A DNA stretch of 64,000 nt from Phycisphaerae bacterium. Lineage in GTDB: Bacteria; Planctomycetota; Phycisphaerae; Phycisphaerales; UBA1924. Positions 1 to 64,000 of the stretch are shown here, one piece after another (position 1 is the stretch's first letter; every line of letters starts with the position of its first letter). The notes under the pieces are model-generated. The model was not told the DNA's origin, did no database searches, and saw only the letters and a list, made by a program, of their open reading frames with translations. The position numbers and the translations under genes were made by a program. The stretch spans positions 620,001 through 684,000 of the forward strand of contig JAUILU010000001.1 in the NCBI GenBank assembly GCA_030432905.1, in the 5' to 3' direction.

Positions 1-373
1 GGTCGGCCTCAGTGAGCCGGCGTGCGCAGGCCAAGAGATGCATAAACCCGATGTTCGCTGTCCCCTCAGTGACCGCGTCGGGCGTGTTGGCGACAGCGAT
101 CCCCCGCTGCTTGCATTCTGCGGTGTCGATGTTGTTAAACCCCACCGCGAAGTTGCACACGCCGCGGAGCTGAGGCCCCGCTGCATCGAGCAGTTCCTTG
201 TCGATCGAGTCCATAAACATCGAGACAATCACCGTCGCGCCGGCGACATGTTCGAGCAGTTCGGCCCGTGTCGGAAGGGCCTCACCGAGTTGACGCATCT
301 GCGCCCCGGACACCTCGAGATCCCCGCCAGGTGTGGCGCGAGTGACAGCAACAATCGGGAGTTCTTGGGTCAT
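1..373 (-). CDS. 2-hydroxyacid dehydrogenase, N-terminal part (cut by window edge)
   Basis: Translating the minus strand from the ATG at 373 gives 124 residues before the window ends. They match the N-terminal substrate-binding half of D-isomer-specific 2-hydroxyacid dehydrogenases of the glyoxylate/hydroxypyruvate reductase (D-glycerate dehydrogenase) type. VGFNNID lies near residue 80 and TANIGFMHLL shortly after, the two signatures just ahead of the NAD-binding Rossmann domain. Family members are usually about 320 residues, so roughly two thirds lie outside the window, including the catalytic Arg, Glu and His. The likely reaction is NAD(P)H-dependent reduction of glyoxylate or hydroxypyruvate in the cytoplasm. 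The exact substrate cannot be decided from this part. Confidence 0.85.
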   Translation of the reverse strand, partial: MTQELPIVAVTRATPGGDLEVSGAQMRQLGEALPTRAELLEHVAGATVIVSMFMDSIDKELLDAAGPQLRGVCNFAVGFNNIDTAECKQRGIAVANTPDAVTEGTANIGFMHLLACARRLTEAD

Positions 374-639
374 GGCCAACCGTACGCAGCCGAGCGAATC
401 GGTGCCGAGAGGCGATTGACCCTGCAAAAACAGGCCCAAAATGCCCCGCAAAAACACTCATAAACGACAGCGCCGCAGGCTTCAAATCAAAGCAAAATGA
501 AACAAACCCGATAAAATCCGTGTTTTTTAGGGGTAAATTGCACCCACTGGCCCGATAAGCACTTGCGAAACACGAATGAGTCGGGTACAAACCGCCCGAG
601 TTCCCGGGCGAGGACTGCCCATAAACGGAGAATATGGAT
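374..639. other. AT-rich divergent intergenic region
   Basis: This stretch separates the minus-strand dehydrogenase from the plus-strand HU gene. It is clearly richer in A and T than its surroundings, especially 480-540, and must hold both promoters. A TAAAAT hexamer at 512-517 resembles a -10 box, but no convincing -35 lies at the right distance. No gene is called here. Confidence 0.4.
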
Positions 640-1116
640 ATGGCAAAGCGAACCGCTAAGAAGAAGACAACCCGCAAACCCGCAGCTCGCGGCAAGAAGG
701 TTGCCAAGAAGAAGACAACCGCACGCAAGACCACCGCACGCAAGGCACCGGCTCGCAAGACCGCAGCCAAGTCGGCACCAGCGAAGAAGCCAGCCAAGAT
801 CGTCGGCGCCAAGGGCAAGGCTCGCACCAAGAGCGACGTCCAGGCCACCATCGCTGATCAGGTCGGCATCTCCAAGAAGGAAGTCGCCGCTGTCTTCGAG
901 ACCATGGGCCAGATGATCGCCGCCGACCTCAAGAAGGGCAACGCAGGCACGTTCAACGTCCCGGGCCTCATGAAGGTCGTCGTCCAGCGCAAGCCCGCCA
1001 CCAAGGCTCGCAAGGGCATCAACCCCTTCACCAAGGAACCAACCGTCTTCAAGGCCAAGCCGGCCCGCAACGTCATCAAGGTCCGCCCGCTCAAGGCGCT
1101 CAAGGACATGGTCTGA
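640..1116 (+). CDS. HU-family DNA-binding protein with histone H1-like Lys/Ala tail
   Basis: A 158-residue basic protein. Residues 1-60 are a low-complexity tail built of KKTT, ARK and AKK units like the tails of histone H1-like bacterial proteins. Residues from about 66 on form an HU/IHF-type domain: a helical part beginning SDVQATIADQVGISKKEV, then the DNA-binding arm with NVPGLMKVVV and INPFTKEP. It should bend and compact DNA in the nucleoid. Two ATGs lie close together at 634 and 640. GGAG at 627-630 is 9 bases from the second, so 640 is preferred. A strong hairpin terminator follows, so the gene is probably monocistronic. The HU assignment is firm. The role of the tail in compaction is inferred from similar proteins. 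Confidence 0.9.
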   Translation: MAKRTAKKKTTRKPAARGKKVAKKKTTARKTTARKAPARKTAAKSAPAKKPAKIVGAKGKARTKSDVQATIADQVGISKKEVAAVFETMGQMIAADLKKGNAGTFNVPGLMKVVVQRKPATKARKGINPFTKEPTVFKAKPARNVIKVRPLKALKDMV

Positions 1117-1143
1117 TCGACCAACTGTCGGATCGAAAATACA

Positions 1144-1184
1144 CACAGGGCCGACCTTCGCGGGTCGGCCCTGTGCCGTTTTGG
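1144..1184 (+). terminator. Intrinsic terminator of the HU gene
   Basis: A perfect 13-bp inverted repeat (1144-1156 with 1163-1175) encloses the loop TTCGCG and is followed by a short run of T at 1179-1182. It starts 27 bases after the HU stop codon and also separates this gene from the convergent PEP-CTERM gene. Confidence 0.8.
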
Positions 1185-1229
1185 AGCTCAAGCTGAGCCG
1201 AGAGACATGTGAGGAAGAGAACTTACCGG

Positions 1230-2114
1230 TTACGAGCGTCGGCGCCTCAGCATCGCGCCGCCCGCACCAAGCAGGACCAGACCGCTGGCAGGCGCAGGAA
1301 TCGGACGGATCGCAAGATCCCCAGGCTGCACCGGCGGGACGCCGTTGAGATCGTTCGGACCGAACGGCAAGCCGATCGAGTAGTCAGAACCATCGACCTC
1401 GAACGTGTTTGTCAGGCTGAAGTAGTCAGGGAACACACCCTGACCCACTGCCGCGTGGTAGCCCTTGTTGTCACGCGACCAATCGATGGTCATGCCCTGC
1501 TGAAAGCCTGTGTCCTGCGAGAGCGAATAGAGCGGCGAGAAACTCGCACCGTCACCGGTGTAGATCGAGTCGCTGAGGATGTCGTGGATGATGAACTCGC
1601 CGCCGGCACCGATGGCGAGCCCGCCGATGTGGTGCTCAGCCGGCAAGCCCGACACCAAGCCGAGATTTGCCGTCATCCCCGTGGTCATGTCGACCTCGAA
1701 GATCGTGGTCTGCGCCCCGAAGCGTGAATTGACGCCGTACATCTTGTTGTTGACCGGGTTGTAGGCCAGGTCCTGAAGCGTCTGTCCCGAGTTGCCGATA
1801 AGCGTCGCCGCGCCGGTGCTCGTATCGATCGAATACAACCCCGAAGCCGCCCCGCCGGTCGCCTTGAAGAGCGACGCGTAGCCGAACAGGTTTCCATTCG
1901 CGTCGAACTCAAGCCCGCCGAAACCGATCCCGGCGTGCCCGAGCGAGCCGATCACGGTGTAGTCTGACGGGTTGCTCGCGTCGTAAACAACGAGCTCGTC
2001 CGAGTTGTCCGCAGTCGGCGCGAGGATGTTGGTCGCGTAAATCTGCTGGGCCCCCACTCCGCCCGCGATGGCTGCGATCGCAGCCGCTGAGATGATCTTT
2101 GAATGCATGGACAT
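1230..2114 (-). CDS. Secreted PEP-CTERM-type protein, propeller-like repeats
   Basis: A 294-residue exported protein. The start at 2114 is chosen because GAGAGGGA precedes it; it opens a signal peptide (MSMHSK then an Ala/Ile-rich core) with probable cleavage after GVGA. The middle has repeated YDASNP, LYSIDTSTG, IFEVDMTTG and similar strands, as in beta-propeller proteins that track label/value pairs. The C-terminus has the sorting-signal layout PAPASGLVLLGAGG, a hydrophobic helix and RRRRS, which in PEP-CTERM systems directs processing by exosortase and surface anchoring. The next gene upstream on the same strand has the same type of tail. No enzymatic motif is seen, so the function is unknown beyond being an envelope or extracellular protein. 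Confidence 0.8.
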   Translation of the reverse strand: MSMHSKIISAAAIAAIAGGVGAQQIYATNILAPTADNSDELVVYDASNPSDYTVIGSLGHAGIGFGGLEFDANGNLFGYASLFKATGGAASGLYSIDTSTGAATLIGNSGQTLQDLAYNPVNNKMYGVNSRFGAQTTIFEVDMTTGMTANLGLVSGLPAEHHIGGLAIGAGGEFIIHDILSDSIYTGDGASFSPLYSLSQDTGFQQGMTIDWSRDNKGYHAAVGQGVFPDYFSLTNTFEVDGSDYSIGLPFGPNDLNGVPPVQPGDLAIRPIPAPASGLVLLGAGGAMLRRRRS

Positions 2115-2181
2115 TTCGTGTCCCTCTCTGCAAAGCGGCAAGGCCGCTGAAATGTTCTAGTCAGTACCAACAACCCGGAAA

Positions 2182-2793
2182 CTACGAACGGCGCCGACGT
2201 GCCGCCGAAACCCCGGCCACCGCCATGAGCATCGCCGAAGCCGGCGCGGGAACGAAGTTCACCTGCAGGTCATCGAACACGATGGGCGAACCCGGGTTCG
2301 CGTTGCCGTGCAATGAGATCCGCGAGATCGGAGTCGAGCTCGACCAGCCGAACCACTGCCAGTCGTTCAGCGGCATAGCGAACGCCTGTGTTTCGATGAG
2401 CTCGTCGGTGCTGTCGTAGAACGAGATGAACCCGCCCGAAAGATTGTCAGCCGTGCCGAAGTAGCCGCCGAACTGCGTCGCGGGTTCGTCGAATGTGAAC
2501 TCGGTGAAGCTTGTGACCGAGCCGCCCATGAGGTTGCCGTTGTAAGGGAAGATCTCTTCGTTGGTCACAAAGCTGACCAGATTGAGCGCCACCATGAGGA
2601 TATTCGCCAGTTCGTCGTTGACCGTGCCCTCGCCCCCGAAGATATCGACCGGACCGGGCACCGTTCCCGCGGGCGCTACGTTTTCAAAGGTCTCGCTCAC
2701 GTCGCCTGTGAACTGGCCGATCGAGGTGACCTGCGCGTTTGCCGACGCGGCGAGGCCGCCCAGTGCGCACACTGCAACTGCTGAGATTTTCAT
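2182..2793 (-). CDS. Secreted PEP-CTERM-type protein of unknown function
   Basis: A 203-residue protein starting MKISAVAVCALGG, a typical signal peptide with cleavage near ANA-QV. The body is a beta-rich domain with a TFENVAPAGTVPGP opening and phrases such as EFTFDEPATQFGGYFG and ISFYDSTDELIETQAF, common in PEP-CTERM proteins of planctomycetes and cyanobacteria. It ends VPAPASAMLMAVAGV followed by RRRRS. The start at 2793 follows AAAGGGATACCAAG; in-frame ATGs at 2811 and further upstream have no better ribosome site. It lies 67 bases upstream of the other PEP-CTERM gene on the same strand and the two may be co-transcribed. No exosortase gene is in this window. Confidence 0.8.
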   Translation of the reverse strand: MKISAVAVCALGGLAASANAQVTSIGQFTGDVSETFENVAPAGTVPGPVDIFGGEGTVNDELANILMVALNLVSFVTNEEIFPYNGNLMGGSVTSFTEFTFDEPATQFGGYFGTADNLSGGFISFYDSTDELIETQAFAMPLNDWQWFGWSSSTPISRISLHGNANPGSPIVFDDLQVNFVPAPASAMLMAVAGVSAARRRRS

Positions 2794-2900
2794 CTTGGTA
2801 TCCCTTTCCATGTTTGGTCTCGGGGCACCTGCCCCCATGCAGAAGCCACGGTACTGACTGTGATTATACGACGCAAGAGGTTTGTGAAATAATTTTTGCG

Positions 2901-2918
2901 ATTGATCGTGCGATCAAT
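2901..2918. promoter_or_regulatory. Perfect interrupted palindrome, candidate operator
   Basis: ATTGATCG-TG-CGATCAAT is an 8-2-8 inverted repeat 20 bases upstream of the ATG at 2938, in an AT-rich divergent region between a PEP-CTERM gene and a protein that may carry an N-terminal helical DNA-binding segment. The size and symmetry suit a dimeric repressor. This is inference from position and symmetry only. Confidence 0.45.
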
Positions 2919-2937
2919 TCTGGGTATCCTCAATCCC

Positions 2938-4212
2938 ATGTCAAATCAGCCTCCACAGCCCGGTGTAACCTTCCAGAACGCGGATCAACGCGACAGGATC
3001 AACCCCGGGATGGCGCAGGTAAAAGCTCCAAAGTTCACGACCGACGCACGACAGGTCGCCCGCACCCTGCAGGGCGCGTTCGGCGAGGCCATCCAATCAG
3101 TCGGTGCTGACCCGTCAACCCCTCAATCCATCGTGAACCTCGTCGGGCTCAACAAAAACCTCGCGTGGAAGGTCTCGCGGATCATCCAGGCCGAGGATGC
3201 CCCGTCAGTGCTCGATCTCATGCCCGGCTCGTCCGGCATCCGAATCTTCCTCAAGGCACTCGACAAGGTCGGCGCGCCGCAGGACCACATCGGCAGATGC
3301 AGAGAAGCCATCGACGCGTACGAGAACCTCATCCGCACACACTCGGGCGACCGCACAACACTCGAGATGATGGGAAGCGAGCTCGACGACGCAGGCAGGC
3401 AGCAACGCGACGAGCAGCACCGCAAGCTCCTCTTTCAGGGCGCAAGCTACGTCTGGGGTGTCCAAGCCCGCGCGATCACAAAGGTCGGCGTGGTGCTGCC
3501 CAGCAATAAACCCGGCTGCATCGACTTCGCAACTGTCAGCGGCTTCATCGACTTCAGACGACTCAGGCCCAACGTGTCGTGGACAATGGCAAAGCGCGAC
3601 TCGAGCAACGACGACGGCAGCGAGATGACCAAGAGCCTCTGGGTGCCGCTCGACCCGTCACAACCATCGTCTGAAGGCCCCCCGCTGCTCACCGACTTCT
3701 GCTCAAACCCGATCCCTGAACTCCGAAGAGTCGAAACCACACGAGAAATCAGGTACGAACTCCCCGAGGGCGAGATCGGCAACACCGGATCGCTCACCTG
3801 CATCATCGGGATGATCCAGCAAAACCTCCCGATCGTCAGGACGCCGGAGAACCGGATGGGTACTCACGCCGCCCGCTGCGAGGTTCCCGCAGAGTTCATG
3901 AACAACGATATGTATTTCCACAACTCGCTCAGCTTCACCTACCCGCCGGAGGTCACGCTGCACAGCAACGTCGGCGAGTACGCCTACTCAAAGGACGGCG
4001 CCCAGCTCCCGCTCAACGAACGAGTCCAAGACCTCGGCGTCAGCTCGATGCCCGCGCCAGCGCCAGAGATCCCGAGATACAGGCAGATGGTCGAGACAAT
4101 GTTCGGCCACCTCGGCGTACCTTTGAGCGATTTCCACGGCTACAGAGTCAAGCTCGCCTACCCCGCCTACCCGACCGCCCTCGTCATGGGCTACCCACTC
4201 CCAGAAGCGTAA
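2938..4212 (+). CDS. Conserved-looking protein of unknown function
   Basis: A 424-residue soluble protein with no signal peptide and no membrane segments. The first 130 residues are helical (QSIVNLVGLNKNLAWKVSRII, then APSVLDLMPGSSGIRIFLKAL) and look like a regulator head with a possible helix-turn-helix near residues 60-85. The remaining part is mixed alpha/beta with no catalytic motif that I recognise. The start at 2938 gives MSNQPPQPG; an in-frame upstream ATG at 2896 would read through the palindromic DNA and is less likely. No obvious Shine-Dalgarno precedes it. Codon use and GC agree with neighbours. I do not recognise the family. A DNA-binding regulator controlling itself through the adjacent palindrome is only a hypothesis. 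Confidence 0.75.
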   Translation: MSNQPPQPGVTFQNADQRDRINPGMAQVKAPKFTTDARQVARTLQGAFGEAIQSVGADPSTPQSIVNLVGLNKNLAWKVSRIIQAEDAPSVLDLMPGSSGIRIFLKALDKVGAPQDHIGRCREAIDAYENLIRTHSGDRTTLEMMGSELDDAGRQQRDEQHRKLLFQGASYVWGVQARAITKVGVVLPSNKPGCIDFATVSGFIDFRRLRPNVSWTMAKRDSSNDDGSEMTKSLWVPLDPSQPSSEGPPLLTDFCSNPIPELRRVETTREIRYELPEGEIGNTGSLTCIIGMIQQNLPIVRTPENRMGTHAARCEVPAEFMNNDMYFHNSLSFTYPPEVTLHSNVGEYAYSKDGAQLPLNERVQDLGVSSMPAPAPEIPRYRQMVETMFGHLGVPLSDFHGYRVKLAYPAYPTALVMGYPLPEA

Positions 4213-4232
4213 CTCCCAGGCGCAGAACAGTT

Positions 4233-6059
4233 CTACGCAGCACTCGTGCGCACACGCCGGGTTCGCGCCACCAGCGCAACCGCCTCGATCACGATCCAGA
4301 TCTCAAACACGAGCATCATCAGCGACACGCCGAGCAGCAGCGGGTTCCGCCCTGCTTCCGACGCAAAGCCTCGCATCAGCTCCACGATCGCCCAGCCGGT
4401 CATCGCGAGCATGAACACCATCGGCAGCGCAGTCACCCACGCCGATCGCTGCTTGCGCACAAGCCACACCGAGATCACCAAGAGCGCCAGCCCGGCGAGC
4501 AGTTGATTCGTCGCGCCGAAAATGGGCCAGAGCACCAGCCCGCCCTTGCCTGCGCCGGCAAGTCCAACCAAGGCGCCCTCGGCGTTGCGGCTGAACGCGT
4601 CGCCCACAGCGAGCGCAAGACCGGTCAGCACAGCAACCGCGGTCCCGACGTAACGGTTCGTCAGCACGGGCAACCTGAACCCGGCGGCCCCGGTCTCTTT
4701 TCCGCCCCCGGCGAGCTCGGCGATGATGTACCGCTGCAGCCGCGTCGAGCTATCGAGCGTAGTCGCAGCAAACGACGCCACGAACACGCCCATAATCGCG
4801 GTCGCGAACCCAGCGGACACACCGATGCTCTGCATCATGTTCGCCGAGCCCTCGATGAACGGCTGCAGCTTCGCGCCGAGCCCCTTGTCGCCGCCCCATG
4901 TGCCGTAGTACTGCTGCCAGACCGCCTGCCCCGTCGCGGGGTTGTTGCCCACGCCCGCGGACAGCCCGATACCAGCGACACACGCCAAGATCACAAGCGT
5001 GGCAAGAAACCCCTCGGTCAGCATGGAGCCATAACCGACCGCCTGCGCATCGCGTTCACTCATGAGCTGCCGACTCGCGCAGCCCGAGGCGACCAGGCAG
5101 TGGAACCCGCTGCACGCGCCGCACGCGATCGTCACGAACAAGAAAGGCATGAACGCCGGCACACTCCCGCCTGGCGTCGCGGGCTCGGGGGCCATGTTCA
5201 CCGTGTCGGCGACGATCTCGGGCCGACTCACAAGCAGCCCAACACCGATCAGCCCCATCGCGATCAGAAGCTGGACGCTGTTGATGAAGTCCCTCGGCTG
5301 GAGCAGCGTGTGCACGGGCAAGACGCTGGCGACAAACACATACGCCATCAGCACGAACGTCCAGAACGCGATAGGCGAGACCACCGCGGTCAGCCCCGCG
5401 GGCAGCAGAGGCACGCCCTCTCCCCACACGTTCGCCCAGTCCACGCCGGCCGACCACCAGATCGTCGCGTACATGCAAGCCGCGGCGACCGCGGCGCCGA
5501 CAAGCATGTTCCCGCCGCGCCGAAGCCAAAGCCCCAGACACACCGCGATCGGGATCTGGAGCCAGACCGGCGCCACACTCGACGGGTAGGTTGCAAAGAC
5601 AGCCGCGATCACCAGCCCGAAAATCGCGAGCACGATCCAGAGCGCGATCAGTATCACAAGCAGGAACAGCAACCGGACGCGCGCGTTGACCACATCGCCC
5701 GCGAGATCCCCGATCGTTCGGCCACGGTGCCTCATCGAAACAACAAGCGAACCGAAGTCGTGAACCGCGCCGACAAAGATCGAACCAACCGTCACCCAGA
5801 TCAGCGCCGGCAGCCACCCCCACACCACCGCGACCGCGGGACCGACGATCGGACCTGTTCCCGCGATCGACGTGAAGTGGTGCCCGAAGACAAGCGACCG
5901 CTTGCTCGGCACGAAATCGACGCCGTCGTTGACCTCAACCGCGGGCGATACACGCTCGGGCTCGATCATGAAGATCCGCTTGCCGAGGTACCGCCCGTAC
6001 GTGTGGTACGCGACGAGATACAGCACAAACGAGCCGACCGCGATGAGAACCGTTTCCAT
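4233..6059 (-). CDS. cstA: CstA-family carbon starvation protein / peptide or pyruvate transporter
   Basis: A 608-residue polytopic inner-membrane protein with about 15 hydrophobic helices. Family hallmarks are visible: YHTYGRYLGKRIF near the N-terminus, FGHHFTSIAGTGPIVGPA around residues 57-75, GAVHDFGSLVVSMRHRGRTIG near 98-118, SGFHCLVASGC near 325, and FAATTLDSSTRLQRYII near 440. CstA proteins take up peptides or pyruvate and are usually induced when preferred carbon runs out. Length fits the shorter CstA/BtsT type. It stands alone on the minus strand, convergent with the 424-residue gene (20 bases between stops). No regulatory site was recognised. Confidence 0.93.
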   Translation of the reverse strand: METVLIAVGSFVLYLVAYHTYGRYLGKRIFMIEPERVSPAVEVNDGVDFVPSKRSLVFGHHFTSIAGTGPIVGPAVAVVWGWLPALIWVTVGSIFVGAVHDFGSLVVSMRHRGRTIGDLAGDVVNARVRLLFLLVILIALWIVLAIFGLVIAAVFATYPSSVAPVWLQIPIAVCLGLWLRRGGNMLVGAAVAAACMYATIWWSAGVDWANVWGEGVPLLPAGLTAVVSPIAFWTFVLMAYVFVASVLPVHTLLQPRDFINSVQLLIAMGLIGVGLLVSRPEIVADTVNMAPEPATPGGSVPAFMPFLFVTIACGACSGFHCLVASGCASRQLMSERDAQAVGYGSMLTEGFLATLVILACVAGIGLSAGVGNNPATGQAVWQQYYGTWGGDKGLGAKLQPFIEGSANMMQSIGVSAGFATAIMGVFVASFAATTLDSSTRLQRYIIAELAGGGKETGAAGFRLPVLTNRYVGTAVAVLTGLALAVGDAFSRNAEGALVGLAGAGKGGLVLWPIFGATNQLLAGLALLVISVWLVRKQRSAWVTALPMVFMLAMTGWAIVELMRGFASEAGRNPLLLGVSLMMLVFEIWIVIEAVALVARTRRVRTSAA

Positions 6060-6128
6060 GCACCTGCCCCGGGAATCTGATCGGGTCAGCCTACAGGATT
6101 GAACGCCAGTTGCACCACCCGAGGGGGG

Positions 6129-7040
6129 TCATCGGATGCTCACGACACCGCCGCGTTGGGCCGCCAAGATGTGCTTGAGATCCGCCCTAGCCTTGGTAAT
6201 CAGGTTGTAGTACAGGATCAGCGCCACCAACGGCCCAAGCCCGAAGCAGAACGCACCAACCGTGTAAAGCAGCGGCCCGAGCCACATCATCAGCTTCGCG
6301 CGTTCGGTCACCCAAGGGTTCGGCAGCCTCGGCCCGATCCACTGCATGTACTTCATCTGTGCAAAGAACGCGACCGCGAACGTGACCAGACCTATCAATC
6401 CGACACCAAACACAACGAGCCCCGCGAGCAATAGACTTTTATTGACCGTGCCCGGTTGTCCAGTTGTGTTGCCCTGCAGCTGGGCGATCTGCGAATTCAT
6501 CATCAGCACAATAATCTGAGTGATGATGCCGATGATGACATTCGTGACCACCATGGCTCGCACGAGCTTGCGTGAATTGACGCCCTGGTCAGTCAGCGAT
6601 GCCTGCGGGTTCGGCTCGCTCAATTGCCACCACCCGTACGCGCCCATAAACGACGCGAGCACACCGAGCGCCGACGCGACAAACTCGCCTGTCCGCCCCG
6701 CCGCCTGGCTCAACACACCGAACGCGACAAACATCTGAAACCCGATCGAGCCGAAGGCCAGGATCACCATGAACAGGATCGAAGCGATCACGAGTTTCGA
6801 GCCGGAGTACAGCTTGGCGACATACTCGGTTGAAGCGAACTCGAACAACTCGCCTTTGAGCGACCGTTCGATCGGCTCGCCGCACTCGGGGCACTTGCCG
6901 CTGTCACGCAGCCCCTGCAGGTTGTACCCGCACGAAATACACGCCACGTCGAGTTGAAGAACCTCACCCGATTCGTCGCTCGGGGCTTGATGAGCTTCTT
7001 CAAGCGGTTGTTCAGATGGCTGATCTATGTCATACGTCAT
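6129..7040 (-). CDS. Zinc-ribbon membrane protein
   Basis: A 303-residue protein. A cytoplasmic N-terminal ribbon (CISCGYNLQGLRDSGKCPECG, about residues 33-54) supplies four zinc-binding cysteines in the CxxCGYNLxGLxxxxxCPECG arrangement common in planctomycete membrane proteins. Then come four to five hydrophobic segments (for example LVIASILFMVILAFGSIGF, LVRAMVVTNVIIGIITQII, LLLAGLVVFGVGLIGL) and a Lys/Arg-containing end. The start at 7040 gives MTYDIDQPSEQP; earlier in-frame starts would overlap the divergent psuG gene. The function is unknown. The ribbon suggests a protein- or nucleic-acid-contacting head on a membrane anchor. Confidence 0.75.
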   Translation of the reverse strand: MTYDIDQPSEQPLEEAHQAPSDESGEVLQLDVACISCGYNLQGLRDSGKCPECGEPIERSLKGELFEFASTEYVAKLYSGSKLVIASILFMVILAFGSIGFQMFVAFGVLSQAAGRTGEFVASALGVLASFMGAYGWWQLSEPNPQASLTDQGVNSRKLVRAMVVTNVIIGIITQIIVLMMNSQIAQLQGNTTGQPGTVNKSLLLAGLVVFGVGLIGLVTFAVAFFAQMKYMQWIGPRLPNPWVTERAKLMMWLGPLLYTVGAFCFGLGPLVALILYYNLITKARADLKHILAAQRGGVVSIR

Positions 7041-7137
7041 AGGCGAAGCATACTCAGAATTGTCAGGGCCCACCCGGCCTTCAGATCTGCTGATTTCAAC
7101 GTGACCTATCGTGTTCCAGCGCCTTGGAGCCCGCCAC

Positions 7138-8016
7138 ATGCCCAGTCATTCGTTCGTCAACAGAGCCAAGTCCCCAGCCGTCGCGCTCGAGACCACCATC
7201 CTCGTGCACGGCCTGCCCAAAGACTCCGCACTCGAAACCGCTGCGCTTTTCGAGAGCGACATCGCCAACGCGGGCGCCAACGCCGCTTTGATCGGCGTGG
7301 TCTCCGGAGTGCCCACGGTCGGCATGAACAGGCAGGAACTCGAAACACTGATCAATGCCGATACCGTCGCCAAGCTCAACACCGCGAACCTCGGCTACGC
7401 GATGCACAAAGGCCTGCACGGCGCGACAACAGTCAGCACAACTGTTGAACTCGCAGAACGCGCGGGCATCCGTGTCTTCGCGACCGGTGGCATCGGCGGC
7501 GTCCACACCGGCTACGACAAACGCCCCGACATCTCCGCGGATCTGGGTGCGCTGGCGAGGCACCGGGTCGCGGTTGTCACGTCTGGCTGCAAGAACATTC
7601 TCGATTTAGCCGCGACTCGCGAGCTGCTTGAGTCGCTCGGTGTGCCCGTCATTGGTTACCAGACCGACGTTTTTCCGGCTTTTTATCAGCGCGAAACCGA
7701 CCTCCCGGTGGATGCCCGGTTCGATGACGCCAAGGAACTCGCCGACTACCTCAGCTTCGAGCTCACCCGTAACGCCCGAGGAGTAGTTGTCGCCAACCCG
7801 ATCCCTGCAACGTCCGAGATCCCCCAACAAGAGTGGGAAGAGTGGCTCTCCAAAGCTCGCAGTTTGCCCAGTGTGATGGAATCCAAGGGCCGCGACGCCA
7901 CTCCGGCTGTGCTCGCCGAGGTCCACAGGCTGTCGGATGGGAGGACCATCGAAGCCAACATCGCCCTGGCCCGATCCAATGCGACCGTTGCAGGCCTCAT
8001 CGCCGCGAACATGTAG
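7138..8016 (+). CDS. psuG: Pseudouridine-5'-phosphate glycosidase
   Basis: A 292-residue protein matching PsuG over its full length. PsuG reversibly splits pseudouridine 5'-phosphate into uracil and ribose 5-phosphate in pseudouridine salvage. Family signatures visible are VALETTILVHG at the N-terminus (catalytic Glu), ATGGIGGVHTGYDKRPDISADL in the middle (metal/substrate region), VTSGCKNILDL (catalytic Lys) and ANIALARSNATVAGLIA at the end. ATG 7138 is preferred over GTG 7111 because GGAG at 7126-7129 sits 8 bases ahead. The usual partner, pseudouridine kinase PsuK, is not adjacent. It is divergent from the zinc-ribbon gene with 97 bases between starts. Confidence 0.93.
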   Translation: MPSHSFVNRAKSPAVALETTILVHGLPKDSALETAALFESDIANAGANAALIGVVSGVPTVGMNRQELETLINADTVAKLNTANLGYAMHKGLHGATTVSTTVELAERAGIRVFATGGIGGVHTGYDKRPDISADLGALARHRVAVVTSGCKNILDLAATRELLESLGVPVIGYQTDVFPAFYQRETDLPVDARFDDAKELADYLSFELTRNARGVVVANPIPATSEIPQQEWEEWLSKARSLPSVMESKGRDATPAVLAEVHRLSDGRTIEANIALARSNATVAGLIAANM

Positions 8017-8353
8017 CTCCAAATTTGCTCACACAACACAAACAAAGTGTTATGAAACTGCTATGAAATGACAGGTTCCTACACCAAAGCTTCACCGCTA
8101 AAAGCCCCATTTTGACGGCCTTGTAGCGGTATACAGGCTACGATGATGTGCAGAGATTGCTGCGTTCTTAAGGGCCATGGCTGCCCTTAACGCGAGGGGG
8201 TAAAGCCTCGCCGCAGCAGGGTGGATTCGGGCGTCGGGGGACACCCGGAGACACAGTCAGATTTGTAGTTTCATTGAGTGAATCGTTACTGATTCGAGAG
8301 ATTGATCGAGAGAGATCCTGCGGACAACGAACCGCACAAATGAGGAACCCAAA
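8017..8353 (+). promoter_or_regulatory. Long structured leader before a secreted dockerin protein
   Basis: This 337-base gap has no gene. It holds a series of hairpins ahead of the secreted protein: TTAAGGGC/GCCCTTAA (8168-8175 with 8183-8190, perfect), GCGAGG/CCTCGC (8192-8197 with 8206-8211) and an imperfect CGGGCGT/ACACCCG pair near 8230-8250. TTGACG at 8113-8118 could be a -35 element, but no -10 lies 16-18 bases on. An ordered set of hairpins just upstream of an exported protein suggests a regulated 5' untranslated region. I could not match it to a known riboswitch class. Confidence 0.4.
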
Positions 8354-10570
8354 ATGAAGATGACTCGTCTCATGACCCTGACCGCTTGCGCCGGCCTCGC
8401 AGCGCCCGCACTCGCTCAGGACAGTGTTTCCAGCACCGGCAACGGTGATGCACTCGATGCGTACAACACCAGCAACCAGGTTGTGAAGTTCACCGCTGAA
8501 CTCACCCCGTTCACCTCGCGCCTCGGCAACACCTACGGCATCGTGCCGCTGCTCAAGCCCAGCGCTTCGCTCCCGACCAGCACGTTCCTCGCTCACCTGC
8601 CCTCGGGTCAGGCCATGAGCAAGAGCATCGTCCCCAACACCCTCACGACCGGCGTATACGCAGACTGGTCGACCGCAGGTGCTGGCGTCAACGCCCAGGA
8701 GAACTCGGCCCCGGGTTCGGTCAACGCTCCTGCTGGCATGAGCAGCGTCGGCGTCGCGTTCGCTGAGTTCGGCGACAGCGCCAACAACATCATCGCGGGC
8801 CTCGTCTCATTCGACCCGAGCGCTCCCGAGACTCTCTACGTCGACCGCATCGTCGCAGCAACCAACCAGACCACCGGCGTTGACGGCACCGACAACGCTC
8901 AGTTCGGCATGGGCGTCATCGACGCACACCTCAACACCACCTTCCGCGCTGACGACTTCGGCCTCGGCGGCGGCAACCAGGTCTCGGGCAACAACATGTA
9001 CCGCGTCAACGCTGACCTCCGCACCAACGGTGTTCTCAACGAGATCAACGGCAGCGGCGGCTCGCACGCCGGCACAACCGACGTCCTCCTCGCGGGCAGC
9101 GCCACAACACACAGCCCGGGTAGCCAGGTTGAAGAAGCAGTCGGCGGCCCCTCGGGTTTCGGTCCGAACTTCAACGGCGAACTCGCATACGACGACTACA
9201 ACTCGGTCACCACGGCTCACCTGACCTCGACCTTCCCGGGCCTGACCGCTGCTGCTGACCATCGCGGCACCATGGGCTACTCGCCCATCAACCCGCTCGG
9301 CGGCGTTGCAACTGCGCTCACGCTCGGCCGCATCAACGGCACCGAAACCGTTGATCTCAGCATCTTCGGCATCGATGCGACCGGTGCTCCGCAGGACGTC
9401 GCGGTCATTCAGGCTCCGACCATGATCTCAGACCCGATCGACGGCTACGTCGCTCCGTTCGCCGAGTTCCGCGGCTACCGCAGCCAGATGGCATTCCGCG
9501 GCCCGTCCGGCGCCGGCGCTATCTCGCAAGACGCGGTCACCGGCGAAGTCCTCGCGGCTGCCGTCTTTGACATCGCATGCAACAACTGCGGCGGCCTCGT
9601 CTACGGCGGCGGCAACGCAACCGCTCCTGTCCAGGGCATCTCGGTCGCAAGCTTCGACCCGGCTGACCCGGCAGGCACCCTCGACTGGAACCTCGCCGCT
9701 TGGGTTGACGGCGACACCGGCACCGGCAAGCCCGTCTTCAACGGCTCGGGCACACAGATCGGTGAGCTCACCGCGATCGGCGTGTTCGGCGTTGCCGGCC
9801 CGTCCATCTCAGGCGTCTCCATGGACGCCGCGGGCAACATCTACTTCGTTGCTCCGTTCTTCGACTACGGCCCCGATGGTGTCATCGGCGGTACCGACGA
9901 CGACTTCGACAGCGCCCTCTTCCGCGCTGTCTACGACTCGGCCACCGGCGGTTACGACCTCGAGCTCATCCTCCAGACCGGCTACATCTTCACCTCGGCC
10001 AACACAGGCCTCGACTACGTCGTGACCTTCCTCGACATCGCCGACAGCAACTCGACCTCGTCGGGCACCTTCTACGGCCACAACACCTCGTTTGACGGCT
10101 ACCCCGGTCTCGCTGACGCGACCGATCCGAGCAACCACTTCAACCTCGGCGGCCTCACCATCGCGATGGACATGACCTACGACAGCAACGGCGACGGCAT
10201 GTTCGACGAAGCACTCGGCGACGAAGGCTACAACTACATCTTCTACATCTCACCGCTCGGCGGCAGCAACATCACCGACTGCAACAACAACGGTGTTGAC
10301 GATGCAACCGATATCGCTAACGGCACATCGGACGACTTCAACGCCGACGGCATCCCCGACGAGTGCCCCGGTCAGATGACCCGCGTCTGCGCCGACGTCA
10401 ACAACGACGGCATGGTCACCCCGACCGACTTCTCGGCTTGGGTTGGTGCGTTCAACACCCAGAACTACCGCGGCGACCAGAACTTTGACGGCATGGTCAC
10501 CCCGACCGACTTCTCGGCTTGGGTTGGTAACTACAACCAGGGTCTCGCCGGCCCGCTCTGCCTGAACTAA
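8354..10570 (+). CDS. Large secreted dockerin-tailed protein
   Basis: A 738-residue exported protein. Residues 1-21 are a signal peptide (MKMTRLMTLTACAGLAAP with ALA-QD cleavage). The long central part is Gly/Asn/Asp-rich beta structure with no enzyme motif recognised. Near residue 640 there is a Ca-binding-looking stretch (DCNNNGVDDATDIANG, then DFNADGIPDECPG). The C-terminus carries two dockerin-like repeats, NNDGMVTPTDFSAWVGAFN and NFDGMVTPTDFSAWVGNYN, with a cysteine before the first and one at the extreme end. Such tails are thought to attach or sort exported proteins. AGGAACCC precedes the ATG. The gene is followed by a strong terminator, so it is likely monocistronic. Function is unknown. 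Confidence 0.82.
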   Translation: MKMTRLMTLTACAGLAAPALAQDSVSSTGNGDALDAYNTSNQVVKFTAELTPFTSRLGNTYGIVPLLKPSASLPTSTFLAHLPSGQAMSKSIVPNTLTTGVYADWSTAGAGVNAQENSAPGSVNAPAGMSSVGVAFAEFGDSANNIIAGLVSFDPSAPETLYVDRIVAATNQTTGVDGTDNAQFGMGVIDAHLNTTFRADDFGLGGGNQVSGNNMYRVNADLRTNGVLNEINGSGGSHAGTTDVLLAGSATTHSPGSQVEEAVGGPSGFGPNFNGELAYDDYNSVTTAHLTSTFPGLTAAADHRGTMGYSPINPLGGVATALTLGRINGTETVDLSIFGIDATGAPQDVAVIQAPTMISDPIDGYVAPFAEFRGYRSQMAFRGPSGAGAISQDAVTGEVLAAAVFDIACNNCGGLVYGGGNATAPVQGISVASFDPADPAGTLDWNLAAWVDGDTGTGKPVFNGSGTQIGELTAIGVFGVAGPSISGVSMDAAGNIYFVAPFFDYGPDGVIGGTDDDFDSALFRAVYDSATGGYDLELILQTGYIFTSANTGLDYVVTFLDIADSNSTSSGTFYGHNTSFDGYPGLADATDPSNHFNLGGLTIAMDMTYDSNGDGMFDEALGDEGYNYIFYISPLGGSNITDCNNNGVDDATDIANGTSDDFNADGIPDECPGQMTRVCADVNNDGMVTPTDFSAWVGAFNTQNYRGDQNFDGMVTPTDFSAWVGNYNQGLAGPLCLN

Positions 10571-10594
10571 CAGGCATACAAACCCGTTCAATCA

Positions 10595-10631
10595 CCCGCC
10601 CATCCCGAAAGGGGTGGGCGGGCTTTCGTTT
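10595..10631 (+). terminator. Intrinsic terminator with GAAA tetraloop
   Basis: CCCGCCCATCCC (10595-10606) pairs with GGGGTGGGCGGG (10611-10622), with one G-T wobble, around a GAAA loop. CTTTCGTTT follows. It begins 24 bases after the stop codon of the 738-residue secreted protein. Confidence 0.8.
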
Positions 10632-10710
10632 ACAATCTCGCGATCGTCCGGGAACCGTTGCACCACACACCCGGATCAAACGTGAGTTCGCTTTCAGATC
10701 GGATCAGACA

Positions 10711-12360
10711 ATGACACGCAAAGCCCCATTCGCACTCCTGGCGGCAACCGCCGCGGCCACCACCCACGCACAGTGGGACCCGAACAACGCCGAGTGGGGC
10801 AAGACTGAAGCCACAGACATCCGCGTCATGACCTGGAACGTCGAAGACGGCATCTGCCGGACCGCCGACAAAGACCACACGACGAATTCATGGGCCGCAC
10901 TCGTGAGGATTGTCGCCGCGATGCAGCCCGATGTGCTCATCATCCAAGAAGCCGGCGACAACTCGGGCAACAACACCGGCTCCGGTGTTGATTCGGTCGC
11001 GAACCTCACCACAACGCTCGATCTCTTCTTCGACGGCGGGCCAGACCCATTCGAGGGCGGCAACGTCACCCAGTACGTCAAGCTCTATGCACCCAGCTTC
11101 GACCTCCCCCATATCTTCGTCAGTGGCAGCTCTGACAACTTCAACCGGAACGTCATCCTCAGCCGTTGGCCGTTCGCCGACCTCAACGGCGACACCAGGG
11201 CAACAGTCAACGACTTCTTTGTCGGCTCAAACGCAACCCCAATCTCCGGCGGCAGCGGCGGCATCCGCGGTTACCAATTCGCAGAAATCGATCTCCCGAA
11301 CGACACCTACACCGGCGACCTCGTCATCGGCAACGGGCACCTCAAAGCAGGCGGCTCGTCGAGCGACTTCAGCCAGCGGCTCGACGCCTCAGAAAACATC
11401 TGGTACTACGTCAGATACTTCTACAACGGCAACGGCACCGCGACACCCGATCCGGAAAACGCGATCAGCACAGTCCCAAACCCGACACAAGTACTCGGCC
11501 CGAACACTCCTGTCATCATGGGCGGCGACCTCAACGAAGACGAGCAGACCAACGGCAGACGAGGCCCCGCGGTCTGGTTCTCCGAAGGGCCGACCGGCGG
11601 CGACTCAACCACCGGCGTGGACACCGACGGCAGCGACGGCATCTATGACCAATCAAGCGAATTCTTCTCAGGCGATCTCGACACACAGGGCTCGAGCAAG
11701 CTCGACTACCTCGTCTGGCAGGACTCCATCGCCCAACGCCGGCGCTCGTTCATCTTCCAGAGCGCCGAAGTCCCGCTCGGCAATATGCCGCCCGAGATCG
11801 CAAACTTCGGCTTCCCCCCCGCCAACAACGGCGCACTGACCAGTTCATTCGCTTCTGATCACTTCCCGGTGATCTCCGACTTCATAGTCCCGCTCGGCGA
11901 GGCACCGACGCCGGGCGACTTCAACCTGCTCTCGCCCACTGATGGCGCCACCAAACAAGGCGTCTTTCTGACCGCAAGCTGGGAAGCCGCCGACGACGCC
12001 GACCACTACGAGATCACCGTCGCCACAGACCCCGGTCTAACGAACGTCGTCTACACCTCAACCCCGATCTTGGCAACATCCGCCATCATCGTCGGGCTTG
12101 ATACATGCACCACGTACTACTGGTCGATCCTCGCGCACAACGGGAACGGCTTCACCGAATCAACCCCAGCTGTCGCGTCGTTCACCACCATCGGCTACGG
12201 CGACCAGAACAACGACGGCGTCATCACACCAACCGACTTCTCCGCGTGGGTGTCCAATTTCAATGCGATGAACCCAACCGCGGACGTCAACCAAGACGGC
12301 ATAGTCACACCGACCGACTTCTCCGCATGGGTAAGCGCGTTCAACGCGAACTGCCCGTAA
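10711..12360 (+). CDS. Secreted endonuclease/exonuclease/phosphatase protein with Fn3-like and dockerin domains
   Basis: A 549-residue exported multidomain protein. Signal peptide residues 1-20 (MTRKAPFALLAATAAATTHA). The EEP fold runs from about 33 to 395: VMTWNVEDG (catalytic Asn), VLIIQEAGDN (metal Glu), ILSRWPF, VIGNGHLKAG, VIMGGDLNED (Asp/Asn pair) and SDHFPVISDF (terminal Asp-His). An Fn3-like domain follows (SWEAADDADHYEITVATDPG, then TTYYWSILAHNG), and two dockerin repeats end the protein (NNDGVITPTDFSAWVSNFN and NQDGIVTPTDFSAWVSAFN). All catalytic residues of the superfamily appear present, so it is probably an active extracellular nuclease or phosphodiesterase; the substrate cannot be told. 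It ends two bases from the convergent response regulator gene. Confidence 0.87.
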   Translation: MTRKAPFALLAATAAATTHAQWDPNNAEWGKTEATDIRVMTWNVEDGICRTADKDHTTNSWAALVRIVAAMQPDVLIIQEAGDNSGNNTGSGVDSVANLTTTLDLFFDGGPDPFEGGNVTQYVKLYAPSFDLPHIFVSGSSDNFNRNVILSRWPFADLNGDTRATVNDFFVGSNATPISGGSGGIRGYQFAEIDLPNDTYTGDLVIGNGHLKAGGSSSDFSQRLDASENIWYYVRYFYNGNGTATPDPENAISTVPNPTQVLGPNTPVIMGGDLNEDEQTNGRRGPAVWFSEGPTGGDSTTGVDTDGSDGIYDQSSEFFSGDLDTQGSSKLDYLVWQDSIAQRRRSFIFQSAEVPLGNMPPEIANFGFPPANNGALTSSFASDHFPVISDFIVPLGEAPTPGDFNLLSPTDGATKQGVFLTASWEAADDADHYEITVATDPGLTNVVYTSTPILATSAIIVGLDTCTTYYWSILAHNGNGFTESTPAVASFTTIGYGDQNNDGVITPTDFSAWVSNFNAMNPTADVNQDGIVTPTDFSAWVSAFNANCP

Positions 12361-12362
12361 CG

Positions 12363-12827
12363 TCAGTTTGCGTTGCCGCTGCGGTCGAGATCCCGCACGC
12401 GCTCGATCGCGGACTTGAGCCTGCGCTCGATGCTCTTGACGTTGATCTGAGACTTGACGCGCGCCAGCAGTTCGAGCCGCTGCACAGGCTTGGTCAGGAA
12501 GTCGTCAGCGCCGGCCTCGATCGCGCGCTCAACGTCTGAGACCTCGTTGAGTGCCGTCACCATAACGATCGGAACCCCTGCGGTCCTCGGGTCTGACTTG
12601 AGCTTCTCGCAGACCTGGAAGCCGCTGAGCCTTGGCATCATCACATCGAGCACGACCACGTCGGGCACGTCGTTCTGCGCCATTTTGATCGCCTCGGCGC
12701 CGTCGGTCGCGATCTCGGTCCGACAGCCGAGATCCTCGAGATAGGCTTGCAGAAGCTCGAGATTCTGAGGGTTGTCGTCCACAATCAGGATCAGCGAATC
12801 CTCTGGTACGGTCAGTTCATCGTGCAT
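12363..12827 (-). CDS. Single-domain response regulator (PleD/CheY-like receiver)
   Basis: A 154-residue protein made of one receiver domain plus a helical tail. LILIVDDNPQN supplies the acidic pair, VVVLDVMMPRLSG the phosphoacceptor Asp, VMVTAL the switch Thr, and FLTKPVQ the conserved Lys, so phosphorylation should work. After about residue 125 the tail (VKSQINVKSIERRLKSAIERVRD) is probably coiled coil, as in receivers that dimerise. The start at 12827 is preceded by GAGGGAG, which makes it better than the ATG at 12845. No histidine kinase or output domain is adjacent, so it is an orphan. An inverted repeat lies just upstream. Confidence 0.9.
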   Translation of the reverse strand: MHDELTVPEDSLILIVDDNPQNLELLQAYLEDLGCRTEIATDGAEAIKMAQNDVPDVVVLDVMMPRLSGFQVCEKLKSDPRTAGVPIVMVTALNEVSDVERAIEAGADDFLTKPVQRLELLARVKSQINVKSIERRLKSAIERVRDLDRSGNAN

Positions 12828-12871
12828 CGGAACTCCCTCAGACATGGGCCTTGCCATCTTGGCAGCCGCAG

Positions 12872-12904
12872 CCACCTATCGTCTTTCCTGTAGACGATAG
12901 ATGG
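12872..12904. promoter_or_regulatory. Inverted repeat in divergent region, candidate operator or hairpin
   Basis: CTATCGTCT (12876-12884) and AGACGATAG (12892-12900) form a perfect 9-bp inverted repeat with a 7-base spacer, extended by three further pairs (12872-12874 with 12902-12904) beyond one mismatch. It lies between the response regulator start (12827) and the gene starting at 12951 on the other strand, so it could serve either promoter. Confidence 0.4.
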
Positions 12905-12950
12905 GTGATCTGCGAGAATACCATCAGCAGGCCCCCGCAAAGGAAGATCG

Positions 12951-13403
12951 ATGTCCCAGATTCAGCCGCCAACGCACACCCCTTGGATCGACCGCTTCAA
13001 CACCCCCACAATCGAGAGCCTATTAGAGCAATACGAGGGCTCGGCCAGTTCGCTGGCCCAGAACGCCCTGGAAGGCCTCACAGAGATCATGGAGAGCCCT
13101 CCGAGCGTCGAATGGAAGGGTTTGCCGTGGCGTTGGACGTGCGTCTACAGGGCGTCTGGCGAGGTCGAGCCGAGCGTGTACTTGGTCGCGACGCCGGATT
13201 GGCCCTCTATTGCGTTGCCCGTGCCTCAGGAACTGGCCGCCGAGATGCTCGCCAAGCGTGGCAGCAAGTACCTCAAAGAGACCCTGCTGCACTCGTGTCA
13301 GGTGGGCCAGATCCGCTGGGCCGAGTGGTCGATCCAGGGCAAGGCCCAGTTATCGGACGTGCTCGGGCTGGCTTCTTTGGTCATCAACGGCCAACCCGCC
13401 TGA
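12951..13403 (+). CDS. Small soluble protein of unknown function
   Basis: A 150-residue cytoplasmic protein with no signal peptide or membrane helix. The start is supported by AAGGAAG seven bases upstream. It has an N-terminal amphipathic helix (TIESLLEQYEGSASSLAQNAL), a Trp-rich beta section (VEWKGLPWRWTCVYRASGEVEPSVYLVATPD, read in two parts around residues 54-84) and a C-terminal helical section. I do not recognise a family. It lies between the orphan response regulator and dacB with codon use like its neighbours, so it is probably a real housekeeping-type gene. Confidence 0.65.
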   Translation: MSQIQPPTHTPWIDRFNTPTIESLLEQYEGSASSLAQNALEGLTEIMESPPSVEWKGLPWRWTCVYRASGEVEPSVYLVATPDWPSIALPVPQELAAEMLAKRGSKYLKETLLHSCQVGQIRWAEWSIQGKAQLSDVLGLASLVINGQPA

Positions 13404-13505
13404 CCCCCAATCGACGCCCCGCCAGCGGTTCATCCCAAAGCCAGCATTCGGCCGATCCGCAGGTGTCGGGTACGATCCGTCTGACCTCATGGAGGAGGAC
13501 CAAAA

Positions 13506-15026
13506 TTGCTCACGCTCAAACGCCCTCTCGTGCGCGCCCTCACCGCAGCTTGCGCAGCACTCCCGCTCGCGGCAGCCGCCCAACTCTCGTCTGATCTCCA
13601 CTCGATCGTCCGCAACGCGGCCCTCGGCCACGACGGATTCGCGGGTGTGTCCGTGGTCGATCTCAACACCGGCGCCCCAATCTTCGAGTTCAGAGCCGAC
13701 GAACCGATGGTCCCCGCGTCCAACATGAAGTTGCTGACCAGCGCCGCCGCGGTCAAGGTCCTCGGCCCAGACTACGCGTTTGTCACCGACATCAACATCA
13801 CCACCGACGGCAAGGTCGTCATCATCGGTTCGGGCGACCCGGCGCTCGCCGACCCTGAGGTCATGCGCGAGCGTTCGCCCTCAGAGACCCCGCACCAGTT
13901 GTTCTCCGCGTTCGCCGACGTCGTCAGCAGCGACCGAAGCAAGGTCAAAGAGATCGTCGTCGATGACCGCGTCTTCGACCGCGAGCTGATCCACCCGGAC
14001 TGGCCACGCGACCAACTCGAACGCTGGTACTGCGCCCCCGTTCAGGGCATTAATGTGCATTCCAACGTGCTCGCGTTCTACCCGAGCCCGGGCACGCCCG
14101 ATACGGGCACCACCGCGGACCTCTCGCCGTCCTCACCCTGGGTCACGGTCGAGAACCGATCACGACGCATCAGCGAGGGACGAAATGCCGTCTGGGTTCA
14201 ACGCACCGAATCCGACGACAACTGGGTCATCCGCGGCTCGATCCGTGCCCCAAGCCAATCACCCATCGAGGTCTCGCTCCACGAACCCTCGCTCTACTTC
14301 GGGAACATCATCGCCGATCGGCTCTCAAGCCGGGGCGTCATCGTGGGCACCGGCAGGACGCCCCAGGACTCGGTGAGACTCGCCGGCGACCACGAATCCT
14401 TCAAGTTCTCCGGGCCGGCTCTTGCACGCCACACCTCGACGCTTGAAGAGATCCTCTACCGCGTCAACTACGACTCGCACAACATGTACGCCGAGGCCCT
14501 GCTCAAGCGGATGGGCAACATGGTCACGGGCGAGCCCGGCTCATGGAGCAACGGCGGCGCGGTCCTGCGCATGCTCGTCTCCGAAAGGCTTGGCCCCGAT
14601 CACGCCGCCTCCATGATCATCCGTGACGGCTCGGGCATGTCGCGTGAGAACAAGGTCAGACCATCCACGTTCACCGCGTGGCTCTACGACATCTACCACG
14701 ACGAAGAGATCCGCCCCGCGATGCTCGCCTCGCTCCCTACCGGCACGACCAAGCTCCGCCAACGCTTCAGACTCAGCGGCCTGTCCAACACGCTCTACGC
14801 CAAGACCGGCACGATCAACAAGGTCCGCTGCCTCTCGGGCTACGTCATCAACGAAGAAACCGGGCAAGGCGCCGCGTTCAGCGTGCTCGTCAACGGCCTC
14901 GGCTCGGGCGACGCGGTCACCAACTCCAAACGACTCCACAAAGAAGTCGTCGAGGCGATCGACCGGAACATGCACCTGTTCGCCATGCCGCGGCCCGAAG
15001 AACCAATCGAACAGCTCGGCGGATAA
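13506..15026 (+). CDS. dacB: D-Ala-D-Ala carboxypeptidase/endopeptidase (PBP4 type)
   Basis: A 506-residue exported peptidase of family S13. A TTG start at 13506 is chosen because GGAGGAGG lies at 13491-13498 and the signal peptide begins there (MLTLKRPLVRALTAACAALP, cleavage near AAA-QL). The active-site serine is in S72-N-M-K75, the SxN motif is SHN near 324-326, and the KTG motif (AKTGTINKV) lies near 433. The long insertion between the first two motifs is typical of class C PBP4. It trims or cuts peptidoglycan cross-links in the periplasm. Finding dacB here shows that this planctomycete-like organism makes peptidoglycan. The stop abuts that of the convergent UbiD gene. Confidence 0.93.
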   Translation: MLTLKRPLVRALTAACAALPLAAAAQLSSDLHSIVRNAALGHDGFAGVSVVDLNTGAPIFEFRADEPMVPASNMKLLTSAAAVKVLGPDYAFVTDINITTDGKVVIIGSGDPALADPEVMRERSPSETPHQLFSAFADVVSSDRSKVKEIVVDDRVFDRELIHPDWPRDQLERWYCAPVQGINVHSNVLAFYPSPGTPDTGTTADLSPSSPWVTVENRSRRISEGRNAVWVQRTESDDNWVIRGSIRAPSQSPIEVSLHEPSLYFGNIIADRLSSRGVIVGTGRTPQDSVRLAGDHESFKFSGPALARHTSTLEEILYRVNYDSHNMYAEALLKRMGNMVTGEPGSWSNGGAVLRMLVSERLGPDHAASMIIRDGSGMSRENKVRPSTFTAWLYDIYHDEEIRPAMLASLPTGTTKLRQRFRLSGLSNTLYAKTGTINKVRCLSGYVINEETGQGAAFSVLVNGLGSGDAVTNSKRLHKEVVEAIDRNMHLFAMPRPEEPIEQLGG

Positions 15027-17093
15027 CTACACCAGCGGCGGCAACCCGTAACGCCCCCACTCCGCCTTGACGCGTTCCTCAACCTCCTCGTCCATACCGA
15101 GAAACGCGGGCCACTGTCGAGCGGGGATGGCCGAGTAACCGCCCGGTTCTTTGGGCGTCGCATCGAACCACATTGTCCTGCCTGACACGTGCGCATCGCG
15201 CAGCATGTCCGCGTTGGCGACCCAGTGGAACATCGCGCCGGCTTCGCCTGCGACTTCGACATCTTCCCCGAGTACAACCACATACGCGGGCGGTTCGTGC
15301 CCGGCCGATACCAACACTCCGAGCACCCGGTCGGCAAGCCCTGCCACCGCGTCCTGCCCGCGCAGGCCGGTTGAAACGAACAGCCAGCCCCCGAGCGACT
15401 CGGGCATCGCGGCGTTGTGCACACCCTCGATCTCTGACACACGCTGTGCGAGTTCGGCGTGCCCCGTAAAGACGCGCTTCTTAGTCGGTGCCGCGGCTTT
15501 GCTTGATTCCTCGCCGACCCACTTTGGCGTGCAGTCGAACCCCATCTTCCCGCCCGCGCCGAGCCACGGTGCCGCGTGATCGAGTATGTCCAGAGGCCCG
15601 CGGACCGTCTCGATGTCGCACGACGGGTCGCAATGCTCGGCAGCTGCGCGCAGCACCGCGCGCCAGTCGTGCACATCGACGCTCTCGTCAACAACAAAGA
15701 TCGTCTTCGTCCACGCCATCTGCCCCGCTCCCCAGACCGCGTGCATCACGCGCCGGGCCTGAAGCTGGTACGCCTTGTTGATCTGCAAGAACGCGCAGTT
15801 GTGGAACGCGCCGAACATCGGCAGGTCGTAGTCCTCGATGTCGTGGATCAGCGTCTTGAGCATCGGCAGGAAGATCCGCTCGGTCGCCTTGCCGAGGAAG
15901 TAGTCCTCCTGCGGCGGAGCCCCCACGATCGTCGCCGGGAACACCGGCTTCTCGCGCATCGTCACCGCCGAAACCTCGACGATCGGATAGCGGTCGGGCA
16001 GCGAGTAGAACCCGGTATGGTCGCCGAACGGTCCCTCGAACACCGCGCCATCGCCCAGCTTCTCGCTGTGCGGATCGAAGCCGATCTCTGCTGCATCCGT
16101 GCGCACAAAGCCCTCGATCACGATCTCCGCATCGCTCGGCACGAACAACGGAACACTCACGCCCGGGCAGAGCTTGATGCCTTTCTTGTTCAGGAAACCC
16201 GCGAGCAAGAGTTCGCTGATCCCAGGGGGCAGCGGAGCCGTCGCAGAGTACGGCAGCACGCTCGGCCCGCCCAGCACGATCGCCACCGGCATCGGTTTGC
16301 CCAGCCTCTTCCACGAACGCCAGTGCGACGCGCCGTCGTGGTGCACGTGCCAGTGCATCGCGAGCCGATCCTTGCCCATCAACTGCACCCGGTACATCCC
16401 GATGTTGTGGCTCGGCGGCTTCGGGTTGCCCGCATCGTCCGCGTGGATCGTGTGGATCCCCCCGAGCGTGATGTACCTGCCCCGGTATTTAGCATCCCAC
16501 TCTTCGCCGTCGATGTCAGGATGACCAAGCCCAGGGATGTTGTCGTTGACGTTTGCCGGGTAGCCCATCGAAGCGAAGTCGCCGTCCTGAGGCCAGCACC
16601 GGATGAACGGCAGCTTGGTCAGGTCGATGTCATCGCCCCGCACAACGCACTGCTGACACACGCCAGGTTTCTTCTTCCGCTTCGGTCCAACCTTAAGAAG
16701 CGGTGCAAAGCGCTTAGCCATCGAAACCGCGTCCCGCAGCGACCTCGGCGGTTCCGGCTTGAGCAGCTCGCCGATCTTGGCACCGATCGACTCGAAGCCG
16801 CCCTCGCGGCAACCGAGCGCAAGCTCCATCCGCCGATAGCTCCCAAACGCATTAATCAAGAGCGGCACATCGGAGCCTTCGACATTCTCAAACAGAATCG
16901 CAGGCCCACCCCGGTCCCAGTTCTCGGGGTCGGCGTTCTTGGCCGCGGTGCTGGGCTCACCCGGCGCCTCGGCCTTGCAGATCAGGTTCGTGATCCCGGC
17001 GATCTCGAGCACCGGCGACACCGGCTCCGTCACGCGCACAAGCTCGCCAGCCTCTTCGAGTGCCCGGATGAACTGCTGAAGGTCTTGGTACAT
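15027..17093 (-). CDS. UbiD-family decarboxylase with C-terminal extension
   Basis: A 688-residue protein matching prenylated-FMN-dependent UbiD decarboxylases. Diagnostic pieces are YRGRYITLGGIHTIH and HNIGMYRVQLMGKDRLAMHWH in the first half, EGPFGDHTGFYS, then VGAPPQEDYFLGKATERIFL, which holds the catalytic acid region. Classical UbiD proteins have about 490 residues; here an extra C-terminal part of roughly 150 residues follows TPKW. The longer form and the EDxxLGKATE wording recall the decarboxylases proposed for the futalosine route to menaquinone, but no mqn gene is adjacent, so the substrate is uncertain. The start at 17093 lies only 13 bases from the divergent methyltransferase start. 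Confidence 0.88.
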   Translation of the reverse strand: MYQDLQQFIRALEEAGELVRVTEPVSPVLEIAGITNLICKAEAPGEPSTAAKNADPENWDRGGPAILFENVEGSDVPLLINAFGSYRRMELALGCREGGFESIGAKIGELLKPEPPRSLRDAVSMAKRFAPLLKVGPKRKKKPGVCQQCVVRGDDIDLTKLPFIRCWPQDGDFASMGYPANVNDNIPGLGHPDIDGEEWDAKYRGRYITLGGIHTIHADDAGNPKPPSHNIGMYRVQLMGKDRLAMHWHVHHDGASHWRSWKRLGKPMPVAIVLGGPSVLPYSATAPLPPGISELLLAGFLNKKGIKLCPGVSVPLFVPSDAEIVIEGFVRTDAAEIGFDPHSEKLGDGAVFEGPFGDHTGFYSLPDRYPIVEVSAVTMREKPVFPATIVGAPPQEDYFLGKATERIFLPMLKTLIHDIEDYDLPMFGAFHNCAFLQINKAYQLQARRVMHAVWGAGQMAWTKTIFVVDESVDVHDWRAVLRAAAEHCDPSCDIETVRGPLDILDHAAPWLGAGGKMGFDCTPKWVGEESSKAAAPTKKRVFTGHAELAQRVSEIEGVHNAAMPESLGGWLFVSTGLRGQDAVAGLADRVLGVLVSAGHEPPAYVVVLGEDVEVAGEAGAMFHWVANADMLRDAHVSGRTMWFDATPKEPGGYSAIPARQWPAFLGMDEEVEERVKAEWGRYGLPPLV

Positions 17094-17106
17094 AGCATGC
17101 AACCTT

Positions 17107-17763
17107 ATGTCAGAACCAAGCAACACGCCCGATCCATCCCAAGACACCCCGCCGACGTTCATCTACGGCGCCACACGCGACTGGCCCGGGTATTTCGAGT
17201 CCGTCGCCGGCAAGCCCGCGCGTGAGACGCTGCTCGATGCGCTCGATCGGTTCGCCGACGAGAAGCCCACGGATGCGATCGACCTCGGCTGCGGCGAGGG
17301 ACGCGACACGCAAGAACTCCTCGAGCGAGGCTGGAACGTCCTGGCCATCGACGGCTCGCAGGTTGGCGTCGACAAGCTCCTCGCAAGGCCGGGCCTTCAG
17401 GGCCACCCGAATCTGACCACGCGGGTCTCGGTCTTCGAGGAACTCGGCAACCTGCCGACGGTTCGGCTGCTCAACGCGAGTTTCTCGATCCCGTTCTGCA
17501 CACCCGAGCACTTCGACGCGTTCTGGAATACCATCACCGACGCCATCGAACCCGGCGGGCGATTCAGCGGCCAGCTCTTCGGCGACCGGGACTCATGGGC
17601 CTCCATCCCAGACCGATCCCACCAGACCATCGACGAAGCGAAGGCTCTGTTTGAGGGATTCGAGCTCGAGATGTTCGACGAAGAAGAGCGTGACAAGCAG
17701 GACTATCAGGGCATCGTCAAACGCTGGCACGTGTTCCACATCGTCGCGCGAAAGCACGGCTGA
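17107..17763 (+). CDS. Class I SAM-dependent methyltransferase
   Basis: A 218-residue cytoplasmic protein with the Rossmann-like SAM-binding fold. Motif I is AIDLGCGEGRDTQELLERG (residues about 56-75), followed by the acidic end of strand 2, VLAIDGSQ. Later, SIPFCTPEHFDAFW and EPGGRFSGQLFGDRDSW correspond to motifs IV-VI. It resembles the TehB/thiopurine-type small methyltransferases. The substrate is unknown. The first 20 residues are Pro/Ser-rich and disordered. The ATG at 17107 is only 13 bases from the divergent ubiD start. The ABC transporter genes begin 26 bases downstream and may share its transcript. Confidence 0.85.
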   Translation: MSEPSNTPDPSQDTPPTFIYGATRDWPGYFESVAGKPARETLLDALDRFADEKPTDAIDLGCGEGRDTQELLERGWNVLAIDGSQVGVDKLLARPGLQGHPNLTTRVSVFEELGNLPTVRLLNASFSIPFCTPEHFDAFWNTITDAIEPGGRFSGQLFGDRDSWASIPDRSHQTIDEAKALFEGFELEMFDEEERDKQDYQGIVKRWHVFHIVARKHG

Positions 17764-17789
17764 GGCGTTCCCCATAAGATGGTGGAGTC

Positions 17790-18752
17790 ATGTCAACACA
17801 CCTCGCCATAGATCTTGAGAACGTCGCCAAGACGTACAAAGCACCCTTCAAAGAAGCCATCCCCGCGCTTCGCGGCATCGATATGAAGGTCCACGCCGGC
17901 GAGGTCTTCGGACTGCTCGGACCGAACGGAGCGGGAAAGTCCACGCTCGTCAAAATCCTCATGACCGTCATCCGACCGAGCCAATGCAAGGGCACCGTCC
18001 TCGGCCAGCCGGTCGGCGACAAGTACACGCTCCAGCGCGTCGGCTACCTCCCCGAGCACCACAGCTTCCCGCCCTACCTCACCGGCAGGCAGCTCATCGA
18101 ATTCTTCGGCGCGATGAACAACATGAAGCGAGCCGAACGCAAACGCAGGGCGAGCGAGCTGCTCGAACTCGTCGGCATGGACGATTGGGGCAGCAAGAAA
18201 CTCAAGTCGTACTCGAAGGGCATGCGACAGCGCGTCGGCATCGCGCAGGCGCTCATCAACGATCCCGACCTCGTCCTCCTCGACGAGCCAACAGACGGCG
18301 TGGACCCGATGGGCCGACGCGACATCCGAGCCATACTCGACCACCTCAAAGACGAGGGCAAAACCGTGCTCGTCAACAGCCACATCTTGTCCGAACTCGA
18401 ACAGGTCTGCAGCCGGGTCGCGATCCTCGTCAAGGGCAAGGTCGCAACCCAGGGCACCATCGAGGACCTCACCGCGGGGCAGGAACGATACGAGATCCAG
18501 CTCGCCCCAGAGAACCGCGAGATCCTGACCCAGTTCGCGAGCGACACCGCCGAGGTCAACGGCGCCACACTCAAGCTGCAGTCGGTCGAGCCCAAAGACG
18601 TCCAGCCGATCATCGACAAGATCCGCGCCAAAGACGGCACGATCCTCTCGATCCGTCGGACTCGCCCGTCGCTTGAGGATCTGTTCATGCAGGCTGTCAT
18701 CGACCCAGAAACCGGCGAAGAACTCGGCCCCGGCGCAGCGAGGGACGCGTGA
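17790..18752 (+). CDS. ABC transporter ATP-binding protein
   Basis: A 320-residue ATPase of an ABC-2-type exporter. Walker A is GPNGAGKST (about residues 46-54), the signature motif is YSKGMRQRVGIAQAL (near 141-155), and Walker B is DLVLLDEPTDGVDP, followed by the switch His in VNSHIL. A C-terminal region of about 90 residues after the nucleotide-binding domain is typical of this exporter class. It overlaps the permease gene by 4 bases (18749-18752), which indicates translational coupling. The substrate is unknown. CcmA/NatA-like exporters of this kind move lipids, drugs or sodium, or act in gliding-type systems. Confidence 0.92.
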   Translation: MSTHLAIDLENVAKTYKAPFKEAIPALRGIDMKVHAGEVFGLLGPNGAGKSTLVKILMTVIRPSQCKGTVLGQPVGDKYTLQRVGYLPEHHSFPPYLTGRQLIEFFGAMNNMKRAERKRRASELLELVGMDDWGSKKLKSYSKGMRQRVGIAQALINDPDLVLLDEPTDGVDPMGRRDIRAILDHLKDEGKTVLVNSHILSELEQVCSRVAILVKGKVATQGTIEDLTAGQERYEIQLAPENREILTQFASDTAEVNGATLKLQSVEPKDVQPIIDKIRAKDGTILSIRRTRPSLEDLFMQAVIDPETGEELGPGAARDA

Positions 18753-19918
18753 TGCTGACTCAAACCTTGGCACTTTTCTACGACGCGTACCGCGAGCTGA
18801 ACTCCAAGAAGCTGTTCTGGATCACGCTCATCCTGTCGGGCGCGTGTGTAGCCGCGTTCGGAGCCGTGGGCATCAACGAAGAGGGGATTACCGCGATCGG
18901 GTTCACGATCCCGGCCCCGATTAATTCGATTTCGATCACACCTGAACTGTTCTACAAGACGCTGTTCCTCAACCTTGGCATCAGCATCTGGCTGACGTGG
19001 ATCGCCACGGTGCTCGCGCTTGTTTCGACCGCGGGCATCTTCCCGTCGCTGCTCACCGGCGGGCAGATCGAGACCATGCTCAGCAAGCCGATCTCCCGCA
19101 CCCGTCTGTTCCTAACGAAGTACACCACGGGGCTGTTCTTCGTTGGTCTTCAGGTCTCGCTGTTCTGCGTCGCGTCGGTGTTCGTCATCGGGCTGCGCAG
19201 CGGCGCGTGGATGCCCGAGATATTCCTCGCGATCCCGATCGTCGTGATCTTCTTCAGCTTCCTGTTCAGTGTCATGACACTGCTCGGCATCCTGACCCGT
19301 TCTACAATCGCCTCGCTCCTCCTGACCATCCTGTTCTGGTTTGTGCTGTTCATCGTCAACGCGTCGGACCAAACCCTTGTCGCGTTCCACGAGAGTTCGA
19401 AGCTCTCGGCACAGGCTTCCTCCGAGCGATTGGAAACAGCAAACGAAAACGCGGCTCTTGCGTATATCAACAAAGCCCGCGAGGAAGGCCGAGAACTCGA
19501 CGACTCGTACGAGCCGACTACTGAAGAGCTTGATAGCGCGAACGTCTTCCTGCCCATGCTGCGTCAGAGCGTCGAGGACAACCAAAATACGAGCAGGAAG
19601 CTCAAACCCTGGCGGAACGGCGTCTACATCGCCAAAACGGTCCTGCCGAAAACCGGCGAGACAATCAACCTGCTCGCCAAGTACGTGATGTCACAAGAAG
19701 ACCTTGATGCGTGGGTCAATCTCAGCAGCAAGGACGACCCCGGCACCGTAGTGAACGAAGAAACAGGCGAGGTTCAGGTTTCCAGTGCCGAGGTCAACCG
19801 CGCCGCGGCTAAGGCGATCAACGATCGCCCGCTCTGGTGGGTACTCGGCACATCGCTCGGTTTCGAGGCAGTCATGCTTCTCATCGCCTGCTGGTTATTC
19901 CGCCGAACCGACTTCTAG
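18749..19918 (+). CDS. ABC-2-type transporter permease
   Basis: A 389-residue inner-membrane protein, partner of the ATPase encoded just upstream (4-base overlap). Hydrophobic segments include LFWITLILSGACVAAFGAVG near the N-terminus, a cluster of four helices at about 70-200 (for example IWLTWIATVLALVSTAGIF and IVVIFFSFLFSVMTLLGIL), and a last helix LGFEAVMLLIACWLF at the end. Between them lies a large soluble loop (about 205-360), rich in Glu and Asn, probably outside the membrane. GGQIETMLSKPISRTR near 104-119 resembles the coupling segment of these permeases. Its stop shares the bases CTAG with the stop of convergent proC. Confidence 0.88.
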   Translation: MMLTQTLALFYDAYRELNSKKLFWITLILSGACVAAFGAVGINEEGITAIGFTIPAPINSISITPELFYKTLFLNLGISIWLTWIATVLALVSTAGIFPSLLTGGQIETMLSKPISRTRLFLTKYTTGLFFVGLQVSLFCVASVFVIGLRSGAWMPEIFLAIPIVVIFFSFLFSVMTLLGILTRSTIASLLLTILFWFVLFIVNASDQTLVAFHESSKLSAQASSERLETANENAALAYINKAREEGRELDDSYEPTTEELDSANVFLPMLRQSVEDNQNTSRKLKPWRNGVYIAKTVLPKTGETINLLAKYVMSQEDLDAWVNLSSKDDPGTVVNEETGEVQVSSAEVNRAAAKAINDRPLWWVLGTSLGFEAVMLLIACWLFRRTDF

Positions 19919-20745
19919 CTCCGACCGAGTTCCACACCTCGATCACGCGCCGCGAGCATGCCCCGGACAATCGCGTCGGCAACGCCAGACGAATCGAACG
20001 AATCCGTCGCGGCCTGGGTCGTGCCCTTCTTGCTCGTTACGCGCGCACGCAGCTCGGCAGCCGAGCCGCCGTCTTGCTTGAGCAGCTCCGCAGCGCCCGC
20101 AACAGTTTCCGTCACGATCTTCGCCGCGGTCTCCTCATCAAACCCGGCTTCGATCGCGCCCCGCTGCATCGCCTCGGCGAGATAGAACACATACGCGGGC
20201 CCGGAGCCCGCGACCGCGGTGAACGCGTCGATCATCTTCTCTTCGAGCCGAACCACAACATCGCCCACGCTTCCAAAGAGCGACTCGGCGAATTCGGCGT
20301 CGGGCTCGCTCGCGCCCGCGGCGACGGCGATCGCGGTCGTGCCCCTGCGGATCTGCGACGGCGTGTTGGGCATCACCCGAACGACCCGGCATCGCCCGCC
20401 GAGCGCCGATCGAACCCGCTCACCGCCCGCGCCGGCAAGGATCGAGATCACGACCCGCTCACCGACCACATCCGCGATCTCCTCGCCCACGTCATCGAGC
20501 ATCTGGGGCTTGACCGCGATCATGATCTGCCCCGACCCCGGCTCGTCCTCGGCAGACGCGAGCCACTCGAGAGCTTCTTTCGCGGTGGGTGCCGCGTTGA
20601 CGTAGAGCGACCGCTTCGACTCGTTCCGGTCCGCGACACAGACCCGCTCGCCGGGGAGCACGCCGGCGTCGCGGGCACCGCCGAGAATCGCCTGAGCCAT
20701 CGACCCGCCGCCGATGACCGCGAGTGCTGGCTGATTCGTACCCAT
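19915..20745 (-). CDS. proC: Pyrroline-5-carboxylate reductase
   Basis: A 276-residue protein matching ProC, which makes proline from pyrroline-5-carboxylate with NAD(P)H. The Rossmann motif LAVIGGGSMAQAILGG opens it, IMIAVKPQML marks the middle of the cofactor domain, VVRVMPNTPSQIRRG is the family signature, and AVAGSGPAYVFYLAEAM with VTSKKGTTQAATDSF forms the C-terminal helical dimer domain that carries the substrate site. The start at 20745 (MGTNQPALAVIGG) fits the usual length. It is divergent from accA and convergent with the ABC permease, where both stop codons lie within the four bases CTAG. Confidence 0.94.
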   Translation of the reverse strand: MGTNQPALAVIGGGSMAQAILGGARDAGVLPGERVCVADRNESKRSLYVNAAPTAKEALEWLASAEDEPGSGQIMIAVKPQMLDDVGEEIADVVGERVVISILAGAGGERVRSALGGRCRVVRVMPNTPSQIRRGTTAIAVAAGASEPDAEFAESLFGSVGDVVVRLEEKMIDAFTAVAGSGPAYVFYLAEAMQRGAIEAGFDEETAAKIVTETVAGAAELLKQDGGSAAELRARVTSKKGTTQAATDSFDSSGVADAIVRGMLAARDRGVELGRS

Positions 20746-20858
20746 TAACCCGATCCTTCCTGTAGTGCCCGGTTTGACCGTGATCGGCCCTCGGCCTGCC
20801 CCAAAGCCGTGCCGGGCATAAACTAACGCGTACGCAAACCCCATACGACGGAGCAGAC

Positions 20859-21902
20859 ATGGGAACCTTCTACACACTCGACTTCGAGAAACCACTCGCA
20901 GAGATCGAGAAGCAGATCCGCGATGCCGAGTCCGGCAACTCGGCTCCCGCCGCGCCGGCCGGCGTCGAAGGATTCGACGCATCGGCGAACCCAAACGCCG
21001 CGGATCTCGCGGACCTCCACAAGCAGCACACAAAGCTGCTCGAGGAACTGTACACGGACCTCAACCCGTGGGATACCGTACGCGTCAGCAGGCACCCGAA
21101 TCGTCCGCAATCTCGCGACTACATCGAGCATTTCGTCCGTGACTTCGGCGAACTCCACGGCGACCGGCGCTACGGCGACGACCCCGCCATCATCTGCGGC
21201 TTCGGTCGCATCGGCACGCACAAATGCCTCGTCGTCGGGCACCACAAGGGACGCACGACACAGGAACGCATCCAGTGCCACTTCGGCTGCGCTCATCCAG
21301 AAGGCTACCGCAAGGCCCTGCTCAAGATGAAACTCGCCGAGAAATTCGGCACCCCCATCGTCACATTCGTTGACACACCCGGCGCGTACCCCGGCCTCGA
21401 AGCCGAACGCCGAGGTCAGGCAGAAGCGATCGCGGTCAACCTGCGCGAGATGGCGCGCATCAAGGTCCCGATCCTTAGCATCGTCATCGGCGAGGGCGGC
21501 TCGGGCGGTGCGCTCGGCATCGCGGTCGCCGACAAGGTCGCCATGCTCCGAAACTCCTGGTACTCGGTCATCAGCCCCGAGGGCTGCGCCGCGATCCTGT
21601 GGAAGCAGGCCAACGAGCAGACCAACAGGTCGGCAGCCGAGGCGCTTAACCTCACCGCCCGCGACAACCTCAAGCTCGGCATCATCGACGCCGTCGTCGA
21701 GGAACCGCTCGGCGGCGCCCACCGCGACCCCGACGCCGCATCGGACATGCTCCGTGACTGGATTGTTCAGGAGCTGGATATCCTCAAGACCAAGACACCC
21801 GACGAACTGCTCGAGGGGCGGTACGACCGTTTCCGAAACCTCGGTGCGTTCAACGAGGCTCCGGTCGAAACGCCCGCCACGGCTTCTGAAGACGCGTCGT
21901 AA
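20859..21902 (+). CDS. accA: Acetyl-CoA carboxylase carboxyltransferase subunit alpha
   Basis: A 347-residue protein matching AccA, which with AccD transfers the carboxyl group from biotin to acetyl-CoA in the first step of fatty acid synthesis. The N-terminus DFEKPLAEIEKQI and the core are typical: SRDYIEHFVRDFGELHGDR, RIQCHFGCAHPEGYRKAL, TFVDTPGAYPGLEAERRGQ, VIGEGGSGGALGIAVADK and SVISPEGCAAILWK. A spacer of about 20 Ala/Pro/Gly-rich residues after the first helix and a Thr/Ala-rich tail make it a little longer than E. coli AccA. accD is not adjacent. The ribosome site CGGAG lies 8 bases before the ATG. Confidence 0.95.
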   Translation: MGTFYTLDFEKPLAEIEKQIRDAESGNSAPAAPAGVEGFDASANPNAADLADLHKQHTKLLEELYTDLNPWDTVRVSRHPNRPQSRDYIEHFVRDFGELHGDRRYGDDPAIICGFGRIGTHKCLVVGHHKGRTTQERIQCHFGCAHPEGYRKALLKMKLAEKFGTPIVTFVDTPGAYPGLEAERRGQAEAIAVNLREMARIKVPILSIVIGEGGSGGALGIAVADKVAMLRNSWYSVISPEGCAAILWKQANEQTNRSAAEALNLTARDNLKLGIIDAVVEEPLGGAHRDPDAASDMLRDWIVQELDILKTKTPDELLEGRYDRFRNLGAFNEAPVETPATASEDAS

Positions 21903-21919
21903 CCCCCGCACTACGGGGG
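21903..21919 (+). terminator. Weak hairpin after accA
   Basis: CCCCCG (21903-21908) pairs with CGGGGG (21914-21919) around CACTA directly after the accA stop codon. No strong T-run follows, only TTCTTT at about 21930, so termination may be partial. Confidence 0.4.
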
Positions 21920-21933
21920 ACTAACTCGATTCT

Positions 21934-21962
21934 TTGACTCGCGCCGTCCCGACGCCTACCCT
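21934..21962 (+). promoter_or_regulatory. Sigma70-type promoter for the DksA-like gene and lspA
   Basis: TTGACT (21934-21939) and TACCCT (21957-21962) are separated by 17 bases, close to the housekeeping consensus. Transcription from about 21969 would give an 87-base leader before the GTG start at 22056. Confidence 0.5.
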
Positions 21963-22055
21963 TGGCCCACCGCTGCAGCTTTCAGTGATTCCGTATTTTG
22001 TTCGGGGTCGCACAACAGAGCGAGCTGGCCAGCGGCCCACTGTCAAAGGATCGCG

Positions 22056-23015
22056 GTGGCAACGAAAAAAGCTACAACCAAAAAGAAGACCTCGGCGAAG
22101 AAGAAGACGACCGCTAAGAAATCGGCTTCCAAGAAAACCGCCACCAAGAAGTCCACGGCGAAAAAGTCAGCCTCCAAGAAAGCGACCGCAAAGAAGTCCG
22201 CTTCGAAGAAAGCCGTGACCAAGAAGTCCGCCTCGAACAAGACCACGACAAAGAAGACAACCAAGAAAGCGACCACGAAAAAGGTCGCTAAGAAAACAAC
22301 CAAGGCTTCATCGAAGAAAACGACCAAAAAGAAGCTCTCGAAGGCCGACCAGGAAGCCGCGGAGATGGCCGCGTCGAAGAAGGCCGCCGAGAAGCGCATC
22401 GCCGACGCCAAGGCAGCCGACGCAAAGAAGAACTCGGGCCGTAAGGGCATCACAATCGTTGATGACAAGCCCAAGCGCCGCTCGGCCAGCAGCAAACCGA
22501 CCAAGGTCTTCGCGCCGCCGCCCGGCAGCGGCCTGCTCAGCATCAAGCGCAAGCCGCTTATCGCTTCAGGTCCCAAAGCGCCGTCGAGCCCGCACAGCAA
22601 CTTCGGCGAAGAAGCCGAGCAGCCGAAGAGCAAGAAGAAGCCGAAGTCGCCCTTCAACAAGCGCGAGCTCGATAAGTACCGCGAAATCCTGCTCGCCAAA
22701 CGCCGCGATCTCGTCGGCGACGTCGCGACCATGGAAAAAGGCGTGCTCTCGCTGGGCGACAAAGGCGGCGACCCCGCAACCGACGTCGCGGAGCAGGGCT
22801 CTGACGCCTACGACCAGTCGCTCTCGATCGGTCTGGCCGAGGTTGACCGCAAGCTCATCCACGAGATCGACAATGCGATCGAGCGGATCGAGAACAAAAC
22901 CTTCGGCCTCTGCGAGGTCACGGGCAAGCCGATCGCGACCAAGCGTCTCGACGAGCTCCCCTGGACCCGCATGAGCATCGAAGCTGCCCGCGAACTCGAA
23001 CGCCACGGCTCGTAA
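22056..23015 (+). CDS. DksA/TraR-like protein with long Lys/Ala tail and degenerate zinc finger
   Basis: A 319-residue protein with a GTG start 5 bases after AAAGGA. Residues 1-110 are a histone H1-like tail of KKTT, KKSA and SKK repeats; residues 110-205 are charged linker. From about 205 it follows the DksA/TraR pattern: coiled coil KRELDKYREILLAKRRDLVG, then DPATDVAEQGSD and a second helix, then IENKTFGLCEVTGKPIATKR. In canonical DksA the last part is a C4 zinc finger. Here only one cysteine remains (FGLC) and the others are replaced (EVTG, PWTRMSIE). It probably still enters the RNA polymerase secondary channel, while the tail may bind DNA. It lies 2 bases upstream of lspA, a common gene pair. 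Confidence 0.85.
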   Translation: MATKKATTKKKTSAKKKTTAKKSASKKTATKKSTAKKSASKKATAKKSASKKAVTKKSASNKTTTKKTTKKATTKKVAKKTTKASSKKTTKKKLSKADQEAAEMAASKKAAEKRIADAKAADAKKNSGRKGITIVDDKPKRRSASSKPTKVFAPPPGSGLLSIKRKPLIASGPKAPSSPHSNFGEEAEQPKSKKKPKSPFNKRELDKYREILLAKRRDLVGDVATMEKGVLSLGDKGGDPATDVAEQGSDAYDQSLSIGLAEVDRKLIHEIDNAIERIENKTFGLCEVTGKPIATKRLDELPWTRMSIEAARELERHGS

Positions 23016-23017
23016 CG

Positions 23018-23635
23018 TTGACCGATCCCGCGCCATCCGTTTCCGCTGTCAGAAGCAAACGCTCATGGGCGATCCTGCTCATCGTTCTGGTGTTCGGTCT
23101 CGTCTTCGACCTGTGGAGCAAGGACTACGCCTTCAAGCACGTCGGCGAGTACCCCGTCGTCGTCGAACGCGAAGAGGTCCTGAAGGCTTCTGACCCACGC
23201 AACCTCGTCCCGCCGTATCGCCCGGTCGTTGTGATCCCAAAGGTCCTCAACTTCACACTCGTCCTGAACCAGGGCGCCGTCTTCGGCATGGGTGCCGGCA
23301 AGCGATGGCTGTTCATCACGTTCACGGGCGGCGCGATTCTGCTTGGCATTTGGATGTTCGCGGCGTGGACCACAAGCAAGGACTGGATCGCGCACATCTC
23401 GCTCGGGCTGCTGCTCTCGGGCGGGCTCGGCAACCTCTACGACAGACTCGTGTACGCCTGCGTACGCGATTTCATCCACCCGCTGCCCGGCGTTGAGATC
23501 GGCGGCTGGGAAGTCTGGCCCTACGTTTCAAACGTCGCAGATGCGCTGCTGATCATCGGTATCATCGGACTGATGTGGCACCTCTGGCGGAGCGAGCCGA
23601 CCAAGCCTGCGGACGAAACCGAAACCGCAGGCTAA
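23018..23635 (+). CDS. lspA: Lipoprotein signal peptidase (signal peptidase II)
   Basis: A 205-residue inner-membrane aspartic protease that cleaves prolipoprotein signal peptides after lipid attachment. Four hydrophobic helices are visible (SWAILLIVLVFGLVFDLWSK, WLFITFTGGAILLGIWMFAA, WIAHISLGLLLSGGLGNLYD and VADALLIIGIIGLMWHLW). The two catalytic aspartates lie in LGNLYDRLVYACVRDFI and SNVADALLI. It is longer than the usual 160-170 residues because of an insert of about 35 residues after the first helix. A TTG start at 23018 follows the DksA-like gene by 2 bases. Several lipoproteins in this window (LpoB-like, COG3014-like, TPR) would be its substrates. Its stop overlaps the convergent gene's stop. 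Confidence 0.94.
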   Translation: MTDPAPSVSAVRSKRSWAILLIVLVFGLVFDLWSKDYAFKHVGEYPVVVEREEVLKASDPRNLVPPYRPVVVIPKVLNFTLVLNQGAVFGMGAGKRWLFITFTGGAILLGIWMFAAWTTSKDWIAHISLGLLLSGGLGNLYDRLVYACVRDFIHPLPGVEIGGWEVWPYVSNVADALLIIGIIGLMWHLWRSEPTKPADETETAG

Positions 23636-24651
23636 GCCTCTTGCTCTTCCTGTGCCCGCTGACGCAGCTGAGGCATGAGCCCCTCGACTTCTTGCGACAT
23701 CCGCGAATTCGGGAACTGCTCGTTGATCTGCTGGCCAAGCGAGACCGCGATCGCCCACTGTTTGTCCTGGCAAGCCAGCTTGAACGCGGCTCCGAGGTTC
23801 TGCTTCGCCTTGCCGATCACGCCTCGCGCGACCTCGCGGAACGGCTCGGCTTCTTCTTCCATCAGATAGTGATCGAGTTCGCCCATGATCTCCATGGCCT
23901 CGTCAACCCGCTCGGCCTGAGCCGCGAGCAGGAATCGCCGCTCGATCTCTTCTTTGTACTGCACCCGCGCGTTGAGCACGCGCTCGCGCAGCCCTTTGAC
24001 CCTCGGCGAAATCGGGAAGCTCGCCGAGATCGTGTCCGCCTTGGCGATCGCCTCGTCCCAATGTCGCTGCACGATCAGATGGTCGAGTTCCTTGATTGCG
24101 TTGTTGATCTCCATGTCGAGACCCTCGGCCCGCGCACGCTCGATCAGCATCCTGAACCGCTCGGCGTCCTGCTCGTAACCGAATCGCGAGGCGAGCTCGG
24201 TTACGAGAACCTGCGCCGCCGACCAGTCCTGTGAGCGGATATCTTCCTCGATCGCCCGGCAGAGCAACTCGCGCTCGCGCGTTCTGTTGAGCACCCGCCG
24301 CGCATCGTCCGAAAGAGCCGCGTGCTGGCACATGCGGTCGGTCGCCTGCTGAACGAGCTTGAGCTGCTCGATCACCCGGTCGTCAGATACTGAAGTTGCG
24401 TCAACCTTTTTCCCGTCTGAACGCGAAAACACAATCGCTGCGGCGCAGCAGACAACCACGAGACCAACCAGCCCGGAAGACTCGCTGAGTAGCGCAGTCA
24501 CATAACCAAGGTTTGGCGGTGACTGTCCCAACTCGCGTGCGAGTTCAAGGGTATCAAGAGTCGTTTTGATCCCCGCGATTACCATCGCGATACTTAGTAC
24601 TGCCCCGACGATGAGCAACGGCAGAACGAGTTTAGAATAGTCGTTTCTCAT
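23632..24651 (-). CDS. Membrane-anchored helical-repeat protein
   Basis: A 339-residue protein with two N-terminal membrane helices (LVLPLLIVGAVLSIAMVIAG and SSGLVGLVVVCCAAAIVFS) and a large soluble helical domain from about 75 on. The helices come in pairs of 30-40 residues (SQDWSAAQVLVTELASRFG, QRHWDEAIAKADTISASFP, QDKQWAIAVSLGQQINEQFP), reminiscent of TPR-type solenoids that hold partner proteins. No catalytic motif is seen. It is translationally coupled to the upstream cupin gene (ATGA overlap at 24648-24651), and its stop overlaps that of convergent lspA. I do not recognise a named family. Confidence 0.7.
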   Translation of the reverse strand: MRNDYSKLVLPLLIVGAVLSIAMVIAGIKTTLDTLELARELGQSPPNLGYVTALLSESSGLVGLVVVCCAAAIVFSRSDGKKVDATSVSDDRVIEQLKLVQQATDRMCQHAALSDDARRVLNRTRERELLCRAIEEDIRSQDWSAAQVLVTELASRFGYEQDAERFRMLIERARAEGLDMEINNAIKELDHLIVQRHWDEAIAKADTISASFPISPRVKGLRERVLNARVQYKEEIERRFLLAAQAERVDEAMEIMGELDHYLMEEEAEPFREVARGVIGKAKQNLGAAFKLACQDKQWAIAVSLGQQINEQFPNSRMSQEVEGLMPQLRQRAQEEQEA

Positions 24652-25025
24652 GAGTCTCCACCCCTGCTGCCCGGCGTGGGGTCACCGCAGTTTCTGTGCG
24701 CCGGCACCATACATAGGAATCGAAGCTCGCCGCCCTTCGACTTAAATTGGTGCTCCAGATCCGCCTCGACGTAGATCACATCGCCCGCCTTGATGTCGTG
24801 CGTCTTGTCACCCAGCAGAATTGTCCCCCGGCCCGAGACAACGTACACCTCGTGCTCGAAATCGTGGCTGTGCCTCGGTGTGTGGCCGCCGTCCTCGACA
24901 CGGAAACTCCGCAGCGCAAAGTTCGGCGCGCCGTCGGACGTCCCGACCATCACGGCCATCGACGCCCCTTTCACGCCCTCCATATCCACCTTATTCATCT
25001 GAACATCGTCGATGTTGCGGATCAT
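24648..25025 (-). CDS. Single-domain cupin protein
   Basis: A 125-residue cytoplasmic beta-barrel. Cupin motif 1 is HTPRHSHDFEHEVYVVSGRG (two His, one Glu and a Gly-rich turn), and motif 2 is IKAGDVIYVEADLEHQFKS (last metal His), so a metal site is complete. Small cupins like this act as isomerases, dioxygenases or ligand sensors; the reaction cannot be told. The start at 25025 gives MIRNIDDVQMNKV; an in-frame ATG at 25055 would give 10 more residues. The 4-base overlap with the membrane helical protein gene suggests an operon. The start is divergent from the metallo-beta-lactamase-fold gene. Confidence 0.82.
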   Translation of the reverse strand: MIRNIDDVQMNKVDMEGVKGASMAVMVGTSDGAPNFALRSFRVEDGGHTPRHSHDFEHEVYVVSGRGTILLGDKTHDIKAGDVIYVEADLEHQFKSKGGELRFLCMVPAHRNCGDPTPGSRGGDS

Positions 25026-25063
25026 GCGCCGGCTCCTTCTTGTGCAGTCTACCATCGACCACC

Positions 25064-25705
25064 ATGACGCGCCCCGAACTTTCCATCCGTTCCGCCGCCC
25101 TCGGCGACTACCAGACCAACTGCTACACCGTCCAGAGCGGCGAGCACCTGTGGGTCATCGACGCGGGCTACCAACCCGCCCCACTTGTACAACTCATAGA
25201 AGAAGCAGGTATTGCACCCGAGGCGATTGTCCTGACACACGCGCACTCGGACCATATCGCCGGCATCAACGAAGTACTCGCGAAGTACCCCGGCACGCCG
25301 ATCTGGATCGGCTCCGAAGAAGAAGACTGGCTAAGCGACCCGAACCTCAATCTCAGCGCGTTCCTCGGGCTCTCCGTCACCGCGCCCGCCGCGAGTCGAC
25401 TGCTCAATGAGGGCGACGTCCTCACGCTCGGCGAAACAACATGGAACGTCCTACACACGCCCGGTCACTCGCCCGGCAGCAAGACGTTCGTCTGCAACCA
25501 AGCACCGGTCGCGTTCGTGGGCGATGCGCTCTTCGCCGGCTCGATCGGAAGGAGCGACTTCCCCGGCTGCAGCCACGAGCAACTGCTCGAATCAATCAGA
25601 ACGAAGCTCTACACGCTCCCCGACGAAACGCAGGTCCTCTGCGGCCACGGGCCCTCAACAACCATCGGTCAAGAGCGCAACCACAACCCGTTCGTGCAGG
25701 GCTAA
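25064..25705 (+). CDS. MBL-fold metallohydrolase (glyoxalase II-like)
   Basis: A 213-residue protein of the metallo-beta-lactamase superfamily. The metal motif is LTHAHSDHIAG (HxHxDH, near residue 63), the further His is in HTPGHSPGS, the bridging Asp is in AFVGDALFAGSIGRSDFPG, and the last His is LCGHGPST. The GSIGRSDFPG wording is typical of the hydroxyacylglutathione hydrolase-like subfamily. The N-terminus ALGDYQTNCYTV also fits that group. It probably hydrolyses a thioester in the cytoplasm. The start at 25064 is the first ATG after the divergent cupin start (38 bases apart); no better ribosome site is visible. Confidence 0.9.
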   Translation: MTRPELSIRSAALGDYQTNCYTVQSGEHLWVIDAGYQPAPLVQLIEEAGIAPEAIVLTHAHSDHIAGINEVLAKYPGTPIWIGSEEEDWLSDPNLNLSAFLGLSVTAPAASRLLNEGDVLTLGETTWNVLHTPGHSPGSKTFVCNQAPVAFVGDALFAGSIGRSDFPGCSHEQLLESIRTKLYTLPDETQVLCGHGPSTTIGQERNHNPFVQG

Positions 25706-25712
25706 CCGGGAA

Positions 25713-26762
25713 TCACCCGCCGATGTACTTGGCGTAGATCGACCGGGCCCGCCCCGCGTCCTCGGTGCCGCGCACAATCGCTCGGCCGTCCTCGAACACC
25801 GTAAGCTCGACCGCGTCTCCCACGTCCGCCGACTCGCCCGCGAGTTCCCCCCGCACAAGCCCGTCGAGCGTGGTCACCGCGCCAAATTTCGCAAGCGCCG
25901 CCGCGATGATCGCGAGGTCTGCTTTGCCCTGCTTTGCCGGCACGACCTGCACCGCGCCCCGGCCGCAGAGCTTGGTCGTACGACCGACACCTACCCCATC
26001 CAGGAAATCGTGTCGGCCCTGGCCGCAGCAAATGCAATCCGTGTCCCTGCTGCCCGACAGATCCATCGACCGAGCCGCGCCGGTCCACGCATCGAACTCT
26101 TCGAGCCGGATCGGCAGTGTGTCTGCGCCCTCAACGATCAGCCGCATCGCGATCGCGGCTTGCCTCACACCGATCATCTGCACGATCGGACCGAGCACGC
26201 CAGCCGTGTCGCACGTTTCGTGCTGCGTCGGCAGGTCGCGGTGCAAACACCGCAGACACGGCCCACGCCCGGGCACGATCGGCGTGATTGTCCCGCGCGT
26301 GCCGACGGCTCCACCGATGACAAGCGGGATCCCCTCGCTAATCGCGAGATCGTTGAGCAGGTACCGCGTCTCGAAATTGTCGGTGCCGTCGACGATAACA
26401 TCCGCCTCGTCGAGCAGTTCCTCGACGTTCTCTGCCGACACATCTGCCGCGTGGGCTTCGATGACAATCGACGAGTTGACGAATTCCAAACGCCTCTTCG
26501 CGGCGATCGCCTTCGGTGCCCCCGCTCGTGCATCGGCTTCGGTGTAGAGCCCCTGCCTCTGCAGATTGGTCAGCTCGACAACATCACGATCGATCAGAAT
26601 CAACCGGCCCACGCCGGCCCTTGCCAGCACATCGACTGAAGCGCACCCGAGCGCGCCGGTCCCGACAACCGCGACCGTCGACAGGCCAAGCGCCGCCTGA
26701 CCCTCGCGCCCGATCTCCGGGAGCAGGCTCTGGCGGTGGTATCTGTCGTCGGCGCGTGTCAT
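25713..26762 (-). CDS. ThiF/MoeB/HesA-family adenylyltransferase
   Basis: A 349-residue E1-like enzyme. YHRQSLLPEIGREGQAAL and VAVVGTGALGCASVDVLARAG form the ATP-binding start, LILIDRDVVELTNLQRQ and ADVIVDGTDNFETRYLLND are the adenylation and Mg-binding motifs, and HETCDTAGVLGP holds the conserved Cys. Two cysteine pairs (CLRC and CICC) form the structural zinc site. It activates the C-terminus of a ThiS/MoaD-type sulfur carrier for thiamine, molybdopterin or tRNA thiolation. The final 100 residues, after CGQG, are an extra domain not present in short MoeB. MTRADD at 26762 is the preferred start, with MPEMTR at 26771 possible. No carrier protein gene is adjacent. Confidence 0.9.
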   Translation of the reverse strand: MTRADDRYHRQSLLPEIGREGQAALGLSTVAVVGTGALGCASVDVLARAGVGRLILIDRDVVELTNLQRQGLYTEADARAGAPKAIAAKRRLEFVNSSIVIEAHAADVSAENVEELLDEADVIVDGTDNFETRYLLNDLAISEGIPLVIGGAVGTRGTITPIVPGRGPCLRCLHRDLPTQHETCDTAGVLGPIVQMIGVRQAAIAMRLIVEGADTLPIRLEEFDAWTGAARSMDLSGSRDTDCICCGQGRHDFLDGVGVGRTTKLCGRGAVQVVPAKQGKADLAIIAAALAKFGAVTTLDGLVRGELAGESADVGDAVELTVFEDGRAIVRGTEDAGRARSIYAKYIGG

Positions 26763-26809
26763 CTCGGGCATCCTAGACCCGGGCCGCCACCATGCGGTAC
26801 GCTCCCGCC

Positions 26810-27466
26810 ATGGCACGATGCGACAGCGAAATCAAATACCCCCAAGAAGGCCTCGGCTGGAGGCCGCCGGACCTGACCAAGATCCGCTTCGAGTCGGATC
26901 GGCTCATCATCCGGGCCTACGAGCTAACCGACGTCGACGCGGTCTACAACGCCGTCAACACCTGCCGACCCGAGCTCAGGCCCTGGATGCCCTGGGCCGC
27001 GGCGGACCACCTCGAACCCGCCTCGACCGCGCAGTACATCACCACCCAGATCATGAACACCCGCAAACCCGACACATGGGTCAACGTCGGACTCGGGATC
27101 TTCCACAAAGACACCGGCGAGTTCATGGGCGGCACAGGCGTCCACGACGTCCGCAGAGACACCGCGAGCTGCGAGACCGGTTACTGGATCGTCACGCCGC
27201 ACACCGGCAAGGGCTACGCGACCGAAGCCTGCAAACGAACCATCGACTGGGCGCTCGCCCCGCAAGACAAGCAAGGCCTGGGCCTCCGCCGAGTCCGGAT
27301 CTTCTGCTCGCAGCACAACATCGCCTCCGTCAAAGTCATCGAGAAACTCGGCATCCGGAAGGAAGTCGAGATGAAAGACGACTACTGGATCGAAGGCATC
27401 GGCTGCACCACACGACTCGGCTGGGGCGTGATGGCCGACGAGTGGCACGCCAAGCAACCGATCTAG
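26810..27466 (+). CDS. GNAT-family N-acetyltransferase (RimJ/RimL-like)
   Basis: A 218-residue acetyltransferase. The opening RFESDRLIIRAYELTDVDAVY and RPWMPWA are typical of RimJ/RimL enzymes; the acetyl-CoA loop is GYWIVTPHTGKGYATEACKR (in the family, the Q/RxxGxG/A position is HTGKGYA), and RIFCSQHNIASVKVIEKLG is motif B, ending the fold. Such proteins acetylate N-terminal amines of ribosomal proteins or small-molecule amines. The start at 26810 is chosen over ATG 26792 because the protein then begins close to the fold; neither has a clear ribosome site. Divergent from the ThiF gene, 47 bases apart. Confidence 0.88.
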   Translation: MARCDSEIKYPQEGLGWRPPDLTKIRFESDRLIIRAYELTDVDAVYNAVNTCRPELRPWMPWAAADHLEPASTAQYITTQIMNTRKPDTWVNVGLGIFHKDTGEFMGGTGVHDVRRDTASCETGYWIVTPHTGKGYATEACKRTIDWALAPQDKQGLGLRRVRIFCSQHNIASVKVIEKLGIRKEVEMKDDYWIEGIGCTTRLGWGVMADEWHAKQPI

Positions 27467-27474
27467 TCAACGCA

Positions 27475-28692
27475 TCACACCCGCCGAAGCGTCAGCACGT
27501 TGATCTCGGGACGCACACCGAATCTAAACGGCGCAACAGACATACCGACACCCGTCGAGATAAACACCCGGCACCACGGCCCCTGCACCATGCCCGCGCG
27601 GTACTTCTCGCCAAACCGACTCGGCACTCCCGGCGAACCGATGATCGGCAGACGGACCTGCCCGCCGTGCGTGTGGCCTGAGAGCATCAAATCGATCCGG
27701 TGATCGCCCGCTTCGCGCATCTCCGCCGCGTCCGGGTTGTGCGAGAGCAGCAGCCTCGGCATGTCCGGGTCCACCCCGCCCAGAGCGCGCCGGTAGTCGA
27801 CCTTGGATTCCAGCAAGTCGCCGACCCCCGCGATGCACAGCCCCTCTTCTCGATCGGTGAGTGTGCGCTGCCTGCCGAAGTAGCACCTGCCGTTGTCGAT
27901 CATCCGCACGCCGGCGTTTTCGAGCGCCCGGCGCATCTTGTAAGCCCCCGCGTACCAGTCGTGGTTCCCAAGCACACCCACCGTCGGGACAGCGTCTGCT
28001 AGCGGCCGCATGATCTCCGCGGCTTCATCGATGTGCGTCGGCCCGTTGTGCACATAGTCACCGGTCAACACGACAAGGTCCGGCTTCTGTCTCAAGCCCG
28101 TTTCGACGGCGCGCTCGATAAACGAAGCCGTGATCCTCGGCCCGCGGTGCGTGTCGGTCAGCTGGAGCACGCGCACGCCGTCGAGTTCGTTCGGCAGATC
28201 GGCAATCGGAACATCGCGCCGATCGACATGCAGTTGCCAAGGTTCGACGATCGTCGCGTACGCCATCGAACCTGCACCAACCGCGAGCACCGCCTCGGGC
28301 ACCGATCCGATCAGCGCGTACCGCCGACGACGATCCACACCCTCTGGGCTCTTTGCCATCAACCAACGCGAGAACCACTTGCTGAGGAAGCGGAAGACAA
28401 TGAACCCAAGCGCGATCAACGCGAACCCGGCAGCGTTGGCCAGCACGGCAAAGCCGAGCGAGTACGCGGTTTCGTACCCGAACACAACTTTGAGTACAAA
28501 CCACACGGGAAGCACGGCGACCTGCAGCACGCCGTCAACAAGCGTCCATGCGTCGTTGATGTGCCCATCGATCCATCGCTCGTTGTGCCTCCATGAGCCG
28601 AGCGCAGAGAACAGGAGCCACGCAGTCACCCACAGAAACGCTCGGCGTCGAAATCTGCGCCAGCGGTTCGGGGGTGCTTTCTCGGGCTCCAT
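27475..28692 (-). CDS. Membrane-anchored metallophosphoesterase (YkuE/YaeI-like)
   Basis: A 405-residue protein. The first 150 residues carry three to four hydrophobic helices (FLWVTAWLLFSALGSW, LQVAVLPVWFVLKVVFGY, FAVLANAAGFALIALGFIVF). The catalytic domain follows: LQLTDTHRG (DxH), VLTGDYVHNGP (GDxx), VLGNHDWYAG (GNHD), LLLSHNPDAA and LMLSGHTHGGQ (GHxH). All five motifs needed for the two-metal site are intact. Enzymes of this group act on UDP-glucose or UDP-diacylglucosamine-like lipid intermediates or unknown phosphodiesters at the membrane. The start at 28692 is 15 bases after the hairpin that follows rpsG. Confidence 0.9.
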   Translation of the reverse strand: MEPEKAPPNRWRRFRRRAFLWVTAWLLFSALGSWRHNERWIDGHINDAWTLVDGVLQVAVLPVWFVLKVVFGYETAYSLGFAVLANAAGFALIALGFIVFRFLSKWFSRWLMAKSPEGVDRRRRYALIGSVPEAVLAVGAGSMAYATIVEPWQLHVDRRDVPIADLPNELDGVRVLQLTDTHRGPRITASFIERAVETGLRQKPDLVVLTGDYVHNGPTHIDEAAEIMRPLADAVPTVGVLGNHDWYAGAYKMRRALENAGVRMIDNGRCYFGRQRTLTDREEGLCIAGVGDLLESKVDYRRALGGVDPDMPRLLLSHNPDAAEMREAGDHRIDLMLSGHTHGGQVRLPIIGSPGVPSRFGEKYRAGMVQGPWCRVFISTGVGMSVAPFRFGVRPEINVLTLRRV

Positions 28693-28707
28693 GCCCCAGC
28701 TACGAGA

Positions 28708-28737
28708 ACGGGCCGCCCCGTGTTCGGAGCGGCCCGT
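28708..28737 (-). terminator. Hairpin terminator after rpsG
   Basis: ACGGGCCGC (28708-28716) and GCGGCCCGT (28729-28737) form a perfect 9-bp stem, extended inside by three pairs after one mismatch. It lies 26 bases beyond the rpsG stop on the minus strand. The T-run is weak, so the metallophosphoesterase gene may receive some read-through. Confidence 0.55.
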
Positions 28738-28763
28738 GAAGTTGATTACTTTGGCAATCGGAT

Positions 28764-29255
28764 TTACGCGAAGTGGCTAAACGCCTTGTTCGCCTCGGCC
28801 ATGCGGTGGACTTCCTCACGCTTGGTCATGGCCTTGCCCTCGCCGCGGGCGGCGCTGAAGATCTCGTCGGCCAGACGATCGGCGATCGGGCGGCCCTTCT
28901 CGGCGCGAGCCGCGGTGATGATCCAGCGGAACGCCAGCGCCTGCTGACGCTTGCGGTCGACCTGCATCGGGACCTGGTAGTTCGCACCACCGATACGCTT
29001 GCTGCGGACCTCCACGAACGGCTTGACCTTGTCGATAGCCATGTGGAAGCAATCGAGCGAAGACTTCGGCGCGTTGGGGTCGTCGATCTTGTCCAGACGA
29101 GCCTGGATGTTGTCGAGGGCGTTGTAGATGTTGCGCTGGGCAACAGACTTCTTGCCGTCGAGCATGATGCAGTTGGTGAATTTGGCGAGGATCTTGTCGC
29201 CGAAGACGGGATCTGGGCGGAGCTGGTCCGCGCTGCGTGTGATTCGACCACCCAT
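28764..29255 (-). CDS. rpsG: 30S ribosomal protein S7
   Basis: A 163-residue protein matching S7, which binds the 3' major domain of 16S rRNA and starts assembly of the small-subunit head. MGGRITRSADQLRPDPVFGDK, LDGKKSVAQRNIYNAL, VEVRSKRIGGANYQVPMQV and FRWIITAARAEKGRPIADRL are the conserved stretches. GGAG 9 bases before the ATG at 29255 sets the start. The normal neighbours fusA and tufA do not follow; a hairpin does. Between it and rpsL lies a tRNA-Tyr gene. Confidence 0.96.
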   Translation of the reverse strand: MGGRITRSADQLRPDPVFGDKILAKFTNCIMLDGKKSVAQRNIYNALDNIQARLDKIDDPNAPKSSLDCFHMAIDKVKPFVEVRSKRIGGANYQVPMQVDRKRQQALAFRWIITAARAEKGRPIADRLADEIFSAARGEGKAMTKREEVHRMAEANKAFSHFA

Positions 29256-29358
29256 GGTGGATCTCCTTGGCTCATCTGTCGGCCTTTGCCGACTCGTGTT
29301 CACCCCGCTCTTCAAGGCGTGCGGGATTACTTGCCTATGTCACTTTGTTCTTCGCGAA

Positions 29359-29437
29359 TGGGACGGGCAGGAATCGAACCTGCTCAGCATACGCGGGAGA
29401 TTTACAGTCTCTTGGGCTCTCCAAGGCCAGCCGTCCC
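29359..29437 (-). tRNA. tRNA-Tyr (GUA)
   Basis: On the minus strand the 7-bp acceptor stem GGGACGG/CCGTCCC closes a class II tRNA with anticodon loop CTGTAAA (anticodon GTA), a T arm GCAGG-TTCGATT-CCTGC and a variable arm containing GCGTATGC. The discriminator is A and CCA is not encoded. The gene lies in the 211-base gap between rpsL and rpsG, on their strand, 29 bases after the rpsL stop. The upstream bases CGTCCCG (29444-29450 on the plus strand read as CGGGACG) can pair with the tRNA 5' acceptor strand. Confidence 0.93.
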
Positions 29438-29466
29438 GGTCAACGGGACGACTTGGGATCGCCCCG

Positions 29467-29838
29467 TTACTTGCCCTTCTTCACGCCATACTTTGAGCGG
29501 CCCTGCTTGCGGCCGTCAACTGCGAGCGTGTCGAGAGCACCACGGACGACGTGATATCGAACACCGGGAAGGTCACGCACACGACCGCCGCGGACGAGCA
29601 CGATCGAGTGCTCCTGCAGGTTGTGGCCTTCGCCACCGATGTACGCGGTCACTTCCTTGCCGTTGGACAGACGCACACGAGCGATCTTCCGGAGCGCCGA
29701 GTTGGGCTTCTTCGGGGTCGCGGTCTTCACAGACAAGCACACGCCGCGCCGCTGGGGGCACGAGTTGAGGTCGCGCACCTTCGACTTGGTCTTTGGCGTC
29801 CGGCGAGGGTTGCGTACGAGTTGGTTGATCGTTGGCAT
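29467..29838 (-). CDS. rpsL: 30S ribosomal protein S12
   Basis: A 123-residue protein matching S12, the decoding-centre protein of the small subunit. [32 protein letters not shown] and [20 protein letters not shown] are typical. The decoding loop TPKKPNS keeps Lys43, but the second loop reads [15 protein letters not shown], so residue 88 is Arg (codon CGT) where E. coli has Lys. Lys88Arg is a classic streptomycin-resistance change in other bacteria. It is transcribed ahead of tRNA-Tyr and rpsG, with a good promoter 125 bases upstream. Confidence 0.97.
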
Positions 29839-29962
29839 GCGAATCTGATCCCGTGGAGCCTTACCCAGGCCCTCTCAAACCATCCGAAGCCACCCGGCCC
29901 CGGCGTGTCTGTCTAGTCCAATACCCACACAGACCGGGTCACCCCGGCCGACTGAGCCCGGA

Positions 29963-29990
29963 AGTGTAGCCCTGCGGCTGCGATCTTCAA
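29963..29990 (-). promoter_or_regulatory. Sigma70-type promoter of the rpsL-tRNA-rpsG transcript
   Basis: Read on the minus strand, TTGAAG (29990-29985) and TACACT (29968-29963) are separated by 16 bases. The -10 box ends 125 bases before the rpsL ATG, leaving a leader long enough for regulation. Confidence 0.5.
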
Positions 29991-30058
29991 GAATCTAGAG
30001 CGTCCAAGCCCGCCTTTTGAGCCCCCAAGGCCCGTCAAGGGCGGCTGGCACCCCCAAA

Positions 30059-30661
30059 TTATCGCCGGCTGGCGGTCTTCTTGATCTCCCGGCTCTCGAT
30101 CCAGACCTTCTCGTTGGTCTCGATGTCGATCATCTCCAGCGTCACCTGGTAGAAATTCACGACCTTCTTCGAGTCCAGCGATCGCTCCTTCACGTCCTTG
30201 ATCCGGCCCAGCATCATGTAGTCGGCGCCCTTCTCCATCGCGGCCCGCTTGATCGTCGCCGGGTCGCGGAACTCGAGCTCTTCGAGCCGCTCCTGCCGAA
30301 GCTCGGCCCGCAGATCACGCTCGGCGATGAACCGGACCTTGCCCGAATTTAGCAGCTCCTCTTGGATCACGTCGGTGAACAGGTCCGAGTCGATGTAGTC
30401 GCCCGTCTCGTTCTTGACTGTGCCGACCACGACGAGCGGCCGCTTGTCGTTGACCGCCATGTGCTCGACGAGCCAGGGCTTGCTGAGCGCATCCTCGATC
30501 ATGCCTTGCGCAATCTGCCTCGCATCCTCGTCGTCGAAGCGGTAGTCGAGATCAACGGTGTCCGTCGGATCGATCCGCTTCACTTTCCAGTTCGGGCTGC
30601 AGCCCACGATCGTCATCGCCGAGGTCGCCGCGACGAGTGCAAGCAGTTTGTTCATTCGCAT
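30059..30661 (-). CDS. LpoB-like lipoprotein, penicillin-binding protein activator
   Basis: A 200-residue outer-membrane lipoprotein. The signal peptide MRMNKLLALVAATSAMTIVG ends at a lipobox with Cys in VGCS. The domain has the LpoB-type reading: DDEDARQIAQGMIEDALS, RPLVVVGTVKNETGDYID, FTDVIQEELLNSGKVRFI and ADYMMLGRIKDVKERS. In enterobacteria LpoB activates PBP1B from the outer membrane. The ATG at 30661 follows GGAG by 8 bases. The adjacent upstream gene on the same strand is a COG3014-like lipoprotein, a pairing known from other genomes with lpoB. Here it agrees with dacB in implying a peptidoglycan wall. Confidence 0.85.
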   Translation of the reverse strand: MRMNKLLALVAATSAMTIVGCSPNWKVKRIDPTDTVDLDYRFDDEDARQIAQGMIEDALSKPWLVEHMAVNDKRPLVVVGTVKNETGDYIDSDLFTDVIQEELLNSGKVRFIAERDLRAELRQERLEELEFRDPATIKRAAMEKGADYMMLGRIKDVKERSLDSKKVVNFYQVTLEMIDIETNEKVWIESREIKKTASRR

Positions 30662-30686
30662 CAGAAGCTCCAGTCTCCCGGCGTCG

Positions 30687-32042
30687 TTAGCCGGGCCAGT
30701 ATTCCACAATCGAATCGAGGCCGAACGAGCCGCCCCGGATCTCTTTCCATTCACCCTCGTGCTGGCGCTGCCCGCCCGACCCGAGGAACACAACCCGTGC
30801 GCGGTGCGCGCCCTCAGGCAGATCGACAACCGTCGCCCACGCAGCGCCGGGCAGCATGGTCCAGCAGCGCACGTCCGCCTTCTCGGTCACCGCCAAGTAC
30901 GCGAGCCCGCCGACGATCGAGACGAGCAACCCCGCGGCTTTGATCGCCGGATCCGCGTCGGAGTTCTCAAGAACAAGCCCGCCCGCGGTAAATATGCCGC
31001 TCTTGGTCAGCGCCCGCAGGTACGTCCGAGCGTGAACCAGCGGCAGCTCACTCTCGAAGTTTGCCTCGGCAACAGCGCTGAAATCCTCGATAAAGTCCAG
31101 CTCAACGGAGCCCGTCGTGCCGTCGGCGTACTCGATCTCGGCGATGGCCCTGTCTGCGCCTGACCCGCCACGCACGATCTGCGGCAGCTCGAAGTAGATC
31201 GGTGTCACGTACACGTAGTACGGCCCGACATTCTGCCTCGCCAGCGTCGGCCCCACGCCCCCCACCGCGACAAAGAGCGCATCCTGTTTCTGGTCATCAA
31301 AGCCGGAGAGCGAATCGACGTATGAGATATCCGCGGTGATCCCAAGCCCGGCCTGCGCGTTCGCTGCGGATTCGAGTCGGCGGATCGCGGTCGATGCCAT
31401 GTCCGACTGCCCCGACTCGATAAACGCGACGGCTGACAGGTACACACCGAGCGGGCTCTCAATGAACTGGCCGGGCCGATCGAAACGAACCTCCGACTGC
31501 CCGCCGCGGTCGTGGATCTCGTCGAGCAACTCCTCGAACCGGTCTCGCATCTCGTTGGCTTTGAGCGCCATCCGCCGGGCCTCCACCGTGGGCCCGTTCT
31601 CGATGGTGCCCGCGTCGAAGTGTGCGAGCATCTTGATCACATTGATGTACTGCTCTTCGTACGCGCGTGTGATGTACCGGCTCGCGCGTTCGCTCACGAG
31701 CCACTGGCCAGCGATGTCAGAGATGCTCTGCTCGTTGAACATCTCCGTGTGAAGCTCTGCCGCGTTGAGCATCTCGATCGCGCGATCAGTGTCGCCCTCG
31801 GCAGCCGCGGCGGCCCCACGCTCAAGCAGCCAGAGCACTCGGCTTCGCCTCGAATAGAGCCCCTTCTCGTTCGCCTCGTCCAGCATCATCGAAGCACCGG
31901 CGTAGTCGCCCCGGTCGTGGGCGTAGACCAGCCGGTCGCGATGCCGATCGAACGCGGATTCGCAGCCAAGCCCCGCGCAGAGCATGAGCGCGACGACGAT
32001 CGACGCCGACACGGTGAGCGGGATGGAACGGACCGGCTTCAC
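30687..32042 (-). CDS. COG3014-like lipoprotein, partner of LpoB-like gene
   Basis: Read from GTG 32042 this is a 451-residue lipoprotein: MKPVRSIPLTVSASIVVALM, then the lipobox in AGLGC. The body is helical with TPR-like pairs (RLVYAHDRGDYAGASMMLDE, ERGAAAAAEGDTDRAIEML), then a beta-rich C-terminal part (GPYYVYVTPIYFELP, VVFLGSGGQRQHEG). It resembles the uncharacterised COG3014 proteins that occur beside lpoB. An in-frame ATG at 32060 would add six residues, but a promoter overlaps that ATG, so the GTG is preferred; the message would have almost no leader. It ends 25 bases before the lpoB-like gene, so the two form an operon. Confidence 0.8.
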   Translation of the reverse strand: MKPVRSIPLTVSASIVVALMLCAGLGCESAFDRHRDRLVYAHDRGDYAGASMMLDEANEKGLYSRRSRVLWLLERGAAAAAEGDTDRAIEMLNAAELHTEMFNEQSISDIAGQWLVSERASRYITRAYEEQYINVIKMLAHFDAGTIENGPTVEARRMALKANEMRDRFEELLDEIHDRGGQSEVRFDRPGQFIESPLGVYLSAVAFIESGQSDMASTAIRRLESAANAQAGLGITADISYVDSLSGFDDQKQDALFVAVGGVGPTLARQNVGPYYVYVTPIYFELPQIVRGGSGADRAIAEIEYADGTTGSVELDFIEDFSAVAEANFESELPLVHARTYLRALTKSGIFTAGGLVLENSDADPAIKAAGLLVSIVGGLAYLAVTEKADVRCWTMLPGAAWATVVDLPEGAHRARVVFLGSGGQRQHEGEWKEIRGGSFGLDSIVEYWPG

Positions 32043-32051
32043 TAAGGTTGT

Positions 32052-32080
32052 ATAGTACATACTAGCATGTCCGATTTCAA
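32052..32080 (-). promoter_or_regulatory. Sigma70-type promoter overlapping the apparent start codon
   Basis: On the minus strand TTGAAA (32080-32075) and TACTAT (32057-32052) are exactly 17 bases apart. The -10 box directly follows the ATG at 32060, so transcription should start near 32045, just ahead of the GTG at 32042. Confidence 0.55.
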
Positions 32081-32100
32081 CCTTCCCCCTACCCTCAGCC

Positions 32101-32424
32101 ATGACCGATAAACCACACACCGGCCCGACCGTCGCAGAGATCCAGGAAATCATCCGCGAGCGGTACTTCGAGTCTGACAACGATCGGGGCACCGGGGGCA
32201 CATTTCTTTACTTCATGGAAGAGGTCGGCGAACTCGCCACGGCCCTGGCTAACAACAACAAACGCCGATCCGAGCCAACACAGGCAGAGCGGGACAACCT
32301 CGTCGAAGAGTTCGCCGACGTCATCGCGTGGCTCTGCACGCTAGCCAATATCAACGGCGTCGATCTCTCGGAAGCGCTCACAAAGTACACCGACTCATCA
32401 CGAGTCGAGGGTGTCAAGGACTGA
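32101..32424 (+). CDS. MazG-like nucleotide pyrophosphohydrolase
   Basis: A 107-residue all-alpha protein. FYFMEEVGELATAL-like spacing is seen as YFMEEVGELATALANNN (ExxE) and NLVEEFADVIAWLCTLAN (ExxD), the two helices that bind Mg in MazG and dUTPase-like proteins. Such proteins hydrolyse non-canonical or excess NTPs to NMP and pyrophosphate. The short single-domain form is widespread in bacteria. It is divergent from the COG3014-like gene (58 bases) and its last 11 bases overlap the 3' end of the convergent phosphatase gene. Confidence 0.88.
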   Translation: MTDKPHTGPTVAEIQEIIRERYFESDNDRGTGGTFLYFMEEVGELATALANNNKRRSEPTQAERDNLVEEFADVIAWLCTLANINGVDLSEALTKYTDSSRVEGVKD

Positions 32425-33892
32425 TCGCCTCGGCGTCGTCCGAGTACACCTCTCGCGCCGACGGCATGCGTTGGCTTGAACTCGACACCGGCCGATAGAT
32501 CTCGATCACCAGAGTGTCATCGTCGGGTGGTCCGTTGCGGAACGCATCGACGTGACCGAGCAGCGTCGCGGGCCAGCTTCCCTCGGCCTGCAAGCCGCTG
32601 GATGACAGGATCCCCTGCATGCCCCGGATGCCGAGCATCTTGCCGTCGCTGTTGCGCGCTTCGGTGGCTCCGTCGGTGTAAGCAATGAACCGGTCTCCAT
32701 TGGCAAACTCGACGGAAACCGTTTTCGATTCGAACGTGTCGTCATCGACCGCGCCGAGCAGGAAGGTGGTCGAGTCGATCTGGTCGATCGAGCCGTCGGC
32801 GCGGATGTGAAACGCAGGCGGGTGCCCCGCGTTGGCGTAGACCATCTCGTGCTTGCTCGGATCGACTTTGACTACAAGGCCCGTGACAAACACGGAGTGG
32901 GATGCCATCGTCAGCCGGACGTAGCGGTTCAGGAGCGCGAGCACCTCGCCCGGCTCGATGAACGGGTCTTCCGCGTACAGACGCGCGAGCTCGCCGTAGA
33001 GCCGGTTGACGGTCAGCGCCGCCGGGATGCCGTGACCCGTGACGTCGAGCACGACAACGGACAGTGTGTCCTGCGAGCCGTCGTGGTTCGGGCAGGAGTT
33101 GATGTGGAGGTAGTCGCCGCCGATCTGCCGCATGGGCTGGTATCGGTACGTAAACCTGACATCGCCCGAGGTCTGCGGCGCCGGGAACATCGCCTCGTGG
33201 ATGCGCCTCGCATCTGTGAGTTCCCGTCGGACCTCGCCGTAGCGGCGCTGGAGAAAGTAGAACTGCGACTCACGGAGCCTGCTCGATGAACGGTACCACG
33301 CAATGAAAATACCCGGCATAACGAGCAGCATCGTCGCGAGGGCGCCGAAGAAACTGGCCCAGGTGAAACTGCCGTCGATCGGCGTAAGCCTGCAGAACGC
33401 GTTCACACCGAGCACGGCACCCGCGACCAAGATCGCCTGCCGAACCGTCCAAGGCAAGAAGCATGTCGCGGTCGTGAACGACAAGAAGAACCCGAGCATG
33501 CCCGACATCTCGGTCAGCGGCAGGTTCGAGGCCCGAAGCGCCACGTTCATCAACCCATCGATGATCACGATCAGCATCGAGAGTTTGACGAGCTTGGTTG
33601 TGTCGTGCTTGCGGAACGAGGCGTACACAAAGCCCGCGATGTACATCACGGTCCAGAGTACAAACACGCCGAGCGTGAGCGACATCTTGCCGTCAACCGG
33701 GTGCTTGCCGACAGTTTCGAGATCGCCTGTGAGGGCGGCGAACACAAACACGAGCAGGAACCCGGTCGAGATGACACCGAGCGCGCCCATGATGCCGGTG
33801 AACCAGCGGAAGCGTCGGCTCAGCAGAGAACCCATCTCGGTTGCGAACTCGTGCTGGAACTCAGTTGTGTAGCTCGCGCTCGAACCTGCCAA
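32414..33892 (-). CDS. Membrane-bound SpoIIE/RsbU-type serine phosphatase
   Basis: A 492-residue protein. Residues 25-200 have five to six membrane helices (FTGIMGALGVISTGFLLVFV, LGVFVLWTVMYIAGFVYA, AILVAGAVLGVNAF and others). A short linker (QRRYGEVRRELTDARRIHEAMFP) leads into a PP2C-like SpoIIE domain: MRQIGGDYLHI (metal Asp), VVVLDVTGHGIPAAL, YANAGHPPAFHIRADG, IAYTDGATEARNSDGKMLG and DDDTLVIEI (last metal Asp). All metal ligands appear present. Enzymes of this class dephosphorylate anti-sigma antagonists in partner-switching. No STAS or anti-sigma kinase gene is adjacent, so the target is unknown. Confidence 0.9.
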   Translation of the reverse strand: MAGSSASYTTEFQHEFATEMGSLLSRRFRWFTGIMGALGVISTGFLLVFVFAALTGDLETVGKHPVDGKMSLTLGVFVLWTVMYIAGFVYASFRKHDTTKLVKLSMLIVIIDGLMNVALRASNLPLTEMSGMLGFFLSFTTATCFLPWTVRQAILVAGAVLGVNAFCRLTPIDGSFTWASFFGALATMLLVMPGIFIAWYRSSSRLRESQFYFLQRRYGEVRRELTDARRIHEAMFPAPQTSGDVRFTYRYQPMRQIGGDYLHINSCPNHDGSQDTLSVVVLDVTGHGIPAALTVNRLYGELARLYAEDPFIEPGEVLALLNRYVRLTMASHSVFVTGLVVKVDPSKHEMVYANAGHPPAFHIRADGSIDQIDSTTFLLGAVDDDTFESKTVSVEFANGDRFIAYTDGATEARNSDGKMLGIRGMQGILSSSGLQAEGSWPATLLGHVDAFRNGPPDDDTLVIEIYRPVSSSSQRMPSAREVYSDDAEAISP

Positions 33893-33968
33893 TCAACACC
33901 CCGCAAACATTCTCATCGAGACGGCCTCTTCTTAGCCGAACGGCTGCCGCCCTTTCACAACGTTCAGT

Positions 33969-34571
33969 TTACTCCGAATCACTCCCAGATGGTCGGTCGC
34001 CTCCCGGCTTCCAGAGCACATCCCCGGGACCAGTGGCGTTGACGTGCCGCGCCAACACGAAAAGCAGGTCCGAGAGCCTGTTCAGATACCGAATCGGCTC
34101 GGCCACTTCACCGAGCCCGATCTGCTCACCGAGTTCTACCACGCACCGCTCGGCTCGCCGCACCACGGCCCGTGAAACGTGAAGATGCGCAGCGACCGCT
34201 GACCCGCCCGGGAGCACAAAGCTCGTCAGCGCCGGCAGATCCGCGTTGAACGTATCGATCTGTTCCTCGAGCCACGACGTCTGCGTGCCCGTTACACGGA
34301 GCGCATCGCCCACGTGCTCGCCGGGCTTGCGAGGCGTGCAGAGATCGGCGCCGACATCGAACAGGTCGTTCTGAATGCGCAGCAGCAAGGGCCTGACCGA
34401 TTCGTCCCCGGCGCCGCACGCGTTGACCGCCACACCGAGGAAAGAGTTGGCCTCGTCAACCGTGCCATAGGCGACGACCCGGTGATCGACCTTGGCAACC
34501 CGCGAGCCGTCGCCCAGCCCGGTCTCGCCCTCGTCGCCCGTTTTCGTGTAGATCTTCGTGAGCTTGACCAT
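33969..34571 (-). CDS. Cob(I)alamin adenosyltransferase, PduO type
   Basis: A 200-residue enzyme that transfers adenosyl from ATP to cob(I)alamin, making coenzyme B12. The ATP site KIYTKTGDEGETGLGDGSRV opens it, then GTVDEANSFLGVA, RIQNDLFDVGADLC, FVLPGGSAVAAHLHVSRAVV and RAERCVVEL, and YLNRLSDLLFVLAR closes the cobalamin site. These are the standard PduO/MMAB signatures. The start at 34571 gives MVKLTKIYTKTGDEG, the common family start. It is divergent from recJ. No other B12 gene is in the window. Confidence 0.94.
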   Translation of the reverse strand: MVKLTKIYTKTGDEGETGLGDGSRVAKVDHRVVAYGTVDEANSFLGVAVNACGAGDESVRPLLLRIQNDLFDVGADLCTPRKPGEHVGDALRVTGTQTSWLEEQIDTFNADLPALTSFVLPGGSAVAAHLHVSRAVVRRAERCVVELGEQIGLGEVAEPIRYLNRLSDLLFVLARHVNATGPGDVLWKPGGDRPSGSDSE

Positions 34572-34625
34572 CGGCCGACTCTCCAAATTTGCCGGCCAAA
34601 CCGACAGCCCGCATCTGTACAACGC

Positions 34626-36389
34626 ATGCTAGTCTACATCGTGACACCAGCGACCCAGAACACGATCGACGGCCGAACCAAGCGATGGATCATCGGTGAC
34701 GCCGGCCACGCTCCGGGTGCCAAGCTCATCGACCGGATCCTCGCCGCCCGCGGCCTCGTCGGCGAAGAGGCACGGGCGAGTCTCGAAACCACGCTGCAAG
34801 ACCTGCACGACCCGGCTCTGCTGCCCGACGCCGACAAGGCTTGTAACCGGCTCATCAGCGCCATCGACGACGACGAGCCGATCGTGATCTACGGCGACTA
34901 CGACGTTGACGGCATCACCGCAACCGCAATCCTCTACCACACACTCAGAAGCATCGCCAAAGAAACAAGCGACATCCGCACCTACGTCCCCCACCGCCTC
35001 GACGAGGGCTACGGCCTCAACGGCGACGCGATCCGCGCGCTCGCAGACGAAGGTGCAAAGGTCATCATCTCCGTTGACTGCGGCATCACCGCGACCAACG
35101 AAGCGCTCATCGCGCAAGAAGCCGGCGTGGATCTCATCATCACCGACCACCACAACCCGCCCACCGACGGCGCCATGCCCGATGCCTTTGCGGTTGTGCA
35201 CCCGAGAGCGCCGGGCTCGATGTACCCGTTCGCCGAGCTCTGTGGCGCGGGCGTCGCGTACAAACTCGCCTGGCGACTCCTGGTTCTTGCCGACGGGGAC
35301 GAGAACGGCAAAGTCGGCAAAGACAAACGCGGCTTGCTGCTCGAACTGCTCGCTTTCGCGTCGCTCGGGACGATCGCGGATCTTGTTCCGCTGGTTGACG
35401 AGAACCGGATCATCACGAAGTACGGGCTGGGCCGAGTCCCACGCTCGGCGTTCGGTGGGCTGCGCGAGCTGGTCTCAGCATCGGGTCTCGACGGCGAGAA
35501 AATCGAGGCCGACGACGTGGGGTTCAGGCTCGGGCCGAGGCTTAACGCCTGCGGCAGGATGGGCCACGCCGCGGAAGCGGTCGAGCTTTTTACGACCGCG
35601 GCTGGCAAGCGCGCACGTGAGATCGCCGAGGGCCTGCACGGGCAGAACGAATCACGCCGTGCCACCGAGCGCCGCATCCTTGAGCAGGCCATCAAGCTCG
35701 CTGAGGCCAACGGGATGACCGGGCCCGATCGTCGCGCCATCGTTCTGGCCCACGAAGACTGGCACCCGGGCGTGGTCGGCATCGTCTGCTCGCGCCTCGT
35801 TGAGCGGTTCGCAAGGCCGACCATCCTGCTCTGCAAACAGGACGACCGCTACAAGGGCTCGGGCAGATCCATCCCGGCGTTCAACCTGCACGCGGGTCTT
35901 GAAGCGACGTGCGAGCACCTTGCAACCTTCGGCGGTCACGACATGGCCGCCGGCCTCTCGCTGACGTGCGACAAACTCGACTCGTTCATCGATGCGTTCG
36001 TCGATCACTCAAACTCAGCGCTCACGCCCGACGACCTCATCAACAACCTGCGCGTTGACGCGGCCGCCGCTTCGCACGAGCTGACCGCCGACGCGGTGCG
36101 CGAGATCTTCCAGCTGCGCCCCTTCGGGATGGGCAATCCCAGAGTTCGGCTCATGCTGCAAAGCGTCCGCATCGACCGCCAGCCGGGCACGTTCGGCGCC
36201 AAGGGCAACCACCTGTCGCTGCACCTCAAGCACGATGGCCCGGCGCTGCGGTGCATCATGTGGAACGGCGGCGATCTACGAAACGAGCTGGCGCGGGGCC
36301 AGCTCGTCGATGTGGTGGTGTCACCACAGATCTCTTCGTATTCGGGTCAGGTCGAGCCGGTCATCGACGACTGGCGCTTTGCTGACTGA
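34626..36389 (+). CDS. recJ: Single-stranded-DNA-specific exonuclease RecJ
   Basis: A 587-residue exonuclease of the DHH family that degrades single-stranded DNA 5' to 3' in recombination and mismatch repair. Motif I is IVIYGDYDVDGITATAIL, motif II ISVDCGITA, motif III IITDHHNPP (DHH), motif IV GTIADLVPL; DHHA1 follows with HPGVVGIVCSRLVERF and KGSGRSIPAFNLHAGLE, with the GGHDMAAGL signature, and the OB fold FQLRPFGMGNPRVRLMLQS ends it. ATG 34626 has no Shine-Dalgarno; GTG 34641 is an alternative start lying five bases after an extended -10-like TGCTAGTCT. Confidence 0.94.
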   Translation: MLVYIVTPATQNTIDGRTKRWIIGDAGHAPGAKLIDRILAARGLVGEEARASLETTLQDLHDPALLPDADKACNRLISAIDDDEPIVIYGDYDVDGITATAILYHTLRSIAKETSDIRTYVPHRLDEGYGLNGDAIRALADEGAKVIISVDCGITATNEALIAQEAGVDLIITDHHNPPTDGAMPDAFAVVHPRAPGSMYPFAELCGAGVAYKLAWRLLVLADGDENGKVGKDKRGLLLELLAFASLGTIADLVPLVDENRIITKYGLGRVPRSAFGGLRELVSASGLDGEKIEADDVGFRLGPRLNACGRMGHAAEAVELFTTAAGKRAREIAEGLHGQNESRRATERRILEQAIKLAEANGMTGPDRRAIVLAHEDWHPGVVGIVCSRLVERFARPTILLCKQDDRYKGSGRSIPAFNLHAGLEATCEHLATFGGHDMAAGLSLTCDKLDSFIDAFVDHSNSALTPDDLINNLRVDAAAASHELTADAVREIFQLRPFGMGNPRVRLMLQSVRIDRQPGTFGAKGNHLSLHLKHDGPALRCIMWNGGDLRNELARGQLVDVVVSPQISSYSGQVEPVIDDWRFAD

Positions 36390-36392
36390 TCG

Positions 36393-37646
36393 TTACTCGG
36401 CGTCAACCGGGAAGCTCGCAACGCCGTCGCCCTGCACCCGCAGGAGGCTCAAGAGAAGCTGCGCTTTCTCGTTGGTCGGGTCGAGTTCCGTCGCGGCCTG
36501 GTAGCTGCGCTCCGCTGCGGCTGTCATGCCGAGGTCGTGCTCGATGACACCCCGGAGCATGTACGCCTCGATAGGCATGTCCGATTTCTCGAAGCCGGTC
36601 TGGAGTGTGGTCAGCGCCGCGTCCGAGTCGCCGTGCTTGCGCTGCCAGAGTGCGCGGTAGAGGTAGCCCTCGGGGCGCTCGGGTGCGAGTTCGATGATGC
36701 GCTGCGCCGACTGGCGGAGGCGCGACATGTCGTTGATGCTATAGGAAACCGAGCCGAGGTCTAGCCATGAGCCAAGGTCGGTCTGGCCTTCCTTGGCGCT
36801 GGTCAGTTCAAGAAGCACCTCGCGTGCTTCCATCGTGCGGTCGAGCTCGAGCAGGCAGCGCGAACGCATCCGGTGGATGTCCCGGCGGCCTTCGTAGCCC
36901 TCGAACTCAAGGAGTCTGTTGATGTTGTGCTCGGCTTCTGCGTAACGCTCGATGTTCATCTGAGCGTTGATCAGGTCTTCGAGGATCGCGGGCTCGTCCG
37001 AAGCCAGCGTCCACGCGGTGCGAAACCGCGACTCGGCCTCTTCGTCTTTGTCGTTCATCATCGCCAGGTGACCCAGCGTCTGCTGAACACCCGCGTTGTG
37101 ACCGAACACGTTGCTGCGGTCACCGAGGTACGCCTCGGCTTCCTCGGTCCTGCCCAGGTCGATCAGCAGTTCTGCCGTAGCAACCGCGTACATCGCCTCG
37201 GCGGGATCGAGATCCGCGACCTGCTTGTAGAACTCGAGAGCCTCTTCCTTCTGGCTCAGGCGTTCGTGAACGATCCCGAGAAAGTACACGGCCTCAATAG
37301 TGCCAGGCTTGATGATCTCGGCACGCAGGAGCGATTCCCGAGACTCTTCCAGCCTGCCCATCTCGAACAGGATCCGGCCCTTGAGCGTGTGGCTCTTGGC
37401 GACTGAGGGGTTGAGCGAGAGCGAGTTGTTCACGCTCTCGAGTGCCCGATCCAGGTCGCCAGCCATGTACGACTCGTTGGCCATCTCCCACTGGGTCGCG
37501 CTCTTGATCTGCGCCATGCGCTGGTGGGCGAGCGTGAGCCCTTCAGAGGTCGAGCGTCCGTGTCCCGAGCACCCGACGAGGGTTGCCGAGGCGAGTCCGA
37601 GAACGAGTGCCGGGGCGATGGACGATGTGCGTCGTGTAATTCTCAT
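36393..37646 (-). CDS. TPR-repeat lipoprotein downstream of the secretin gene
   Basis: A 417-residue lipoprotein. The signal peptide MRITRRTSSIAPALVLGLAS ends with the lipobox Cys in LVGCS. About nine TPR-like helix pairs follow (MAGDLDRALESVNNSLSLNP, MGRLEESRESLLRAEIIKPG, RLSQKEEALEFYKQVADLDP and more). The C-terminus is ASFPVDAE. A TPR lipoprotein beside a secretin is reminiscent of PilF/PilW pilotins that carry secretin subunits to the outer membrane, though those are smaller. It ends 3 bases from convergent recJ. It starts 42 bases after the secretin stop, so the two form an operon. Confidence 0.85.
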   Translation of the reverse strand: MRITRRTSSIAPALVLGLASATLVGCSGHGRSTSEGLTLAHQRMAQIKSATQWEMANESYMAGDLDRALESVNNSLSLNPSVAKSHTLKGRILFEMGRLEESRESLLRAEIIKPGTIEAVYFLGIVHERLSQKEEALEFYKQVADLDPAEAMYAVATAELLIDLGRTEEAEAYLGDRSNVFGHNAGVQQTLGHLAMMNDKDEEAESRFRTAWTLASDEPAILEDLINAQMNIERYAEAEHNINRLLEFEGYEGRRDIHRMRSRCLLELDRTMEAREVLLELTSAKEGQTDLGSWLDLGSVSYSINDMSRLRQSAQRIIELAPERPEGYLYRALWQRKHGDSDAALTTLQTGFEKSDMPIEAYMLRGVIEHDLGMTAAAERSYQAATELDPTNEKAQLLLSLLRVQGDGVASFPVDAE

Positions 37647-37688
37647 TTGGTTCCACTCCAATTGATTTGTCTGTTAGAAGCCCGGGGC

Positions 37689-39695
37689 TTACTCGTCTTC
37701 GCTATCGACCGGGAAGTCTGCGAACTCGGTGTCGGTCGATTCCTCGTAGGTATCGGCCTCTTCACCCGTCTGCTCTTCCACGATTTCTGCGATTGTCGAT
37801 TCGAAGAGCGAAGAGTCGTATTCCTTGCGCTCCCCGGGGACACCCAGCTTCTGGAGGTTCGAGACCGAGTCGTTCTCTTCCATCTGGGCGTCGAACATGG
37901 CGTCGATCTCGCCGGTGATGATCTCGTCGAGGAAGCTGGCGTTCCAAGACTGCTCTTCGCCGACCAGGCGTTCACGCATGGCGATCACGTTGGTCTGGGT
38001 CGGGTCGAGGCTGAGCGACTGCTGGATCTTGAAGAGAGCACGCTTGAAGTCGCCCTTGCGGATCAGCTCCTGTGCCTCGACGTTGTACATCGCGGTGATC
38101 TTGCTCCGGCTCCAAGGGAGAAGGCCCTTGCGGATGCCGGTGCGTGCGTTGTCGATGGTTGCCATCGCACGATCGGCCTCGTCGAGAAGGATCTGGTCGT
38201 TCACGACGGTCGGCTTGACCATGAAGATGATTTCCTGACGCTCGGTGCTGTCGTCGTTACCACGGAAGGCGTGGCCGAGGACAGGGATGTCGCCGAGGAA
38301 CGGGATCTGACGACGGGTGACGGTGGTCGCCTCGCGGAACAGGCCGCCGAGGACAACGGTCTGGCCGTCGCGGACCATGACGTTGGTTGTGAGCTCGTTG
38401 GTAACTTCATCGGGGATGGTGATCGCCGAGCCGCCGACCGCGGTGACTTCGCGGATCTCAGCATCGGACACCTGCGGCTTGAGTTCCATGCGGATGAAGC
38501 CGTCGTTTGAGATGAAGGGGCGGAAGTAGAGCTGGGTACCAGTATCAAGGAATTCAACCGACTGCGTGGTCGCGGTTTCGGTTGTGGTTGAGCTGAGGTA
38601 ACCGATCTTGCGACCGACGAGGACGCGGGCCGGCTGGCGGTTGAGGGTCAGGAGCTTGGGCGAGCTGAGGATGGTGACATCCGTGACCTCATCGAGCATC
38701 CGCATGAAGACCGCAAAGTCACCCGAAACAAGGCCTGCACGGAACGTAGCAGGACCAGCGGAGTTGCCAACTGTCGAGGTAACACCGCCGCCCTTGCCGT
38801 CATCCGGCGTAGCGATCGCGGTCTCGGTACCACCGACGAGCGTGCCGCCCTGACCGGTGATGAGCGACGGGACCACGCTGAGCGGGCCGCCGGCGCCGGT
38901 GAACTCCGAGAAGCTCAGATCACCGACGATCGAGAAGTCCATACCGAACGCGTTGGCCTCGTTGAGCGAGGTCTGCATGATGGTTGATTCGACGAGCACC
39001 TGCGCTGGGCGGGTGTCGATCTGGGCGACCATGTCGAGGATTGCATCGACTTCTTCTTCGTAGTCGGTGACGACGATGGTGCTTGCCGAGGTGAAGCTCT
39101 CGCCGCCGGTCGGGACATCGCCGGGGATGCTGAACGCGCCTGCGTCCGGGCTGACGGTGATGGTGCCGTTGTCGGAAAGCATCGGCTCAACAAACGCCTG
39201 GACGTCCGCGGCCGAGATGTAGTTGAGCTTGACGATCTCGCTCTTGCGGACGCGGGTTGCTTCCTGGATCCGGTCGAGTTCTTCGAGGCCGTAGACGTAG
39301 ATGAAGTTACCACGCTCGATGTAGCCGTAACCGTTGACGTTGAGGATGGCTTCGAGTGCTTCGTAGAAGGTGACGCCGTAGAAGTTGGCTGTCACACGCC
39401 CGGCCACGCTCTGGCCGGTGACGACGTTCTTCTGTGCCTGAACGCCGAGGAGTTGGAGAACGGTGTTGAGGTCTTCGTCGTTGACGAAGAGCTCGGTGAT
39501 GAGGTTCTCATCGACGTTGACGCGGCCGCCGGGTTCGTTGAGCTCTGGCTCATCCTCTGGCTGGACCAGCGAAGCGGCAGGTGCAGCCTGGTTCAGGCCT
39601 TGGCCCATCGCGGTGCCCGACACCATGACCAGTGCAGCAGCGGCACGAATTCCCCACGCCCGAAGCCCACAACCAGCAAAGTGTGATTCCAACAT
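37689..39695 (-). CDS. gspD: Type II/IV secretin (GspD/PilQ family)
   Basis: A 668-residue outer-membrane channel protein. The signal peptide (IRAAAALVMVSGTAMG-QG) is followed by a short secretin/TonB-type N domain with NVDENLITELFVNDEDL and LNTVLQLLGVQAQKNVV, then a secretin N1-like domain with SEIVKLNYISAADVQAFV. The secretin beta-barrel covers roughly residues 240-500: VLVESTIMQTSLNEANAFGM, ILSSPKLLTLNRQPARVLVG, and the C-terminal signature VMVRDGQTVVLGGLFRE with IPFLGDIPVLGHAF. After the barrel, about 130 acidic residues end in ADFPVDSEDE. It forms the export pore of a type II secretion or type IV pilus system. Pseudopilin genes lie upstream on the same strand. Confidence 0.9.
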   Translation of the reverse strand: MLESHFAGCGLRAWGIRAAAALVMVSGTAMGQGLNQAAPAASLVQPEDEPELNEPGGRVNVDENLITELFVNDEDLNTVLQLLGVQAQKNVVTGQSVAGRVTANFYGVTFYEALEAILNVNGYGYIERGNFIYVYGLEELDRIQEATRVRKSEIVKLNYISAADVQAFVEPMLSDNGTITVSPDAGAFSIPGDVPTGGESFTSASTIVVTDYEEEVDAILDMVAQIDTRPAQVLVESTIMQTSLNEANAFGMDFSIVGDLSFSEFTGAGGPLSVVPSLITGQGGTLVGGTETAIATPDDGKGGGVTSTVGNSAGPATFRAGLVSGDFAVFMRMLDEVTDVTILSSPKLLTLNRQPARVLVGRKIGYLSSTTTETATTQSVEFLDTGTQLYFRPFISNDGFIRMELKPQVSDAEIREVTAVGGSAITIPDEVTNELTTNVMVRDGQTVVLGGLFREATTVTRRQIPFLGDIPVLGHAFRGNDDSTERQEIIFMVKPTVVNDQILLDEADRAMATIDNARTGIRKGLLPWSRSKITAMYNVEAQELIRKGDFKRALFKIQQSLSLDPTQTNVIAMRERLVGEEQSWNASFLDEIITGEIDAMFDAQMEENDSVSNLQKLGVPGERKEYDSSLFESTIAEIVEEQTGEEADTYEESTDTEFADFPVDSEDE

Positions 39696-39751
39696 CGTTG
39701 TCCCCTCGGTCCCGGCTGTTCTGTGCCGGGCCAGTCTTGACTCGTTTGAGA

Positions 39752-39778
39752 ATCGGATTCACACACCGCGAATCCGAT
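39752..39778 (-). promoter_or_regulatory. Inverted repeat in the secretin leader
   Basis: ATCGGATTC (39752-39760) and GAATCCGAT (39770-39778) form a perfect 9-bp inverted repeat with a 9-base loop, 57 bases before the secretin ATG. It could be an RNA hairpin in the leader or a protein-binding site. Confidence 0.4.
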
Positions 39779-39867
39779 CACACAACGTTGGTCGTCGCCT
39801 GAGAGGGGCTACTTTGGCCTCAATATTGTTTTTTTGGGAAGATGGGAGGAATAGGCCAGATGGGAGA

Positions 39868-40146
39868 TCAAAAACCCCCGGTTTCAGGAGAATCACCGTC
39901 AAGGCTTTCGCCCTCTTCTGGTTCTCGCTCCTGATCGGGAGTCTGGGTCTCTTCGTCCTCGGTGGTCACCGGGTTTGGCTGGGTCTGAGCGGAGGCTTTC
40001 TGCTCGTCAGGGACCGCATAAGCCATGCGGGGCAGGTCGGTTACGAAGCGCATCTTGCCCCACATCGCCACGGCGAACAGGCCCCCGAAGAGGCCAAGAG
40101 CGTACAGAGCCGCCTTGCGTCTGGTTTGCTTTGGATCCCCACCCAT
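39868..40146 (-). CDS. Small single-span membrane protein in the secretion operon
   Basis: A 92-residue protein with one membrane helix near the N-terminus (KAALYALGLFGGLFAVAMW) and a periplasmic tail of about 55 residues rich in Glu, Gln, Pro and Thr. ATG 40146 is used; a TTG at 40155 whose bases overlap the gspH stop (TTGA) is an alternative. It lies in the gspG-gspH block 172 bases before the secretin gene. The layout (short cytoplasmic tip, one helix, disordered periplasmic tail) resembles accessory proteins such as GspC or PilP without their domains. I do not recognise a family. Confidence 0.65.
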   Translation of the reverse strand: MGGDPKQTRRKAALYALGLFGGLFAVAMWGKMRFVTDLPRMAYAVPDEQKASAQTQPNPVTTEDEETQTPDQEREPEEGESLDGDSPETGGF

Positions 40147-40151
40147 GATGA

Positions 40152-40715
40152 TCAACCCCCGAGTTTCTCAACGGTGACGCGCCCAGTATACGGCTCGACG
40201 TTGAGGCGGTAGGCCGTCCCGTCGTCGCCGTTGAGCACGATGTTCCCGCCCGCGCTGGGCGAGTCGCTGTCGAGACCGGCGACCGGGCCGCCGAGTTCGT
40301 CGAAGACGAGGACCGAGTCCTCATCGAACGTGGCAGAGACAAGCTGCGCCGCGTTGCCGCTGGTGCGGTCGATATCGACCAAGAAGCGTTGGTCCGGGCC
40401 GTCGATCTTGTACATCGCGTCGGTCTCAAAATCGAGTTCGTCGCTTGAGACCTCGGCGATCCAATAGGTGTTCGCGGCCGCATCGAACACGACAGCACGG
40501 CGAGCCTGATACGCGAGCGCATCGCTCTGCGCGTACATGATGTCAGAAGCAATGGCGCGGACCGCGGTCTGCAGGCGGATGGATTCGCTGCCCTGCACGT
40601 TCGGGACGACAAGAGCCGCGGCGATGCCCATCAAGACGAGCACGACCATGAGTTCGAGCAGCGTGTACCCGGCGCGGCTCCGGCCCCCGCCGCTCTGTGT
40701 TGAGCGACTCGTCAT
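40152..40715 (-). CDS. gspH: Minor pseudopilin GspH/FimT-like
   Basis: A 187-residue pseudopilin. The class III signal is AGYTLLELMVVLVLMGIAAA, with the prepilin peptidase cutting before Tyr and the conserved Glu at position +5 of the mature protein. The globular part is beta-rich (AVVFDAAANTYWIAEVSSDE, RFLVDIDRTSGNAAQLVS, NIVLNGDDGTAYRLNVEPYT), as in GspH/FimT. Such minor pseudopilins prime the pseudopilus tip. It starts MTSRSTQSGGGRSRAG, a long basic leader before the cleavage site. It lies between two small membrane protein genes in the same operon. Confidence 0.88.
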   Translation of the reverse strand: MTSRSTQSGGGRSRAGYTLLELMVVLVLMGIAAALVVPNVQGSESIRLQTAVRAIASDIMYAQSDALAYQARRAVVFDAAANTYWIAEVSSDELDFETDAMYKIDGPDQRFLVDIDRTSGNAAQLVSATFDEDSVLVFDELGGPVAGLDSDSPSAGGNIVLNGDDGTAYRLNVEPYTGRVTVEKLGG

Positions 40716-40719
40716 GTGC

Positions 40720-41040
40720 TTATTCCTTCTCCGGCGCAGGCTTCGGGAAGTTGGTCACTTCGACACGGATCCTGCTCTTGAGCGTGGACTCGATTGAGTT
40801 GAGTCGGCTGTCGATGCTCTGGAGCTCGGCGATCATGCGCCGACGCTGATCGAGCGGGTTGGACAGCATGCCCGGCTCGGGTTGGTAGGCAACCGGGACG
40901 ACCTGCGCGGGCTCTGCCTCGACGGCGGGCGCATCCTGGCCGACGAACCGGGCGCCGACGTCGACAGCGAGCAGGGTTGCAATGGCAGCCAGAAGGAGTG
41001 TCTGCGGGCGTGACTTGGTTGGCTCTTGCTGGTTGCTCAT
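40720..41040 (-). CDS. Small single-span membrane protein with coiled-coil tail
   Basis: A 106-residue protein: basic start MSNQQEPTKSRPQ, one membrane helix (TLLLAAIATLLAVDVGARFV), then a periplasmic part with PVAYQPEPGMLSNP and a helix likely to form a coiled coil (RRRMIAELQSIDSRLNSIES, residues about 64-83). The layout is like PilN/PilO or GspM-type alignment proteins but much shorter. It ends 4 bases before the gspH start, and GspG is encoded just upstream, so it is very likely part of the secretion apparatus. I do not recognise a family. Confidence 0.68.
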   Translation of the reverse strand: MSNQQEPTKSRPQTLLLAAIATLLAVDVGARFVGQDAPAVEAEPAQVVPVAYQPEPGMLSNPLDQRRRMIAELQSIDSRLNSIESTLKSRIRVEVTNFPKPAPEKE

Positions 41041-41109
41041 GGCATTCCCCTCGTTAGGTCTCGTGCTTGAATCAGATGAAAGCCTGTTCGTTATCAAGCA
41101 CAGCCGGTT

Positions 41110-41145
41110 CCCGAAAACACGGCCGGCCCTTTCGAGCCGACCGTG
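41110..41145 (-). terminator. Hairpin with T-run after gspG
   Basis: On the minus strand CACGGTCGGC pairs with GCCGGCCGTG (one G-T wobble) and is followed by TTTTCGGG. It lies between gspG and the next gene of the block, so it may attenuate the minor genes relative to the major pseudopilin, as often seen in pilus operons. Confidence 0.6.
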
Positions 41146-41171
41146 CGTAAGTTCATGCGATCTGACGCGGA

Positions 41172-41669
41172 TTAGCCGCCGTCGCCAGCGTCAGCCGTTG
41201 GCCACGGCTCGCCGGTGTCGTCGTCAGCCGGGTCGCGGTAGTTCTCGTTGAACGAGGCGGCCCAGATCTCGCCGGTGGTCTCGTTGAAGTACCAGCCGAC
41301 TGCGGTGTCTGCCATAGCTGCGTCCATACCAGTCTCACCGGTGTCATCGGTGAAGGTGATCTCGGACGAGTTGGTGCGCGGGTTGACCGGGGCAGCCTGC
41401 AGGAGCTGCTCGGTGATCATCGGCTCCCAACCGACAGCGCCGTCTGCTTCACCCTCGACGAGTGCGGGGAACTCGTTCGTGTCCGACTGGGCACGGAAGA
41501 GCTGGATCTGGGTACGCAAGGTGCGAAGCTGGGTCTCGACGTTGCCGACCTGGGCCTCGTCCGAAGCGTTCACGAACTGCGGGATCACGACCGCGGCAAG
41601 GATGCCGAGGATGACCACAACGATCAGAATTTCTACCAACGTAAATGCACGGTTTCGTCTAGCTCTCAT
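41172..41669 (-). CDS. gspG: Major pseudopilin GspG-like
   Basis: A 165-residue pseudopilin with the prepilin signal RNRAFTLVEILIVVVILGIL, cleavage before Phe and Glu at +5. The region AAVVIPQFVNASDEAQVGNV and the following helix (ETQLRTLRTQIQLFRAQSD) match GspG-type proteins. The C-terminal part contains AVGWYFNETTGEIWAAS, the short strand seen in GspG. AGGAGGA 9 bases before ATG 41669 sets the start. It is first in the minus-strand secretion block. The usual Ca-site residues cannot be confirmed by eye. Confidence 0.9.
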   Translation of the reverse strand: MRARRNRAFTLVEILIVVVILGILAAVVIPQFVNASDEAQVGNVETQLRTLRTQIQLFRAQSDTNEFPALVEGEADGAVGWEPMITEQLLQAAPVNPRTNSSEITFTDDTGETGMDAAMADTAVGWYFNETTGEIWAASFNENYRDPADDDTGEPWPTADAGDGG

Positions 41670-41888
41670 GAGCAAGTTCCTCCTGTAAGCACCGGTGCGA
41701 GCACTACTTCGTTCATCCATTCACCCGTCGGGTGTTCTCGGCCGTCGAACACTCGACGAACCAGCCCCGCCCCCGCTCGCCGGGAAAACATCAAGGCCAC
41801 ACAAAGGATCGGATACGACTCGCCCACGCTTTGGCTTGTGCAAAGGGTGTTTTTGTGTGAGGGGTCCGGCTGTGCGATCTGCGCACAC

Positions 41889-41923
41889 CAAAAACGGCTG
41901 GGCGAGCCGATTGGCCCGCCCAG
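41889..41923 (-). terminator. Intrinsic terminator of the HEAT-repeat gene
   Basis: On the minus strand CTGGGCG and CGCCCAG (41917-41923 with 41898-41904) form a 7-bp stem followed by CCGTTTTTG. It starts 61 bases after the stop codon at 41984 and separates the HEAT gene from the gspG promoter region. Confidence 0.7.
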
Positions 41924-41983
41924 TGTCGCTGAATTCGTGTGTTATTGGTGCTTCAAAGACGCGTCCGAGAACGCGAAGCTGAA

Positions 41984-44131
41984 TTATTGCCCAGCCAGAA
42001 TCAATCTGACCATTTCGCTCTGGGGCAAACCGAGAGCGCCGATGACGGTTGCCGCGGCGGTCGCCTCGTCGTCGTCACCTGTTGCCGAGAGCTCGACGAG
42101 CTGCTCAACGTGGACCGTGTCGAGCTGGTTACCGAACCTGCGGGCCGAGCCTGCGAGCTTGCCGAGCAGGTCGATCCGCTCGGTGCCGCTGGCGGCCAGT
42201 GCGGACTCGGCGAGGATCGACTGAGCCGAAGAACGGCTGATCCTGCTGAGCACTTCTGCAACTTCGAGACGAACATCACCCGTGGTCTCGTTCATCGCGG
42301 AGACGAGGCTGGTCGTGGCGTCGGAAACGTCGAGGACCGAGTTCTGTGCGACCGAGAGGTCACGCAGAGCGGCAAGCGAACGCAGCGCGAACTGGCGTGC
42401 CTCGTCTGGCTCGATCACGCCGCCCGAGGCGACATCAACAAGCTCGGTCATGCCCGCCGCCATGGCCTCTTCGTTCGTGCCGAAGGAGCGAACCATGACG
42501 GAAACATCGTTACTAAAGAGTCTGCGGAGCCTCGGCAGCTCGTCGGACGCGACGAGCGTGTAGACCGGGGCGGCCATCAGCTTCGGACGCGAGCGGATCG
42601 CCTTGATCAGCAGTTCGGACTTGCCGGTCGCTGCCTGCGTGACCACCAGATCGACGCCCGGGGTCTCGGCGATGGCTTCTGCGATCTCACTGACATCGCT
42701 GCCGAAGGGCAGAACCTCGTAGCCGAGGCCTTCGACGACCCTGCGGATCGAGCGGTACTGCTCTTCCTCTTCAGTCAGCACGAGGGCGTAGCTTGTGCCC
42801 GCGAAGCGGATGGAGCTTGCGAGCGTCGGGACGACGCGCTGGGCGCCCTGGAAGCTGCTGCGTGGGTGCGAGGCCGCAATGGCAAGAGCCGCGTCGTACT
42901 GGACGCGACGGCTCGGGTACGCCAGTGCATCGATGAGCGGGCTCTGGCCCGAGTTGCGGTCCCAGATCAGACCAGGACCTGCGGTGCGCTCGATCGCTTC
43001 CACAGCCCGGCGAGCGAGCTGGGTGTCGTTGTCTGCAAGAGCCCTGCCGAGCACGATCTCGCTGACGACCGGACCCGAAGCGACGGCGTAGTACAGCGCT
43101 TCACGCATCGAAGGCGGGTAGGCGGGGTTGTCATAGCCCGGGGTTTCGTCGATTTCGCGGGAGAAGTTCGCCGCGACCCAGAGCGAGAGTGCGCTCGGGC
43201 CCTGCGAGCCGAGTTCCATGGCGCGCTCTGCGAGCTGCATGGTGCGGGCTTCGTGGAAGACCTTGGTCTCGATGGCCGAGGGGATCAGGCCGATCGCCGG
43301 GTCGTATGACCAGAGCAGCTGCATGTCCTCGCCGGGGAACGCGGTGAGTTCTTCGCGTTCGTCGTAGTAGGACTCTGCGAGCTGGCGGTAGAGCTCGGCG
43401 GTGCTGCCGCTGGCACCGATCGAATCGAGTGCACGCTCGCAGGCGCTACGGACGGGGTCGCTGAGTGTTTTGTCTTTGAGTTCAGAGATGTACGGGGCCG
43501 CTGCCGCGTAGCGGAGCTTGCCGAGCACGTTGACGACCTGCTCTTGAGCCGCGGGGTCGATCTGCATGAGCGAGACCGAGAGCGGGATGACCGATGATCG
43601 GCCCGACTCGTTGAGCAGGCGCTGGACCTGCGTGCGGAGCTGGATGTCTGCCCGCTGGAGGAGCGCATCGATGAGCTGGGGCATGGCGTACTCGCCGGCT
43701 GCCTTGAGGCGCTCGCGGGAGTAGAGGCGTTCGCGGAGCCCGCCGACGAGGCCGTCGATGTTGCGTTCGATTTCGTTCGGGTCTCGGGCGCGCTGGAGCC
43801 TGCCGTCGCTGAGCATTGTGAGGATGCGTCCTGCGATCGGTTCGAGCGAATCGCGTCGGAGCGCCTTTCCGAGCGCTTCGTCGAGTTCGTTCTGCAGGCC
43901 GGCTTCTTCGACGAACTCGAGGAGCTCGCGAGGCGTCATGCCCTGAGAGAGAATCTGGTTCGCAGTGCCCTCGGCAGCCTCTGCCTGATGCACGTTGACG
44001 TAGAACACAAAGTCACGGATCTGCGTCTTGAGATCTGGTTCGGCGTCCTGCGCGAGCGCAGGTCCGGTCAGTGACAACGAAACCCCAATGCTTGCTGCAC
44101 GCAGCAGCCGCACCGATCGAATCCAATCCAT
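41984..44131 (-). CDS. Exported HEAT-repeat protein with embedded receiver-like domain
   Basis: A 715-residue protein. The signal peptide is RSVRLLRAASIGVSLSLTG, cleaved near ALA-QD. HEAT-type helical repeats fill residues 60-430 (YAMPQLIDALLQRADIQLRT, VVNVLGKLRYAAAAPYISEL, VQYDAALAIAASHPRSSF) and 560-715. Between them (about 435-550) sits a segment with CheY-like order: YALVLTEEEEQYRSIRRVVE, LGYEVLPFG, VDLVVTQAATGKSELLIKAI, APVYTLVASDE and VMVRSF, but without the phosphoacceptor Asp. ATG 44131 is used; GTG 44137 is possible. It lies upstream of the secretion operon on the same strand, but a terminator separates them. Probably a periplasmic scaffold; function unknown. Confidence 0.75.
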   Translation of the reverse strand: MDWIRSVRLLRAASIGVSLSLTGPALAQDAEPDLKTQIRDFVFYVNVHQAEAAEGTANQILSQGMTPRELLEFVEEAGLQNELDEALGKALRRDSLEPIAGRILTMLSDGRLQRARDPNEIERNIDGLVGGLRERLYSRERLKAAGEYAMPQLIDALLQRADIQLRTQVQRLLNESGRSSVIPLSVSLMQIDPAAQEQVVNVLGKLRYAAAAPYISELKDKTLSDPVRSACERALDSIGASGSTAELYRQLAESYYDEREELTAFPGEDMQLLWSYDPAIGLIPSAIETKVFHEARTMQLAERAMELGSQGPSALSLWVAANFSREIDETPGYDNPAYPPSMREALYYAVASGPVVSEIVLGRALADNDTQLARRAVEAIERTAGPGLIWDRNSGQSPLIDALAYPSRRVQYDAALAIAASHPRSSFQGAQRVVPTLASSIRFAGTSYALVLTEEEEQYRSIRRVVEGLGYEVLPFGSDVSEIAEAIAETPGVDLVVTQAATGKSELLIKAIRSRPKLMAAPVYTLVASDELPRLRRLFSNDVSVMVRSFGTNEEAMAAGMTELVDVASGGVIEPDEARQFALRSLAALRDLSVAQNSVLDVSDATTSLVSAMNETTGDVRLEVAEVLSRISRSSAQSILAESALAASGTERIDLLGKLAGSARRFGNQLDTVHVEQLVELSATGDDDEATAAATVIGALGLPQSEMVRLILAGQ

Positions 44132-44137
44132 CCGCAC

Positions 44138-44576
44138 GCCTCACTCCAGGTGGCTGGGATTGTAAATGATGTTTCGGGCATCGCCCGCGGGCCGCCGTGC
44201 CCGTGCATCATCCAATCTATGCCTCGGTGCCGATCTACTTACATCCCGCTGCCGGACGTTCCTTCTCGTCCTGCCGCACCGCCACGCCCCGCGTGGCAAC
44301 AGACCAGCCTAGGCAAGGTACCAGCAAAAGAGACCTCCCGTCAATCGACGAACCCCCACTTCCTTCGCTGACCGAGGGTCGGGCCCGGCTTGGTCGCACC
44401 CGAACACCCGTCCAACGTCCGAATAGCCCGTTTCGCCCATTTCTGTCGGTCGCGACGGTCAAGACGCCTCTACTGACGACCGATGGGTGCTTTATGCGGG
44501 GCCTGTCCCGGTCGTATCGGATACGCCCTCGCTGTGGACTCTGCGGGGCCGAGCCCCGCTGGCTGAGGTGAGACTT
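44138..44576. other. Divergent intergenic region
   Basis: This 439-base gap separates the HEAT-repeat gene from the HTH-receiver gene. It holds both promoters. A 7-bp hairpin GCGGGGC-CGA-GCCCCGC (44543-44559) lies 17 bases before the regulator's start, close to its ribosome site GAGGTGAG. Translated frames here do not look like proteins. I see nothing else. Confidence 0.4.
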
Positions 44577-45158
44577 ATGTCGATCGACAAAGACGTACTG
44601 ACAACCGGCGAGGTCGCCAAGATCTGCAACGTCGCCCCGCGGACCGTTTCCAAGTGGTTCGATTCCGGCGCGCTCAAGGGTTACAGAATCCCCGGATCCA
44701 AAGACCGCAGGATCCCGGTCCCCGAACTCGTCAAGTTCATGAAGGCCCACGGCATCCCCCTCGACGGCATCACCGGCGGGCGGACCCGTGTCCTCATCGT
44801 TGACGACGACGTCGATGTCACCAACACACTCAAGGATGTCCTGATCGACCGGACCAACTACGACGTGCGCGTCGCGTCCAGCGGCTTCGAGGCCGGCATG
44901 GAGTGCGAACGCTTCCGCCCGCACGTGCTGCTTCTCGACATGCACCTCGGCAACAACAACGACGCGGATCAGGTGACCAACCTCGTCAACACCTCGGACT
45001 CGCTGCAGATGACCAAGATCGTCCCGATGAGCGGTAAGCTCACCGACGGTCAGGCCGCGGCACTCTCGAGCAAGGGCTACGAGGGCTTCCTGCGTAAGCC
45101 TTTCCAGGTTCGCCAAGTCGTTGAGTCGATCGAAGCCGCGACGGCGATGGTTTACTAA
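44577..45158 (+). CDS. HTH (excisionase/MerR-like) plus response regulator receiver
   Basis: A 193-residue regulator. Residues 8-60 are a winged helix of the excisionase type (LTTGEVAKICNVAPRTVSKW, then GYRIPGSKDRRIPVPELVKF), the reverse of the usual order with DNA binding first. The receiver begins at about 72: RVLIVDDDVDVTN (acidic pair), HVLLLDMHLGNN (phosphoacceptor Asp), VPMSGKL (switch Ser) and FLRKPFQ (conserved Lys). The receiver should be phosphorylated by a histidine kinase not encoded here. HTH-receiver proteins of this order are frequent in planctomycetes. A strong terminator follows. Target genes are unknown. Confidence 0.88.
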   Translation: MSIDKDVLTTGEVAKICNVAPRTVSKWFDSGALKGYRIPGSKDRRIPVPELVKFMKAHGIPLDGITGGRTRVLIVDDDVDVTNTLKDVLIDRTNYDVRVASSGFEAGMECERFRPHVLLLDMHLGNNNDADQVTNLVNTSDSLQMTKIVPMSGKLTDGQAAALSSKGYEGFLRKPFQVRQVVESIEAATAMVY

Positions 45159-45186
45159 ACCACGGCACACATCACACTCGAATGAG

Positions 45187-45211
45187 CCGCGTGCACAAGC
45201 ACGCGGTTTTT
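45187..45211 (+). terminator. Strong intrinsic terminator, also a copy of a dispersed element
   Basis: CCGCGTGC-ACAA-GCACGCGG is a perfect 8-bp stem with a 4-base loop, followed by TTTTT. It ends the HTH-receiver gene. The 23-base unit 45184-45206 (GAGCCGCGTGC plus ACAA plus the complement arm) recurs at 47801-47823 and, inverted, at 47864-47886. Confidence 0.85.
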
Positions 45212-45213
45212 CA

Positions 45214-46200
45214 TTACCCGAGCCGAACGAGCATCCGCCGGGTCGGGGCGTCGATGACGTCCGATGCGTCCGCGAGCCATCGCCGAGCGTCGGTGTAGTA
45301 GCCCGCGGTTGGTTTGAGCTCGGGCAGCAGCGCTCTGAAGTGCCGGTTGAGCCGGGCCATGGCGAGTTCGCGGGTGAGCTTGGCGTAGATCGAAGCGCAA
45401 GCGACGGGCAGGTGGGCGTTCTCGGCTTCGGTCTCGAAGAGGATCTTGGTGTCGCCCGCCCAGCCCTCGAGTTTGTAGATGCTGCGCTCGGGTGTCTCGT
45501 AGAGCGGCGTCGCTCGTGTCCCCTTGAGCTCGCGTTCGAGCATGCCCTTGTACGTCTTGCGCGCGCCGAGCCGGTCGCAGACGATGCGGACGTCGTCGCC
45601 CGAGTCTTTCCAGCGGGACTCGATGGTGCGCAGGTGCTGGCCGATGGCGTGGATGGTCGCCTCGGACTTGGTGCCGGTCTTCTTGACGATGGTGTTGAAC
45701 AGTTCTTCTGAGATGACCCTCGCCGCGGCTTCTTCTGTGTGCACCCCCGCTGCTCCCATCGCGCCCGACAGCACGTTGGACGCGATGCCGATCTCGCCCG
45801 GCTGGTTGCCGAGTGGCATGTCCGCCGGCTCGCCTTGGTACCAGGGCTGATCGGGAAGCCGGGCGCCAAGCGCCGAGAAGAAGTGCGCATCGTCCGGGAT
45901 CTCGACGCCCGCCGAGGCGAGCAGCGCGAGGGCGGTGCGTTCGAGGTGGACGAGCGGGTGCTTGGTCTTGAGCTGGTTTGAGAGCTTGAGCTGCTTGGAG
46001 TCGGCGATCGCGACTCGGCCCCGCTTGTCGGCGCGGAGTTCTTTCAGCGTTCGGCACACGCCGGCGCTGAGGTGTTCCCAGAGGTCGGGGACGTGCTCGC
46101 CTGACCAAGTTTCGACGCGGAAACAGGTGAGGCCCACGCAGAGTGGTCCGAGCATTGGGCCGTAGCCGGCTTCGTCGATGCCGCAGTAGATGAGGGCCAT
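45214..46200 (-). CDS. RNase HII-like protein with large insertion
   Basis: A 328-residue protein with RNase HII motifs: GIDEAGYGPMLGPLCVGL (catalytic Asp-Glu), VAIADSKQLKLSN, VRIVCDRLGARKTY (third acidic residue) and VACASIYAKLTRELAMARLN. In E. coli RNase HII the fourth catalytic residue is the Asp of TRD; here the sequence is TRE. The enzyme is also over 100 residues longer, mainly by a segment of about residues 75-185 between the second and third motifs. It probably still cuts RNA in RNA-DNA hybrids but could have shifted specificity. The start at 46200 gives MALIYCGIDEAG. It is convergent with the HTH-receiver gene. Confidence 0.8.
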   Translation of the reverse strand: MALIYCGIDEAGYGPMLGPLCVGLTCFRVETWSGEHVPDLWEHLSAGVCRTLKELRADKRGRVAIADSKQLKLSNQLKTKHPLVHLERTALALLASAGVEIPDDAHFFSALGARLPDQPWYQGEPADMPLGNQPGEIGIASNVLSGAMGAAGVHTEEAAARVISEELFNTIVKKTGTKSEATIHAIGQHLRTIESRWKDSGDDVRIVCDRLGARKTYKGMLERELKGTRATPLYETPERSIYKLEGWAGDTKILFETEAENAHLPVACASIYAKLTRELAMARLNRHFRALLPELKPTAGYYTDARRWLADASDVIDAPTRRMLVRLG

Positions 46201-46284
46201 GGGCAAGAGGGTACGCGGTCGCGGCTGTCGTCTGTGCAAAAAGAAACACGGCTGACCCGAAGGTCAGCCGTGAGTGCTCACAAA

Positions 46285-46370
46285 TGCGGATGAGAGGGCT
46301 CGAACCTCCACGGGGTTTTACCCCCACTAGGACCTGAACCTAGCGCGTCTGCCAATTCCGCCACATCCGC
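46285..46370 (-). tRNA. tRNA-Leu (CAG)
   Basis: On the minus strand GCGGATG/CATCCGC forms the acceptor stem, and CTAGG-TTCAGGT-CCTAG is the anticodon arm with anticodon CAG. A long variable arm (TGGGGGTAAAACCCCG) and T arm GGTTCGAGCC mark a class II leucine tRNA of 86 bases. The discriminator is A and CCA is not encoded. It lies between recA and the RNase HII-like gene on the same strand. Confidence 0.95.
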
Positions 46371-46424
46371 GGCGGGGGCATGGTAGGCCCACGCCCGCCG
46401 AGTGGCCAACTCTTGGAGCCTTGG

Positions 46425-47531
<1,107 letters not shown>

Positions 47532-47958
47532 ATCTTGGGCCTCCTGATTTTCTGCTCCAGTGATCGGCAGATGGCGTCCCCGTGTGCTCGCGTCGAGCGG
47601 GGCCGGTCCGCCGGCTGGTGCCGGTCCCGATGCGGAGTCTGGAGGTTCCTCGATCGGAGCCCTCTCAGGCCGGGGGCGGCATCGGTCGCGTGCCCGGCGG
47701 GCCAAGTCTACTACATGTAGTCCTGTTCTGTCTACGTCAGGCCCAAACAAATTTGTGACAAACGTATGTGACGGCGGAATATGGAGTTACGCGCCAGAAA
47801 GAGCCGCGGGCGTAAGCACGCGGTGGTCGGGATGCGGATTCGAGAGTACGAGGTGGGTCAATTCCGCGTGCTCACGCACGCGGCTCCTCAAGGGACACGC
47901 AACTCAACAACTCGATGCTACGTATCGTGAAAACACGGGGTGGATCGGAGTTCTTTCG
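47532..47958. other. Region upstream of recA with palindromes and REP-like pair
   Basis: This 427-base gap has no gene. It contains the 12-bp palindrome ACTACATGTAGT (47710-47721) and the 10-bp palindrome ACAAATTTGT (47747-47756), both placed where recA regulatory sites could be, and an inverted pair of 23-base elements (47801-47823 and 47864-47886). The start of the pilin-like gene at 47959 follows a GGAG at about 47947. Confidence 0.5.
47801..47886. repeat. Inverted pair of REP-like palindromic elements
   Basis: The 23-base unit at 47801-47823 and the reverse complement of 47864-47886 match at 21 of 23 positions and are separated by 40 bases. Each unit can fold itself into a hairpin (CCGCGTGC-TCAC-GCACGCGG in the second). 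A third copy, with a T-run, is the terminator at 45184-45211. Paired palindromic units in opposite orientation are typical of REP/BIME elements. Confidence 0.6.
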
Positions 47959-48834
47959 ATGCGACGCAAAGGATTCACGTTTATCGAGATGATCGTGGCG
48001 GTGCTTGCGATCGTGGTCATTCTCGCGGCTGTGCTCATGGTCAATTCAAGACCACATGGAAGCCGCAACCATCGACAACTCAGAGACGCAACACAGCAGC
48101 GTGGCATCGGACAGGCGATGTATATCTGGGCTGGTAACAACGACGGAACCTACCCGCTGCCCTCTCTCGTAGATGTCAACAACACAACGGTGCCAGAACT
48201 CGGCAGAGCCAAGGACACGACGGCGAACATCTTTGCGCTGCTGATCCAAGACGGATCGATCACGCCTGAGATGTGTCTCTCTTGGCGAGAGGTCAACACA
48301 CGCATCGTTGATGACGAGGACTACACGTACGACACGCCGACGGCTGCGGTTGATCCTTACAACTCGCACTGGGACCCGGCGTTCTCTGCTGACTTCACAT
48401 CCGAAACCGGCGGCAACTTCAGCTACGCGCACCTGATTCCCGTAGGAGAGCGACTGGACATGTGGGGCATCACGAACAATGTGGACGAGGCGATCCTGTC
48501 GAACCGCGGACCTGAGATGGCGTCGATAGAACGCAAGGGCGGCGACACGATCACTCAGTTTGCAAACCCGGACACAAACACGCTGCTTTTGATGGGGTCA
48601 AAGAACTCATGGGCCGGCAACACAGCGTTCAACGACAACCACGTGGAATACAACTCAAATGTCTATGCGCACGGCGAAACGGCGAACCCGATGACCACTT
48701 CACGCCCACTCGCTGGCACGAAGGATCACGACGTGCTGTTTGCGGATGAAGTCGGCTTCCCGGGCAATCAGTACCTCGGAATATTCACTTCGGCGGGCGA
48801 GACCAAGGCCGAGTACACTGCGATCTGGGATTGA
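47959..48834 (+). CDS. Pilin-like protein with prepilin N-terminus (tandem paralog 1)
   Basis: A 291-residue protein with the prepilin signal MRRKGFTFIEMIVAVLAIVV (cleavage after Gly, Glu at +5) and a hydrophobic helix, followed by a globular domain: RGIGQAMYIWAGNNDGTYPL, ELGRAKDTTANIFALLIQDG, SYAHLIPVGERLDMWG, ILSNRGPEMASIE, FNDNHVEYNSNVYAHG and FTSAGETKAEYTAIWD at the end. It belongs to the pseudopilin-like proteins that are abundant in planctomycetes. GGAG 8 bases ahead sets the start at 47959. The next gene is a close paralog. A role in pilus or extracellular assembly is inferred. Confidence 0.82.
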   Translation: MRRKGFTFIEMIVAVLAIVVILAAVLMVNSRPHGSRNHRQLRDATQQRGIGQAMYIWAGNNDGTYPLPSLVDVNNTTVPELGRAKDTTANIFALLIQDGSITPEMCLSWREVNTRIVDDEDYTYDTPTAAVDPYNSHWDPAFSADFTSETGGNFSYAHLIPVGERLDMWGITNNVDEAILSNRGPEMASIERKGGDTITQFANPDTNTLLLMGSKNSWAGNTAFNDNHVEYNSNVYAHGETANPMTTSRPLAGTKDHDVLFADEVGFPGNQYLGIFTSAGETKAEYTAIWD

Positions 48835-48875
48835 TTTCTGAGCAGACGCCCGTTCGGGCGATCGGAGTGTGCGAG

Positions 48876-49790
48876 ATGAAGCGTCGCGGGTTTACGGTGA
48901 TCGAGCTGGTGTTTGTGCTTGCGGGCGTGGTGATCCTTGTGGTGGTTGGGTTTGTGGGTCTTGGCATCATGATGCCGGCGATGGGCACCGCGAGGGCCTC
49001 GGCTCTACATCTCCGGGATGCGGTGCAGATCCGGGGCATCGGGCAGGCGTTTACGATCTGGGCTGGCAACAACGACGACATGTACCCGCTGCCGTCGAAG
49101 ATCGACTTGAAGGATGCGACGGTCGCCGACGTCGGCAGAGCCAAGGACACGACGGGCAACATCATGTCCATGCTCGTCAACGATGGATCGATCATCGCAG
49201 AGATGCTTGTGAGCCCGGCTGAAAGCAACAGCAAGATCTCCGCATACACGATGTATGAGGTCGAGCAGCCGACCGGTGCGGTCGATCCGAACAACGCGCT
49301 GTGGGACCCGAAACTGACCGGGGACTTCACAAGGACCACCGGCGGGCACATCAGCTACGCGCACCTCATCCCCGTCGGCGAGCGCTTGAAGATGTGGAGC
49401 CCGACGTACAAGGCGTCGGAGGCGGTGCTCGGCAACCGCGGGCCGCAGGTCGCTTCGACGACACGAGTCGGGGCCAACACCACCACCGCGTTCGCCAACC
49501 CGAACTCGAACACGCTCTCGATCCACGCCTCGGGCACGGGCGGCTGGTCGGGCAACATCGTGTACAACGACAACCACGTCAATTTCAACACCGACCTCTA
49601 CACGCACAACGCGAACGCCGGCGCGGCGAGCCTGCACAACCCGCTGACCGACACCGCCGACGACGGCACGGTCACCCAGCACCACGACGTGCTCTTCCAT
49701 GATGAAGAGGGCTACGACTCGAACCTGTTCCTCGGGATTTTCAACGCCGCGGGAGAGACCGAGGCGGAGTACAACGCGATCTGGGATTGA
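48876..49790 (+). CDS. Pilin-like protein with prepilin N-terminus (tandem paralog 2)
   Basis: A 304-residue paralog of the preceding protein, following it by 41 bases. Its signal is MKRRGFTVIELVFVLAGVVI (cleavage after Gly, Glu at +5). It shares RGIGQAFTIWAGNNDDMYPL, DVGRAKDTTGNIMSMLVNDG, SYAHLIPVGERLKMWS, VLGNRGPQVAST, YNDNHVNFNTDLYTHN and the end FNAAGETEAEYNAIWD with it. Between the genes CGCCCGTTCGGGCG (48847-48860) makes a small hairpin. Both probably assemble into the same fibre or have swapped roles after duplication. The prepilin peptidase and assembly ATPase are not in this window. Confidence 0.82.
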   Translation: MKRRGFTVIELVFVLAGVVILVVVGFVGLGIMMPAMGTARASALHLRDAVQIRGIGQAFTIWAGNNDDMYPLPSKIDLKDATVADVGRAKDTTGNIMSMLVNDGSIIAEMLVSPAESNSKISAYTMYEVEQPTGAVDPNNALWDPKLTGDFTRTTGGHISYAHLIPVGERLKMWSPTYKASEAVLGNRGPQVASTTRVGANTTTAFANPNSNTLSIHASGTGGWSGNIVYNDNHVNFNTDLYTHNANAGAASLHNPLTDTADDGTVTQHHDVLFHDEEGYDSNLFLGIFNAAGETEAEYNAIWD

Positions 49791-49844
49791 ATCGTCCTGA
49801 TGAGCCGCGGTTCCCTTTGGTATACAACGCCCTAAGCTATCTGC

Positions 49845-51620
49845 ATGTCTGAACCATCTACGCTCCGCGCGACAACCGACGAGTTTCTCCAAATCGAGGG
49901 CACGATCCGCCAGGGCGGCGGGGCCAAGGCCATCGAGCGTCAGCACGCCAAGGACAGGCTGACCGCCCGTGAACGTATCGACAGGCTCGTCGATCCGGGG
50001 TCGGTGTTCCAGGAGCTGGGGCTCTGGGCCGCGTACGAGATGTACAAGGAGCACGGCGGGGCTCCTGCTGCGGGCGTGGTCACTGGTGTTGGGTCGGTGC
50101 AGGGCAGGCTGCACATGATCATCGCCAACGACGCGACGGTGAAGGCGGGCGCGTTCTTCCCGATGACGTGCAAGAAGATCATCCGTGCGCAGCACATCGC
50201 GCGCAAGGCGAGGCTGCCGCTGATCTATCTGGTGGACTCGGCGGGTGTGTTCTTGCCTTTGCAGGAGGATGTGTTCCCGGACACGGACGACTTCGGCCGG
50301 ATCTTCTATCTCAACAGCCGGATCTCCGCCGAGGGCATCCCACAGATCGCGGCGATCATGGGTTTCTGTGTCGCGGGCGGCGGGTACCTGCCGGTGCTGT
50401 GCGACACACTGCTGATGACCGAGGGATCGGGGTTGTACCTCGCGGGCCAAGCGCTCGTGAAGGCGGCGATCGGTCAGGACGTGACCGACGAAGAGCTCGG
50501 CGGCGCGACCATGCACGCGGAGATCTCGGGCACGATCGACTTCAAGGAACCAAACGACGACGCGTGCCTGCGAAGGGTGCGCGAGCTTGTCGGGAAGTAT
50601 CCGAGCCATGCTCCCTCTCCCTATCAGGGAGAGGGCCGGGGAGAGGGTTCTTGCGACGATTCAAACTGTTGTTCGACGGAGACCCCTCATCCGTCTGCTG
50701 CGCAGACACCTTCTCCCCAGAGGGGAGAAGGAGGGATTGCGCCGTCGTACAAGCCGGGCGAAGACATCTACGACCTGTTCACCGACAAGCCGGGCGAGCA
50801 GTACGACATCAGGGACATCCTCGCGTGCATCGTTGATTCGCGGACAGCACCAAACGCCGAGGGGCACGAGTCGCTCGAGCCGGATCTCGATGAGTACAAG
50901 TCTGACTACGGCAAGTCGCTGTGCTGCGCGTACGCGAAGATCGGCGGGCACTCGGTGGGCATCGTTGCCAATCAGGGTTCGCTGACGGACCGCACGCTGC
51001 CGGGCGGGAAGGCGGGACCGAGCAAGTCGGTGAACATGCCTCGGGTGATCTACGACGACTCTGCTGACAAGGCGGCGCGGTTCATCATGGACTGCAACCA
51101 GCGGAAGGTGCCGATCGTGTTCTTCCACGACACGACCGGGTTCATGGTCGGCCGCGACAGCGAGCAGGGCGGGATCATCCGCTCGGGCGCGAAGATGGTC
51201 AACGCGATGAGCAACTGCGTCGTGCCGAAGGTGGTTGTGATCACGAATTCGAGTTACGGCGCTGGCAACTACGCGATGTGCGGGCGTGCGTTCGAGCCGT
51301 TCATGACGCTGGCCTGGCCCGGGAGCAAGTGCGCGGTGATGGGCGCGAACCAGGCGTCGGGCGTGCTGGCGATGATCGAAGAGCGCAGCCGCCAGCGCAA
51401 GGGCGAAGAGATCGACGCGAAGACGCGCGACGAGATTCTGGACGCGGTGCGAGCGGGTTACAACGAGCAACAGGACATCCGCCACGGCGCCGCCCGCGGC
51501 TGGGTGGACCGGATCATCGAGCCCCACAAGACCCGCGAGGAGCTGATCGCTTCGATCGGTGCTGCGGTTCAGGGGTGGGACATGAGCCGGGAATTCAAGA
51601 CGGGTGTTTTGCAGGTTTAA
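49845..51620 (+). CDS. Acyl-CoA carboxylase beta subunit (methylcrotonyl-CoA type) with palindromic insertion
   Basis: A 591-residue carboxyltransferase subunit. The N-terminal half has HAKDRLTARERIDRLVDPGS, VYLVDSAG-type LIYLVDSAGVFLPLQEDVFP and DDFGRIFYLNSRISAEGIPQ, wording typical of methylcrotonyl-CoA carboxylase rather than propionyl-CoA carboxylase. The C-terminal half has VGIVANQGSLTD, FFHDTTGFMVGRDSEQGGI, NSSYGAGNYAMCGRAF and WPGSKCAVMGANQASGVL. Between the halves, residues about 255-300 (with PSPYQGEGRGEG and PSPQRGEGG) are low-complexity and encoded by a palindromic repeat. The biotin-bearing alpha subunit is not adjacent. With HMG-CoA lyase at 62.8 kb it would serve leucine breakdown. 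Confidence 0.9.
   Translation: MSEPSTLRATTDEFLQIEGTIRQGGGAKAIERQHAKDRLTARERIDRLVDPGSVFQELGLWAAYEMYKEHGGAPAAGVVTGVGSVQGRLHMIIANDATVKAGAFFPMTCKKIIRAQHIARKARLPLIYLVDSAGVFLPLQEDVFPDTDDFGRIFYLNSRISAEGIPQIAAIMGFCVAGGGYLPVLCDTLLMTEGSGLYLAGQALVKAAIGQDVTDEELGGATMHAEISGTIDFKEPNDDACLRRVRELVGKYPSHAPSPYQGEGRGEGSCDDSNCCSTETPHPSAAQTPSPQRGEGGIAPSYKPGEDIYDLFTDKPGEQYDIRDILACIVDSRTAPNAEGHESLEPDLDEYKSDYGKSLCCAYAKIGGHSVGIVANQGSLTDRTLPGGKAGPSKSVNMPRVIYDDSADKAARFIMDCNQRKVPIVFFHDTTGFMVGRDSEQGGIIRSGAKMVNAMSNCVVPKVVVITNSSYGAGNYAMCGRAFEPFMTLAWPGSKCAVMGANQASGVLAMIEERSRQRKGEEIDAKTRDEILDAVRAGYNEQQDIRHGAARGWVDRIIEPHKTREELIASIGAAVQGWDMSREFKTGVLQV
50609..50740. repeat. Palindromic repeat inserted in frame in a coding sequence
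   Basis: Three perfect inverted repeats lie in tandem inside the carboxylase gene: CCCTCTCCCT-ATC-AGGGAGAGGG (50613-50635), GTCTGC-TGC-GCAGAC (50693-50707) and CCTTCTCCCC-AGA-GGGGAGAAGG (50709-50731). The reading frame stays open and yields PSPYQGEGRGEG and PSPQRGEGG. Repeats of this kind occur dispersed in many bacterial genomes; the in-frame position is the unusual point. Confidence 0.75.
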
Positions 51621-51696
51621 ATGCAAGTAGAAACCACCAAGTTGATTTTCCCATTAGTATCCTGAAGCAAATACAAGATTGGGAGATCCCAGCACA

Positions 51697-52332
51697 ATGG
51701 AAGACGCCAGCAATAACCAGGATCCTAGAGATGCTGGCGAGTATCAGGACGAGTACCAAGATCAGCTATACGATGTGTATCTGACCTACAGAACACAAAT
51801 TGACGAGCGAGAATTTGCTCTCGACAAAACGTTCTCAACTACAAATATAGCCGTTGCTGGCGGCGCTTTAGCAATCTCACTTACACTTACAAAAGATCTA
51901 CATATCGCAAGAACTTCAAATGCCGCCGCGCTTCTCATAGTAGCGTGGATTGCTCTGGTACTCGCAATACTGACTACTCTGGTAAACATTAAAGTCAATC
52001 AACGACTACACCATAAGTACAGGGAGATACTTGACGAAGAAACTGCAACGAGCGACATGGCCGCAGGATTCGATCGCGCAAGAAGCAGACAAACGAAGCA
52101 CTGGTTGATGCGTGTTCTAGATTTTACTGACTACCAACAGATCTTTTGTACTGTGACTGGCATTACCTTTTTAGTTGCTGCAACTGTCATTGGCATGACA
52201 ACACCACTGAAAACCGGAGTATCAGAAGATGCCGAACGAACCCAAGAGACCTCCAAGCGTGCCGAAACCGCAACCACCGATCGTACCGAAGGGTCCACCC
52301 TCAGTACCGAATCGCCCCCCAGTGCGAATTGA
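51697..52332 (+). CDS. Small membrane protein in an AT-richer islet
   Basis: A 211-residue protein with an acidic hydrophilic N-terminus (MEDASNNQDPRDAGEYQDEY), three hydrophobic helices (TTNIAVAGGALAISLTLT, AALLIVAWIALVLAILTTLV, IFCTVTGITFLVAATVIGMT) and a Ser/Thr/Glu-rich tail. The arrangement with a helical arm before and between membrane segments is reminiscent of small SLATT-type membrane modules, but I cannot assign it. Its codons are visibly richer in A/T than all neighbours, a sign of transfer. GGGAG lies upstream of ATG 51697. Its last 104 bases overlap a second ORF in another frame. Confidence 0.65.
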   Translation: MEDASNNQDPRDAGEYQDEYQDQLYDVYLTYRTQIDEREFALDKTFSTTNIAVAGGALAISLTLTKDLHIARTSNAAALLIVAWIALVLAILTTLVNIKVNQRLHHKYREILDEETATSDMAAGFDRARSRQTKHWLMRVLDFTDYQQIFCTVTGITFLVAATVIGMTTPLKTGVSEDAERTQETSKRAETATTDRTEGSTLSTESPPSAN

Positions 52333-52405
52333 TCCCGGCCGACGAACAACCCAGCCTTCGCCCGCACCCAACAGACCGTTACCTCGCCCACCCAAGAAGG
52401 ACTAA
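52229..52405 (+). CDS. Proline-rich 58-residue protein overlapping the membrane protein gene
   Basis: Starting at ATG 52229 (CGGAG about 10 bases upstream), this frame runs to TAA at 52403-52405 and encodes MPNEPKRPPSVPKPQPPIVP followed by more Pro, Arg and Lys, ending RPPKKD. It overlaps the last 104 bases of the membrane protein gene in a different frame and then goes on alone for 73 bases. About one third of residues are proline, so it should form an extended basic segment. There is no signal peptide or lipobox. Because composition in that frame is so ordered, I think it is real, but this needs evidence. Confidence 0.5.
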   Translation: MPNEPKRPPSVPKPQPPIVPKGPPSVPNRPPVRIDPGRRTTQPSPAPNRPLPRPPKKD

Positions 52406-52471
52406 TTTCCCATCGGTGACTTCCTTTGCAAGCATGCGAACCGCCCCCACCCCGGCTCCGTCTGACTGGGC

Positions 52472-53449
52472 ATGAAGCACTCTGTCGCACAGTTCCTCGT
52501 TCTTCCGGCGTTCGTGTTTGTTTCTGCCTTGGCGCAGGGGCAGCCTCTGCCTGAAGAGATCCCGATGTATGAGCAGCCGTCTGAGTACGAGCTGTATCCG
52601 GCAGCGGATGCGACGATCTGGCGTGTGCCCGGGGCGAGCGAGCTTGATTGGGTGGTCGCGTACGACGAGACGCCGTTGACGTTTGATGATCCGCGGTTTG
52701 AGCTTCGGCTCATCAACGCGGGCCGACCCGTGCGGGTGCCGGGGCTTGGCAACGGGCAGCGGGCGTCGGCTGTGCTTGTGCTGACGAAGCCGACGGGCGA
52801 GGTTGTCAAGCTCGAGGCCGAGTCCGATGGGCTGATCGTGTACCAGTCGAACAGGGACAACGGGAAGATCGACACGAACACGCCGGTACTGCGGCTTGGT
52901 GTTTCGGTGTTCGACAAGTTCGGCCAGCTCGGGCCGGGCGAGCACACGCTCGTGGTGCACATCGCCACACAGGCCCGGCTCGAACGCGCACGCGACGGGC
53001 ACACGATTGACGATGCGCTCACCGCCGTGAGCCCGAGACTCAGGTTCACAGTCGTCGAGCGGGAGATCCCGGAGCTCACATCCGACGAGGGCTACCTGCT
53101 GACTGAGGATGAGCACGGGGTCCTGCTGACCAACCCGTTCGACGAGGCGATCACGGTCCACGTTGACGGCGGGTACGACGAGGAGCCCACAACGGACAAG
53201 ACGTACTTTATGTACAACACCTATGAGAGGCTCAGCGACGACGGGTGGGTGCCGAGCGGGCCGCGGGGGTTCTGCGGCACGGGGATGCGCCGGCTCACCC
53301 TTGAGCCGGGCGAGTCGGTGCGGGTCACCATCCACGGCAGCTACGAGCGGGGCATCATCCGGAGCGTCGTCAACGCCCAGCGAGCAGACGGAGAAGTCGT
53401 CCGGTTCTACACGAAGCCGAAGTTCAACGAGGGCCAGAACCCGTGGTGA
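52472..53449 (+). CDS. Secreted protein of unknown function
   Basis: A 325-residue protein with signal peptide MKHSVAQFLVLPAFVFVSAL (cleavage near AQG-QP). The body is beta-rich with ELRLINAGRPVRVPGLGNGQ, TDTPVLRLGVSVFDKFGQLGPG-like phrasing (NTPVLRLGVSVFDKFG, residues about 134-149) and YFMYNTYERLSDDGWVPSGP near the end, followed by CGTGMRRLTLEPGESVRVTI, an Ig-like strand pattern. No dockerin or PEP-CTERM tail, so it is probably periplasmic. GC returns to the normal high level. I do not recognise a family. Confidence 0.72.
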   Translation: MKHSVAQFLVLPAFVFVSALAQGQPLPEEIPMYEQPSEYELYPAADATIWRVPGASELDWVVAYDETPLTFDDPRFELRLINAGRPVRVPGLGNGQRASAVLVLTKPTGEVVKLEAESDGLIVYQSNRDNGKIDTNTPVLRLGVSVFDKFGQLGPGEHTLVVHIATQARLERARDGHTIDDALTAVSPRLRFTVVEREIPELTSDEGYLLTEDEHGVLLTNPFDEAITVHVDGGYDEEPTTDKTYFMYNTYERLSDDGWVPSGPRGFCGTGMRRLTLEPGESVRVTIHGSYERGIIRSVVNAQRADGEVVRFYTKPKFNEGQNPW

Positions 53450-53477
53450 TTTGCGATGCGATTAGCGTCTACGTCGG

Positions 53478-54218
53478 TTACGGGCAGCCGGCGTTGTAGT
53501 TGCCGACCCAGGCTGTGAAGTCGGTTGGTGTGCACATGCCGTCGTTGTTCTGGTCGCATTCTGGTGCGTTTGAGTTGAACGCGCCGACCCAGGCGGTGAA
53601 GTCGGTTGGGCTGAGCATGCCGTCGTTGTTGACGTCGGCGAGGCAGTCGGGGGTGTCGGGGAAGCTGACGTTGTCGAGGTGTGTGACGTCGCTTGTCATG
53701 GTGCTGAACTCGCCTCGGATGCGGAGCAGGGTGACGTTGCTCAGCACGGTCTGGATCTGTTCTTCGGTCGCCGCGGCTCCGCCGAGTGAGTTGAGTCGCC
53801 AGTCGCTGGAGGTGTCGAGTGCGACCTCTCGTTGGTTCCAGACATCGGCGGTCGGGACGGGCAGGTCGAGGTTGATCTCGAGCCCGCCGCCTTGGATGAG
53901 CACGTCGGGCTGGGTGGCGCCCGCGGTGGTCGCGTTGTTGGTCATGATGTCGAAGGTGAGCGTGCCGCCGTAGCTTGCGGACTTGTCGCCGAGGTACGAA
54001 GCCGGCGCTTGGAACCCGAAGTACGAGCCCGAGCCGAAGTCGGAGGCCCGCGCCGAGCCGGCCGGGTTGCCGACCGCTGCGTCGTAGACGATCGCGCCGT
54101 CGGCGTAGACGGTCCAGCCCTCGAGGTCGTTGTCGAATGTTGTGGTTTGGCCAGCCGCGGCGAGGGCGCAGAGGGACGGAACAATCGCAATGCCACGGCT
54201 CAGACGGGTACGGATCAT
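53478..54218 (-). CDS. Secreted dockerin-tailed protein with laminin-B-like domain
   Basis: A 246-residue protein with signal peptide MIRTRLSRGIAIVPSLCALA. It is followed by a domain beginning TTFDNDLEGWTVYADGAIVY and including ASDFGSGSYFGFQAPASYLG, TLTFDIMTN and LRIRGEFSTMTSDVTHLDNV, the order seen in laminin B (domain IV) modules, which bind glycans or surfaces. The C-terminus has two dockerin-like repeats, NNDGMLSPTDFTAWVGAFN and NNDGMCTPTDFTAWVGNYN, ending in AGCP. The start at 54218 is at the signal peptide. It shares its tail type with the two downstream neighbours on the minus strand. Confidence 0.82.
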   Translation of the reverse strand: MIRTRLSRGIAIVPSLCALAAAGQTTTFDNDLEGWTVYADGAIVYDAAVGNPAGSARASDFGSGSYFGFQAPASYLGDKSASYGGTLTFDIMTNNATTAGATQPDVLIQGGGLEINLDLPVPTADVWNQREVALDTSSDWRLNSLGGAAATEEQIQTVLSNVTLLRIRGEFSTMTSDVTHLDNVSFPDTPDCLADVNNDGMLSPTDFTAWVGAFNSNAPECDQNNDGMCTPTDFTAWVGNYNAGCP

Positions 54219-54344
54219 GGCTTTACTCCATAAGTTCGGTCTGTCAGAACTCAAGCATCCCAAGACGGGTGCGCCGGGTCAAGGGAAATCTAGACCTTCA
54301 CGCCCGCCGGGCTTGGCCGGGGGTTTGCGCGCCGACAACCTGGG

Positions 54345-55259
54345 TTACGGGCAGCCCGCGTTGTAGTTGCCGATCCACGCGGAGAAGTCGGTCGGGCTGA
54401 GCATGCCGTCGAAATTCTGGTCGGCGGGGCAAGTGTTTTTGACAGCGAGGACCGCGTCTTGGGATGTCTCGGTTCCGCTCGGGTTGGAGACGACGCAGTC
54501 GTAACGCGCCGGGTCCTTGGCGATGATCTGAAGCGTGGCGGTGTTGGCGCCCTCGATGCCCGGGCCGTCGGTTAGCGGAACGCCGTCGCGTCGCCACTGA
54601 TAAGTGAGTTGCTCGCCGAACACGCCCACGGTGAAACTGGCAAGCTCTCCCATGTCGACGAGGTCGCTCTCGGGGCTGTCGGTGATGACGGGCGGGGGCG
54701 GGGGTGCGCCGCCGGTGGCGCTGAAGCCGGTGATGTTGGCGCCGATCGACCGCGTGCTCGCTGAGAATTCGGTGAACGCGTAGATGTTCGCGACCTGGGG
54801 CGCGACAGGTGCGTTGTTGATGAGGGCGGCTCTTGGCGGGTCGCTGAGAACGAGGTCGCCCGGGTAGTCGGTGTAGATCCGTACGTATCGGACACCCAAC
54901 GAACCAACCCCCTCCGAGAAGAACGTGATCGAGTCGTAGTCGTTGGAGTGATTGTTCTCGTAGGTGATCCGGCACGAGCCGCTCTCGGTGACCGGGTCCT
55001 GCCCCTCGATGGTGAGCGTGACCTCGCCGAAAGCGAGATACTCGTTGTTGGTGCCTGGCACCGGCCCGGGCGTGTTCACCATGAGATCGTATTCGAGCGT
55101 GTAAGTCGTCCCGGCCGCAACACCGGGAAAGACCGCGTTGTCCACGGTGTTGATCTCGCCAGAAACCAGCAGCGTCATCGGGACCGGCTGCGACGAGGCA
55201 ACGCCGGGCAGCAGGCTCGCAAGCACAGAAACAACAGCGGCGGCTGGGAAACGAAGCAT
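54345..55259 (-). CDS. Secreted Ig-like/dockerin protein (paralog A)
   Basis: A 304-residue protein. Signal peptide MLRFPAAAVVSVLASLLPGV; first domain with PVPMTLLVSGEINTVDNAVF and TYTLEYDLMVNTPGPVPG; then an Ig-like domain (SFTVGVFGEQLTYQWRRDGV, ATLQIIAKDPARYDCVVSNP) and a single dockerin-like repeat NFDGMLSPTDFSAWIGNYN ending AGCP. AAGGAGACC precedes ATG 55259. It is a paralog of the next gene upstream (55354-56289), 94 bases away. The Ig-like domain suggests binding of an external ligand; no enzymatic motif is seen. Confidence 0.82.
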   Translation of the reverse strand: MLRFPAAAVVSVLASLLPGVASSQPVPMTLLVSGEINTVDNAVFPGVAAGTTYTLEYDLMVNTPGPVPGTNNEYLAFGEVTLTIEGQDPVTESGSCRITYENNHSNDYDSITFFSEGVGSLGVRYVRIYTDYPGDLVLSDPPRAALINNAPVAPQVANIYAFTEFSASTRSIGANITGFSATGGAPPPPPVITDSPESDLVDMGELASFTVGVFGEQLTYQWRRDGVPLTDGPGIEGANTATLQIIAKDPARYDCVVSNPSGTETSQDAVLAVKNTCPADQNFDGMLSPTDFSAWIGNYNAGCP

Positions 55260-55353
55260 GATCGGTCTCCTTGGGTTTTGCACAGTCTACTGAACTTTAG
55301 ACCAGAGCGAAAGAGACCCGACCAGAAGCTTGCCAGAAACCCGCGGCCGCCGT

Positions 55354-56289
55354 TTACGGGCAGCCGGCGTTGTAGTTGCCGATCCACGCGGAGAAGTCGG
55401 TCGGGCTGAGCATGCCGTCGAAGTTCTGGTCGGCTGGGCATGTGTTGTTGACGGCGACGACGACCTCGTTTGACGTTGCGCTCCCGCCGGGGTTGCTGAC
55501 GACGCAGAGGTACTTGGCGTTCTGTGTCGGCGTGATCTGGAGCCTGCGGTTTTGTGATCCGCTGACGCCGGCGCCGTCGGTGAGCAGGACGCCGTTTCTG
55601 TACCACTGGTACGCGAGCTCGGTGCCCGATGCGATGACCTGCAGGTTGATCGAGTCGCCCGCGTCGACGATGTCGCCCGAGGGCTGGCTTGTGATCTCGG
55701 GTTCCATCGGCGCTGCGCCGCCGGTGGCGAGGAAGCTGGTGACGTTGCCGCTGATCTGGATCACGGGCTGGTTGTCCTGCTCGGTGAACGCGACGCTGTT
55801 ATTCGACTGCCTCGCGATGGGCAGGTCGTTGATGATCTCTGCGCTCGGCGGGGCGTTCGGGTCCAGCGGCGTCTGCCCCACTTCCGACCGCAGCGCGACC
55901 ACGCGGAACGAGCCGTCTTGCAGCGACGCGAGGAACCGGACCATGTCGTAGTCGCCGGCGAACGGGTCGTAGAGGTACTGCACGATGATGGTTGTGTTCG
56001 ACACGATCGGGGGCAACCCGTCGATGTCGAGCGTGACGGTTCCCGTGCCGGACCACGCGGTGTTGGCGGCGTCATCGAGGAAGGGCGCGGTGATGTCCAG
56101 GTCGAGGTCGTACTCGATCGTGTACGCCGTCCCGTTGGCCACCCCGGCGTACGGCCCGCCCGGCTGCGCATCGGTGATGACACCCGAGGCCTCGAGCGTG
56201 ATCGGCACCGTCTGAGCCGACACCCGGCCGGGCATCGCGCAGACAACAGACACAAGAGCGATAATAACTGCAACAACCGAACGTGACAT
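55354..56289 (-). CDS. Secreted Ig-like/dockerin protein (paralog B)
   Basis: A 311-residue protein with signal peptide MSRSVVAVIIALVSVVCAMP and cleavage near SAQ. Its first domain (TVPITLEASGVITDAQPGGP, TAYTIEYDLDLDITAPFLDD), Ig-like domain (INLQVIASGTELAYQWYRNG, RLQITPTQNAKYLCVVSNPG) and single dockerin repeat NFDGMLSPTDFSAWIGNYN follow paralog A in order. The final 90 bases of the two genes are almost identical in DNA. GGGGAGAG precedes ATG 56289. Like its sibling it is probably a surface or extracellular binding protein held by the dockerin-type tail. Confidence 0.82.
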   Translation of the reverse strand: MSRSVVAVIIALVSVVCAMPGRVSAQTVPITLEASGVITDAQPGGPYAGVANGTAYTIEYDLDLDITAPFLDDAANTAWSGTGTVTLDIDGLPPIVSNTTIIVQYLYDPFAGDYDMVRFLASLQDGSFRVVALRSEVGQTPLDPNAPPSAEIINDLPIARQSNNSVAFTEQDNQPVIQISGNVTSFLATGGAAPMEPEITSQPSGDIVDAGDSINLQVIASGTELAYQWYRNGVLLTDGAGVSGSQNRRLQITPTQNAKYLCVVSNPGGSATSNEVVVAVNNTCPADQNFDGMLSPTDFSAWIGNYNAGCP

Positions 56290-56501
56290 AGCGAGACTCT
56301 CCCCGTTTTGTGAGTTGATTGAAGATAGTGGATTTTGGGGATTATTGGAAGGGGGAGATGGGTGCAATAACGGATCGTGTCCCTAAACGGGCACATGATC
56401 CCCTGTTGCAGATGCCGGCTCTCCTTTCGCTGTGTACATTGCAAGACTTCGGGTACCATCCAATTATCAGCTAGCCAGAAACTTTGCGGAGACTGTGAGT
56501 G

Positions 56502-58241
56502 ATGAAGTTTTGCGGATTCATAGGACGCCCACTGCTACCGATGGCAGTACTCGGTTCGGCCTTGTTGGCAGGGACAACGCTCGCACAGATTGATCGCGAT
56601 ATCATCGCCTACTCAGGTGCACCGGCGGTCGGCACTCAGGGGCAGGTGTACAGCTTTTTCGGTGTGCCGCAGATCAGTCAGGCGGGGGAGATCTATTTCT
56701 CGAGCTACACCGGGTCAGACCCGACGAGTCTAGAAGACGGCGGAACATGGGTCTGGACACAAGCCGGCATCCAGAAGCTCATCCACACGCAAGACGAACT
56801 CATAGGATATCCAGCGGGGTCTTTCTTGCGTTTTCCACCCTCGCCGCTAGGTACGACAGACGATGGCAGAGTGCTGGTTGCTCTGCTTATCGATCGCTCA
56901 ACGGCGGGACTCGACACTCAGGTTGCGCTCGCCATAGCTTCTCTTGATTCAATTGAAACAGTCATTGCAACGGATACACGATTCCCTGGGCTCGAACTAT
57001 TTATTAACAATCTTGAAGAACCTGCCATCAGCGCGACAGGCATGGTTCTCGCCAGGATGAGTTCTGTAGGAATAATCGGCAGTTCTCTGATTCGCGGTGA
57101 TGCGAACGACTTAGAACTCGTGATCGGACAATTCTCCCCTTCGCCGCCCGACGGAGTCGAAGGCGATGCCCGCCTCTTTTACTTTCGTGATATAGAATCC
57201 ACTCCCGATGGGATAATTTCATTTACCGGCCAGCTCACCGGAACTGACATTGTCAGCTCGAACAACGGAGGTATCTGGGTTGGGTATCCAGACTCGCTCG
57301 AATTCTTCGCGCTCGAGGGGATGCAGGCGCCTGGACTCGAAACCGGCATCACCTTCCGTGATATACAGACTTCTATCGGGAGTCAGGAAAACGACTTTGA
57401 GATGAACGCAAACGGTTCCTGCGTATTCCGAGGTCTGCTGGCTGGGCCTGGAGTCACCAATTCTTCCACCACCTCGCTTTGGCTGGGTCAGCCGGGCGAC
57501 ATTCAAATGATCGCTCGCGGTGGACAGCCGGCTCCTGGACTATCGGCGGGAACAAACTTCAAATCCCTCCGCAATCCATCCATCGATGACAACGGAAACG
57601 TCTACTTCCATGCAACACTCGAGGGACCGGGGATAGTCAGCTCCAACGATGAAGGTATCTGGCGATACAACGCGTCAGGCACATTTGATCGCCTTATCAA
57701 CGATGGTGATGTTGTCAACACACCCACTGGAACCGTCACGATCACCGGCATTACCCCACGCGTGCTGCACAACAACTCGGGCCAGATCGTCTGCTGGGTA
57801 ACGCTCAACAACACGGGCTCGACACCCACTCCTCCTGACGCCATCCTCGTAACTGATACCAGCGGCAAGCCGCATATCATCGTTAAAGAAACCGAGATCA
57901 TCGATGTGAACCCTGACCCCAACATCACCGACGAACGAACCGTCAAGTTTCCCAGAATCGACATGACCGACTCGTCTTTCGCATTGAACGATGACGGGAG
58001 GCTGTGCTTCCATGTCGAGTTCGAAGACGAAACTCTCGCGCTGGGAACTGCCAGAACCATCACGCCCAGCGGCTGCCTCCCAGACACCAACAACGATGGC
58101 TTGCTCACACCTGCCGACTTCACCGCATGGATCGACGCATTCAACAATGACCGAGTCGAGTGCGACCAGAACAGTGACAACACATGCTCGCCGACCGATT
58201 TCAGTGCATGGATCGCAAACTACAACGCGGGTTGTGACTAA
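56502..58241 (+). CDS. Large secreted dockerin protein with repeated beta domains
   Basis: A 579-residue exported protein. Signal peptide residues 1-28 (MKFCGFIGRPLLPMAVLGSA, then LAGTTLA). The body is built of repeated units of about 60-70 residues with wording such as GIWVGYPDSLEFFALEGMQA, PGLETGITFRDIQ, SLWLGQPGDIQMIARGGQPA and PGLSAGTNFKSLRNPSIDDN, a tandem-repeat beta structure. The C-terminus has two dockerin repeats (NNDGLLTPADFTAWIDAFN and NSDNTCSPTDFSAWIANYN). ATG 56502 is used; GTG 56499 is adjacent. GC is slightly lower than in neighbours. Function unknown. Confidence 0.82.
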   Translation: MKFCGFIGRPLLPMAVLGSALLAGTTLAQIDRDIIAYSGAPAVGTQGQVYSFFGVPQISQAGEIYFSSYTGSDPTSLEDGGTWVWTQAGIQKLIHTQDELIGYPAGSFLRFPPSPLGTTDDGRVLVALLIDRSTAGLDTQVALAIASLDSIETVIATDTRFPGLELFINNLEEPAISATGMVLARMSSVGIIGSSLIRGDANDLELVIGQFSPSPPDGVEGDARLFYFRDIESTPDGIISFTGQLTGTDIVSSNNGGIWVGYPDSLEFFALEGMQAPGLETGITFRDIQTSIGSQENDFEMNANGSCVFRGLLAGPGVTNSSTTSLWLGQPGDIQMIARGGQPAPGLSAGTNFKSLRNPSIDDNGNVYFHATLEGPGIVSSNDEGIWRYNASGTFDRLINDGDVVNTPTGTVTITGITPRVLHNNSGQIVCWVTLNNTGSTPTPPDAILVTDTSGKPHIIVKETEIIDVNPDPNITDERTVKFPRIDMTDSSFALNDDGRLCFHVEFEDETLALGTARTITPSGCLPDTNNDGLLTPADFTAWIDAFNNDRVECDQNSDNTCSPTDFSAWIANYNAGCD

Positions 58242-58289
58242 AGCCTCAACTGCCCCATCCCTGAACGCCTTCCGCAGCCACGCCATGGC

Positions 58290-58418
58290 TTAGTCCAGTT
58301 CGCCCGGCTGGTCGCCTTCGCCGGCTGTGGCTTCGAGGTCTTCGAGCGTGATCGGCTTGCTGTCGATCTCGTACTCGACCGACGGATGAACATGTTGATC
58401 CCACCTACGATGCCGCAT
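58290..58418 (-). CDS. Short acidic protein of unknown function
   Basis: From ATG 58418 the minus strand encodes 42 residues (MRHRRWDQHVHPSVEYEIDS, then KPITLEDLEATAGEGDQPGE). Most codons end in G or C as in true genes of this window, and the sequence is well ordered, but it is short. The first two bases overlap the start of the divergent lipoprotein gene. It could be a small regulator or the remnant of a longer protein. Confidence 0.4.
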   Translation of the reverse strand: MRHRRWDQHVHPSVEYEIDSKPITLEDLEATAGEGDQPGELD

Positions 58419-58878
58419 GAGAAACCCACGCGCTGTTGTCATCTCGCTCTGCCTGTCGCTCCCGCTCGTCTCGGGCATGTCGGGCTGCATCATCTGGGAC
58501 GCCTACGAGCAGGTCGAGCTGGCCAACAAGCAGCTCGGCTCCATCAACGCCACGCTCGAACAGATCGAGACGACCAACGTCATGCTCGAGCACATCCAGG
58601 AGAACCTGACCAAGGTCGACACCAAGCTCGGCTCGATCGACACGAGCCTCGGCTCCGTGGACACGCAGCTCTCCGAGCTCCAGGTCACACTCAACGCCGT
58701 CAGCGAATCGCTCGAATCGCTCCGCAAAACGATCAACAACATCGACTCGACCATCCCCTTCCTGAACTTCTCCGGCGACGACGAGGAAACCCAAGACCAA
58801 CTCGAAGCAGGCGACGGTGAGGAAGCAGCCGAGCCAACCCAGCCCGTCGTCGAAACGCCCGCGGGCGGTCAGGAGTAG
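58417..58878 (+). CDS. Coiled-coil lipoprotein
   Basis: A 153-residue exported protein with signal peptide MRNPRAVVISLCLSLPLVSG and a lipobox Cys in MSGC. From 30 to 115 there is a long heptad-like helix (EQVELANKQLGSINATLEQI, HIQENLTKVDTKLGSIDTSL, LNAVSESLESLRKTINNIDS) that probably forms a trimeric or dimeric coiled coil, resembling Lpp-like outer membrane spacers. The tail is acidic and disordered (DDEETQDQLEAGDGEEAAEP). It lies 3 bases before the next small membrane protein gene, so the two are in an operon. Confidence 0.8.
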   Translation: MRNPRAVVISLCLSLPLVSGMSGCIIWDAYEQVELANKQLGSINATLEQIETTNVMLEHIQENLTKVDTKLGSIDTSLGSVDTQLSELQVTLNAVSESLESLRKTINNIDSTIPFLNFSGDDEETQDQLEAGDGEEAAEPTQPVVETPAGGQE

Positions 58879-58881
58879 CGC

Positions 58882-59058
58882 ATGCAGAAAGCGATCACCA
58901 TTATCCAGCGAGTCCTGTTCGTGCTCGGGCTCGCAGGGTTCATCGCAGCCGCGGTCCACATGAACGACTACTACGGCGAAACCTTCTGGCGCATCGGCAT
59001 GGCGGCGATGATCACCAGCATCGCCCTCGGCTTCGCGTTCAGGCCTGCAAAGGCATAA
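58882..59058 (+). CDS. Small two-helix membrane protein
   Basis: A 58-residue protein beginning MQKAITIIQRVLFVLGLAGF, with a second helix WRIGMAAMITSIALGFAFRP and a basic end. It lies 3 bases after the coiled-coil lipoprotein gene and 24 bases before the DUF1275 gene; short intergenic spacing suggests co-transcription. No family assigned. Confidence 0.7.
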   Translation: MQKAITIIQRVLFVLGLAGFIAAAVHMNDYYGETFWRIGMAAMITSIALGFAFRPAKA

Positions 59059-59082
59059 AGTAAGCTCGCGGCAAGCCACCCG

Positions 59083-59775
59083 ATGTACCAACCAGCCGAA
59101 CCCGTCAAACAACTCGGCCCGCTGAGGCTCCTGATCGCCGCGACCGGCGGCGCGTGGCTCGCGTTCATCGCGGGGTACATCGACGCCGTCTTCTTCAGGC
59201 TCGCCTCGGTCACGGTCACCCACATCACCGGCAACGCGGCACGCCTGAGCGGGGACCTCGTCCAGAACCAGCTCACCGACGCGACCCGCATCGTCACCCT
59301 CATCGTTTCGTTTATTCTCGGAGCCGCGGCATCCGGAATCATCGTCGGCTCGCCCAGCCTCCGCAGCGGCCGCCGATACGGCGTGGTGCTCATGATCGAG
59401 TCGGTCATCCTCGCCGCCAGCGCCGCGACTTTGCCGAGCCATCCCTTTGTTGCCGCGTCGCTGGCCGCGTCAGCCGCGGGCCTTCAGAACGCGATGGCCT
59501 CGACGTACATGGGCCTGATCATCCGCACGACACACCTGACCGGGATCGCGACCGACATCGGCTTCCACCTCGGCTGCTGGGCCCGAGGCCGACGCGTGGC
59601 GCACCGGAACCTGCTGCTTCTGATCCTGCTCGCCGCTGGCTTCGTCGTCGGCGCCGCGACCGGCTCACTCGCCTCGGTCGCACTCGAACACAGCGCCCTC
59701 TGGCCCATCGCCGGCACCACCGCCCTCGTCGGCACCGCGTACTTCCTGTGGCGCACACACCGATCGCGGGGCTGA
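59083..59775 (+). CDS. DUF1275/YoaK-family membrane protein
   Basis: A 230-residue inner-membrane protein with six hydrophobic helices. Family features include WLAFIAGYIDAVFFRLASVT and THITGNAARLSGDLVQ in the first third, SFILGAAASGIIVGS and AGLQNAMASTYMGLIIRTTH with LTGIATDIGFHLGCWARG. DUF1275 (YoaK) proteins have no settled function; they are small membrane proteins thought to be transporters or stress factors. The start is the ATG at 59083. It is convergent with the 480-residue gene, with 2 bases between stops. Confidence 0.88.
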   Translation: MYQPAEPVKQLGPLRLLIAATGGAWLAFIAGYIDAVFFRLASVTVTHITGNAARLSGDLVQNQLTDATRIVTLIVSFILGAAASGIIVGSPSLRSGRRYGVVLMIESVILAASAATLPSHPFVAASLAASAAGLQNAMASTYMGLIIRTTHLTGIATDIGFHLGCWARGRRVAHRNLLLLILLAAGFVVGAATGSLASVALEHSALWPIAGTTALVGTAYFLWRTHRSRG

Positions 59776-59777
59776 GC

Positions 59778-61220
59778 CTACTTCTTGCCGGGCAACTCGA
59801 TCGTCCCAAGCTCGATCGGCCCGCCGAGCGGGCTCGTCATGTGCTCGCGCACGTGTCGGTATTGCTCGGCGTCATACTCGTACCGCACTCGTATCTCGCC
59901 CGGCTCGAATCCGTCGAGCGGAATGTAGTTCTGCGTCGGCGAGTGCGGCTTCGAATACGTCGCAACCGAACGCACCTCGCGCCCGTCCTGCTCGAACACC
60001 ACGAACCCGCCCAATCCGATCGATTCGTCGAGCTCCTCCGTCGTCCCGACCCAGTACATCACGCCGGGCGTGCCCTCGTTCTCTTCGGCTGACCACAAAC
60101 GCGAAACCCTGAACTCGATCAGCGACGACGGATCTCGAGTCAGCAACAACGGCTGGATCGGCCCAAAGTCATCCTCACCCTCGGCGACAACCTCCAGTGT
60201 GAACGGCAAGCGGTACGTGTGTTCAAGCGTCGCGAGCTGATCAAGCAAGGTTGTGTTTATATTGGTCCAGTTAATGGCAACCATCGACGCGGCGTAACGA
60301 ATCTGAATATCAACGTACCCGTCGTACACGCCTGCTGGCCGATCGATTTCTACAATTGCCCACCACCGTACATCGGCGGACCGAGGCACACCGGGAGTCA
60401 GTCGTTTCCGTTGAACGATCAAACCGATTCCATGTGAACGCCCGAGCATCGGCAGGTCATCCGATTGGCTCACGATGTCGGCACGCTCGACGTGAACCGC
60501 AATCTCCCCCACCAGCACAAACCCCGCATCCCCCATGGCATTGGGCACAACCCGCCCGGCGCGTGTATCCACCCCGGCCCTGAAATCGACCCGTTCGCCC
60601 TGGTACACCCGGAGATTCCCGGACAAGGGTTTGATCAGCACCGGTTCCCCGAAGCAGTCATCCCAAACCCGCTCGATCTGCTCGAACGTCAGATCGTTCC
60701 GGCCCATCGCTTCGACAATCACCTGCCACTGCGCATCCGGAAACGCACGCCACGTCTGCGCGTGCCGATCAAGCGAGATGCGGACGAGCCTGTCCTGCCA
60801 GCTCGCGTCCAGCGTGCCCGCGGTCGTTCGGCTGTGGATCTCCGCCGTCGCCACGCTCGCGCGCCGATCACCAAGCAGATACGCCTCAGCCGTCAGCAGC
60901 CACGCGGGTTTGTACAGGACAACCGGGAACACGCCGCGCATGCCCAGCCCATCGACCACGACCAGCAGCACCCCCGCGATCGCCAACCCCAGACTCACGA
61001 ACACCGGCCGACGTTTCGTCCTCGCTTCACCGATCACAACCGCGCGTTTGCGATCAAGCCCTCTGCCGCACTCGGGGCACACCTTCGGCTCGGTCAGGCC
61101 CGCCAGGCAGAAGCCGCACTTCCGGCAGAACGGCTCATCGCCTCGCCGCCTGCGGACGAACATCCACACGCACACGAGCACCGATACCGTGCAAAGCAGG
61201 ATGCCGAGGTAGAGCTCCAC
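59778..61220 (-). CDS. Zinc-ribbon membrane protein with large extracytoplasmic domain
   Basis: A 480-residue protein. An N-terminal helix (MELYLGILLCTVSVLVCVWM) is followed by a cytoplasmic ribbon with four Cys (CRKCGFCLAGLTEPKVCPEC, residues 32-51), then a second helix (FVSLGLAIAGVLLVVVDGLG) and about 390 residues of mixed beta structure, probably outside the membrane. No catalytic motif is visible. The ribbon differs slightly from the CGYNLxGL type at 6129-7040. It lies downstream of the ECF sigma factor block on the same strand with 41 bases between; co-transcription is possible. Confidence 0.7.
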   Translation of the reverse strand: MELYLGILLCTVSVLVCVWMFVRRRRGDEPFCRKCGFCLAGLTEPKVCPECGRGLDRKRAVVIGEARTKRRPVFVSLGLAIAGVLLVVVDGLGMRGVFPVVLYKPAWLLTAEAYLLGDRRASVATAEIHSRTTAGTLDASWQDRLVRISLDRHAQTWRAFPDAQWQVIVEAMGRNDLTFEQIERVWDDCFGEPVLIKPLSGNLRVYQGERVDFRAGVDTRAGRVVPNAMGDAGFVLVGEIAVHVERADIVSQSDDLPMLGRSHGIGLIVQRKRLTPGVPRSADVRWWAIVEIDRPAGVYDGYVDIQIRYAASMVAINWTNINTTLLDQLATLEHTYRLPFTLEVVAEGEDDFGPIQPLLLTRDPSSLIEFRVSRLWSAEENEGTPGVMYWVGTTEELDESIGLGGFVVFEQDGREVRSVATYSKPHSPTQNYIPLDGFEPGEIRVRYEYDAEQYRHVREHMTSPLGGPIELGTIELPGKK

Positions 61221-61261
61221 AGCAGGAGCATACTAGAAGACTCCCCAAACCGCCCCGGCGA

Positions 61262-61651
61262 TCACTCGCCCCCCTGCTTCTCATCAAGCCGCTGGCTCAG
61301 CCTCGTCACCTGCATCTCGAGACGTTTCAGCTCGCGGACGAGCGCGTACTTCTGGATCTCCATCCAGTACCAGATCTTGATCATCCCGATCGCGAAGAAC
61401 AGCACAACCGCGAGCATCGACCAACGCGTGACCAGCGCCGGGTCGTCGGTGCCGAGAATCCTGACCACGCTCAGCACGAAGAACCCGAGCATCACGAACA
61501 CCACCGGGATCGACCACAGGATGATCCACTTCGACTGTGTCTTGAAGCTCTCGATCACCTGCATCGGGAGCGACGGCTCGCCCAGGCTGTCGAACCACGC
61601 CTTGTCCTCGTCGTCCATCGCATTGCGGATTAGTTTGTCGATGTCCATCAT
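61262..61651 (-). CDS. Small membrane protein coupled to an ECF sigma factor
   Basis: A 129-residue protein: acidic cytoplasmic part MMDIDKLIRNAMDDEDKAWF, then DSLGEPSLP, two membrane helices (WSIPVVFVMLGFFVLSVVRI and MLAVVLFFAIGMIKIWYWM) and a C-terminal coiled coil (RELKRLEMQVTRLSQRLDE). It looks like the DUF6768 proteins found beside ECF sigma factors. Its ATG overlaps the sigma stop codon (ATGA), which means translational coupling. A role as a membrane-bound anti-sigma or sigma modulator is inferred from position only. Confidence 0.75.
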   Translation of the reverse strand: MMDIDKLIRNAMDDEDKAWFDSLGEPSLPMQVIESFKTQSKWIILWSIPVVFVMLGFFVLSVVRILGTDDPALVTRWSMLAVVLFFAIGMIKIWYWMEIQKYALVRELKRLEMQVTRLSQRLDEKQGGE

Positions 61652-62235
61652 CGCTGCATCCTTTCGATCAGTTCCTTCAGCTCTTTCCTCGCGCCAAACA
61701 GCCGGCTCTTGACCGTCCCCGTCGGCACCGCGAACACCTCGGCTAGCTCCGCGACGCTCAGACCATCCACATAGTGAAGCGCCAGCATCGCCCGCCGATC
61801 CTCGTCCATCTCGCGCATCGCAAGCCGCAGCTCGGCCTGCAGCCCGTCATCACCCATCCCCGCCCGCCGATCCGGCGCGGGCCTGGCACGGTCCGCCCGC
61901 CTGCGCCTGGCCTCCTTGCGGGCGACGTCGGCGCACTTGTTCGTCACAAGCCGGTACACCCACGCCCTGAACCTCGCCGGGTCGTCGAGCTTGCCGACCG
62001 AACGCCCCACACCGACCCACGCGTCCTGCACCGCGTCCAGAGCCGAGGCCTCGTCGGGCATCAGCCGCATCGCGTGCCTGACCAGCGGCCCGTGCCAGAT
62101 GCGGACGAGCTTCTCAAGCGCCCGCGCATCGCCAGCCTGCGCCGCCATCACGAGAAGCTCGTGCGAGATCTGGTCGTACCGTCGGGTCAAGCCGTGCCTC
62201 CACGTTCGGTCGCTCGCCGAGCCACCGCGGTTCAC
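61648..62235 (-). CDS. ECF RNA polymerase sigma factor
   Basis: A 195-residue sigma-70 family protein. Region 2 covers LEKLVRIWHGPLVRHAMRLM, ALDAVQDAWVGVGRSVGKLD and FRAWVYRLVTNKCADVARK; region 4 covers MLALHYVDGLSVAELAEVFA and VPTGTVKSRLFGARKELKEL, the DNA-binding helix-turn-helix. The linker has an Arg-rich stretch. Length and domain order are those of ECF sigmas. Its start at 62235 is the first in-frame ATG after the preceding gap. The regulated genes cannot be told; its partner is the small membrane protein downstream. Confidence 0.93.
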   Translation of the reverse strand: MNRGGSASDRTWRHGLTRRYDQISHELLVMAAQAGDARALEKLVRIWHGPLVRHAMRLMPDEASALDAVQDAWVGVGRSVGKLDDPARFRAWVYRLVTNKCADVARKEARRRRADRARPAPDRRAGMGDDGLQAELRLAMREMDEDRRAMLALHYVDGLSVAELAEVFAVPTGTVKSRLFGARKELKELIERMQR

Positions 62236-62429
62236 GCAGTATCTCAGAATCTCGGACCAGCGTCCGAACCCGCCACCGTCCGGATATCGCGGCCCCGGTG
62301 ATAAACCAGACAGTCTCTAACAACGGTTCCGGCGCAGAATCAGAGCTTTCCCTTAAGCCCCTCGCACACACGCGCAACGGGTTGCATGGTGCACATGCAC
62401 GGGCACAAACGCCCGCAGGGAACCCAGCC
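62236..62429. other. Divergent intergenic region
   Basis: This 194-base gap separates the ECF sigma gene from the next plus-strand gene. I see no strong promoter or repeat. It may contain an autoregulated ECF promoter. Confidence 0.35.
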
Positions 62430-62768
62430 ATGTCCACCATAGAAATGCGAGAAACCAGCTTCGAGCTTGTCAACCGGGTCCGGTATCACAAGAACTCACG
62501 CAGAGCGATCACGGTCCTTCGCCACGCAGGCGCCACGTCGCGCTCGACCGCGTGCAGAGCCAGCGAGGTCGGCCTGCTCCCATCGCCTTACAGCTGGTGG
62601 CTCACGCGCCGGGGCATCGTCCACAAAACCGGCTCGGGCAAGTACTGGCTCGACACCAACCGCCAGGAACAACTCGCCGCGGGCGCACCCGTCCGCATGG
62701 TCATGTACCTCGCGATCGCGGGCCTGTTCAGCGGCGCATCGATGGCGATGGCGGCTGCCGGCTTCTAA
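62430..62768 (+). CDS. Small protein with winged-helix-like head and C-terminal helix
   Basis: A 112-residue protein. The first 80 residues are basic and helical (FELVNRVRYHKNSRRAITVL, then SEVGLLPSPYSWWLTRRGIV) and could form a DNA-binding winged helix; the end is a hydrophobic helix (MVMYLAIAGLFSGASMAMAA). The start at 62430 has a weak ribosome site (CAGGG). No family recognised. It lies 42 bases upstream of the HMG-CoA lyase gene and may be in the same transcript. Confidence 0.55.
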   Translation: MSTIEMRETSFELVNRVRYHKNSRRAITVLRHAGATSRSTACRASEVGLLPSPYSWWLTRRGIVHKTGSGKYWLDTNRQEQLAAGAPVRMVMYLAIAGLFSGASMAMAAAGF

Positions 62769-62810
62769 CACCGAACCCGCAACCAAACCCGCTGCCATAC
62801 CATCTGCCCT

Positions 62811-63716
62811 ATGGCAGACCACGTCCGCATCACTGACGTCAGCCCACGCGACGGCCTCCAGAACGAGCCGCTCCGCGCTGACGGCTCGCCAATTCCCACA
62901 ACAGACAAAGCCAAACTCATCCAGTCACTCCTCACCACAGGCGTCGACGAGATCGAGATCACAAGCTTCGTCAGCCCCAAGTGGATCCCCCAGCTCGGCG
63001 ACGCCGACGAGCTCTGCAAACTCCTGCACAACACCAAACCAAACGGCATGTCATTCAGCGCGCTCGTCCCAAACGAACGCGGCATGGCCTCGCTCCTGCA
63101 AGCCAACGAGCAAGCCGGCACCGACCTCATCGACAAGGTCAGCGTCTTCACAGCCGCCAGCGAAACCTTCAGCAAGAAGAACACCAACGCTGCCATCGCC
63201 GAGACACTCCAGCGCTTCGAGCCCGTCTTCGCCCAGGCCAAAGAGCAGAAGCTCGCCATCCGGGCGTATGTCTCCTGCGTGATCGAGTGCCCCTTCGAGG
63301 GCATCATCCTGCCCGAAGCCGTCGCCGACGTCTCACGCAAGCTGCTGGACATGGGAGCCGACGAGATCGACCTCGGCGACACGATCGGCGCAGGCTGCAC
63401 CGAGACCACCGCGGCCATGCTCGCAGCCGTCACCAACCACATCCCCCCGAGCAAGCTCGTCCTGCACCTGCACGACACCTTCGGCAGAGCGTCCGAATGC
63501 GTCCGGGCCGCACTCGCCGCGGGCGTCCGCTCCTTCGACGGCTCCGCAGCGGGCCTCGGTGGTTGCCCATACGCCTCGACCGAATCCACACGCGCACCCG
63601 GCAACATCGCGACCGAAACACTCGCCTTCGTCATCAAGCAAGCCGGCTACGACACACGCATCGACAACGAAGCGCTCACCAAAGCCGCCACGATCGCACA
63701 AGAGATCACCGCATGA
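62811..63716 (+). CDS. mvaB: Hydroxymethylglutaryl-CoA lyase
   Basis: A 301-residue TIM-barrel enzyme that splits HMG-CoA into acetyl-CoA and acetoacetate, the last step of leucine degradation. ITDVSPRDGLQNEPL is the family opening with the catalytic Arg-Asp, EIEITSFVSPKWIPQLGDAD the substrate region, SCVIECPFEG the middle, EIDLGDTIGAGCTETTAAML the metal region, and LVLHLHDTFGRA with SSAAGLGGCPYA-like (GSAAGLGGCPYA, residues about 242-253) holds the metal His pair and the catalytic Cys. The gene overlaps the next by ATGA. Confidence 0.93.
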   Translation: MADHVRITDVSPRDGLQNEPLRADGSPIPTTDKAKLIQSLLTTGVDEIEITSFVSPKWIPQLGDADELCKLLHNTKPNGMSFSALVPNERGMASLLQANEQAGTDLIDKVSVFTAASETFSKKNTNAAIAETLQRFEPVFAQAKEQKLAIRAYVSCVIECPFEGIILPEAVADVSRKLLDMGADEIDLGDTIGAGCTETTAAMLAAVTNHIPPSKLVLHLHDTFGRASECVRAALAAGVRSFDGSAAGLGGCPYASTESTRAPGNIATETLAFVIKQAGYDTRIDNEALTKAATIAQEITA

Positions 63717-64000
63717 TCAAACTCACAACACACAACCAAGCCGACCGCATGATCGCCTTGATCGCCTTCGACCGGGCAGGCAAACGCAACGCGCTCACAC
63801 CCGAGATGCTCACCGAGCTGATCGACCTCGCACCCAAAGCCGCGGCCGACCACGACGCCATCGTCCTCACCGGCGAAGGCAAGGTCTTCTGCTCCGGCTT
63901 CGACCTCGCGCTCTGCCAAACCACACCCGACGGCGACATCATGCGCCAGCTCCTCACCGGGCTCAGCAACGCCTGCCAAACACTCAAAGCCATCGACAAG
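63713..64000 (+). CDS. Enoyl-CoA hydratase/isomerase family protein, N-terminal part (cut by window edge)
   Basis: The first 96 residues are in the window. DRMIALIAFDRAGKRNALTP and DAIVLTGEGKVFCSGFDLAL are the crotonase signatures; the latter forms the first half of the oxyanion hole. The start overlaps the mvaB stop (ATGA), so the two are co-translated. In leucine catabolism the matching enzyme is methylglutaconyl-CoA hydratase, whose product is the HMG-CoA used by MvaB. The remainder (about 160 residues) is outside the window. Confidence 0.88.
   Translation, partial: MIKLTTHNQADRMIALIAFDRAGKRNALTPEMLTELIDLAPKAAADHDAIVLTGEGKVFCSGFDLALCQTTPDGDIMRQLLTGLSNACQTLKAIDK

Follow-up and report, generated by a model that had tools for sequence, protein, structure and literature searches.

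Textbooks present DksA as the partner of ppGpp. In the E. coli protein, ppGpp is described as contacted by R91, L95, K98, R129 and K139, and the K98A or R129A variants are reported to remain bound to RNA polymerase with loss of site 2 ppGpp (PMC7676912). The two aspartates of its coiled-coil tip are described as required for function and not for binding. The DksA2 protein of P. aeruginosa retains two of the four zinc cysteines; it is reported not to coordinate zinc, and to be functional. The role of Chlamydia trachomatis DksA is described as largely unknown. Myxococcus CarD, another factor acting on RNA polymerase, has an HMGA-like domain that is reported to bind DNA, to be required for full activity and to be replaceable by histone H1 (PMC4374960, PMC8156234). 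In HupB, an H1-like tail is reported as indispensable for nucleoid association (PMC5676037). Our search for a tailed DksA, made in the open-licence literature, where subscription journals are mostly not covered, returned no report.

Such a protein is encoded in the window, by which we mean the whole stretch of 64,000 nucleotides analysed here, taken from a 3.4 Mb assembly (94.75% complete) of a member of the Phycisphaerales (Planctomycetota). Its gene lies at 22056–23015 on the + strand, starts with GTG and codes for 319 amino acids followed by a stop; a ribosome-binding-site-like AAAGGA, read from the sequence, is placed five bases ahead of the start (22045–22050, +). The upstream neighbour is accA (20859–21902, +; NCBIfam TIGR00513, 399.6 bits for a cut-off of 319.3), and neither a promoter nor a terminator was found on the + strand between the two genes. 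Downstream, lspA (23018–23635, +; TIGR00077, 74.5 bits for a cut-off of 73.95) starts two bases past the stop of the dksA-like gene. We also note a reverse frame of 239 residues at 22043–22762 (−), rich in Phe, Val and Ala, that mirrors the lysine codons and carries no evidence of being a gene.

The order was sampled with 61 genomes, 59 of which have a match to the DksA/TraR profile PF01258; the two without a match are 87% complete. By our script's rule lspA follows the tailed gene in 58 of the 59, and in the last (G010, locus L010) a same-strand lspA frame is also there, opening upstream of the rule's limit. accA stands upstream at most loci of the protein's own family. An lspA-dksA neighbourhood presumably occurs in Chlamydia as well. 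Among the best 80 of 155 related loci, the labels are nearly all Phycisphaerales, Phycisphaeraceae, Phycisphaerae, Planctomycetaceae or Planctomycetota; the few odd ones include Leptolyngbya sp. PLA1, Candidatus Kuenenia stuttgartiensis and 'uncultured bacterium'.

The C-terminal part of the protein, residues 196–319 (22641–23012, +), is a DksA/TraR domain made of a coiled coil and a small globular part, as a first-pass annotation of this DNA had noted; the FGLCEVTGKPIATKR wording named there is present. PF01258 is passed at 26.2 bits for a curated cut-off of 24.9 (30.3 bits in the genome search), and a genome-wide profile search gives this protein as the sole PF01258 match of the source genome. 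DksA_N (PF21157) stays under its cut-off (20.5 versus 27 bits) with the right residues aligned, 205–278. The NCBIfam DksA models also match below cut-off, and the canonical DksA equivalog TIGR02420 is not reached (58.7 versus 115.5 bits). The source genome also has a GreA/GreB-type factor. Elsewhere, two genomes of family f5 carry, besides the tailed DksA, a second and short TraR/DksA-like protein (L002 in G048, L011 in G056), that of L011 being a four-Cys one.

The AF2 model of the domain consists of a confident hairpin of helices 7–39 and 52–84 and is weak at the tip and at the C-terminal end. Through this model, the domain matches E. coli DksA (1tjl_A) with Z 14.1 and 1.5 Å over 116 residues, and the zinc-free P. 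aeruginosa DksA2 (4ijj) with Z 13.7, the best non-DksA row having Z 8.8. The top eight rows of a Foldseek search are all DksA, from P. aeruginosa (DksA2), E. coli, Chlamydia trachomatis and Agrobacterium. L17, G26, R102, L103, P107 and W108 are among the invariant alignment columns of the domain. Since the model matches DksA structures, binding to RNA polymerase is likely.

The coiled-coil tip, aligned with the DxxDxA of E. coli, reads DVAEQG, that is DxxExG (22782–22799, +). Both acidic places are thus kept in the window protein, with D74 replaced by Glu and A76 by Gly (E. coli numbering); in most relatives D71 has become His (34 of the 41 own-family genomes). Given these substitutions and the need for the aspartates in E. 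coli DksA function, activity may differ here.

The domain has lost its zinc site. In the alignment, E. coli positions 114, 117, 135 and 138 are occupied by C, T, S and A, so the annotation's count of one cysteine kept out of four was right. The retained one is Cys286 (22911–22913, +), and the lost positions are Thr289 (22920–22922), Ser307 (22974–22976) and Ala310 (22983–22985), all on the + strand. A four-Cys site occurs in none of the 59 order genomes with a match; their patterns are CTSA in 26, CTTA in eight, CTCV in seven, CTCA in four, plus nine rarer ones. From 18 other families of the class we read 95 of the 96 genomes with a match, the remaining one (G069) having a PF01258 match without a profile hit; the site is gone in 86 of them, mostly as CTCY, and CCCC in nine. 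A recent or single-genome defect is ruled out by these two counts of four-Cys sites (0/59 and 9/95).

The zinc state changes four times on a tree of 207 rows, computed with the zinc columns masked from a short alignment that leaves 93 of 203 inner branches open. The tree and the position counts omit loci that score below 40 on the profile or have no readable first Cys; L191, L256 and L262 are without a profile hit. In the phylum sample 160 of 199 genomes have a PF01258 match, and about 50 loci were read from these. Judged from these sequences, the cysteine loss, whose ancestry the annotation had left as a point to check, is old and ancestral at least to the order. DksA relatives with C-x-x-T presumably also exist in Bacteroidota.

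Loss of most ppGpp contacts, absent from the first-pass annotation, accompanies that of zinc. In the aligned window protein V, E and L stand at the places of E. coli R91, K98 and R129; L95 is kept, and position 139 falls outside the aligned fragment, an ungapped extension placing Ala there. Of the 41 own-family genomes, 37 have Glu at position 98 and 28 have Leu at position 129. K98 is mostly gone even in four-Cys planctomycete DksA (kept in 0/9 of the class and 3/39 elsewhere), so its loss is either older than that of zinc or independent of it. From the contacts described in PMC7676912 we infer that R91 and K98 sit where DksA meets both polymerase and ppGpp; without them, the hold on polymerase could be weaker too.

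The synthetase side is nearly empty as well. A profile search of the source genome, with 11 of 14 controls positive, did not find RelA_SpoT (PF04607), and the domain occurs in six of the 61 order genomes, in frames of 210–357 residues (L318–L323). Such short frames may encode small alarmone synthetases instead of complete RSH enzymes. Atkinson et al. 2011 are cited for the absence of RSH from the PVC genomes known then (PMC3153485).

In front of the domain, residues 2–93 (22059–22334, +) form a Lys/Thr/Ala/Ser tail of the histone H1 kind, which the annotation had likewise noted. Over residues 2–99 it contains 41% Lys, 22% Thr, 17% Ala and 13% Ser, with a net charge of +39. Its 39 Lys per 90 residues are the highest among 346 stop-free window frames of at least 90 amino acids; the runners-up have 22, in the tail of an HU-like protein, and then 10. 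The HC2 profile (PF07382) matches below its curated cut-off (34.1 versus 40 bits; best stretch in the genome search, 38.3 bits). An Ala/Lys/Glu/Asp block conserved in the genus alignment, LSKADQEAAEMAASKKAAEKRIADAKAADAKKNSG, follows at residues 94–128 (22335–22439, +).

Comparison of the window gene with four genomes of the same genus gives pN/pS of 0.28–0.46 for the tail, over alignable codons with synonymous sites near saturation, and of 0.12–0.30 for the domain, which is better conserved than the tail. All tail length differences within the genus preserve the reading frame. Purifying selection in the genus, and the spread of the tail across families, rule out an artefact of frame or repeats. 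A tail was scored as present from 40 residues and 20% Lys+Arg upwards, with more than twice as many basic as acidic residues. The annotation would have been undone by a tail missing in nearly all relatives; the opposite was found, with 57 of 59 order genomes passing the rule. The exceptions are G022, truncated at a contig end, and G037, which has a tail of 311 residues with 15% Lys. In the other families of the class 70 of 95 genomes pass, and relatives in families f7 and f16 have no tail. In the untruncated proteins of the order the tail length, approximate as start codons were picked by composition score, lies between 72 and 371 residues. For the 41 own-family genomes the median net charge of the tail is +46, and for the 24 genomes from the order's five remaining families it is +42.5. 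Lysine-rich N-terminal tails are also found on the principal sigma factors of actinobacteria.

The tail state, scored with a looser 18% cut, changes 17 times on the tree. Other classes contribute 37 untruncated four-Cys rows, 17 of them tailed, in a biased sample whose first loci are the best PF01258 scores and whose L230–L249 were chosen mostly as long frames. Since tails also occur on some four-Cys planctomycete DksA of other classes, zinc loss and tail are separable traits. For a link between zinc loss and tail gain the tree offers two independent pairs on the starred branches and four when every branch is counted, not enough to show one. Several of the four-Cys proteins from other planctomycete classes have lysine-rich tails of about 165–355 residues (L083, L088, L230, L236, L237, L242 and L246).

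Between tail and domain lie two short motifs: RKGITIV at residues 129–135 (22440–22460, +), with GITIV-like versions in 26 of 41 own-family genomes, and PLIASGP at residues 167–173 (22554–22574, +), with PLIxSG in 25 of 41; neither is found in the 24 genomes of the other order families. The invariance of PLI in our 54-row alignment (A3) is circular, its 53 relatives having been selected for PLIxS[GA]. Docking of the motifs on the domain is unsupported, the linker having a pLDDT of about 50–60 in AF2.

At the other end of the chain, an acidic C-tail, taken as a terminal segment of at least 10 residues with at least 35% Asp+Glu, is present in 40 of the 160 class genomes read, order included. In 36 of them the basic N-tail is there too, and these polyampholytes come mostly from families f9, f20 and f15. 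In f20 and other families of the class, loci L044, L046, L056, L059, L217 and L225 combine the basic N-tail with a strongly acidic C-tail that reaches 78 residues. The acidic C-tail of the sister families may screen or switch the basic one, and its presence there suggests that a simple tether to DNA does not explain everything.

The source genome places tails of this type on chromatin-type proteins, both HU-fold and free H1-like. HC2 matches occur in it at two places, the DksA-like tail and a free H1-like protein. The latter (L310, contig C8, 1195–2397, −) is about 330 residues long, with Lys/Arg/Thr/Ala repeats; its frame exceeds the HC2 cut-off together with neighbouring matches in the frame. 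There are three HU-fold places, one of which is in the window, at 634–1116 (+): an HU/IHF-fold protein of 160 residues (PF00216, 56 bits) with an H1-like Lys/Arg/Ala/Thr N-tail of about 55 residues. Its tail and that of the DksA-like protein share low-complexity matches only (best E 0.041). Across the order, HC2 matches are found in 34 of 61 genomes, part of them at DksA loci.

Altogether, we give about even odds (roughly 0.5) to the protein being a zinc-free, ppGpp-independent factor of the polymerase secondary channel that is held on DNA by its histone H1-like tail. The DksA-like domain would fold without zinc and work without ppGpp, and the lysine-rich, disordered N-tail would bind DNA without sequence preference, in the fashion of histone H1 tails. 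With its tail on DNA and its coiled coil at the polymerase, the protein would sit on both: at DNA or the nucleoid and, via the coiled coil, on RNA polymerase. Such a dual attachment might raise its local concentration at promoters or hold the polymerase near DNA, and in this way act on transcription. The chromatin-type carriers of similar tails in the source genome speak for the tether; against it, RNA, polyphosphate and acidic proteins are further possible ligands of lysine-rich tails.

Disordered stretches of Lys, Ala, Thr and Ser have no specificity for DNA, which counts for a tail bound to RNA, either ribosomal or nascent, that would couple the polymerase to RNA or to ribosome assembly. 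Ribosomal-protein-like frames, which we take to lie near position 29000 of the window and not to adjoin the tailed gene, count in the same direction. The HC2 nucleoprotein match (34.1 and 38.3 bits) points to DNA, as does the HU-fold protein that carries the window's second tail of this type, both being compatible with RNA too; we regard an RNA-binding tail as quite improbable. Polyphosphate is a ligand suggested for the tail of Pseudomonas AlgP, an H1-like one reported to associate with polyphosphate granules, and by the same token our factor could reside on granules. The polyphosphate kinase profile PF02503 was not found in the source genome, with 7 of 14 controls positive, and we give this reading very little credence.

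Alternatively, the tail could be a device for nucleoid retention or solubility that has no regulatory role, the DksA domain doing everything and tail length drifting. Lengths of 72 to 371 residues, the 17 state changes and the f7 and f16 relatives that manage without a tail fit such drift. Retention in 57 of 59 order genomes and a pN/pS below 1 within the genus speak against it, and we hold it unlikely. It is also conceivable that the domain is inactive at RNA polymerase, the protein belonging to the nucleoid with its coiled coil serving merely as scaffold or dimeriser; the lost zinc ligands, the loss of R91, K98 and R129 and that of D71 in most relatives would agree. Against this stand a domain conserved above the tail, with invariant columns and both acidic tip places left in the window protein, the reported function of zinc-free DksA2 and the polymerase binding reported for K98A or R129A variants in E. 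coli (PMC7676912). A purely nucleoid-bound domain seems to us very doubtful.

How the tethered, zinc-free factor relates to described proteins is best seen one by one. P. aeruginosa DksA2 shares the DksA fold without a C4 zinc site, and its reported two cysteines resemble those of two-Cys relatives within the order; it is a small paralogue for zinc starvation that accompanies a four-Cys DksA1, whereas the window protein is its genome's only PF01258 protein and bears a long basic tail. C. trachomatis DksA (6ptg; CT407/CTL0664), from the same superphylum, is the best PDB sequence match and has C-x-x-S in place of C-x-x-C in the alignment, but the match is confined to its residues 52–126 and its chain of 132 residues is too short for such a tail. 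E. coli DksA (1tjl, 5vsw, 7khi) is alike in fold and in the position of the coiled-coil tip, and differs by its four-Cys zinc site, its DxxDxA tip, its ppGpp site 2 residues and the lack of such a tail. Hc2 and other bacterial H1-like proteins, AlgP and the HupB tail are alike in tail composition and HC2 match; they have no DksA domain, and the HC2 match of the window protein is below the curated cut-off.

By analogy, Myxococcus xanthus CarD is a working precedent for the joining of a polymerase factor to a chromatin tail: as described, it combines a polymerase-binding module with a basic, disordered, chromatin-like tail that binds DNA. An acidic segment is found in CarD and likewise in the sister families here. 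However, the polymerase module of CarD is unrelated and binds the beta subunit instead of the secondary channel, and its tail is C-terminal with AT-hooks, in contrast to the N-terminal tail of the window protein. CarD_TRCF_RID (PF02559) gives no row for the window protein at E up to 1, and the only PF02559 match of the source genome, a frame of 1184 residues on contig C7, is probably Mfd.

The first-pass annotation had spoken of a new kind of regulator. This is too strong, because the CarD tail is reported to be replaceable by H1 and a working zinc-free DksA has been described; what stands as new is the combination of a tail with a zinc-free domain in the DksA family, its fixation in the order and the loss of ppGpp contacts. 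If correct, CarD would be joined by a second bacterial polymerase factor that independently bears a chromatin-like tail. The whole order retains DksA at a fixed place by lspA, in genomes that have almost no ppGpp synthetase domains and with most of the ppGpp contacts lost; what DksA does without ppGpp becomes testable. More tentatively, and with doubt prevailing, DksA of the Phycisphaerae could be a constitutive, alarmone-free, zinc-free and chromatin-bound factor, balanced by the acidic tail where there is one (36/160) and, in the own family, binding a partner through RKGITIV and PLIxSGP. If that is true, transcription would be controlled through nucleoid occupancy and no longer by a small molecule.
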